Below, in pieces: positions 1 to 32,519 of a DNA stretch of 32,519 nucleotides. The translations under genes were made by a program, and so were the position numbers. A model generated the notes under the pieces. It searched no databases, was not told the origin of the DNA, and saw nothing but the letters and a program-made list of their open reading frames with translations. This DNA comes from an uncultured Nitrosomonadales bacterium (lineage in GTDB: Bacteria > Pseudomonadota > Gammaproteobacteria > Burkholderiales > Gallionellaceae). The stretch is from contig CAISHO010000117.1 of assembly GCA_903885165.1 (NCBI GenBank), forward strand, positions 1-32,519, given 5' to 3'. Each line of letters starts with the position of its first letter. Position 1 is the first letter of the stretch.

Positions 1-153
1 ACGCATCCGAATCCGTCGCAGGCGATGTCGGACGGGCCGAACGCTTTTCCGTTGGGTCATCTTAAGGCCTTGCTCAAGACGTTGATGGTGTTGGACAGTG
101 CCGTCAAACAGCAGGGCTTGATCGAGGAAACAGTCGATCTGAGAAATGTATAG
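1..153 (+). CDS. kdsA: 3-deoxy-8-phosphooctulonate synthase (KDO-8-phosphate synthase), C-terminal end only
   Basis: This is the last 50 codons of a gene that begins outside the window, read in frame 1 to a TAG at 151-153. The peptide starts THPNPSQAMSDGPNAFPL, which matches the C-terminal region of KdsA, where a His-Pro-(Asp/Asn)-Pro stretch is followed by a Ser-Asp-Gly-Pro-Asn segment. KdsA condenses phosphoenolpyruvate with arabinose 5-phosphate in the cytoplasm to make KDO-8-phosphate for the lipopolysaccharide inner core, which indicates a Gram-negative host. It lies 52 bp upstream of eno on the same strand; enolase makes the phosphoenolpyruvate that KdsA uses, and this order is common in proteobacteria. 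The catalytic barrel is not visible here. Confidence 0.85.
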   Translation, partial: THPNPSQAMSDGPNAFPLGHLKALLKTLMVLDSAVKQQGLIEETVDLRNV

Positions 154-196
154 TAATTTTTAAATTATTGATTAATAAGTGTTATTTTATTGTTGA

Positions 197-1489
<1,293 letters not shown>

Positions 1490-1513
1490 GATTTTGTAAA
1501 TGCTGTAAAAATT

Positions 1514-1546
1514 CGCCCCAAGGCTCGCGCCGGGGGCGTTTTTTTT
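1514..1546 (+). terminator. Intrinsic terminator downstream of eno
   Basis: The arm CGCCCC at 1514-1519 pairs with GGGGCG at 1533-1538, and eight T residues follow directly (1539-1546). It lies 25 bp after the eno stop codon, the classic layout of a Rho-independent terminator. It would separate eno from ftsB at least in part. Confidence 0.9.
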
Positions 1547-1599
1547 AATAGGATATTATTGCGCAATGACCTGCGCTGCCTGAGGTTTGCCCTGTTGCT

Positions 1600-1917
1600 A
1601 TGAGATTGATCACCTGGATTTTGATTGTATTGCTGCTTCTGCTGCAATACCCGCTATGGCTGGGTAAAGGCGGCTGGTTGCGCGTATGGGATTTGAACAA
1701 GCAGGTGGCGACGCAGCAGCTAATCAACAGTAAGTCGCAGGAGCGCAATGCCTTGCTGGATGCCGAGGTTCGAGATTTAAAGCAGGGAACGGAGGCGATC
1801 GAAGAGCGCGCGCGTAGCGAGTTGGGCATGATCAAGAGCGACGAATTGTTTTTTTCGGATTACGGACAAGCGGCGAGCAGTGTTGCCGATGCAATAACTC
1901 GGGAGCTTCGTCAATAG
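1600..1917 (+). CDS. ftsB: Cell division protein FtsB (DivIC/septum formation initiator family)
   Basis: The 105-residue protein is the usual size for FtsB. A single N-terminal membrane helix (about residues 3-20, [18 protein letters not shown]) is followed by a short periplasmic coiled coil (about 29-65) and the family's C-terminal pattern [16 protein letters not shown], in which the ARSELGMI segment is highly characteristic. FtsB forms a complex with FtsL and FtsQ at the septum and helps activate FtsWI peptidoglycan synthesis. The position immediately after eno is the conserved location of ftsB in beta- and gammaproteobacteria. It is the last core gene before the accessory polysaccharide region. 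Confidence 0.95.
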
Positions 1918-1947
1918 TGATGCGCTCCACGCATCGAACAGCCATTC

Positions 1948-2220
1948 AAAATTCAAATCCCAGCCAGGAAAAAAACTGGAATTTGCTGAATTTTTTAGTT
2001 GTCTAGCCTAGCGGTTTCACGTTGAGCCGGCCAATTGTCTGATTTCGCAGCAGATTGCTGCTTCCTGGATGTAAAAAGGCATGACCATTTAATTTAAATT
2101 ACGCCTTATCAATACCTCAGCTATTCCGGTTTCTACCCATGCAAGCCTGATTGAGCGGGTTTGTGGGCCTTTTGCAGGTCTTCACGATAGTCGGCGCCTA
2201 AGCAACGCGACGTAGTTTGT
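1948..2220 (-). repeat. Left copy of a long, diverged inverted repeat (degenerate, partner at 28004-28276)
   Basis: Read on the plus strand, this stretch matches the reverse complement of 28004-28276 over about 270 bp, at roughly three quarters identity by eye. The best-kept blocks are GCCTAGCGGTTTCACGTTGA (about 2013-2032), ATGTAAAAAGGCAT (2069-2082), CCATTTAATTT and CTACCCATGC. On the minus strand, in the frame that is open in the right copy, this copy has in-frame stops and indels that break the frame, so it looks decayed or non-coding. It begins just after ftsB, while the partner ends just before the fumarase gene, so the two bracket the polysaccharide locus. The boundaries are approximate. 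It may be the relic of a mobile element, but no transposase motif could be recognised. Confidence 0.75.
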
Positions 2221-2534
2221 GCACGGTGATCAAAATTTAGCTAACTTGCTGGCGACCATGAATATCCTGGATTTTTTGCTCCACACCGCGCTTGATTGGG
2301 TGGGTGAGCGTTATTGCACTGTGCTCTCCCTTCGCGCCGCACCTTTTTTAGCATCTGCGCACGCTACTGTACTACCTGTCTTTCGATGAATGGGATCACC
2401 TCATAATCTTCTTTTGCAAAGGCAATCAGCCAAAATCACCTCGTACCGGGTAGCGAAAAACTATTTTTATTTCGCCCAACCTGTTTTTCTTATGTTTAAT
2501 TTTGAATTGCTGAATGAGCAGTAATAGAACCGTA
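2221..2534. other. Non-coding stretch between the left repeat and the response regulator
   Basis: No open frame with credible coding character is visible on either strand. The minus-strand frame continuing from the repeat carries stops. There is one weak AT-rich hairpin (GCGAAA at 2453-2458 with TTTCGC at 2470-2475). The stretch is best read as decayed insertion-type sequence followed by the upstream region of the response regulator gene. Confidence 0.5.
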
Positions 2535-2562
2535 TTGAATGTGCTAAAGTGCTGACTATAAC
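2535..2562 (+). promoter_or_regulatory. Possible sigma-70 promoter for the response regulator gene
   Basis: TTGAAT at 2535-2540 and TATAAC at 2557-2562 are separated by 16 bp and lie about 65 bp before the start codon at 2627. Both hexamers differ from consensus, so this is only a candidate. Confidence 0.35.
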
Positions 2563-2626
2563 CATTGAGAGCGTTCTAACTAAATGCATAGGGTAATGGT
2601 AATGATATCTACATTGAGAATGGGTT

Positions 2627-3886
2627 ATGCGGATACTAATTGTTGACGACAACCAAACCATTGTCTTATTACTGAGTTCACTACTGAAAAAGTGGGGACA
2701 TGAAGTGGTGGTAGCAGAAAATGGTGAATTGGCTTGGCAATTGCTCCAGCATGACAAGATTCAGTTTGTCATTAGTGACTGGATGATGCCTTGTATGGAC
2801 GGCGCTACGCTATGTCGCAAGATTCGCGGCGCTGGTTTTCAAGATTATGTATATTTCATAATGATCACCGCAATTGGTAAGAAGGGGGGGATCGTCGAAG
2901 GGATGGAAGCGGGTGCAGATGACTATCTGTCCAAACCATTCGATTCTGAAGAGCTCAGGGTTCGTATTAATGCGGGGTGCAGGCTGTTGCATCTAGAAAG
3001 CGAACTTCTCAATCGTAACAAGCACCTAGCTGTCGCTTATAAGTTACTTAGTCGTGATCTTGAAGCTGCTGCCATCGTGCAGCGGAATCTGCTTCCGGAT
3101 CGCGCCGCCACGTTTGGACACGCACAGTTTGACTGGCTATTTGTCCCGACTTCCTTTGTGGCCGGCGATATTCTGGATTATTTCCGGATTATGGATCATC
3201 ATGTGGCTTTCTATCAATTGGATGTGTCAGGGCATGGTGTTCCTTCTGCGATGCTTTCCGTCACTCTATCCAAATTCCTACAACCTGAGCTTGTCGTCGT
3301 CGATCAATCGACGAAATTTAGTGAAAAATCATTGACCGGGCTTTCTTTATTTCCGCCAGAAAAGACGGTTTCTGAATTAAATACTTCATTTCTTTCAGGG
3401 GTTAATGGCGATTTTTATTTTACGATGGTATATGCCATATTGAATTTGAAAACGGGTGAGTTAACATTCTGTCAGGCAGGTCATCCTAACCCCATATTTA
3501 TGCCTGAGGGTGGGGCAGCAAGACTGGTCGGGGGAGGAGGATTTCCTGTGGGATTGCTGCCGGAAGCTGAGTATGAGTCATGTAGTATTGTGATGAGAAA
3601 TAAAGACCGTTTCTTTCTGTATTCTGATGGTATCGTTGATTGCGAATGCGCTGTTGACGGTGAGATTTTTGGTGAAGAAAGACTCATCAAATTTATTGAA
3701 GATTCTCGGTTAAGTCCCGTTACGGATTTGAATGCCGCTCTCAAGTCAGTGCTGATCGCTTGGCGGGGCGGTGAAACGTTTGAAGATGACATCTCGTTTC
3801 TTGCTGTGGAGCTGAACTCAAGAAGAATGCAGCAGGGACGGAGTGAGGTGTCGATGAACTCGGATGATATTGAGCGGAGATGCTAG
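2627..3886 (+). CDS. Response regulator with C-terminal PP2C (SpoIIE/RsbU-type) serine phosphatase
   Basis: The 419-residue protein has two domains. Residues 1-120 form a receiver domain with the acidic pair D7-D8, the phosphoacceptor D51 in VISDWMMPCMDG, T81 and K103 in LSKPF. A helical linker (about 120-150) leads to a PP2C-type phosphatase domain (about 165-395) that keeps its metal-binding acidic residues: D181 (AGDILDYF), D199 (DVSGHG), D334 (YSDGIVD) and D387-D388 (EDDISFLAV). Such proteins dephosphorylate a STAS-domain anti-anti-sigma factor when their receiver is phosphorylated. A STAS protein (6227) and a RsbW-like ATPase (6628) are encoded nearby, which makes a partner-switching role likely. 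No histidine kinase is in the window. The Shine-Dalgarno is weak (TTGAGA upstream). Confidence 0.9.
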   Translation: MRILIVDDNQTIVLLLSSLLKKWGHEVVVAENGELAWQLLQHDKIQFVISDWMMPCMDGATLCRKIRGAGFQDYVYFIMITAIGKKGGIVEGMEAGADDYLSKPFDSEELRVRINAGCRLLHLESELLNRNKHLAVAYKLLSRDLEAAAIVQRNLLPDRAATFGHAQFDWLFVPTSFVAGDILDYFRIMDHHVAFYQLDVSGHGVPSAMLSVTLSKFLQPELVVVDQSTKFSEKSLTGLSLFPPEKTVSELNTSFLSGVNGDFYFTMVYAILNLKTGELTFCQAGHPNPIFMPEGGAARLVGGGGFPVGLLPEAEYESCSIVMRNKDRFFLYSDGIVDCECAVDGEIFGEERLIKFIEDSRLSPVTDLNAALKSVLIAWRGGETFEDDISFLAVELNSRRMQQGRSEVSMNSDDIERRC

Positions 3887-3941
3887 GAGTTTAGTCGTGA
3901 AAATGACGTATATTCTGAATTTTCAGATGGCATGCTTTGAT

Positions 3942-3958
3942 TGGGCGCGTCGTATGCC
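3942..3958 (+). promoter_or_regulatory. Candidate sigma-54 (RpoN) promoter upstream of the sugar transferase operon
   Basis: The 17-base element TGGGCGCGTCGTATGCC carries the invariant GG (3944-3945) and GC (3956-3957) with exactly 10 bases between them. Nine of the 13 informative consensus positions (YTGGCACG-N4-TTGCW) match. It sits about 60 bp before the start codon at 4018, in the only sizeable gap between the regulator and the operon. RpoN control of EPS loci is known in related exosortase systems, but the match here is imperfect. Confidence 0.35.
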
Positions 3959-4017
3959 GTAGTATCATCTGCAACAAGCTGCTTTGTTTAAAAACAATAT
4001 TTGCGGGGATGATCTTG

Positions 4018-4770
4018 ATGTCTACTAAACACTATGACCCATGGCATGACGTCGAATTGCTCAATGACGTCATGAACAAATTCGAGAGTCGGCAATCAGG
4101 CTTTGCCAGGCTGCAATTTCTAATACGCATGGCTGTGAAGCGCTTCGTTTGGACTGTCACGATAGGATCGACTTATTTTATTAAACGCGTGCTTGATGTG
4201 GTTGTATCATTATTAGCGCTGATCATGCTCTCGCCGCTGTTTTTAATTACTTGGCTGGCAATCAAAGTCGAAGATCCAGGCCCGTCAATCTATATTCAAA
4301 ATCGTATCGGGAAATGGGGAAAAACCTTTGCGATGTACAAATTCCGATCCATGGTGATGAATGCAGATGCTCTTAAGGATCAACTGTTGAAGCAAAATGA
4401 GTCGGAAGCCGGGGTGATTTTCAAAATGAAAAACGATCCTCGTATCACTCGCACCGGAAAAATTATTCGAAAATTGTCTATCGATGAGTTGCCACAACTT
4501 GTCAATGTACTAAAGGGCGATATGTCTTTGGTCGGCCCCAGACCTCCTGTGCAACGTGAAGTTGACGAATACAGCATAGCGCACAGGATGCGTCTCGAAG
4601 TGACGCCAGGTATCACCTGTCTGTGGCAAATCGGTGGGCGATCAGATATCGATTTTGAGGGGCAGGTCAGGCTGGATGTGCAGTACATCCGGGAACGCAG
4701 GTTCCTTAAAGATGTTTTGATACTGCTGAAAACAGTTCCGGCTGTGCTGTTGGGGAAAGGGGCTTACTGA
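4018..4770 (+). CDS. Undecaprenyl-phosphate sugar phosphotransferase (monotopic phosphoglycosyltransferase)
   Basis: This 250-residue protein belongs to the bacterial sugar transferase family (PF02397), which starts polysaccharide repeat units by moving a sugar-1-phosphate from a nucleotide sugar to undecaprenyl phosphate at the inner membrane. The re-entrant membrane helix spans about residues 56-84 after an unusual N-terminal extension of about 55 residues. All key motifs are present: KFRSM (108-112), the catalytic D156-E157 in SIDELPQ, GDMSLVGPRPP (168-177), and the C-terminal TPGITCLWQ and GRSD segments. The start at 4018 is chosen because GCGGGGAT lies just upstream with good spacing; the frame is open further upstream to 3937, but without a better ribosome site. 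Its stop overlaps the next start (TGATG). It is the only one of three PGT-like domains in this locus with the catalytic pair intact. Confidence 0.92.
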   Translation: MSTKHYDPWHDVELLNDVMNKFESRQSGFARLQFLIRMAVKRFVWTVTIGSTYFIKRVLDVVVSLLALIMLSPLFLITWLAIKVEDPGPSIYIQNRIGKWGKTFAMYKFRSMVMNADALKDQLLKQNESEAGVIFKMKNDPRITRTGKIIRKLSIDELPQLVNVLKGDMSLVGPRPPVQREVDEYSIAHRMRLEVTPGITCLWQIGGRSDIDFEGQVRLDVQYIRERRFLKDVLILLKTVPAVLLGKGAY

Positions 4771-6230
4771 TGTCAGAACGAGCTGAGGCAAATGAAACAA
4801 GAATAACGAGAGCACTGTTGCTCGATACGGGTAAGGGGGAGGCGCTTGCACCCTTCCTTGAGAAATGTGCTGCTGGCATGCTGTCGATAGGGACTAAGCC
4901 TGTTGTCCAAATATGGATGGAGGTACTGGCCGATGCTGGTGTAAATGAAGTAATGCTGTTGCTGACTCATGTTCCAGAACAAGTTCGTTCGTTTTTGGGT
5001 TCAGGGGAGCGCTGGGGGATTAAAGTAAGTTTTGCAATTGTACGGGAGGATATTCCACTCGGACAAAAAATCGCTCATGCGAGAGAATTCATTAAAGCCG
5101 GCACGTTCATTGCTGAGCTAAATGTGGTGCCATTGGAGGGATTTATAGCCTGGCTTACACAGGCGGCTCTGTGCGGAAGTGAAACCTTAGCTTGTTTTCC
5201 TGAAATGGAAAAACAGCTTGAGGCATTGATTAAAGATGGTTTTTTAAGCGAGGCAGGTCAATACACTCTCAGCTTGCCAGAGCTTGATACTTTCGGAAAA
5301 AATATCTATCGGATAATTGATGGGCCAGATGAACTTTGGCAAATCAATATGGATATGTTTAGTGCTGAGGTGGTAGATACACATCGCGCTGGATTCGAGA
5401 ACGAGAAGGGCGTATTTATATGCCGAAATTCACGATTTCATCAAACTGTTAAATTGAATTCGCCCTGTATTGTCGGGGAGAACTCGATTTTTAGTGAACG
5501 TATACAGATAGGTCCTAATGCGATTTTAGGTAACAACATGTTTGCAGATGTGGGCTCTTCTATCAGGAATAGCGTTGTTTTTGATCATACCTTTATCGGC
5601 TCATATATGGAACTTGACAGGGTAATTGCATCAGGTCGGGTGTTGTACAGTATGGATAGTAAAATGTATATTCATCTTGATGATCCTCTGCTGGTTGCAG
5701 ACATAGAAAGCGGTGGCGGCAGTCTCTCATCCCTACTTCAGCGACTGGTCGCCGCGCTTATTCTTGTGATCCTGTTCGTTCCTGTGATGGTTCGTGCTTT
5801 GATTTTGAAAGCGACAGGAAAACCTGTCTGGTTGAAAGAAAAGCTGATACTTGAGGTAGGATTATCCTTGGATGGTCAGCGGGAATTCAGGGAACTGACG
5901 GTGACTTCATTAGCGGTTAAAAATCCTTCATGGCGTAAAATTTTTTGGATATGGCAGGTTGTTCTGGGTGCGATTGCGCTGACTGGCATCATGCCGAGAA
6001 TGACGCGTGCAGACAGATTGCCGGACTGGACTTCAGATGTCGTCTGGGTGGCTCCTGGTGTTGTGACGTTAGCGGATGTAACCGGGGTTTCCCGAGCTGG
6101 TTCGGATAGTGAGGATGTGTTGATTGCAGATGCTTATTATCAATCTACTACAAAGAGTGGCTTGGATCTGCAATTACTATGGAGATGGATAGCTTTGTTA
6201 TTTAAGTGCGATGAAAGGGAGGATGTATGA
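4770..6230 (+). CDS. Degenerate nucleotidyltransferase / left-handed beta-helix / sugar-transferase-like fusion protein
   Basis: This 486-residue protein appears to be a fusion of worn-down enzyme domains. Residues 13-125 follow a sugar nucleotidyltransferase (compare TKPVVQIWMEVLADAGVNEV), but the LAAGxGTRxxP nucleotide loop is replaced by LLDTGKGEALAP and the following KP by AG. Residues about 212-285 show hexapeptide-type repeats (SPCIVGENSIF, IQIGPNAILGNN). Residues about 320-480 align to a phosphoglycosyltransferase: a hydrophobic helix (325-345), GKPVWLKEKLI in place of the usual GPVFFxQxRxG, and APGVVTLADVTG in place of PGITGLWQVSG. KFRSM and the catalytic DELPQ motif are missing. It is translationally coupled to the intact PGT before it and to the STAS gene after it. 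A scaffold or regulatory role is an inference; it could still act on an unknown substrate. Confidence 0.8.
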   Translation: MSERAEANETRITRALLLDTGKGEALAPFLEKCAAGMLSIGTKPVVQIWMEVLADAGVNEVMLLLTHVPEQVRSFLGSGERWGIKVSFAIVREDIPLGQKIAHAREFIKAGTFIAELNVVPLEGFIAWLTQAALCGSETLACFPEMEKQLEALIKDGFLSEAGQYTLSLPELDTFGKNIYRIIDGPDELWQINMDMFSAEVVDTHRAGFENEKGVFICRNSRFHQTVKLNSPCIVGENSIFSERIQIGPNAILGNNMFADVGSSIRNSVVFDHTFIGSYMELDRVIASGRVLYSMDSKMYIHLDDPLLVADIESGGGSLSSLLQRLVAALILVILFVPVMVRALILKATGKPVWLKEKLILEVGLSLDGQREFRELTVTSLAVKNPSWRKIFWIWQVVLGAIALTGIMPRMTRADRLPDWTSDVVWVAPGVVTLADVTGVSRAGSDSEDVLIADAYYQSTTKSGLDLQLLWRWIALLFKCDEREDV

Positions 6231-6556
6231 CTGAATATTTCAAACAGGAACAAATTGGTGACACTTTGGTATTGCGTCTGCAAGGACGTATGGATGCACA
6301 AGCCGTTTCGGAAATGAAAGAGGAGTTTAAAAATATTTCAGGGAAATATGTGCTGGCCAATCTGGCTGATGTCAGCTTTCTGGATTCCTCTGCCCTGGGA
6401 CTGATTGTTTCCACCCTGCGCCGTATTCGAGAAAATGATGGTGAGTTAGCCTTGTGCTGCCTTACTCCTCGAGTACGCACCATTTTTGAGCTGACTCGAT
6501 TGCACAAGGTGTTTCATATTTATGCAACTGAAGCACTGGCTTTGGCGGCACATTGA
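6227..6556 (+). CDS. STAS-domain anti-sigma factor antagonist (RsbV/SpoIIAA-like)
   Basis: This 109-residue cytoplasmic protein is a single STAS domain. The hallmark SFLDSSALGLIVSTLRRI (about 50-67) contains the D53-S54-S55 site where family members are phosphorylated by a RsbW-type kinase and dephosphorylated by a PP2C phosphatase. It overlaps the preceding fusion gene by four bases (ATGA) and is followed, after a 71-bp gap, by the RsbW-like gene. With the response regulator-phosphatase at 2627 this completes a partner-switching set. The output is unknown: no sigma factor is in the window, so the target may be an enzyme or another protein of the polysaccharide pathway. Confidence 0.92.
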   Translation: MTEYFKQEQIGDTLVLRLQGRMDAQAVSEMKEEFKNISGKYVLANLADVSFLDSSALGLIVSTLRRIRENDGELALCCLTPRVRTIFELTRLHKVFHIYATEALALAAH

Positions 6557-6627
6557 CTTTCGGGCGCGGCTTAGTTGCGGGTGGCTACAGGCGCAGATAG
6601 TGGAGTTTTTTACGAAAAAATAATTTT

Positions 6628-7131
6628 ATGATGTGTTCAAATTCTGAATTATTCGTTATGCCGGAACAGATGCATGCCGCTGATATAGTTGGCAGTGTAC
6701 GCATTCCAGCGACTTTAAGTGCTGTTCGTTTGCTCTGCGATGTAGTCACAGATGCTGCAATGCAGCTATGTGATGATGCTGAATTTTCCGCTCTACTAGA
6801 AATTGCTGCCGCTGAAGCCGCAAATAATATTGTTATTCACGGCTATTGCGATAACCCGGGAGGTTGGATTCATCTTGAAATTAAATCGACCCCCAGTTAT
6901 GTGTGCCTTATCCTGAACGACGGTGCGCCATACTTTGACCCGCTTGCGAATTCCCCAGCGGAAGACACGCCCGTAGCGTGTACTTCAGCTACAGATTCTA
7001 GTATGGGTATGGGTGTCTTTATTTTCAAAGATGCGATGGATTGTATCCGCTACCGGATGCTTGATAAAGGTAATCAATTGCTTATGTATAAGCTCATTCC
7101 CAATAAAACTGTAAAAGAGGTGATGGCATGA
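6628..7131 (+). CDS. RsbW-like anti-sigma factor / serine kinase (HATPase_c domain)
   Basis: This 167-residue protein has a single GHKL-type ATPase domain. The N-box is visible as AAAEAANNIVIHGY (E63, N66, N67), the G1 box as LNDGAPYFDP (D98-G99), and the glycine-rich G2 region as GMGVFIFKDAMD (about 127-138). This is the layout of RsbW/SpoIIAB-type proteins, which phosphorylate a STAS partner on serine and bind either that partner or a target. The stop overlaps the nucleotidyltransferase start (ATGA). The start is uncertain: no Shine-Dalgarno lies close to 6628, ATG codons follow at 6631 and 6658, and the gap from the STAS gene is 71 bp, so its translation may be less efficient than its neighbours'. 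Confidence 0.88.
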   Translation: MMCSNSELFVMPEQMHAADIVGSVRIPATLSAVRLLCDVVTDAAMQLCDDAEFSALLEIAAAEAANNIVIHGYCDNPGGWIHLEIKSTPSYVCLILNDGAPYFDPLANSPAEDTPVACTSATDSSMGMGVFIFKDAMDCIRYRMLDKGNQLLMYKLIPNKTVKEVMA

Positions 7132-8273
7132 AGGCGATGATACTTGCCGCAGGCAAGGGTACCAGGGTGCAACCCATAACCCATGAGATCCCCAAACCAA
7201 TGATCCCTGTGATCAATCAACCCGTGATGGAATTGATTATTCAGCATATGAAGTCACATGACTTTACGGATTTTGTCGTCAATGTCAGTCACCTGGCACA
7301 CCTGATTGAAGATTATTTTCAGGACGGCAGTCGCCTGGGGGTGCAGATGGCATTCTCATGGGAAGGATACTTTAAGGATGATGAGTGGGTTGGTGATGCG
7401 ATTGGTTCTGCTGGTGGCATGAGGTTAATTCAAGATCGTTTCGGATTTTTTGATCAGACTTTTGCAGTGCTTTGTGGCGATGCGGTGATTGATGTCGATT
7501 TTACTCGTGCGCTGGAACTTCACCGTGAAAATGGCGCAATGGCAACTATCATTCTGAAGCGAGTGCCTAAGAGTGAGGTGTCAAGTTATGGTGTCGTGCT
7601 GACAGATGAGGACGGTCGCATTGTTTCATTTCAGGAAAAGCCCACTGCGGAAGAGGCCAAGAGTGACCTCGTTAATACGGGGATTTACCTGTTTGAACCT
7701 GAAATTTTCAACTTTATACCGAAGGACTGCATTTACGATATCGGTTCTGACCTGTTCCCTGCATTAGTTGCCGCCGCCGTGCCATTTTATGGCGTTGAGT
7801 TGCCATTTCAGTGGATCGATATCGGTAAAACGCCAGACTTGTGGAACGCCACCAGTATGGCATTGCAGGGTCAAATACATGGATTTTCTATGCCGGGTAC
7901 TGAATTAAGTCCCGGTATATGGGTGGGTACTAATACGCGTATCGATGAAAGAGCAATTTTGACCGCCCCGCTTTATATAGGCGGCTCTACGGTTATTGAA
8001 GCAGGGGCGGTTCTGCGTGGCCCCTGTGTCATACAATCAGGAAGTATGATTGAGTCCGGTGCTGTCATTGAAAAAAGTCTGATATGGCATCACACCAGAA
8101 TTTCCGGCATTGCGAATATTTCGGAAAAAATTATTTTTGGAAATCACTGCATAGACTTTGATGGTGATGCTGTTAATCTTGCCGCAGGAGGCTTTGATTG
8201 GCTTATCGCGGATCGACGCAGCATTCGTACGGACAATCCCTTAGATATTGATGGAATTATGCCTAGGAAATGA
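7128..8273 (+). CDS. Sugar-1-phosphate nucleotidyltransferase with left-handed beta-helix domain
   Basis: This 381-residue protein has an intact N-terminal nucleotidyltransferase domain (1-240): LAAGKGTRVQPIT at residues 6-18 followed by PKPM, the acidic LCGDAVID segment (about 115-122) and FQEKP (about 168-172). A C-terminal hexapeptide left-handed helix follows (about 255-345; GIWVGTNTRIDERAIL, PLYIGGSTVIEAGAVL). The architecture matches mannose-1-phosphate guanylyltransferase-like and glucose-1-phosphate thymidylyl/uridylyltransferase-like proteins, which make the activated sugar for polysaccharide synthesis. The exact nucleotide and sugar cannot be set from sequence alone. It contrasts with the degenerate version at 4770. 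It overlaps its neighbours on both sides and is part of the same operon. Confidence 0.88.
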   Translation: MKAMILAAGKGTRVQPITHEIPKPMIPVINQPVMELIIQHMKSHDFTDFVVNVSHLAHLIEDYFQDGSRLGVQMAFSWEGYFKDDEWVGDAIGSAGGMRLIQDRFGFFDQTFAVLCGDAVIDVDFTRALELHRENGAMATIILKRVPKSEVSSYGVVLTDEDGRIVSFQEKPTAEEAKSDLVNTGIYLFEPEIFNFIPKDCIYDIGSDLFPALVAAAVPFYGVELPFQWIDIGKTPDLWNATSMALQGQIHGFSMPGTELSPGIWVGTNTRIDERAILTAPLYIGGSTVIEAGAVLRGPCVIQSGSMIESGAVIEKSLIWHHTRISGIANISEKIIFGNHCIDFDGDAVNLAAGGFDWLIADRRSIRTDNPLDIDGIMPRK

Positions 8274-8275
8274 TC

Positions 8276-9424
8276 ATGAAGAAAAAGACCGTATTGTCAG
8301 TTGTCGTGTTCATTGATGCGTTGGGCTGGGAAGTTTTACGTGATCGGCCGTTTATGGAGAAGGAGTTGCCGTACCGGCGTAAGCTTAAGTCGGTATTCGG
8401 TTATTCGTCGGCGTGTATTCCGTCTATTTTGACTGGTCTCATGCCACGGGAACACAAGCATTGGTCTTTTTTTTACTACTCTCCGAAAACCTCTCCTTTC
8501 GGGCCATTACGCTGGCTCGGCTTATTGCCGGCAAGTATTGTCAATCGCGGGCGAGTAAGAAACGCGATCAGTCAGTTGGTCAAAAAGTTTTATAAATACT
8601 CAGGGTATTTTCAACTTTACAATATCCCCTTCAAATTCATACATCTATTCGATTATTGTGAGAAAAGCGATCTGTTCGTGCCTGGTGGCATGAACAGGGG
8701 GAAGAATATTTTCGATCACTTGCAAGCGGCTTCCGTTAAATATCATGTTTCAAACTGGCGTAATTCAGAGGAAAGTAATTTGGCTGCTGCGCGCGATGAT
8801 ATTGAGAAAGGGCAGATTACATTTGCATTTCTTTATATGGCCTCTATGGATGCATTACTTCATAACGTTGGCAAGGAAAGCAGCCAAGTAACTGACAAGC
8901 TGAAGTGGTATGAGGAGAAACTCCGCACTCTGATGAGTGTCGCAAATGAGAAATATGATGAGGTGCGTCTGTTCGTATGTTCTGATCACGGCATGGCGAC
9001 TGTTTATAAGAATCTCAATCTGATGGGAGAAGTGGAAGCACTAGGGCTGGTTTTTGGCAAGGATTATGTAGCAACCTATGATTCTACGATGGGACGTTTT
9101 TGGTTCCATAATGCTCAGGCGAAACAGAAGATTGTCGATTTTCTCACTAGCTTTAAAGGTGGAAAAATACTTTCTAATGAAGAGCTTAAACGTGTTGGTT
9201 GCGATTTTGAGGAGAGTCAGTACGGCGAACTGATTTATCTGATGGATCCGGGCGTTATGATTGTGCCGAGCCATATGGGTGAACAACCGATTACGGGTAT
9301 GCATGGCTATCATCCGGATGATGCCGATTCGGATGCAGTTTTACTTTCCAATGTTGAACCACCCGCTTCTCCGGAATGCATAACAGATATCTTTCGTTTG
9401 ATTCGTAGCGAAACGGGGGCTTGA
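8276..9424 (+). CDS. Alkaline phosphatase superfamily protein (type I phosphodiesterase/nucleotide pyrophosphatase-like)
   Basis: This 382-residue protein carries the metal-site pattern of the alkaline phosphatase superfamily: D14 in FIDALG, a nucleophile region SSACIPSILTG (S44/S45 or T53), D192 and H196 in MDALLHN, D237-H238 in CSDHGM, and H343/H346 in GMHGYHP. No signal peptide or clear membrane helix is visible, so it probably acts in the cytoplasm, unlike many relatives. The start at 8276 is chosen because AGGA (8265-8268) lies at good distance; an ATG at 8270 overlaps the previous stop. In this locus it may cleave a phosphoester of a lipid- or nucleotide-linked intermediate, but that is inference. 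Cyclic phosphoglycerate mutase-like or sulfatase-like activities are not excluded. Confidence 0.8.
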   Translation: MKKKTVLSVVVFIDALGWEVLRDRPFMEKELPYRRKLKSVFGYSSACIPSILTGLMPREHKHWSFFYYSPKTSPFGPLRWLGLLPASIVNRGRVRNAISQLVKKFYKYSGYFQLYNIPFKFIHLFDYCEKSDLFVPGGMNRGKNIFDHLQAASVKYHVSNWRNSEESNLAAARDDIEKGQITFAFLYMASMDALLHNVGKESSQVTDKLKWYEEKLRTLMSVANEKYDEVRLFVCSDHGMATVYKNLNLMGEVEALGLVFGKDYVATYDSTMGRFWFHNAQAKQKIVDFLTSFKGGKILSNEELKRVGCDFEESQYGELIYLMDPGVMIVPSHMGEQPITGMHGYHPDDADSDAVLLSNVEPPASPECITDIFRLIRSETGA

Positions 9425-9489
9425 CCAATACTGCTCAGACGTTGCACATCACAAATATAGCCATGTGTAAGGGCATCGCATACGATCAA

Positions 9490-9495
9490 TATAAT
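9490..9495 (+). promoter_or_regulatory. Possible internal promoter (-10 element) before the flippase gene
   Basis: A perfect TATAAT lies at 9490-9495 in the 138-bp gap between the phosphatase-family gene and the flippase gene, about 70 bp before the start at 9563. The -35 region at the right distance (around 9466-9472, TGTAAGG) is poor, so activator help or no function are both possible. Confidence 0.35.
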
Positions 9496-9562
9496 TGAGT
9501 GTGATATCTGTTCATTATCTTGAAAGCTGTTGTAATTGTTTGAATAAGTTTGGTGAAATTCT

Positions 9563-11083
9563 ATGCGATGGATACTTAATATTGGCAGCAACTACCTCAA
9601 GACAATAGTAGGAATGGTAGTTGTTTTTCTGCTTATGCCATTCACCATTCATATGATAGGCAAGGAGATGTTTGGCCTATGGTCACTGATATTTTCTGTC
9701 GTCGGCTTATTTGGACTGATGGATTTTGGTTTTGCTACTGCGGCTGTCAAATATGTGGCAGAGCGCACCGGGGCGGGTGATACCGAGGGGCGTAACAGTA
9801 TTCTTTCCACCTTGCTGGTGATTTACACTTGTATCGGGGTTGTCTGTCTGGTGCTGGTTGCCATCGTTGCGGGTCCCGCCAGCGGGTTCTTTGCTATTTC
9901 AGGTTCGCAGAGCAAAATTTTTTCAGAAATTGTCTGGTTACTGGGAATGGTGATTGCAATCAGCTTCCCGGCAGGCCTCTTCAAGGCCGCGTTGATAGGC
10001 TCTGGTCAGATGAATGTCGTCAACGGGTTAGAGCTATTACAACTACTGGTTAATACCTCGCTCATCGTCTGGCTGCTGTCTGCAGGTTACGGCGTGCGTG
10101 GTCTGGCAATCAGTACCGCCACATCAATGCTGCTGACCTCGTTCTTGTTGATTCCGGCAGCTTACAGGATGGTGCCTGACTTTCACTTGTCCTGGCGGCA
10201 ATTTTCGAAGGAACGCATACCTGAATTGTTGTCATTTTCGATATATGCCTTTATTGCAAATATCGCCATGCTGCTCATTCTGCGGATTGATCCTGTTGTT
10301 ATTAGCATGTTTCTGCCATTAACAGCGGTGGCAACTTATGCTGTCGCTGTTAAGGTGTCTGAATACACCTATTTGCTTAATAAGCAGTTTTCCAATGCGC
10401 TGATGCCGCTGGTATCCCAATCTCACGGGAAAGGGGATAAGGATACAGTGCGCAGAGTTTTGATTGACGGCACACGATTTCAAATGGCTGTCGCCCTGCC
10501 ATTTATTGCTTTGCTCTACTACTATGCACCAAGCATCATTACATTGTGGGTCGGACACGAATTCGATGATTCAGTCCCGTTGTTGCGGATATTGCTGGTA
10601 GCCGTGTTTTTTTCTGCTACGCAATTGAATGTAGCCAATGTACTCGGAATGACAGGATATCACCGCTTTGTCGCCTTCTCTATGGCGGGTTCTGCTGCGA
10701 TTAATTTGTTGTTGTCGATTGTGCTAGTTCAATACATAGGCTTGTACGGTGTTGCATTGGCCACACTCGTTGCTGCCTTTTCCATTGAGATGCTGATCAT
10801 CATCCCGCGTGCTTGCAGGACACAAGAATTGTCGTTGTCAGCCTTTTTCATGCAGGGTATATTTCCTTCCTTCCCGGCTGCCGTGCCTATGCTTGCAACA
10901 GCCTGGTTGCTTGGGGCATTGTTCCCTGCAGACAGTATCTTGATTATCACACTGGAGGGAGCCGTGGCAGCACTAGTATATCTAGTCGTTTTTGTGTTTA
11001 GCGGGGTACATGAGGTTGAAAGGCTTGCGGTAATGCGCAAATTTAAGAAGCGGGTTTCTGCTCACCCTCCTGGTGGAGTATGA
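9563..11083 (+). CDS. Wzx-like polysaccharide flippase (MOP/MATE superfamily)
   Basis: This 506-residue protein is very hydrophobic, with about 12-14 membrane helices, and begins with the typical flippase N-terminus (YLKTIVGMVVVFLLMPF, then an MDFGFATAAVKYVAE segment). It fits the polysaccharide biosynthesis/MVF family that flips undecaprenyl-pyrophosphate-linked repeat units across the inner membrane. Length and topology are normal for Wzx. It is followed by an acetyltransferase whose Shine-Dalgarno lies inside its last codons. A 138-bp gap upstream may hold an internal promoter. Wzx specificity cannot be judged from sequence. Confidence 0.9.
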   Translation: MRWILNIGSNYLKTIVGMVVVFLLMPFTIHMIGKEMFGLWSLIFSVVGLFGLMDFGFATAAVKYVAERTGAGDTEGRNSILSTLLVIYTCIGVVCLVLVAIVAGPASGFFAISGSQSKIFSEIVWLLGMVIAISFPAGLFKAALIGSGQMNVVNGLELLQLLVNTSLIVWLLSAGYGVRGLAISTATSMLLTSFLLIPAAYRMVPDFHLSWRQFSKERIPELLSFSIYAFIANIAMLLILRIDPVVISMFLPLTAVATYAVAVKVSEYTYLLNKQFSNALMPLVSQSHGKGDKDTVRRVLIDGTRFQMAVALPFIALLYYYAPSIITLWVGHEFDDSVPLLRILLVAVFFSATQLNVANVLGMTGYHRFVAFSMAGSAAINLLLSIVLVQYIGLYGVALATLVAAFSIEMLIIIPRACRTQELSLSAFFMQGIFPSFPAAVPMLATAWLLGALFPADSILIITLEGAVAALVYLVVFVFSGVHEVERLAVMRKFKKRVSAHPPGGV

Positions 11084-11084
11084 G

Positions 11085-11711
11085 ATGCTGAGTTATATGG
11101 GTAAATTTCTAAGGTTGTTGGTTCGGAGTTACTACCGGATGAGGCTGGGAAATCTGGGCGATCAAAGTGATATTGCCGTCCCTGTATTTTTGTCATACCC
11201 CATGCGGATTTCTATTGGTACACATTGTCATTTTGCTCGAAATGTGACGTTGAGAGCAAATACTGAAAAACCGCTGGGCATTCGTATAGGAAATCATGTG
11301 CGGGTACATGAGTCAGTATTGCTTGCCGCTAATAATGGTTCTGTTGAAATAGGCGATCGTTCGTGGCTTTCACCCTATTGTCTAGTTTACGGAAACGGGG
11401 GGGTGAAGATCGGGAATGATGTATTGATTGGTCCCAGAGTGTCGATCAATACCGTCTCGCACCATACGGAGCGTTGCGACATCCCCATCAATGAACAGGG
11501 AATCTATTGTGCTCCGGTAGTCATTGAAGATGATGTCTGGATAGGCATGCATGCCGTAATTTTACAGGGGGTCACAATAGGCAGGGGTGCCATCATCGGA
11601 GCCGGAGCCCTGGTGAACAAGGATGTGCCGGCCTGGAGTATTGCATTGGGCATACCTGCGAGGATAACCGGTCGTAGAATAAATGCGCCAGTTGAGGCTG
11701 GCTCGTCATGA
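11085..11711 (+). CDS. Hexapeptide-repeat O-acetyltransferase (LbH family)
   Basis: This 208-residue protein has a left-handed beta-helix with repeated hexapeptides (IGNHVRVHESVLL, VEIGDRSWLSPY, VKIGNDVLIGPRVSI), the catalytic-type His pair in NTVSHHTERCD, and the C-terminal pattern DDVWIGMHAVILQGVTIGRGAIIGAGALVNKDVP typical of the WbbJ/LacA acetyltransferases. It probably acetylates a sugar of the repeat unit in the cytoplasm. The ATG at 11085 is preferred because GGTGGAG (11072-11078) ends six bases upstream; a GTG at 11073 in frame is less well placed. It is coupled to the flippase before it and to the GT4 gene after it (ATGA overlap). Confidence 0.9.
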   Translation: MLSYMGKFLRLLVRSYYRMRLGNLGDQSDIAVPVFLSYPMRISIGTHCHFARNVTLRANTEKPLGIRIGNHVRVHESVLLAANNGSVEIGDRSWLSPYCLVYGNGGVKIGNDVLIGPRVSINTVSHHTERCDIPINEQGIYCAPVVIEDDVWIGMHAVILQGVTIGRGAIIGAGALVNKDVPAWSIALGIPARITGRRINAPVEAGSS

Positions 11712-12931
11712 AAGTTATCCATATTCCTCGTCGATTTGTGGTCAGCGAGTGGGGTGGTACAGAAACCACCATCCTGCAATTGTGCCGCAGTATGAAGCTG
11801 GGCGGTAATGACGCGAAAATATTTACGAGTCTGGCATTGTCGAATACACGCGAGGAGTCTGTGCAGGGGATCTCGGTGAAACGCTTCCCATATTGCTATC
11901 CATTTTGGGGCTTGAGCAGGCAGGCTATCGAAGACATGGATAAGAAGGGCGGGAATCTGCTTTCCTTCTCATTATTTCTGGCATTGCTGCGTGAGCCGGA
12001 TGTTGATGTTTTTCATGCACATTCGGGTAAACGATTGGGTGGGATTGTTAGGGCGGTTGCAAAGCTGCGCGGAATACCCTATGTCATTACCTTGCACGGG
12101 GGCGTGTTTGATGTTCCCGCAGGGGAGTCTGAGCAAATGTTGAAACCCATTGAGAACACTATTGAGTGGGGCAAGCCTTTTGGCGCTTTGCTCGGCTCTC
12201 GGCAGGTGCTGGAAGATGCCGCTGCAATCTTGTGTGTCGGAGAGAATGAATACCGCGCGGCGAAGATCAAGTTGAAGGGGCGGCGGGTAGAAATGATGCC
12301 CAATGGTGTTGACAGCACTTTCTTCGCGCACGGTGACGGTGCGCTATTCCGCAGTGTGCATCACATCCCGATGGATCGCCGCTTAATCCTGTGTGTTGGA
12401 CGAATCGACTACCAAAAAAATCAAATTGCTTTGATCGAGTCTCTAGCGAAAGTTCTGGGGAATGAACCGAAGGCGCATGTATTATTGATTGGCCCTGTCA
12501 CTGTTGCTGCCTACCGCACAAAGCTGCTGGCTAAGATAGCTGAACTTGGCCTAGACTCGCAGGTAACATTGCTGCCTGGAATGAAACCTGATGATCCTAT
12601 GCTAGTCAATGCCTATCATGCTGCCGATGTATTTTGCCTTCCTTCGTTACATGAACCCTTTGGTATTGTTATTTTGGAAGCCTGGGCTGCAAAACTGCCC
12701 GTTGTAGCCGCCAATGTGGGAGGTATACCCTCCTTTACAGCTGATGGTGAAGATGTATTGCTTGTCGATCCCCACTCGCCGGATAGTATAGCAAATGCAT
12801 TGACGCGCGTTTTGTCAGATCGTGGCCTTGCCACAAGAATGGCCGATAAGGGGAATGCCAAGGCTTGTAATCAATATGACTGGAGCGTGATTTCCGGTCA
12901 GTTGTTGGGGATATATGAATCAATCCGATAA
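11708..12931 (+). CDS. Glycosyltransferase family 4 (first of three)
   Basis: This 407-residue GT-B fold protein has an N-terminal acceptor domain beginning KVIHIPRRFVVSEWGGTETT, the linker pattern MPNGVDSTFF, the donor-domain start LCVGRIDYQKNQ, and the retaining GT4 signature EPFGIVILEAWA (about 315-326) with its two glutamates. It would add one sugar to the lipid-linked repeat unit on the cytoplasmic face. It overlaps the acetyltransferase gene by four bases and the next GT4 gene by 17 bases. Donor and acceptor sugars cannot be predicted. Confidence 0.9.
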   Translation: MKVIHIPRRFVVSEWGGTETTILQLCRSMKLGGNDAKIFTSLALSNTREESVQGISVKRFPYCYPFWGLSRQAIEDMDKKGGNLLSFSLFLALLREPDVDVFHAHSGKRLGGIVRAVAKLRGIPYVITLHGGVFDVPAGESEQMLKPIENTIEWGKPFGALLGSRQVLEDAAAILCVGENEYRAAKIKLKGRRVEMMPNGVDSTFFAHGDGALFRSVHHIPMDRRLILCVGRIDYQKNQIALIESLAKVLGNEPKAHVLLIGPVTVAAYRTKLLAKIAELGLDSQVTLLPGMKPDDPMLVNAYHAADVFCLPSLHEPFGIVILEAWAAKLPVVAANVGGIPSFTADGEDVLLVDPHSPDSIANALTRVLSDRGLATRMADKGNAKACNQYDWSVISGQLLGIYESIR

Positions 12932-14078
12932 ACGCGTGCTGCGTGTCCTGCACGTTCATCAGCGCGCTGCCTTTATGGGGGGGGTCGAGCAGATTCTGTT
13001 CGATACTGCCACGGGATTGTCTGAAGCTGGTTGGCCACAGGCTTTGCTGTACAGTGAAGGCGCACTTTCCCCTGCCTTTGCAGTGCCATTCTTACTGACG
13101 GGTGATGATTATTCACTTATTGAAAGATTCAAGCCTGATGTATTGCTATTGCACAAGGTCGAGGATATTGCTATGGTCAGTTATCTGGCAAACACGTATC
13201 CTGCAGCGCGTATGGTGCACGATCACGATGTGGTCTGTCTGCGTCGCCACAAGTATTTTCCGATTAGCACCAGAATTTGCAACAAACCGGCGGGCATAAA
13301 TTGCTACACTCACCTGTGTTTTATTCTGAAATCCGGGCCAGACGCAGTCTTGCCGATTAGTTTTAAATCTGTCGCGGCTCAAAAGAAGGTAATACGCAGC
13401 AATGATGCGCTGCGCGCTTTGATCGTTGGCAGTCAATGGATGCGTGAAGAGTTGGTGATGAACGGGATTGAGGATGAGAAGGTGCATGTTATTCATCCCA
13501 TTCCCCGGGAGTCTGCTGAAAACCGTGTGTTGCCACCTTCTGGACGCCGTGAAATACTCTACGTTGGGCAGATTATACGTGGCAAAGGGGTTGATCTCAT
13601 GTTGCAGGCACTAGCTCTGTTGAAAACAGAGTGGCATGCAACCATCATCGGAACGGGAAATCATCTGGAGTACTGTCAGCGACTGGCCCGTCGACTCGGG
13701 TTATCTGATCAAGTTAAGTTTGCAGGCTGGGTGGATCATGTAAACCTGAATCAGTATTATGCCAATGCGTTGTTTACCGTTGTGCCATCTCGTTGGCCAG
13801 AGCCGTTTGGAATGGTGGGTGTTGAGGCGATGTCGCGAGGAGTACCTGTGGTGGGTTTTCATGCGGGTGGTATCCCCGACTGGCTGGCACACGAGAAGAC
13901 CGGACTCATTGCGGCAGAGGGTGATGTGCATGCTCTGGCACATGAAATGGGGCGCATGTTAAGCGATCCTGAGTGGGCTATCCGTCTTGGTCAGGCCGCG
14001 ATGTTGTCTGTGCAGGAAGAATTCAGGCACGACACTTATCTTTCAAAAATAATGAGTGTGATGAAAGGGTTGGTATGA
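12915..14078 (+). CDS. Glycosyltransferase family 4 (second of three)
   Basis: This 387-residue protein shows GT4 features: the N-terminal VLHVHQRAAFMGGVEQILFD segment with its glycine-rich loop, the donor-domain start ILYVGQIIRGKGVDLMLQA, and the EPFGMVGVEAMSRGVPVVGF signature. It has several cysteines in the middle (CLRRHKYFPISTRICNKPAGINCYTHLCF), a cysteine-rich insert seen in some GT4 proteins that may bind metal or stabilise the acceptor domain. The start overlaps the previous gene by 17 bases and is set by GGGGAT at 12907-12912. It ends in an ATGA overlap with the third GT4 gene. Confidence 0.9.
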   Translation: MNQSDKRVLRVLHVHQRAAFMGGVEQILFDTATGLSEAGWPQALLYSEGALSPAFAVPFLLTGDDYSLIERFKPDVLLLHKVEDIAMVSYLANTYPAARMVHDHDVVCLRRHKYFPISTRICNKPAGINCYTHLCFILKSGPDAVLPISFKSVAAQKKVIRSNDALRALIVGSQWMREELVMNGIEDEKVHVIHPIPRESAENRVLPPSGRREILYVGQIIRGKGVDLMLQALALLKTEWHATIIGTGNHLEYCQRLARRLGLSDQVKFAGWVDHVNLNQYYANALFTVVPSRWPEPFGMVGVEAMSRGVPVVGFHAGGIPDWLAHEKTGLIAAEGDVHALAHEMGRMLSDPEWAIRLGQAAMLSVQEEFRHDTYLSKIMSVMKGLV

Positions 14079-15223
14079 GACTAGGGATATCAGCCTTTGC
14101 CGGTGACGGGGGGAAGTCGGGGATAAGCCAGTATATGACTAATATTTTCCGTCGCTTGCCCAAGTTAGCGCCAGATGATCATTTTGTTTTATTTATGGCA
14201 GATGCGGATCGGGAATTTTTTGCAGTTGATCATCCTCGTGTGAAAATTGTGAGCTATCCAAATTGGGTTGGTCATCCTGCTATCAGCATATTCTGGCATA
14301 TATTCTGGTTTCCGCTCGCCTTGAAGTGGTCTGCCTGCGATTGCGTATTTATGCCGGCGGCTAACCGTCGTCTGGCATGGTGGTATGGGATGCCAAGTGT
14401 GGGGACCGTTCACGATATGTCACAACTGCATGTGCCTGCAAAGTATGATGCGCTGCGCATGTTTTACGTGATGCATGTTTTACCAAAGCTGATGAGGCGA
14501 CTGGATCGTGTGGTGTCGATCAGCGAGTCTACGCGCCGTGATCTGGAGGATTATGCCAAGGTGCAGCCTAAACGGATTCATACGATCTACAATGGCGTTG
14601 ATGAGATGAGATTTTTTCCGATGGACAGGGATGTGGCCAAAGGAAAAGTGACGGCAGAGTTACCGATACCGCATGATTTTATACTTTACATCTCCCGGTT
14701 GGAGCATCCTGGAAAGAATCACGTTCGATTGATTGAAGCCTTCGCGCAGTTGAAAGCACGTCTGGATTTTCCTCACAAGCTGGTGCTGGTAGGGGGGCGT
14801 TGGAAGGGCGCTGAGGCCATTGATGACGCCGTGATGAGAACAGGAATACAGAAGGACGTTATTTTCCCTGGGTTCGTACCTAACGAGATGTTGCCAACAT
14901 TGTATGCTGCGGCGGATTTGTTCGTTTTTCCATCGCTATTTGAGGGTTTTGGTCTGCCAGTCATCGAGGCCATGGCATCAGGGGTGCCGGTTTGTGCCTC
15001 TAACTCATCAAGTTTGCCTGAAATTGTCGGAGACGCAGGTTTGCTTTTTGACCCAGAGAGTGTGGATGAAATTGCTGAAAGTATACGCAGGATATTGATG
15101 GATCGTGATTTGTGGAAAACGCTGAACGCGCGCGGTTTGGTTCAGGCAGGTAAATTTTCCTGGGATGTGGCAACATTGTCCACGCTAACCTTATGCCGCG
15201 AGCTCGTCCTCGAATCCGCATAA
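14075..15223 (+). CDS. Glycosyltransferase family 4 (third of three)
   Basis: This 382-residue protein begins MRLGISAFAGDGGKSGISQY. It contains the central GTVHDMSQL and VSIS-ESTRRDL segments, IYNGVD, the donor-domain start ILYISRLEHPGKNHVRLIEAF, and the retaining signature SLFEGFGLPVIEAMASGVPV. The layout resembles the mannosyltransferase-type GT4 enzymes (WbaZ/MtfB-like), so a mannose or related donor is a reasonable guess. The frame stays open 34 codons upstream inside the previous gene, but the ATG at 14075 overlaps that gene's stop as ATGA and gives the expected N-terminus. It is the last glycosyltransferase before the export genes. Confidence 0.9.
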   Translation: MRLGISAFAGDGGKSGISQYMTNIFRRLPKLAPDDHFVLFMADADREFFAVDHPRVKIVSYPNWVGHPAISIFWHIFWFPLALKWSACDCVFMPAANRRLAWWYGMPSVGTVHDMSQLHVPAKYDALRMFYVMHVLPKLMRRLDRVVSISESTRRDLEDYAKVQPKRIHTIYNGVDEMRFFPMDRDVAKGKVTAELPIPHDFILYISRLEHPGKNHVRLIEAFAQLKARLDFPHKLVLVGGRWKGAEAIDDAVMRTGIQKDVIFPGFVPNEMLPTLYAAADLFVFPSLFEGFGLPVIEAMASGVPVCASNSSSLPEIVGDAGLLFDPESVDEIAESIRRILMDRDLWKTLNARGLVQAGKFSWDVATLSTLTLCRELVLESA

Positions 15224-15310
15224 TGGAAATCTGACTATGAAAAATAATTTTATCCTGCCTTGTTTGTTCAGATTGCAACCTGCAGATGATGAGTGAGGTT
15301 TGCTTTAAAG

Positions 15311-16186
15311 ATGGAGAATGATGCTTTTAAACAGTTAAGTTATCTACGCGGCGTTGACCACCCATTTGATAATACGCGTGATGCCCGTTATTTTTATGCG
15401 TCGAGCGGACATGCCGAGGCGTTGGCACGGTTAGTATTTTTGGTTGAAGACCGGAATATGGGCATAGGCCTGCTTACTGGCGAAATAGGTTGTGGTAAAA
15501 CCATGACGAGTAACGTCTTTCGCAATAATCTGCCCTCTTTTAAATATAAAGTTGTAATCATTGAAAATTGTTTGCTCGATTTTGACGGGCTTTTACTTGA
15601 AATTATCAGCCAGATAAAAGGTCGACGTATCAATGCAGATGAGTTGCCCAGTCGCTACTCCAAACTTTCAGCATTCAAGAGCGCACTCATTGAGGACGTT
15701 GGCAAAGCCAGTAAACATCTGGTTTTAATGTTAGATGAGGCGCAAATGTTAAGTGCGGATTCCCTCGATCAAATAAGAAGCCTGACGAATATTTCATCAG
15801 AAAAGAGCAACTTGTTTTCTGTTATTTTGATTGGTCAGCCGGAGTTGCGAGCCCTCGTCAAGAGCATGCCGCAACTTGATCAACGGATAAGTTTGCGATT
15901 TCATCTTAATCCACTGCATAACGAAGAAATATCTCGTTATTTGCTTTTTAGAATGAGAGTGGCGGGCATTTCAGGCGCGCCGCGCCTTACCGCCCAAGCA
16001 GTTCAAATGATTAGCCGCGCAAGCCGGGGCATCCCTCGCGAAATCAACCGAATTTGCAAGTTGAGTCTGGATCATGCAGTTGCGCACAAACTTGCCAAAC
16101 TCGATTCTAACGTTGTCGCGTTGGTGGTAGCGGATCTCAACCTGCAAGGTACGCTCGATTTCTTCGATGAGGATTATCATGGCTGA
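15311..16186 (+). CDS. ExeA-like AAA ATPase of EPS locus
   Basis: This protein of 291 residues (297 if the GTG at 15293 is used) is an AAA_22/ExeA-type ATPase with Walker A GEIGCGKT, Walker B LVLMLDEAQML, and a sensor-like LIGQPEL segment followed by RISLRFHLNPL. The C-terminal lid region includes ASRGIPREINRICKLSLDHA. Close relatives in exosortase-type EPS loci are called PEP-CTERM locus secretion ATPases and always lie beside the chain-length determinant, as here. There is no peptidoglycan-binding domain or membrane helix. Its exact function in EPS assembly is not established. It overlaps the next gene by eight bases. The start is uncertain because no ideal Shine-Dalgarno is visible. Confidence 0.88.
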   Translation: MENDAFKQLSYLRGVDHPFDNTRDARYFYASSGHAEALARLVFLVEDRNMGIGLLTGEIGCGKTMTSNVFRNNLPSFKYKVVIIENCLLDFDGLLLEIISQIKGRRINADELPSRYSKLSAFKSALIEDVGKASKHLVLMLDEAQMLSADSLDQIRSLTNISSEKSNLFSVILIGQPELRALVKSMPQLDQRISLRFHLNPLHNEEISRYLLFRMRVAGISGAPRLTAQAVQMISRASRGIPREINRICKLSLDHAVAHKLAKLDSNVVALVVADLNLQGTLDFFDEDYHG

Positions 16187-18506
16187 TAAATTAAGCATAC
16201 GTGACAGCCAAGAAAAAAAAGCAGCCTTGTTGGGAGGCGACTCTGTTACGGTCAAAGAATTAGCTCTGGATTTTGGCGATGCATCATGGAATATTTCTGA
16301 CCAGAAAAACGTTAAGTCAGAAGCCGTAGACAAAGAGACAGCACCGTCGTTATCGCCCATGCCGAACTTTGGCGATGAAGATGACGAGCCAAAATCAACG
16401 ACCGGATCAGGAATCGATATCGCACGGCTTGGTTATGGAATATGGGGGCGCAGGAATCTGGTTACCTTGATCGCCCTCGTCATTACCACGCTCTTCGTCG
16501 TAATGGCATTTTTAACATTGCATCACAGTTGGAAAGCACAGGCTGTTCTGATCAAACGGGACCATGGTGATTTATTCACCGTTGGGCAGTTTGGTCAGCC
16601 ATACAAACCTCAGGAATTCGGCATGAAAACGTTGTTGAGTACCGTCATGTTGCCCAGCGTGATGCGCGAAGCGATCCGGCGATCTAAAGTTGACATAAGT
16701 TTGGAATCGTTCGCAAAACTGGTTACCGTACAAGTTGCCGAGAAGGAGTCCAATGTTTTTATTGTCAGTCTTAAATGGGAAAATGCGGATGGGGCTTCAA
16801 AAATTGCCAATAATCTCGCGGAGGTTTTTCTAGAAAGCAATCGGAAGGTGAAGAGAAATGATGCCGAACAGGTCGTTAATCATTACCAGTCACAGTTAGA
16901 TTTTGCGACCAAGTCACTTAATAAGTTTGAAGCTGAAATGCTCGAATTTAAGCGTAGTTCCGGTATCGTAAATATTGATCTGCAAACTCAGGCTGTCATT
17001 ACAAAAATGGCCGATATTGAAGAGAAATTGCAGAACGAACAAGCGTTTTTGCATGTTATGGATGAGTCCAGAATAAGGCTGGAGAAAAATATTAAGGCTA
17101 CCCCAGAGATGACTGTGCAGTCACAGAATTACCCGCAGGAATTGAAAAAGAAACTGTCAGAACTTGAAGTCGAGCTTGAGCAAGATAGCGGCAGGTATAC
17201 GGAGTTTAATCCGAAAATAATTGATTTGAATAAGAAAATATCTAATATCAAGGCAATGGTCGAGCAGGGAAAGGACAATAGCATGTCGAAAACCTATACG
17301 GCTAATCCTATACGTCAAGAATTATCCCTTCGTTTGTATCGGTTGCTGGATGATATAAAAATCAGCGAGGGAAAGGTAGTGTCTCAAAAGGAACTGGTGA
17401 ATGGTGAGATCAAAGAATTGGGTACATTGAGTGAGAACAGCAAAAGATATTTTCATCTTGTGAGCCAGCTTGAATCTGCTCGACGGTTGCAGGATAACCT
17501 GCTTAATCGTGTAGAAGAGGCCAAGGTTATGATGCTTAAGAAAGAGGGCGATTTTGATATCCTGGAACGAGCAGTGACGCCAGAAAAACCGGAATCAAGC
17601 GGGCGGGTTATCCTTATGATTGCAGGCGCAATAATTGGTGTGCTGTCAGGTCTTGTCACAGCGCTGGTTCTTGAATTACTCGATCCCAGTATACGTACCA
17701 AGAAAGAAGTTTTCGCTATTACCGGCTCTGAATTTATATTCGAATTTCAACATGTCCCGGATACAGAGCAAGATACGGTAGATACAAACTTTCCAGGGGA
17801 GCCCGTTGCTGTTTTATTTCGTCGCATCATCAATGACATGAGCGTGAAGTTGACCGATGACCGGTGGCAGTCTGTCGGCCTTATTTCTGCCGAGAAGGGG
17901 GCCGGTAAGTCTATGATACTTTGCAATCTGGCTCTGGCGCTGGCATTAAAGGAGGAGTCTGTTTTGATTGTGGATGCTGATTTGTCTGCCAACGCAGGTG
18001 TTCGCCCGGAACAGTATTTTTTAATGGATGGCGTCAAGCCCGGGTTGTTACAGCACCTTGAAGGAAAGGTTATGCGTCCATCACAGATTGCCCGTCCGAC
18101 GGACTCGACCTCTGTATTTTTAATCTCAGCCAGTGATCAATATCCCCTGCCTAAAGACTCGATTATGCGTCTTGGTAATAAGCGCATGGGAATGCTTGTG
18201 ACAGAGCTTACTGATTACTCAGGATTTGTGTTGTATGATTTACCCTCTTTGAGCGACCATGAAACCTCATTTGAGGCGCTAGCCAATATTGGGCAGGCTA
18301 TCCTTGTTATTAGGAGCGGTCAAAGTAAAAAATCAGAAGTAAAAAGGGTCTTTGAACGCTTAAATAATGCGGGTGTTAATCTGAACTCCGTTATACTCAC
18401 CGATGTTCCGCTAAGGTTTATGAAGATGCCTGAACAGTTTACAAATTCTGCCTATTCAAATGGAATGTTGATGACCGGCAACGATCAGTATGGTCCGGCG
18501 GGTTAA
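16179..18506 (+). CDS. Wzc-like polysaccharide co-polymerase with C-terminal tyrosine-kinase-like domain
   Basis: This protein of 775 residues has an acidic N-terminal tail (about 1-90), membrane helix 1 (about 93-114), a periplasmic region rich in coiled coil (about 180-470), the proline-containing segment EKPESSGR before helix 2 (about 474-500), and a cytoplasmic P-loop domain. In the P-loop domain Walker A is EKGAGKS (about 571-577), Walker A' is LIVDADL (about 596-602) and Walker B is LYDLPS (about 685). Such proteins control chain length and export with a Wza-type pore. The Walker A' and B motifs depart from the usual BY-kinase forms (DxDxR and DxPP), and the C-terminus has only about two tyrosines instead of a cluster. 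The start at 16179 is set by GAGGA at 16169-16173. Confidence 0.9.
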   Translation: MADKLSIRDSQEKKAALLGGDSVTVKELALDFGDASWNISDQKNVKSEAVDKETAPSLSPMPNFGDEDDEPKSTTGSGIDIARLGYGIWGRRNLVTLIALVITTLFVVMAFLTLHHSWKAQAVLIKRDHGDLFTVGQFGQPYKPQEFGMKTLLSTVMLPSVMREAIRRSKVDISLESFAKLVTVQVAEKESNVFIVSLKWENADGASKIANNLAEVFLESNRKVKRNDAEQVVNHYQSQLDFATKSLNKFEAEMLEFKRSSGIVNIDLQTQAVITKMADIEEKLQNEQAFLHVMDESRIRLEKNIKATPEMTVQSQNYPQELKKKLSELEVELEQDSGRYTEFNPKIIDLNKKISNIKAMVEQGKDNSMSKTYTANPIRQELSLRLYRLLDDIKISEGKVVSQKELVNGEIKELGTLSENSKRYFHLVSQLESARRLQDNLLNRVEEAKVMMLKKEGDFDILERAVTPEKPESSGRVILMIAGAIIGVLSGLVTALVLELLDPSIRTKKEVFAITGSEFIFEFQHVPDTEQDTVDTNFPGEPVAVLFRRIINDMSVKLTDDRWQSVGLISAEKGAGKSMILCNLALALALKEESVLIVDADLSANAGVRPEQYFLMDGVKPGLLQHLEGKVMRPSQIARPTDSTSVFLISASDQYPLPKDSIMRLGNKRMGMLVTELTDYSGFVLYDLPSLSDHETSFEALANIGQAILVIRSGQSKKSEVKRVFERLNNAGVNLNSVILTDVPLRFMKMPEQFTNSAYSNGMLMTGNDQYGPAG

Positions 18507-19554
18507 TTTTACCTGTCACCTCCTCCTCTGTCTGCTGGCAATCTCGGTCAGTAGCTGTGGTACTGCGCGAAAGGATGCCGCTGTTACACCAGGTCAGATG
18601 CGCATTGCAGACCACGAAGAGCAGGCCGGATTGGAACCTAGGTATAAGTCTGTTGAAGATCAACTCTCTGCACTGCGTGAAGCCGTGATTAAGTCCAGCT
18701 TCAAAGCAAAGCTGGGTAAAAATGATGTGATTTCCATTACTGTCTATGGTGAGCCGGATTTGACGGTTGCCAGCCTTCCTATCAGGCCTGACGGGCAGAT
18801 ATCTTTTTCTCTTGTCGGGGATATACAAGCAGAGGGGTTGTCAGTGCAGGAGTTGAAGGATGCGCTGACCGAGAAGCTTTCTAAATTCCTTCGGGAGCCG
18901 AATGTATCTGTTATCGTTCTTCAATTCAATAGCTTGGAATACACTCTCAACGGAGAAATCGTTAAGCCTGGTACTTATCCTCTGGTTACCGATGTCACGC
19001 TCGTACAGGCGATTGCCAAGGCAGGTGGACTGGCCAAGGGGCAATTCCATGCTTCTATAGTCGACGTTGCGGATATTTCACATGCTACTTTGGTGCGACG
19101 TGGAGAACTGTTGCCTATCGACTTCGTCAGATTATTGCATGATGGGGATATGCGTTTTGATGTCAAGATGATGCCGGGGGATTATGTATATATTCCTTCC
19201 GGGCTTTCTAATGAAGTCTATTTGCTGGGTGAACTGGTGAAGGCAGACGTCATTCCTTTCAAAGATGGACTATCACTTTCTGCGGCTCTGGCGCGGGTAA
19301 CAGGATTTACTCCTGATGCGGATATCACTCGTGTTCATATTGTGAGAGGAACATTGTCTAACCCTGTTCTGACGGTTGTGAATCTTGAAATGGTGTTCGC
19401 CGGAGAGCAGAGGGACTTTTTGCTAAAGGAAGGAGACATCGTTTATATTCCACCCTCTGGTTTGACATCCTGGTCGCGAATAGTGTCAAAAATAATTCCG
19501 AGTATTCAGTCTATACAGACTGCGATTCTTCTTGGTAAGGCGGTAAAATTTTAA
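18490..19554 (+). CDS. Wza-like outer membrane polysaccharide export lipoprotein
   Basis: This 354-residue protein begins with a signal peptide ending in a plausible lipobox (SVSSC, Cys23), so it is probably an outer-membrane lipoprotein. It then shows the polysaccharide export (PES) domain, LGKNDVISITVYGEPDLTV and PDGQISFSLVGDIQAEGLS (about 75-125), followed by SLBB-type repeats: LNGEIVKPGTYPL (about 154-166), VYLLGELVKADVIPF (about 238-252), and a final KEGDIVYIPP. A short hydrophobic C-terminus follows. It would form the outer-membrane channel with the Wzc-like protein encoded just upstream, which it overlaps by 17 bases. A strong intrinsic terminator structure lies 60 bp after its stop. 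Confidence 0.9.
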   Translation: MVRRVNFTCHLLLCLLAISVSSCGTARKDAAVTPGQMRIADHEEQAGLEPRYKSVEDQLSALREAVIKSSFKAKLGKNDVISITVYGEPDLTVASLPIRPDGQISFSLVGDIQAEGLSVQELKDALTEKLSKFLREPNVSVIVLQFNSLEYTLNGEIVKPGTYPLVTDVTLVQAIAKAGGLAKGQFHASIVDVADISHATLVRRGELLPIDFVRLLHDGDMRFDVKMMPGDYVYIPSGLSNEVYLLGELVKADVIPFKDGLSLSAALARVTGFTPDADITRVHIVRGTLSNPVLTVVNLEMVFAGEQRDFLLKEGDIVYIPPSGLTSWSRIVSKIIPSIQSIQTAILLGKAVKF

Positions 19555-19586
19555 TCAGCTATTCAATTTGAAGACAGGGTAATTAC

Positions 19587-20039
19587 TTGAGAAGACGCAC
19601 AATTGTTAACAGGGCACCTAGGTCTTTGGCTCAGGTGCGTTTTTTTTCATTCATGTCCCCCGCCGTGCTGGAGCGCATGACCCCCGAACAACGATGTGAA
19701 ATCGTAAATACAATAGTCAAGTTGCAGTGGGAGAATCCAAGAATCCTGGATGAAATATTTATGGAAATGCCTTATCCGAATGGTATACGGGGGGAAGGGA
19801 GCTATTGGGACCGTTTTAAGAGAAGAAATGTCTGGATGGTCAGGCGACTTTGGTTAGCCATGATTATTCAGAAGGGAGAGAGACGTATCCATTCCAGAAT
19901 CATTGATTATCTCTTTATTGCATACATTGGAATTCTGTCTATTTTTTTAGTGTGCTTAACAATATTGATAGCTTATGAAATAAAAAGCTTTCTTGGCATT
20001 AATTTAATGGAGGACGTGCATTTTTTTGTTGTCGGTTGA
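19587..20039 (+). CDS. Small membrane protein of unknown function
   Basis: I do not recognise this protein. From the TTG at 19587 it has 150 residues; from the ATG at 19653 it has 128. It contains an Arg-rich N-terminus, the region SPAVLERMTPEQRCEIVNTI, basic patches around FKRRNVWMVRRLW, and a single hydrophobic helix near the C-terminus (about 109-131, DYLFIAYIGILSIFLVCLTI). TTG is favoured by AGGGT eight bases upstream; the ATG at 19653 has no Shine-Dalgarno. A terminator hairpin with a T8 tract lies inside the first 21 codons of the longer form, which may argue for the shorter one or for attenuation. Its place between the export genes and the GH9 gene suggests a membrane-associated accessory role in EPS assembly, but there is no direct evidence. 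Confidence 0.7.
   Translation: MRRRTIVNRAPRSLAQVRFFSFMSPAVLERMTPEQRCEIVNTIVKLQWENPRILDEIFMEMPYPNGIRGEGSYWDRFKRRNVWMVRRLWLAMIIQKGERRIHSRIIDYLFIAYIGILSIFLVCLTILIAYEIKSFLGINLMEDVHFFVVG
19614..19647 (+). terminator. Intrinsic terminator or attenuator after the wza-like gene
   Basis: GCACCTAGGTC (19614-19624) pairs with GGCTCAGGTGC (19628-19638) around a TTT loop. This gives an 11-bp stem with one A-C mismatch and two G-T pairs, followed by G and then eight T residues (19640-19647). It sits 60 bp after the wza-like stop and overlaps the first codons of the small ORF that starts at TTG 19587. Confidence 0.7.
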
Positions 20040-20123
20040 GTCTTGAAAAGACATCAGACTCCCCCCATCAAATTGCGTCAATGATATCTTGGTTCGGGAA
20101 CTCAGTAATATGATCTATTAGCG

Positions 20124-22466
20124 ATGGGATCTTTGAGAAAGGTAGTGCAGGTGCTGAATTGTCCATTGGGATGTAAAAATTCATTAGTCATGCTGGTTGT
20201 GCTCAGCATCCTACACATAGGATTTTCTTTCGGTGAAGAATTGGAAAGCAGGGTTGAGCTGAGTTCTTCTATAAGTCGAAAACCTGTCAATAACAGCACA
20301 GACTTTAATTGCCGCTTACCGACGCCCATTGATGCCGGCGAATTCAAATCGCCAGTGCTGGGGATGGAGGTTGAGTCGAGCCGGGCCATCCAAGTGTATT
20401 TTTCTGCACTTGAAATTCAACCACATCTCTCCAGTCAGCTTAAGTATAGACTGACAAGCCGCACGGATAGCCGTTTCGTTTCACCGGTGATGCCAATTAA
20501 GACAGGCTATGACCGGCAAATAGTTCGTTTTGACGGAAATAACCAGCCTGTAGCTGAGACACGTTTACATTTATTGTTCTCGGTATCGATGAAGGAAGGT
20601 GAGCGCTATACCTTACAGTCCATCGATAGCGAATCAGCGGCTAAGTCATTGATCACTTTTAGCTACAAAGAATGTCGTGTTACCACTTCCTTGCAGGTTA
20701 GTCAGGCTGGGTACATACCTATAGCGCCTAAATTTGCTTATGCGGGTAACTGGTTAGGCAGTGCCGGGGCGATGCCGATTGATAATACCGTATTTTCAAT
20801 TTTGGATGCCGGGTCAGGGAGAGTCGTCAGTACCGGTTCGATGGTGTTACGTTCTGCCGCTGATCAGTGGAGCGGCAACGACGTTTATGAAGCAAGGCTC
20901 CCAGCTTTGCATCCCGGAAAATATCGTATGTATGTGGCCGGATTGGGGGTGTCTTATGTTTTCTCTATTGACCCGGATATGGCTGAAAAAATTTATCGCA
21001 AAGTCGCGCGTGTGCTCTATCACAGACGTAATTCCACACCCATTATAGCTCCCTGGGCAGAACCGGGCTTCGAGCGTCCAATGGGTGGGGTAAAAAAGGT
21101 CTACGATGGCTACCTCCATCCTGCGTTAAGTTCCCCAGATTATCTGTTTAACCAGGGCGAAATTGCCTATCGTTATCGCCCTGTCAGCAAGGGATGGTTT
21201 GATGCCGGTGACTATGGACAATATGTACCTAATATGGCTATGGTCTATTGGGCAACTAGCCTAGCGCTGGATTTATCCCCTGGCGGATTTGCAGATCGTG
21301 AATTGAATATTCCTGAAAGCGGGAACTCTATCCCTGACATTATTGATGAATTAGGCTGGGGAATGGACTGGGCCTTATCTATGCAAGATGCCGACGGAGG
21401 TGTTTATTCTCGGCTTGCAAGTGAAACGTGGGATGAAACACTACCGCATCTTGTTGGGAAAAAACGTCTGATTTACGAGAAAACAACGCATGCAACCGCA
21501 AGTTTTGCTGCCATGGCCGCTATCTATGCGCGCCTCATAAAACCGTATGATCCAGTGCGCGCGACGAGGGCTATTGCTGCATCTGAACATGCTTGGCTGT
21601 TTTTGAATACCCATGAACAATGGCCTGCCGAAGGACATAAATACAAAAATCCACCTGGAACACACGCAGGTGAATATGCCGATGCATCGGCCGCTGATAA
21701 TCTTCTTTGGGCGGCAGCGGAGCTTTACAGGACGACACGAAATACTCGCTATATGGATTACTTTCAGTTGAAACTGTCTACAGTTCCAGTGGATCCGAGC
21801 AATCTTCCCAAATTCGACCGGGTAGAAATGGCCGCCTTATGGGCCATTGCCATGGCAACACCGGTTTCTGATCAGTATGGTAAAAGAGCTCGTAAAAGCC
21901 TTATCGAGGGTGCGAGCTGGCGCCTGAAGCAAAGCAGCTTGCATCCCTATCGTGCGCCGCTACACTCATTTATCGGATTCGCAGGCTGGGGTGCTGTGGG
22001 GCAGTCATCGCGCGCGGTATTGCCTTTGCTTCAGGGGTATGCTCTGACTAAAAATCCAGACTATCTACAGGCCGCCTACGCCTCTGTCTATGCGCAACTG
22101 GGTAACAATGCACAATCCCTGTGCTATATCACGGGGTTGGGTAGCCATTCACCGGGTGATCCTTTGTTTAAGATTTCACAGTATGATGCCGAGATTTTAC
22201 CCTTGCCAGGCTTACCAATTAACGGCCCGCATTTTCATCTGCCGGGGGCATTGTTAGCTCATCGACAGGTGAATGACGCCTACTTTCCGCCAGAACAGCC
22301 TGCACTTGCAAATGACTTTGCCAATGCTTATCCTGTTTTGCGACGTTATACAGATTCACATTTACTGCCGCCGATGAGTGAGCCTACTGTGGCCGAAGAG
22401 GCTGAAGTGGCGATGGCTTTTGCACTAATCAGTCGGGCTGCGCAGAACCTAATTCAATTTTATTGA
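20124..22466 (+). CDS. Secreted glycoside hydrolase family 9 (endoglucanase-like)
   Basis: This 780-residue protein has an N-terminal signal-like hydrophobic segment (about 20-37), an unassigned beta-rich region (about 40-185), a CelD-type N-terminal immunoglobulin-like domain (about 187-283, beginning SLQVSQAGYIP), and a GH9 catalytic domain (about 288-775). The catalytic aspartates are in GWFDAGDYGQY (D360, D363) and the likely acid glutamate is in the C-terminal VAEEAEVAMAFAL. The SYVTGFG-like motif reads CYITGLGSHSPGD, but the usual PHHR that follows is replaced by PLFK, so substrate binding differs from cellulases. A role in cutting or releasing the EPS of this locus is likely. No strong Shine-Dalgarno is seen at 20124. 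The gene converges with the next, only 16 bp apart. Confidence 0.88.
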   Translation: MGSLRKVVQVLNCPLGCKNSLVMLVVLSILHIGFSFGEELESRVELSSSISRKPVNNSTDFNCRLPTPIDAGEFKSPVLGMEVESSRAIQVYFSALEIQPHLSSQLKYRLTSRTDSRFVSPVMPIKTGYDRQIVRFDGNNQPVAETRLHLLFSVSMKEGERYTLQSIDSESAAKSLITFSYKECRVTTSLQVSQAGYIPIAPKFAYAGNWLGSAGAMPIDNTVFSILDAGSGRVVSTGSMVLRSAADQWSGNDVYEARLPALHPGKYRMYVAGLGVSYVFSIDPDMAEKIYRKVARVLYHRRNSTPIIAPWAEPGFERPMGGVKKVYDGYLHPALSSPDYLFNQGEIAYRYRPVSKGWFDAGDYGQYVPNMAMVYWATSLALDLSPGGFADRELNIPESGNSIPDIIDELGWGMDWALSMQDADGGVYSRLASETWDETLPHLVGKKRLIYEKTTHATASFAAMAAIYARLIKPYDPVRATRAIAASEHAWLFLNTHEQWPAEGHKYKNPPGTHAGEYADASAADNLLWAAAELYRTTRNTRYMDYFQLKLSTVPVDPSNLPKFDRVEMAALWAIAMATPVSDQYGKRARKSLIEGASWRLKQSSLHPYRAPLHSFIGFAGWGAVGQSSRAVLPLLQGYALTKNPDYLQAAYASVYAQLGNNAQSLCYITGLGSHSPGDPLFKISQYDAEILPLPGLPINGPHFHLPGALLAHRQVNDAYFPPEQPALANDFANAYPVLRRYTDSHLLPPMSEPTVAEEAEVAMAFALISRAAQNLIQFY

Positions 22467-22482
22467 AATTATGGAAGGAAGA

Positions 22483-23919
22483 TTACTGGTGATTTCCTGC
22501 TTTCATACGCTTTTGCCAGCGCATGACCCGCCACAGAAACAGCGGATTACCTATGATGTATCGACGCCACATCCGGCCGGGTTCTTGTAATAACCGGTAT
22601 ACCCATTCCACACCTATCTCGCGCATCCAGCGCGGGGCGCGTTTTGTTTGTCCTGACATAAAGTCAAATAACCCGCCGACGCCTAGGGCGATACCCACAC
22701 CCAATGCATTCAAGTTGCTATGTATCCATAATTCTTGACGAGGTGCGCCTAAAGCCACTAAAAGAATGCGTGCACCGGACTGCTTTATTGTATTGATGAT
22801 ATTCCCTTCTTCTTCAGGTTTAAAGTAACCGTGCTGGAAGCCAGCTATCACTAATGCGGGATATTTTGCGTGCAATACTTCAACCATCGCATCCACAATG
22901 CCAGGCTTGCCGCCCAGAAAATAGATTGGAAGGTGGTCCTGCATCGCGCGTTCACAAAGGTAAGGGAATAAATCTGTTCCGTTTACATTATCATCCATGC
23001 TGGTATTCATAAGCTTGCAAGCGATGTGAATACCAATACCATCAGCCAGCACAAAATCCAGTTTTTGCAGCAGGGCTTTGTATTCATTATTTGTACAGGC
23101 AATGTTCATGCAGTCTGGATTCACGAAGGCAAGTTGAACAGGCGTGGTCTGTAGTGCATCATGTGCGATTTTGTTGATCACCTCCGACATTTTCATGTTG
23201 CGGATTGTAATATCCAGCATGTTGATTTCTGGGGTTGGTATTGGCTTTTCGCCGCTTGTGGGCAGGATCAGCGCACTTCGGAGCAGTACACCCAAATCGC
23301 CTTTGGCACTTCTCTGATGGATATATTCCCTGTCGGCAGTCATCTCAGCCTCATGGGCGATATTGACTGCCTTCCGCAATAAATAGGGATTTGTGAGTCC
23401 TGGGCGAGTTGTCTGGCGCACATATTCAGGTATCTCTCTTGATGGATAAGGAACAGGACTGGGGCCAACAAAAGAAAGGTCCCCCTTAAGAATATTTATG
23501 AGTACGGGAAGTTTGTGCAATGAGTAACGTTTTATAAATTTTCGGTCAGGAGTGGCATCGCCGGCTTTTGGAAGTATTTCATCTGCTACAGGTAAGTAGA
23601 GCATCCTAAAGGGCGTGCCATATTTTCCGTAAAAATATCGCGGGCCGGAAGCGTTCCGAGCTCGTGGCAGTGTAATAAAGAGCAAGAATATGAAGATGGG
23701 GGAAAGGAGTGCGATAAATAAAATCGCAAGAAGCATATCCATCAGCCGTTGAGCCCGCAGCGAAAAGGCAAGCGCTGTGCGCCCGATAAACCGCCGTAAC
23801 ATTTTTGACTGCCGGTTGATGTTCTTTTTTAAAGGGGATAACTGAATTTCGTATTTTTCGATGGCTGTAGACGATTCGGATGGATCGATCTTGCCAGTTG
23901 GACTTTGTTCTGATTTCAT
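22483..23919 (-). CDS. Fusion of a degenerate sugar-transferase domain and a WecG/TagA/CpsF glycosyltransferase (GT26)
   Basis: This 478-residue protein is the only EPS gene on the minus strand. Residues about 55-221 resemble a phosphoglycosyltransferase: a membrane helix (59-84), ILKGDLSFVGPSPVP (143-157) and TRPGLTNPYL. The catalytic DELPQ is replaced by SLHKLPV (134-140) and KFRSM by FRMLYL, so phosphosugar transfer by this domain is doubtful. Residues about 233-478 are a typical GT26 domain: LAFVNPDCMNIA, LADGIGIHIA (D293), NGTDLFPYLCERA, VALGAPRQELWIHSN and the GIALGVGGLFDFMSG segment. GT26 enzymes add the second sugar to undecaprenyl-linked intermediates; the dead domain may serve as a membrane anchor. 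The gene has its own strong promoter (24115-24144) and a leader of about 190 nt. Confidence 0.88.
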   Translation of the reverse strand: MKSEQSPTGKIDPSESSTAIEKYEIQLSPLKKNINRQSKMLRRFIGRTALAFSLRAQRLMDMLLAILFIALLSPIFIFLLFITLPRARNASGPRYFYGKYGTPFRMLYLPVADEILPKAGDATPDRKFIKRYSLHKLPVLINILKGDLSFVGPSPVPYPSREIPEYVRQTTRPGLTNPYLLRKAVNIAHEAEMTADREYIHQRSAKGDLGVLLRSALILPTSGEKPIPTPEINMLDITIRNMKMSEVINKIAHDALQTTPVQLAFVNPDCMNIACTNNEYKALLQKLDFVLADGIGIHIACKLMNTSMDDNVNGTDLFPYLCERAMQDHLPIYFLGGKPGIVDAMVEVLHAKYPALVIAGFQHGYFKPEEEGNIINTIKQSGARILLVALGAPRQELWIHSNLNALGVGIALGVGGLFDFMSGQTKRAPRWMREIGVEWVYRLLQEPGRMWRRYIIGNPLFLWRVMRWQKRMKAGNHQ

Positions 23920-24004
23920 TTTTGTTCAGGATCCCGGTGTGAGAATCGCGAAGTGACAACCCCGTTTCTCGCCCTCTGGGGGCGGCAGATGCGGGCGATC
24001 ATGT

Positions 24005-24049
24005 CGGGTTTACGAGTGATTGCATGCGCTAATATCACTGCGAGACCCG
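24005..24049 (-). other. Imperfect hairpin in the leader of the reverse-strand GT26 fusion gene
   Basis: CGGGTTTACGAGTGAT at 24005-24020 pairs with ATCACTGCGAGACCCG at 24034-24049 at 12 of 16 positions with a 13-base loop. A second self-complementary element, AGAGCGCTCT, lies at 24061-24070. Both fall between the reverse promoter and the start codon at 23919, so they would be in the 5' leader. Confidence 0.45.
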
Positions 24050-24114
24050 TTTGCATTATCAGAGCGCTCTTTTTTCATGATCGTTTGTTAGAATAAATTT
24101 CCAATTGATGACGT

Positions 24115-24144
24115 ATTATAGACGCCACTGTCTGATGTTATCAA
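24115..24144 (-). promoter_or_regulatory. Near-consensus sigma-70 promoter on the minus strand
   Basis: Read on the minus strand, TTGATA (24139-24144) and TATAAT (24115-24120) are separated by 18 bp. The -10 is perfect and the -35 has one mismatch. It points toward the GT26 fusion gene, whose start codon is at 23919, giving a predicted leader of about 190 nt. Confidence 0.7.
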
Positions 24145-24268
24145 AAAAAATCGTATGGCGGATTCAACTTTGAAGTGTAACTTTTGGAATGATATATCGT
24201 GAGTATGATATTTATGTTCGCCAAGGTTATTAATTAACTGTTTTTTGCCGGTTATCAATTTTGAATCA

Positions 24269-24288
24269 ATCACATCCGGTGATGTGAT
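24269..24288. promoter_or_regulatory. Operator-like inverted repeat in the divergent intergenic region
   Basis: ATCACATC (24269-24276) and GATGTGAT (24281-24288) are perfect 8-bp inverted arms separated by CGGT. The element ends eight bases before a possible -35 (24296), which fits a regulator-binding site for the plus-strand polymerase gene. The arms do not face as in a CRP site. The regulator is unknown. Confidence 0.45.
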
Positions 24289-24295
24289 AAGCGTC

Positions 24296-24325
24296 TTGAC
24301 GGGATAGCACGATTGGGCACAAAAT
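24296..24325 (+). promoter_or_regulatory. Possible sigma-70 promoter for the polymerase gene
   Basis: TTGACG (24296-24301) and CAAAAT (24320-24325) are 18 bp apart and lie about 55 bp before the GTG start at 24379. The -35 is good and the -10 matches four of six positions. The palindrome at 24269-24288 lies directly upstream. Confidence 0.4.
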
Positions 24326-24378
24326 GCTTTTCTTAAGCACATCTGGTCTTTGAAGCAAGTGCTGAAATTGGTGAGCAT

Positions 24379-25746
24379 GTGGAACTCAAATATATAATTT
24401 TTCTTGGGATGACAGCTTGCGTTATTCCCGCCGCTACTTGGATGGCCATCAAATATGAGTGGGCAGAACGTCTGCTGGTAGCTGCCGCGTTCTTTTCGAC
24501 GTCTTATCTGATTGATATCAACTTTGTATCGATGGAAATGTACCGTGGAGATACGCGGGGTTTTGAATTTGGCGTAACAGACTGGATGGTCATCAGTCTG
24601 ATACTGGTTATGCACTTGTCACCACGCTGGAAGAAAAGAAAACTGACCTATTTCCCCCCCAACTCCATTCCAATTTTGCTGTATTTACTGATGGCCATGA
24701 TTTCTGTGGCTGTATCTTATGTTGCCGTCTATTCCGGTTTTGGGCTGTTAAAAATTATTCGTGGCATATCGGTCTATTGGGTCGCCTTTAATTATCTGCG
24801 CAGCGAAGAGGATATTCGATTCGTTTTGATGGTTCTGGCCGCCATCGTATGTATGGAGTTTTTTCTGGTGGTGCAGCAGCGCATGGTGGGCGTTTATCGC
24901 CCGCCAGGTTCGACACCACATTCCAATACACTGGCTGTGTACATTAATATGATGAATATGATATTTTTTTCCTTCATGCTGGGTGATAAAGGACGAAAAA
25001 GCACGCATAAGATGTACTGGATCTGTTTTTGCCTAGGTTCAGTTATGGTGGTGGCATCCCTGTCGCGCGGCGCATTGGTTTCGATGGTGCTGGGGTACAC
25101 CTTTATTTTGATGCTTTCGTTCTATGACAAGCCTTCGACTCAAAAGTGGAAAGTGATCGGGATTCTGTTATTAGTTTCACTTCCGGTGCTGGTGAAGGTA
25201 GCCCCTGTCATTATTGATCGTTTCGTCAATGCGCCAGAGGAGTCCGGGGCGAGTCGCGGATATGCGAATCAGGCAGCGCTTGCGATGGCGAAGGACCATC
25301 CCTTTGGTGTAGGACTGAATAACTATTCATATGCCATCAATGAAACGAATTATGTGCGATTTATCGACGATCCAGTCGATCGGGGTATCGTTCATAATAT
25401 ATATCTCTTACATGCGTCAGAATTAGGCTGGGGCGGCTTGGTCACTTTTCTGATTATGATAGGAAATTTTTTCGTTATTGGTATCAAGTTAATTCTAAAG
25501 CGACGAAATAACGTCGTTTCCATTCTCGCGACCGGCATTGTGGTCGCGATGTTCACACTCTGGTTTCAATCTATGCTGGAGTGGTTGTTCAGGCAAACCT
25601 ATGTGACGGTAGAGTTTTTTATGCTGGCCGGATTCCTGGCCGCGTTAAGCCGTGTTGATGTAAATATCATTCAAGAACGAAAGAATGTTCGCCGCAAGAA
25701 AGTGATGTTATGGATGGCTATGAATAGGAAGCTGGTAGTCAGATGA
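24379..25746 (+). CDS. Wzy-like O-antigen polymerase/ligase family membrane protein
   Basis: This 455-residue protein has about 10-12 membrane helices and a large periplasmic loop (about 265-345). It carries features of the O-antigen ligase/polymerase family (PF04932): the SLSRGALVSMVLGYTF segment and, at the end of the large loop, GLNNYSYAINET and the characteristic HNIYLLHASELGWGGLVTF. In this locus the most likely role is polymerising flipped repeat units; ligation to a carrier is an alternative, since WaaL proteins share the same signature. The start is a GTG with GGTGAG close upstream; no ATG exists in frame above it, and the next ATG is 10 codons in. It overlaps the GT2 frame at its end and probably heads a three-gene operon. 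Confidence 0.88.
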   Translation: MELKYIIFLGMTACVIPAATWMAIKYEWAERLLVAAAFFSTSYLIDINFVSMEMYRGDTRGFEFGVTDWMVISLILVMHLSPRWKKRKLTYFPPNSIPILLYLLMAMISVAVSYVAVYSGFGLLKIIRGISVYWVAFNYLRSEEDIRFVLMVLAAIVCMEFFLVVQQRMVGVYRPPGSTPHSNTLAVYINMMNMIFFSFMLGDKGRKSTHKMYWICFCLGSVMVVASLSRGALVSMVLGYTFILMLSFYDKPSTQKWKVIGILLLVSLPVLVKVAPVIIDRFVNAPEESGASRGYANQAALAMAKDHPFGVGLNNYSYAINETNYVRFIDDPVDRGIVHNIYLLHASELGWGGLVTFLIMIGNFFVIGIKLILKRRNNVVSILATGIVVAMFTLWFQSMLEWLFRQTYVTVEFFMLAGFLAALSRVDVNIIQERKNVRRKKVMLWMAMNRKLVVR

Positions 25747-25757
25747 AGGGAGTATTT

Positions 25758-26633
25758 ATGAAAAATCGTGCTTCTGTTGCTGTGATTATGCGTTCATATA
25801 ATGATGTTAACGTTATACGCGCTACGCTGGAAATGTTGAAGCGACAGACCTACCAGGATTTTGAGTTATGGAGTTTTGATTCCAGTTCTACTGATGGGAC
25901 GCGTGAAATCATCGCGGAATATAATGTCCCGGAAAGGATTTTTACTAATGATCCTCGCAAGTATATCCCCGGTAATATTCTGAACGAGGCGATGCTAATA
26001 TCTGGCAGTGAACTTGTCGTTTTTATTAACTCGGACGCAACACCCGAGCATGAAAATTGGCTGGAAAAACTGATTCAGCCGTTTTCTGATCCCCTGGTCG
26101 GTGCGGTATATGGTCGCCAAACCAGTCGGCCGGATTGTCGCAGCCTGTTTGTCAAGGATAATGAACGAGCCTTCGGGGATGGACTGGCGGCGGCTAGTTG
26201 GGTACATTTTTTTTCCATGGCTAATTCAGCTGTACGCAGAGAGGTGTGGGAAAAGTTTTCATTTGAAACAGCCATTCAATATTCCGAGGATATTGAATGG
26301 TCTTATCGGATTAAAAAGGCTGGTTACAAAGTGGTTTATGTAATGGAAGCTGCCGCGATGCATTCGCACAACTATACGTTGAGGCAATCCTATAAACGTC
26401 ACATGGGTGAGGGAAAGGCGGAAGCCTGGATATTCAGGGAGAATGAACTCAATCAGTCTTTTTTGCGTTATTTCCTCCTGCCCTTGGGTATGGAAGTCCT
26501 ACGTGATTTTGCATGGGCCCTGCGTCATCTGTCGCTCGAGGCTATGATTCATAGTATTCCGCTGCGCGTGGCGCAAAAACTGGGGCGCTGGGAAGGTCTA
26601 AGGCAAGGAAGGGAATTGTATGGTAAAGGGTAA
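25758..26633 (+). CDS. Glycosyltransferase family 2 (rhamnosyltransferase-like)
   Basis: This 291-residue GT-A fold protein begins with SVAVIMRSYNDVNVIRATL and contains DSSSTDGT, the metal-site region FINSDATPEHENWLEKL and the catalytic acidic patch SEDIEWSYRIKKAGY. The pattern resembles rhamnosyltransferase-type GT2 enzymes. The ATG at 25758 is preferred because GGGAG (25748-25752) lies five bases upstream; an earlier ATG at 25743 overlaps the polymerase stop but has no ribosome site of its own. It overlaps the following nucleotidyltransferase-like gene by 14 bases, which implies coupled translation. Confidence 0.9.
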   Translation: MKNRASVAVIMRSYNDVNVIRATLEMLKRQTYQDFELWSFDSSSTDGTREIIAEYNVPERIFTNDPRKYIPGNILNEAMLISGSELVVFINSDATPEHENWLEKLIQPFSDPLVGAVYGRQTSRPDCRSLFVKDNERAFGDGLAAASWVHFFSMANSAVRREVWEKFSFETAIQYSEDIEWSYRIKKAGYKVVYVMEAAAMHSHNYTLRQSYKRHMGEGKAEAWIFRENELNQSFLRYFLLPLGMEVLRDFAWALRHLSLEAMIHSIPLRVAQKLGRWEGLRQGRELYGKG

Positions 26634-27801
26634 GTTTGTAATTGAGTCGGCCAATACCTCGCGTTATACCTACGATGGAGATGCCGAGGTGGAGGCAAGA
26701 ATCGCCCATGACCAACAGTTGATCGGTGCAGCGGTTAAACAGCTAATTGGCCTACCTGCCTTTCGTGCACTGGTACTGATTGGCGGCTATGGGCGGGGAG
26801 AAGGCGGCTACTGCTATCAGGATGGTCAGCCTGCTCCCTATAATGATTACGATTATTTTGTTGTCGTGCGGGGTTTGAACGCCCGCGCTCTTGCAAAGCT
26901 TTCTCCAGAGTTAAATCGGATTGCTAAAGAGCTGGAGCATAAGGTCGGGGTGGAGGTTGACCTATTCTTTTTGCGTGAAGAATTGCTTCCTGAATTAGAG
27001 TACTCGCTGATGTTTGCCGAGATGCAATGGGGAAGCCGTGTGGTTATCGGCGATTCTGATGTGCTTAAATCTATGTCTCCCATGCCGATTGAGAAACTTT
27101 CACTGAGTGAATTTACGCGTCTGATGCTCAATCGAGGAGCACTGTTGCTGATGAATCGTCAGGTACTGTTTGCAAATGCCCAGCTGAATGAGGGGCAAAG
27201 AGAAATTGTAGTGAAGTATCTGTTTAAGGCAATATTGGCGAGTGGTGATGCCTATCTGGCTGCCTTGGGTTGTTATCATCCATCTTATCCAGAAAAGTTA
27301 CGACTTTTGCAGACTTTTTCTGACGATGCCGGTATCGCTGTCCTGCTTGAGCAGTACGTAATGGCACTTGATGCGCGGTTTCACCCCGATTACAGCAAAT
27401 ATACAGGACGTGATTTGTATGAGTGGCAGGCGCAGGTGTGCAATCTGTGGCTGACCGCATTCAAGGTGCTTGAGTCGAAGCGCATGGGCATGAGTTTTGA
27501 CGACTGGTCACATTACGCTTCAAGAGACATATCCAAGGGGCAGTCGGGGCAGGGAGCTATTGCAATGTTGCGAAATTTGGCAGTTACTGCGCGAGATTTT
27601 GGTTTGAATGAGCTGATGTGTCGTCCAGGTTGGTCTCTTCGTTACCCGCGAGAACGTCTGATTTCAACACTGCCCTTGTTGCTTCTGCAAAATATTGAAC
27701 ACGAGACCCCCTTGCTGGTAGAGCAAGCATTAGGGGGGCAGCAGATAACATGGCAGCAGGCGACTGAAATTTTTCTGAAACATTGGAAGCGTTATGCGTG
27801 A
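26620..27801 (+). CDS. Pol-beta-superfamily nucleotidyltransferase-like protein
   Basis: This 393-residue cytoplasmic protein carries a nucleotidyltransferase active-site pattern: GGYGRGEGG (about 55-63), a spaced acidic pair NDYDYF (D76, D78) and a third acid in VEVDLFF (D114). The glycine-rich motif resembles that of GlnD (uridylyltransferase) and aminoglycoside adenylyltransferases. The remaining 270 residues are mostly helical and not recognised. Members of this superfamily transfer NMP to proteins, RNA or small molecules; the target here is unknown. It is the last gene of the EPS locus and overlaps the GT2 gene by 14 bases with AAGGAAGGGAA as Shine-Dalgarno. Modification of a locus protein or of a sugar is an inference. 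Confidence 0.75.
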   Translation: MVKGKFVIESANTSRYTYDGDAEVEARIAHDQQLIGAAVKQLIGLPAFRALVLIGGYGRGEGGYCYQDGQPAPYNDYDYFVVVRGLNARALAKLSPELNRIAKELEHKVGVEVDLFFLREELLPELEYSLMFAEMQWGSRVVIGDSDVLKSMSPMPIEKLSLSEFTRLMLNRGALLLMNRQVLFANAQLNEGQREIVVKYLFKAILASGDAYLAALGCYHPSYPEKLRLLQTFSDDAGIAVLLEQYVMALDARFHPDYSKYTGRDLYEWQAQVCNLWLTAFKVLESKRMGMSFDDWSHYASRDISKGQSGQGAIAMLRNLAVTARDFGLNELMCRPGWSLRYPRERLISTLPLLLLQNIEHETPLLVEQALGGQQITWQQATEIFLKHWKRYA

Positions 27802-28003
27802 GGATGTAAAAGTGTGTAGGAACTGTGAATGTCTGGTGCTACTGTATTGAGCAGATTGCGAATTTGCGCCGCCGATGGAATCTGGTGAGCACCAACAGGA
27901 AATTCACATTGTTTTTGCCGGTAGACAGTTGTATTCTGATCTGCCAATCTAGTACTGACGGGCTTTGTGTGCAAAAACAGAAAATGCCCTGCATTGATCA
28001 TTT
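27802..28003. other. Non-coding stretch before the right repeat
   Basis: About 200 bp follow the last EPS gene with no terminator hairpin that I can see. A plus-strand frame open from 27825 runs through this stretch into the repeat, but its first half has no coding character and no Shine-Dalgarno. Confidence 0.5.
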
Positions 28004-28276
28004 CAAATCACGTGGCATTGCTCGGGCGTCGACTATCGGGAATACCTGCAAAAGCCAGCCTAATCTGATTAATCAGGCTCGCATGGGTAGGAACAGGAAT
28101 GGCGAAGGTGTTGATAATCCGGAATACAAATTAAATGGTAATGCCTTTTTACATGCCGCCGCAATGTACCGCGAAATCAGAAAAATTCGCCAGCTCAACG
28201 TGAAACCGCTAGGCTAAACGATTAAGTGATTCTGCCAATTACTGATTTTTTCTTGGCTGGATTTTGAATTTAGCAT
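28004..28276 (+). repeat. Right copy of the long inverted repeat (partner at 1948-2220), with a residual open frame
   Basis: The reverse complement of this stretch matches 1948-2220. Here the plus-strand frame stays open for about 70 codons to a TAA at 28215-28217 and reads, in part, NQARMGRNRNGEGVDNPEY followed by KLNGNAFLHAAAMYREIRK. The similarity to the left copy continues about 60 bp past the stop. The left copy has stops and indels in the same frame. The open frame points toward the fumarase gene, that is, out of the EPS locus, just as the left copy points toward ftsB. It may be the 3' end of an insertion-sequence gene or another dispersed element; I do not recognise the peptide. Confidence 0.75.
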
Positions 28277-28279
28277 TGC

Positions 28280-28294
28280 TGCAGCGCCGCTGCA
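28280..28294. promoter_or_regulatory. Palindrome upstream of the fumarase gene
   Basis: TGCAGCG and CGCTGCA form a perfect 7-bp inverted repeat around a single C. It lies about 60 bp before the fumarase start and just outside the right repeat. AGCATTG (28272-28278) and CAATGCT (28314-28320) form a wider inverted pair around it. It could be an operator or a small hairpin; no regulator is identified. Confidence 0.3.
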
Positions 28295-28356
28295 CCAACG
28301 CAGTAGATGTCACCAATGCTGTTACAATTCCAGCTTAACTTCATATTAGGATCGTT

Positions 28357-29883
28357 ATGACCGTCATCCGTCAGCAGGACTTTATCGATAGCGTCGCAGA
28401 TGCATTGCAGTTCATTTCTTACTACCATCCTGCGGACTTTATCCGTTCGCTGGCCGAGGCGTATCGCACTGAAGCGTCGCCAGCGGCCCGTGATGCGATG
28501 GCGCAGATTCTGACTAATTCACGCATGTGCGCGGAGGGACACAGGCCGATTTGCCAGGATACCGGTATTGTGGTGGCGTTCGTCAAGATCGGGATGCAGG
28601 TGCGTTGGGATGATGCGACACTGGATATCGTTGGCATGGTGAATGAAGGTGTGCGTCGCGCGTATCTGAATCCCGACAACGTGCTGCGCGCCTCGGTGGT
28701 ATCCGATCCTGCCGGAAAACGTAAGAATACTAATGACAATACGCCGGCTGTGGTGCATGTCGAGTTGGTACAGGGCGATAAGGTTGAAGTGCGCATTGCG
28801 GCTAAGGGCGGTGGTTCTGAAAACAAGGCAGTGATGAAGATGCTCAATCCAGGAGACGATATCGTCGAATGGGTACTGCAAAGCGTGCAGGGCATGGGTG
28901 CCGGCTGGTGTCCGCCAGGTATGCTGGGGATAGGCATAGGCGGTACGGCTGAAAAGTCGGTTTTGCTGGCCAAAGAAGCCTTGATGGAGCCGATGGATAT
29001 GCATGAACTCAAGGCGCGCGGTGCATCCAATCGTCTCGAAGAATTACGCATTGAGTTGTACGACAAGGTGAATGCTTTGGGTATCGGCGCGCAGGGTTTG
29101 GGCGGATTAACTACGGTGATGGATGTCAAAATACTCGACTATCCGACCCATGCAGCGTCCAAGCCGATTGCGATCATCCCGAATTGCGCGGCGACACGCC
29201 ATGTACATTTTGAGTTAGATGGGGCAGGGCGTGCTGAATTTACTCCGCCATCCCTGTCCGATTACCCTGATGTTCACTGGCATGCGTCAGCCGATGCGCG
29301 CCACGTGAATCTGGATACCGTTACCCGTGAAGAAATTTCACAGTGGCAACCGGGCGAGATCGTGTTACTCTCAGGCAAGTTGTTAACCGGACGCGATGCC
29401 GCGCATAAACGCATCACCGAAATGCTCGCGCGGGGTGAAAAGTTACCTGAAGGCGTGGATTTTAATGGCCGCTTCATTTATTATGTCGGGCCGGTTGATC
29501 CGGTGGACGGAGAAGTGGTTGGCCCTGCCGGTCCTACGACGGCGACGCGCATGGATAAATTTACTGAAGCCATGCTGGCGCAAACCGGACTCATCGGTAT
29601 GGTGGGTAAGGCTGAACGCGGTAAGGTGGCGATCGAGGCGATCAAGAAGCACGGTGCTGTGTATTTGATGGCTGTTGGCGGTGCAGCGTATCTGGTGTCC
29701 AAAGCGATTCGCAGTGCCAAAGTGATTGCATTTGCCGATTTGGGCATGGAAGCGATCTATGAATTTGAAGTAGAGAACATGCCGGTCACGGTGGCTGTTG
29801 ATACTCTAGGACGTTCGGTGCATGAAACCGGACCCGCAGAGTGGAAAAAGCGCATCGCCGGTGTATCTATTGTAAGTATTTAA
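28357..29883 (+). CDS. Fumarate hydratase class I (iron-sulfur fumarase)
   Basis: This 508-residue protein is a single-chain class I fumarase (FumA/FumB type), which interconverts fumarate and malate in the TCA cycle using an oxygen-sensitive [4Fe-4S] cluster. The three cluster cysteines are visible as C66 (PICQDTG), C185 (GAGWCPPG) and C277 (IPNCAATRH), with spacing almost equal to that in E. coli FumA. The N-terminal alpha domain (about 1-290) is joined to the C-terminal beta domain, which has GRDAAHKRI, the GPVDPVDGEVVGPAGPTTATRMD stretch and GAVYLMAVGGAAYL. AGGA lies before the ATG at 28357. It is the first core gene to the right of the EPS locus. Confidence 0.96.
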   Translation: MTVIRQQDFIDSVADALQFISYYHPADFIRSLAEAYRTEASPAARDAMAQILTNSRMCAEGHRPICQDTGIVVAFVKIGMQVRWDDATLDIVGMVNEGVRRAYLNPDNVLRASVVSDPAGKRKNTNDNTPAVVHVELVQGDKVEVRIAAKGGGSENKAVMKMLNPGDDIVEWVLQSVQGMGAGWCPPGMLGIGIGGTAEKSVLLAKEALMEPMDMHELKARGASNRLEELRIELYDKVNALGIGAQGLGGLTTVMDVKILDYPTHAASKPIAIIPNCAATRHVHFELDGAGRAEFTPPSLSDYPDVHWHASADARHVNLDTVTREEISQWQPGEIVLLSGKLLTGRDAAHKRITEMLARGEKLPEGVDFNGRFIYYVGPVDPVDGEVVGPAGPTTATRMDKFTEAMLAQTGLIGMVGKAERGKVAIEAIKKHGAVYLMAVGGAAYLVSKAIRSAKVIAFADLGMEAIYEFEVENMPVTVAVDTLGRSVHETGPAEWKKRIAGVSIVSI

Positions 29884-29889
29884 TATTTA

Positions 29890-29921
29890 ACGATTTTGCG
29901 CTTTTTCGCTTGCAAAATCGT
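29890..29921 (+). terminator. Hairpin between the fumarase gene and the SRP RNA gene
   Basis: ACGATTTTGC (29890-29899) and GCAAAATCGT (29912-29921) form a perfect 10-bp stem with a 12-base loop. It begins seven bases after the fumarase stop. No T tract follows, so termination would need help from another factor; it could also protect the mRNA 3' end. Confidence 0.5.
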
Positions 29922-29931
29922 GTAACGAATT

Positions 29932-30027
29932 GGCGGGTCTCCCCGCATTGCAGGGTAGTGAATCTGGTCAGGTCCGGAAGGAAGCAGCCACAGCTAATTA
30001 CTGCAAGTGCCGGGGGTAAGGCTCGCC
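29932..30027 (+). ncRNA. ffs: Signal recognition particle RNA, small bacterial 4.5S type
   Basis: The universally conserved domain IV core GGTCAGGTCCGGAAGGAAGC lies at about 29967-29986 and forms the Ffh-binding internal loops and GGAA tetraloop. The 5' strand GGCGGGTCTCCCCGC (29932 on) pairs with the 3' strand GCCGGGGGTAAGGCTCGCC ending at 30027, closing a single long hairpin of about 96 nt, the usual size for proteobacterial 4.5S RNA. TTTT follows shortly after. The RNA works with Ffh in membrane targeting of nascent proteins. Its position just upstream of dnaX (with one gene between) is typical of this group. The ends are estimated from base pairing. Confidence 0.95.
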
Positions 30028-30058
30028 TCCTTTTGAGTAGCCACTGGAGGGTGTGATG

Positions 30059-30589
30059 ATGAAGAAGATAGCTGGGTTTCTTTGCGCACTGTTGCTCAGT
30101 GGCAATGTGTTAGCGGTTGAGGGTGTCTCGGTTGAGGCGGGTACTGGACAACAGACCAATGTTACCCGTGTCGGGGCGATCTGGAATATGGATCGTCAGT
30201 GGTTTAACGAGGGTGATTGGCATGTTGCGGGTTATTGGGAAGCGACAGCGGGAACCCTGCGTGGCAATAGCAGCGCCGGCAATAATCAGACGGTGACCGA
30301 TCTGGCTATTACGCCTGTATTCAGATTGCAGCAAAAAAATCTAACTTCTGTTGCGCCTTATGTAGAGGGAGCGATTGGCTTTCATCTCGTATCCCCAACT
30401 TTTATCTATGCTGGACGTCACTTGGGTAGTGCATTTCAGTTTGGCGATCACGTGGGTTTCGGCGTTACTTTTGGCGATCAACACCAGTTTGATTTAGCTT
30501 ATCGCTTTCAGCATATGTCTAACGGGGGCATTAAAGAGCCTAATCAGGGTGTTAATCTGAATTTAGTGCATTTTGTCTATCACTTCTAG
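30059..30589 (+). CDS. pagL: PagL-like lipid A 3-O-deacylase (outer membrane beta-barrel)
   Basis: This 176-residue protein has a cleavable signal peptide (about 1-19, ending NVLA), alternating beta-barrel strands, and a C-terminal aromatic residue (YHF) typical of outer-membrane proteins. The PagL signature is the C-terminal QHMSNGGIKEPNQG, with the catalytic His152 and Ser154. In Pseudomonas aeruginosa PagL the third catalytic residue is a Glu 12 positions after the serine; the same position here is Asn166, so activity is not assured. PagL removes the 3-O acyl chain from lipid A. GGAGG at 30046-30050 serves ATG codons at 30056 and 30059. The gene sits between ffs and dnaX. Confidence 0.85.
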   Translation: MKKIAGFLCALLLSGNVLAVEGVSVEAGTGQQTNVTRVGAIWNMDRQWFNEGDWHVAGYWEATAGTLRGNSSAGNNQTVTDLAITPVFRLQQKNLTSVAPYVEGAIGFHLVSPTFIYAGRHLGSAFQFGDHVGFGVTFGDQHQFDLAYRFQHMSNGGIKEPNQGVNLNLVHFVYHF

Positions 30590-30600
30590 CTTGGCGTAAC

Positions 30601-32292
30601 TTGTCCGATACTTCTGTTCTCGCACGTAAATGGCGTCCTAAAACTTTTGCCCAGCTGGCAGGGCAGGAGCATGTTGTCAGGGCGCTGGGCAATGCGCTGT
30701 CGCAAAACCGGCTCCACCATGCCTATCTGTTTACCGGCACGCGCGGGGTGGGTAAAACCACGATCGCCCGTATCTTTGCCAAATCCTTAAACTGTCTGAC
30801 GGGTATCACGGCCACGCCGTGCGGCGTATGCAGCGCCTGCACGGAAATCGATAGCGGTCGTTTTGTCGATTTGATTGAGCTGGATGCGGCGTCCAATACA
30901 CAAGTCGACAACATGCGCGATCTGCTGGAAGGCGCGTTGTATGCGCCGACTTCAGGGCGTTTCAAGGTGTATATCATCGACGAAGTGCACATGCTGTCCA
31001 AGTCTGCTTTCAATGCGATGTTGAAGACGCTGGAGGAGCCGCCCGCCCATGTGAAATTCATTCTGGCTACCACCGATCCGCAGAAGATTCCGGTCACGGT
31101 GTTGTCGCGTTGCTTGCAATTTAATTTGAAGCAATTGCCGTCTGCCCTAATTCTGAGTCATCTGCAATATGTGCTGGGTCAGGAGTGTATCGAGTATGAA
31201 GTCGGTGCGCTTAATCTGGTCGCGCGTGCCGCCCAAGGGAGCATGCGGGATGCATTAAGTCTGACAGATCAGGCTATTGCTTTTTCGGATGGAAAAATTG
31301 AAGAAGCCGCGATGCGCAGCATGCTGGGCGCCATCGATCAGAGTTATTTGTATGAATTGTTAACGGCCTTGCACGATAAAAATGGCGGCGCGATGCTCGG
31401 TATTGCCGACAATATGGCGATCCGTAGTGTGGCCTTCGATTCCGCCTTGCAAGATCTCGCGTCGCTACTGCATCGTGTCGCACTGGTTCAGATGGTGCCG
31501 GAGGCGATTGCAGACGACGAGCCGGAGCGCGCAAGTTTGCTGGAATTGGCGCTGGTTTATACGCCGGAAGAGGTGCAGTTGTTCTACCAGATTGCAATAC
31601 ACGGACGTGCCGAGATCGATCTTGCACCCGATGAATATGCCGGTTTTACTATGACGCTGTTGCGCATGTTGGCTTTTATCCCTGCCCAGGCAGTTGCACA
31701 AGCTCCGGTGTTACCTGCACGGCTAAGTCTTGCTCCGGTGAATCCGCCTGTGAGACCATCGTTGAGCCAGCCAGTGAGTCAGTCGCTGACTCAGGCTCCA
31801 ATAAACCAACAGGTGAGTCCTGCCGCTCCGCTGCTAGCAGCAGAATCTGACCCCGATATCCCGTTAAAACCTGTGACGCCGGTTCGTGCCTCGGGTTCTC
31901 CGGCCTGCCCAGATTGGCCTGAGCTATTAAGATCGCTCAATGTCCAGGCGATGGCGCAGCAATTAGCCAAGCATTGTGTGCTGGATAAAGTGGAAGATCA
32001 GCAGGTGGTGTTACGTCTGGCACAAGAGCACAAACACTTGCAGACCAAGATGGCGACGGATAATTTGCAAACCGCCTTGAGTGATTATTTCGGTTATCCG
32101 GTTAAACTGTTCGTGTTATTGGGGCGTGTGGAAGTCGCCACTCCCGCTAGAATTGAGCGAGATACGAGAGAAATGAACCAATTGCAGGCCAACGAGTCCA
32201 TTGCGCAGGATGAATTTGTCAGCAAGGCGCAAACTCAGCTGGCGGCAACGCTGTTTCCTGAATCAATAAAATCAAATAAATTAATAAGTTAG
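30601..32292 (+). CDS. dnaX: DNA polymerase III subunits gamma/tau
   Basis: This 563-residue protein has the typical N-terminus [19 protein letters not shown], Walker [10 protein letters not shown] (46-54), the four zinc-binding cysteines C65, C74, C77 and C80, Walker B IIDEVHM (125-131), sensor-1 ATTDP (156-160) and the arginine finger SRC (169-171). A proline- and glutamine-rich linker (about 365-430) precedes the tau-specific C-terminal domain that binds the polymerase alpha subunit. It is the clamp loader ATPase of the replisome. The start is a TTG at 30601 with only a weak Shine-Dalgarno; no in-frame alternative gives the conserved N-terminus. No A-rich slippery heptamer is seen near the domain boundary, so a frameshifted short gamma form is not predicted. 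Confidence 0.95.
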
Positions 32293-32302
32293 GAGTTTCA
32301 AG

Positions 32303-32519
32303 ATGATGAAGGGCGGATTGGGTGGCTTGATGAAACAGGCCCAGCAGATGCAGAAAAACATGCAGCAGGCGCAAGCTGAATTGGCAACCATCGAGGTTGA
32401 GGGCGCTGCCGCATCGGGTATGGTCAAAGTGACCATGACCTGTTCGCATGAGGTTCGTCGTGTTACGCTCGATGACAGCATTCTGTCTGATAAGGAAATG
32501 CTAGAAGACCTGATCGTAC
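32303..32519 (+). CDS. ybaB: Nucleoid-associated protein YbaB/EbfC, N-terminal part (runs off the window)
   Basis: The visible 72 codons encode [20 protein letters not shown] and continue with an alanine/glutamine-rich helix, [16 protein letters not shown] and the [15 protein letters not shown] segment. These match the first two thirds of YbaB/EbfC, a small dimeric DNA-binding protein. AGGAG at 32291-32295 serves ATG codons at 32303 and 32306. It follows dnaX by 10 bp, the conserved dnaX-ybaB-recR order, so recR is expected just outside the window. Confidence 0.95.

Follow-up and report, generated by a model that had tools for sequence, protein, structure and literature searches.

The window, by which we mean the whole 32,519-nucleotide stretch of DNA that was analysed, carries on its forward strand a phosphoglycosyltransferase (PGT) gene followed directly by the gene of a three-part protein that resembles two enzyme families and retains the active site of neither. 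This pseudoenzyme and its neighbours, all on the forward strand, are as follows.

2627–3886, +: RsbU-like response regulator with a PP2C (SpoIIE) phosphatase domain (PF00072, E 1.3e-26; PF07228, E 1.3e-37)
4018–4770, +: short monotopic PGT, active-looking by Pfam and motifs (KFRSM and DELPQ present), no PF13727
4770–6230, +: three-part pseudoenzyme, 486 residues, ATG start (Pfam, fold model and profile comparison)
Pseudoenzyme residues ~14–200: dead nucleotidyltransferase-like domain
Pseudoenzyme residues ~215–305: left-handed beta-helix
Pseudoenzyme residues ~315–480: hydrophobic segment and dead PGT-like domain
6227–6556, +: STAS domain-only protein (PF01740, E 4e-21), its start overlapping the pseudoenzyme stop
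6628–7131, +: RsbW-like HATPase_c_2 protein, a serine kinase by homology (PF13581, E 6.5e-18)
7128–8273, +: active-looking nucleotidyltransferase with a beta-helix, LAAGKGTR and PKP kept (PF00483, E 5.2e-51)

The PGT frame can be read from 3937, a mechanical start, and its probable start codon is the ATG at 4018 or that at 4009. Its TGA stop (4768–4770) has one base in common with the pseudoenzyme ATG (4770), and the pseudoenzyme stop (6228–6230) is overlapped by the STAS ATG at 6227; the intact frame coupled to its neighbours, described in an earlier note on this DNA, is thus seen on both sides of the gene. The three components of a partner switch, namely a STAS protein, a kinase and a phosphatase, occur together in the window (6227, 6628 and 2627).

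Results

Distribution of the family

In one search 59 of 61 genomes matched the pseudoenzyme, nearly all of them, besides the window's own, through its first ~135 residues, and these matches were set aside on their range as presumably ordinary nucleotidyltransferases. When residues 301–486 were used as the query, the only match among 158 genomes of the window's family was the window's own; residues 201–486 matched in four of 398 genomes of its phylum, these being the window, one zetaproteobacterium and two Shewanella. A scan of a public genome collection gave seven loci, in Zetaproteobacteria J005, Desulfobacter vibrioformis, Victivallis vadensis, three Shewanella and L040, the last of which was left out of the member counts.

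Searches with a profile, A2, covered four genome groups, the class, order or phylum of each being inferred from its named centre genome. Near-full-length matches were obtained in 8 of 247 genomes of the Shewanella order (65 above threshold, the rest partial) and in 1 of 78 genomes of the J005 class (10 above threshold). Members were found in 6 of 247 genomes of the Desulfobacter phylum, where 13 lay above threshold and 7 were dropped as other enzymes; two of these six are partial matches but have a full-length open frame. The Victivallis phylum gave 35 of 194 genomes above threshold, some partial and one, G1089, with internal stops; the G1089 match is excluded from the 56 members counted below. 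Those 56 comprise 39 distinct members of a first set (40 alignment rows, one a duplicate) and 17 further, more diverged members; the genomes are sampled and related, several being Shewanella, so the counts are not independent.

Seven candidates, L088–L094, were rejected as large proteins with open frames of 841–874 residues; L088, L089, L091 and L092 have intact motifs, and for L090, L093 and L094 the grounds were protein size and the range of the match only. L065 duplicates L042 and was removed. None of 18 matching plasmid records and neither of two matching phage records covers 80% of the query, and a search of a viral fold library gave no useful match for the pseudoenzyme.

The closest relative of the window protein, at 39% identity, is that of J005, which belongs to another class than the window; Shewanella, according to its kinship labels, sits in the window's own class. 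Horizontal transfer of the pseudoenzyme gene is likely.

Architecture of the pseudoenzyme

The earlier note had read the protein as a fusion of a nucleotidyltransferase, a beta-helix and a PGT, and this reading of the 486-residue frame is borne out by Pfam, by fold matches and by profile comparison. NTP_transferase (PF00483) matches residues 15–112 above its cut-off (E 7.9e-7), LbH_EIF2B matches residues 215–289 below its cut-off (E 7.9e-4) and Bac_transf (PF02397) matches residues 394–477 (E 3.1e-6, 27.3 bits against a cut-off of 27). The latter two are weak in the window protein taken by itself, and are firm because they recur family-wide: at E 0.01, LbH_EIF2B is found in 39 of the 39 distinct first-set members, NTP_transferase in 26 and Bac_transf in 23.

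Fold models were built, from seven sequences each, for the window protein (mean pLDDT 64.5, the C-terminal part being weak, with residues 406–465 below 50) and for a Desulfobacter member, whose model was poor (pLDDT 47.9) and left unused. The structural matches returned by Foldseek for the window model are nucleotidyltransferase–LbH proteins, namely tlr0611 (8x7s), GMPPA/GMPPB (7d72–7d74) and VTC1–KJC2 (8yre), with E values from 1e-9 to 2e-7 and modest TM-scores of 0.33–0.44 over the query; a PGT structure is absent from the best 50 matches. Structure prediction, which the earlier note had proposed as a check, therefore agrees with the nucleotidyltransferase and beta-helix folds and does not recover the PGT fold among these 50, and since the Foldseek matches listed back the first two parts only, the PGT-like third part rests on sequence profiles. 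In a profile–profile comparison the C-terminal part (40 rows) matched 26 active PGTs at 99.4% over 152 columns spanning 22–214 of 217, and four control comparisons gave 0.0–2.1%.

By profile alignment the membrane segment is missing in L157, L158, L169 and L171 and the PGT-like part in L165–L167, so neither is essential everywhere; that these members retain the beta-helix suggests that it is the functional core. Eight pseudoenzymes of the Victivallis phylum (L159, L160, L161, L163, L168, L170, L172 and L174) are 409 residues long with a very uniform C-terminus, and no STAS gene was found in the stretch read around them. In L162:3890-5059, on the reverse strand, the last 50–60 residues look out of family, perhaps through an assembly frame change or true decay.

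Loss of both active sites

In the window protein LDTGKGEA stands in place of LAAGxGTR and AAG in place of PKP; KFRSM and DELPQ are absent, with RK in place of DE. The loss is common to its relatives. Aligned against active enzymes, none of the 40 rows has the catalytic Lys of the nucleotidyltransferases, and the Arg of GxGTR is present in a single row, a Desulfobacter protein that is without the Lys; Lys and Arg occur together in none of the 56 distinct members, window included. On the PGT side, the Glu of the Asp–Glu pair is present in 0 of 40 rows (39 distinct), its position being taken by Arg or Lys in 30, and by alignment 15 rows have Asp at the Asp position of the dyad. The Ser of KFRSM is likewise missing from all 40 rows, and what separates KFRSM from DELPQ in active PGTs is largely deleted. 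The Gly of GPRP is retained in all 40 rows and the membrane-helix Pro in 23. For the 17 further members the PGT motifs were covered by word search only, which gave one DELPE (L158), lying by eye away from the dyad position.

The protein thus resembles PF00483 in sequence and fold and lacks the catalytic GxGTR and PKP Lys of that family; it is homologous to the catalytic domain of PF02397 and lacks the Asp–Glu dyad and KFRSM. Nor is it a bifunctional PGT fusion (Bi-PGT), in which a PGT catalytic core is joined to another functional domain: its PGT core is dead and the active PGT is a separate gene. Local decay is ruled out because the catalytic Lys is missing in 56 of 56 members from three phyla and the PGT Glu in 40 of 40 rows. 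The earlier note had inferred that both active sites are lost and that the protein is probably kept for a non-catalytic job, and both statements are supported, the second because the loss is common to relatives; orthologues of the same architecture with intact catalytic motifs, which it had named as contrary evidence, were sought among the 56 members and none was found.

Selection on the pseudoenzyme is purifying, with dN/dS around 0.1 in Shewanella. In three Shewanella pairs it is 0.09–0.12 for the whole protein and at most 0.23 in each of the three parts; the PGT gave 0.07 in one pair, and the pseudoenzyme evolves faster than its PGT. Five of six pairs of the 409-residue members gave 0.04–0.08, at synonymous sites near saturation. 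Two explanations may be weighed here. A decaying leftover carried along by its operon would account for the loss of both active sites and for the faster change, but the gene is open in the 56 counted members of three phyla, has a dN/dS of about 0.1 where measured and stays beside its PGT; on conservation and dN/dS we reject operon debris as scarcely credible. The strong purifying selection could instead reflect an unrecognised catalytic activity, exerted through new active-site residues or the beta-helix, and it may be noted that 35 of the 39 members of the first set and 12 of the 17 of the second have Lys or Arg at the second KP position. However, the protein has lost the catalytic residues of both families along with an entire loop, and some members do without one or other of its parts; we consider such an activity very improbable.

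The pseudoenzyme and its cognate PGT

Of 27 mapped loci, 18 have an active PGT immediately upstream of the pseudoenzyme and 7 have it one STAS-containing gene away; in all of 17 further loci it is immediately upstream, which brings the total to 42 of 44. The exceptions are L117, where ~1.1 kb separates the two genes, and L119:6267-7658, a third G869 pseudoenzyme copy that follows a WecG protein and is without the expected active PGT because the PGT part of that protein has no DELPQ. Within the Victivallis phylum a PGT of the same clade is present in 34 of 35 genomes with the pseudoenzyme, G1089 having none at threshold. In G1142 the PGT lies 29 kb from the pseudoenzyme. A further 19 genomes of this phylum have the PGT with the pseudoenzyme below threshold, and a broader profile locates it directly downstream in 17; the two without it (L164 and L173) have large PGTs of 469 and 481 residues. 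In the Desulfobacter phylum, of 29 PGT matches the seven near a pseudoenzyme score highest (at least 226 bits; next 222), and the other 22 are open frames of ~340–570 residues, beside which the absence of a pseudoenzyme is that given by the A2 search of the phylum. The tie to the real PGT, which the earlier note had suggested the protein might tether, is therefore strong in terms of both adjacency (42 of 44 loci) and co-occurrence (34 of 35 genomes).

PGTs were taken as cognate by locus and by scoring above 200 bits against the window PGT, which those of 26 of 27 loci do; they group in a single clade with support 98/98, apart from 20 of the 47 other PGTs. Their catalytic Lys, Arg, Asp and Glu are invariant in 42 of 42. 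PF13727, the DUF of large PGTs, is found in none of these 42 and in 15 of 20 other PGTs encoded by these genomes; five of the 20 controls thus have no match either, and two of the 20 are only ~200 residues long. Trees of pseudoenzyme and PGT agree with r 0.52 over 25 pairs (permuted maximum 0.24), and both contain the same cross-phylum groups, one of G974 with three Victivallis-phylum genomes and one of G941 with Shewanella and its relative G647. Since the trees agree beyond chance and have these groups in common, the pair seems to travel as a unit.

Linkage to partner-switch genes

The earlier note had suggested a search for this architecture beside STAS and RsbW genes, and such an association was readily found. 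At least 20 of 30 genomes have a STAS gene within 1.6 kb of the pseudoenzyme (expected 0.2) and at least 27 of 30 within 10 kb (expected 0.8), distances being taken from match ends and the counts limited by contig ends; among the matches listed, a STAS gene lies within 10 kb of none of the 47 other PGTs of these genomes, where control PGTs near contig ends could miss one. These controls exclude the G1142 PGT and the degenerate PGT next to the second C71 copy of G869. The exceptions to 10 kb, again among the matches listed, are G729 (11.9 kb), G941 (20.6 kb) and G1093 (none near).

This linkage is not general to the family. Of the 17 more diverged members, STAS was found near 3, and none was found in the stretch read for 14. 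As the 17 were chosen for falling below the first threshold, the two counts cannot be pooled as a random sample, but the 14 do indicate that the switch is not essential to the family. Thus the link to a partner switch, of which the earlier note had made the pseudoenzyme a possible target, holds as gene linkage in most genomes of the first set and, within the stretch read, is not seen in most of the diverged members.

Fusions of a WecG glycosyltransferase to STAS also occur (L037:8421-10001 and L116:7445-8998; two stretches in Desulfobacter vibrioformis and one in G975), which suggests that STAS is able to act directly on biosynthetic machinery. At L122:10800-12473 a response regulator, a PP2C phosphatase and an RsbW-like kinase are joined in one protein, a SypE-like set, adjoining PGT, STAS and pseudoenzyme genes.

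Other neighbours

Pfam was applied to 100 neighbouring proteins drawn from 177, mostly within two genes of the pseudoenzyme and a few, including the window nucleotidyltransferase, three genes away. The matches include Bac_transf in 24, STAS in 15, HATPase_c_2 in 12, SpoIIE in 11, WecG in 10, Hpt in 5 and NTP_transferase in 2; sigma factor families are absent from the best 25 of the 66 Pfam families in these proteins. One more nucleotidyltransferase lies ~4 kb away at L117.

Tethering of the real nucleotidyltransferase, which the earlier note had also proposed, is therefore unlikely as a general role, since such an enzyme is rarely encoded beside the pseudoenzyme. The same neighbourhoods bear on the idea that the protein is a regulatory subunit of the 7128 nucleotidyltransferase, similar to GMPPA or KJC, which would bind through the beta-helix, sense the nucleotide-sugar product and set activity. 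The best structural matches are of this kind, the candidate partner lies 0.9 kb downstream, and there is a precedent in GMPPA, a paralogue reported to have no catalytic activity, to bind GDP-mannose and to regulate GMPPB (PMC11228364). Against this, most nucleotidyltransferase active-site motifs are gone, and the constant neighbour is the PGT, a nucleotidyltransferase being near few relatives by gene neighbourhood, a measure under which a partner could be encoded elsewhere; we regard this relationship as distinctly unlikely. Sensing of a nucleotide sugar is possible, though the motifs aligned to the active site and the base-binding loop are largely lost.

At 22483–23919 on its reverse strand the window encodes a WecG-type glycosyltransferase whose N-terminus carries a second PGT-like domain (Bac_transf, E 9e-19) that looks dead, DE being replaced by HK, and a similar layout is seen by eye in Shewanella L041 and L042, not reported by Pfam for L041. 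The window's polysaccharide cluster also contains a glycosyl hydrolase family 9 gene (20124–22466), near Poly_export and chain-length-type genes. Dead PGT domains fused to WecG, together with the presence of WecG in 10 of the 100 neighbours, could be taken to mean that the pseudoenzyme is mainly a scaffold, which would line up nucleotidyltransferase, PGT and WecG glycosyltransferase on the membrane and have no regulatory effect on the PGT. Regulation is favoured instead by the linked switch genes and by the absence of the DUF, and a purely structural role seems to us unlikely.

Discussion

KJC is a non-catalytic partner of GDP-mannose pyrophosphorylase. The pseudoenzyme is comparable to KJC and GMPPA, which are among its top structural matches, in having a nucleotidyltransferase–LbH fold that is predicted to be non-catalytic and to act on a partner; it differs in that its partner, by gene linkage, is a PGT, in the loss of its motifs and in the dead PGT domain fused to it. 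GMPPA, furthermore, is a paralogue of its own partner, unlike the pseudoenzyme.

In its catalytic domain the neighbouring PGT most resembles the large monotopic PGTs of the WbaP type (TIGR03025, 285 bits; TIGR03022, 268 bits; both below cut-off). In WbaP most contacts of the dimer are reported to lie in the DUF, which is also reported to sense uridine nucleotides; large PGTs have a four-helix bundle in addition (PMC10942596). A regulatory module beside the catalytic domain would be common to both arrangements, whereas here the DUF is missing from all cognate PGTs and an unrelated fold in a separate protein would replace it. In Myxococcus, the response regulator EpsW is described as activating the PGT EpsZ, with evidence for direct interaction, and the DUF of EpsZ as being without a hairpin (PMC12802240). 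As proposed here, the initiating PGT there has a second protein acting on it and misses a feature of the DUF, but EpsW is a single-domain response regulator and EpsZ keeps its DUF. The SypA/SypE system of Vibrio fischeri also places a STAS protein, a kinase and a PP2C phosphatase in a polysaccharide locus, with L122 providing an all-in-one regulator, phosphatase and kinase; for its STAS protein, SypA, the mode of action or target is given as unknown in reports of 2015 and 2021 (PMC4517449, PMC8256260). Neither this fusion nor the pairing of a PGT with a dead nucleotidyltransferase came up in the titles and abstract openings of the open-access papers searched.

We consider that the pseudoenzyme is probably a non-catalytic partner subunit, which would do in trans for the short PGT what the built-in domain of large PGTs does for them. 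The replacement of the DUF module in trans is the simplest reading of the sequences, in that the cognate PGTs are without the module and have a dedicated pseudoenzyme instead. The short PGT, which has neither the N-terminal membrane bundle nor the DUF, would be supplied with such a module by the pseudoenzyme; the hydrophobic segment and dead PGT domain would place the latter on the membrane beside the PGT, the beta-helix may serve as a scaffold and the dead nucleotidyltransferase domain as the face for regulation or docking. In loci that have STAS, RsbW and PP2C genes, such as the window, the STAS protein would probably act on the PGT complex, turning exopolysaccharide priming on and off post-translationally. 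That the two proteins bind, that binding alters activity, what each part does and which target STAS has are all inferences on our part. The STAS/RsbW/PP2C switch may gate the pseudoenzyme in many lineages, the window included, and the STAS protein is a likely input in the window. It is conceivable, though we would put it forward only tentatively, that PGT and pseudoenzyme together constitute a two-protein priming enzyme set directly by the STAS partner switch, with neither a sigma factor nor a transcription step.

Priming by a PGT, which loads the first sugar onto the lipid carrier, is the first committed step in the synthesis of numerous bacterial surface polymers, and the ways in which cells switch it are still largely an open question. 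If our reading is correct, PGT regulators would gain a new class in this pseudoenzyme family, which is found with DUF-less PGTs in three phyla, and the STAS genes linked to it make it a concrete candidate for what partner switches act on in polysaccharide loci. Were STAS to set the PGT–pseudoenzyme pair directly, partner switching in such loci would have a direct enzymatic output and, if so, the pair would offer a model for STAS proteins with unknown targets, such as SypA.
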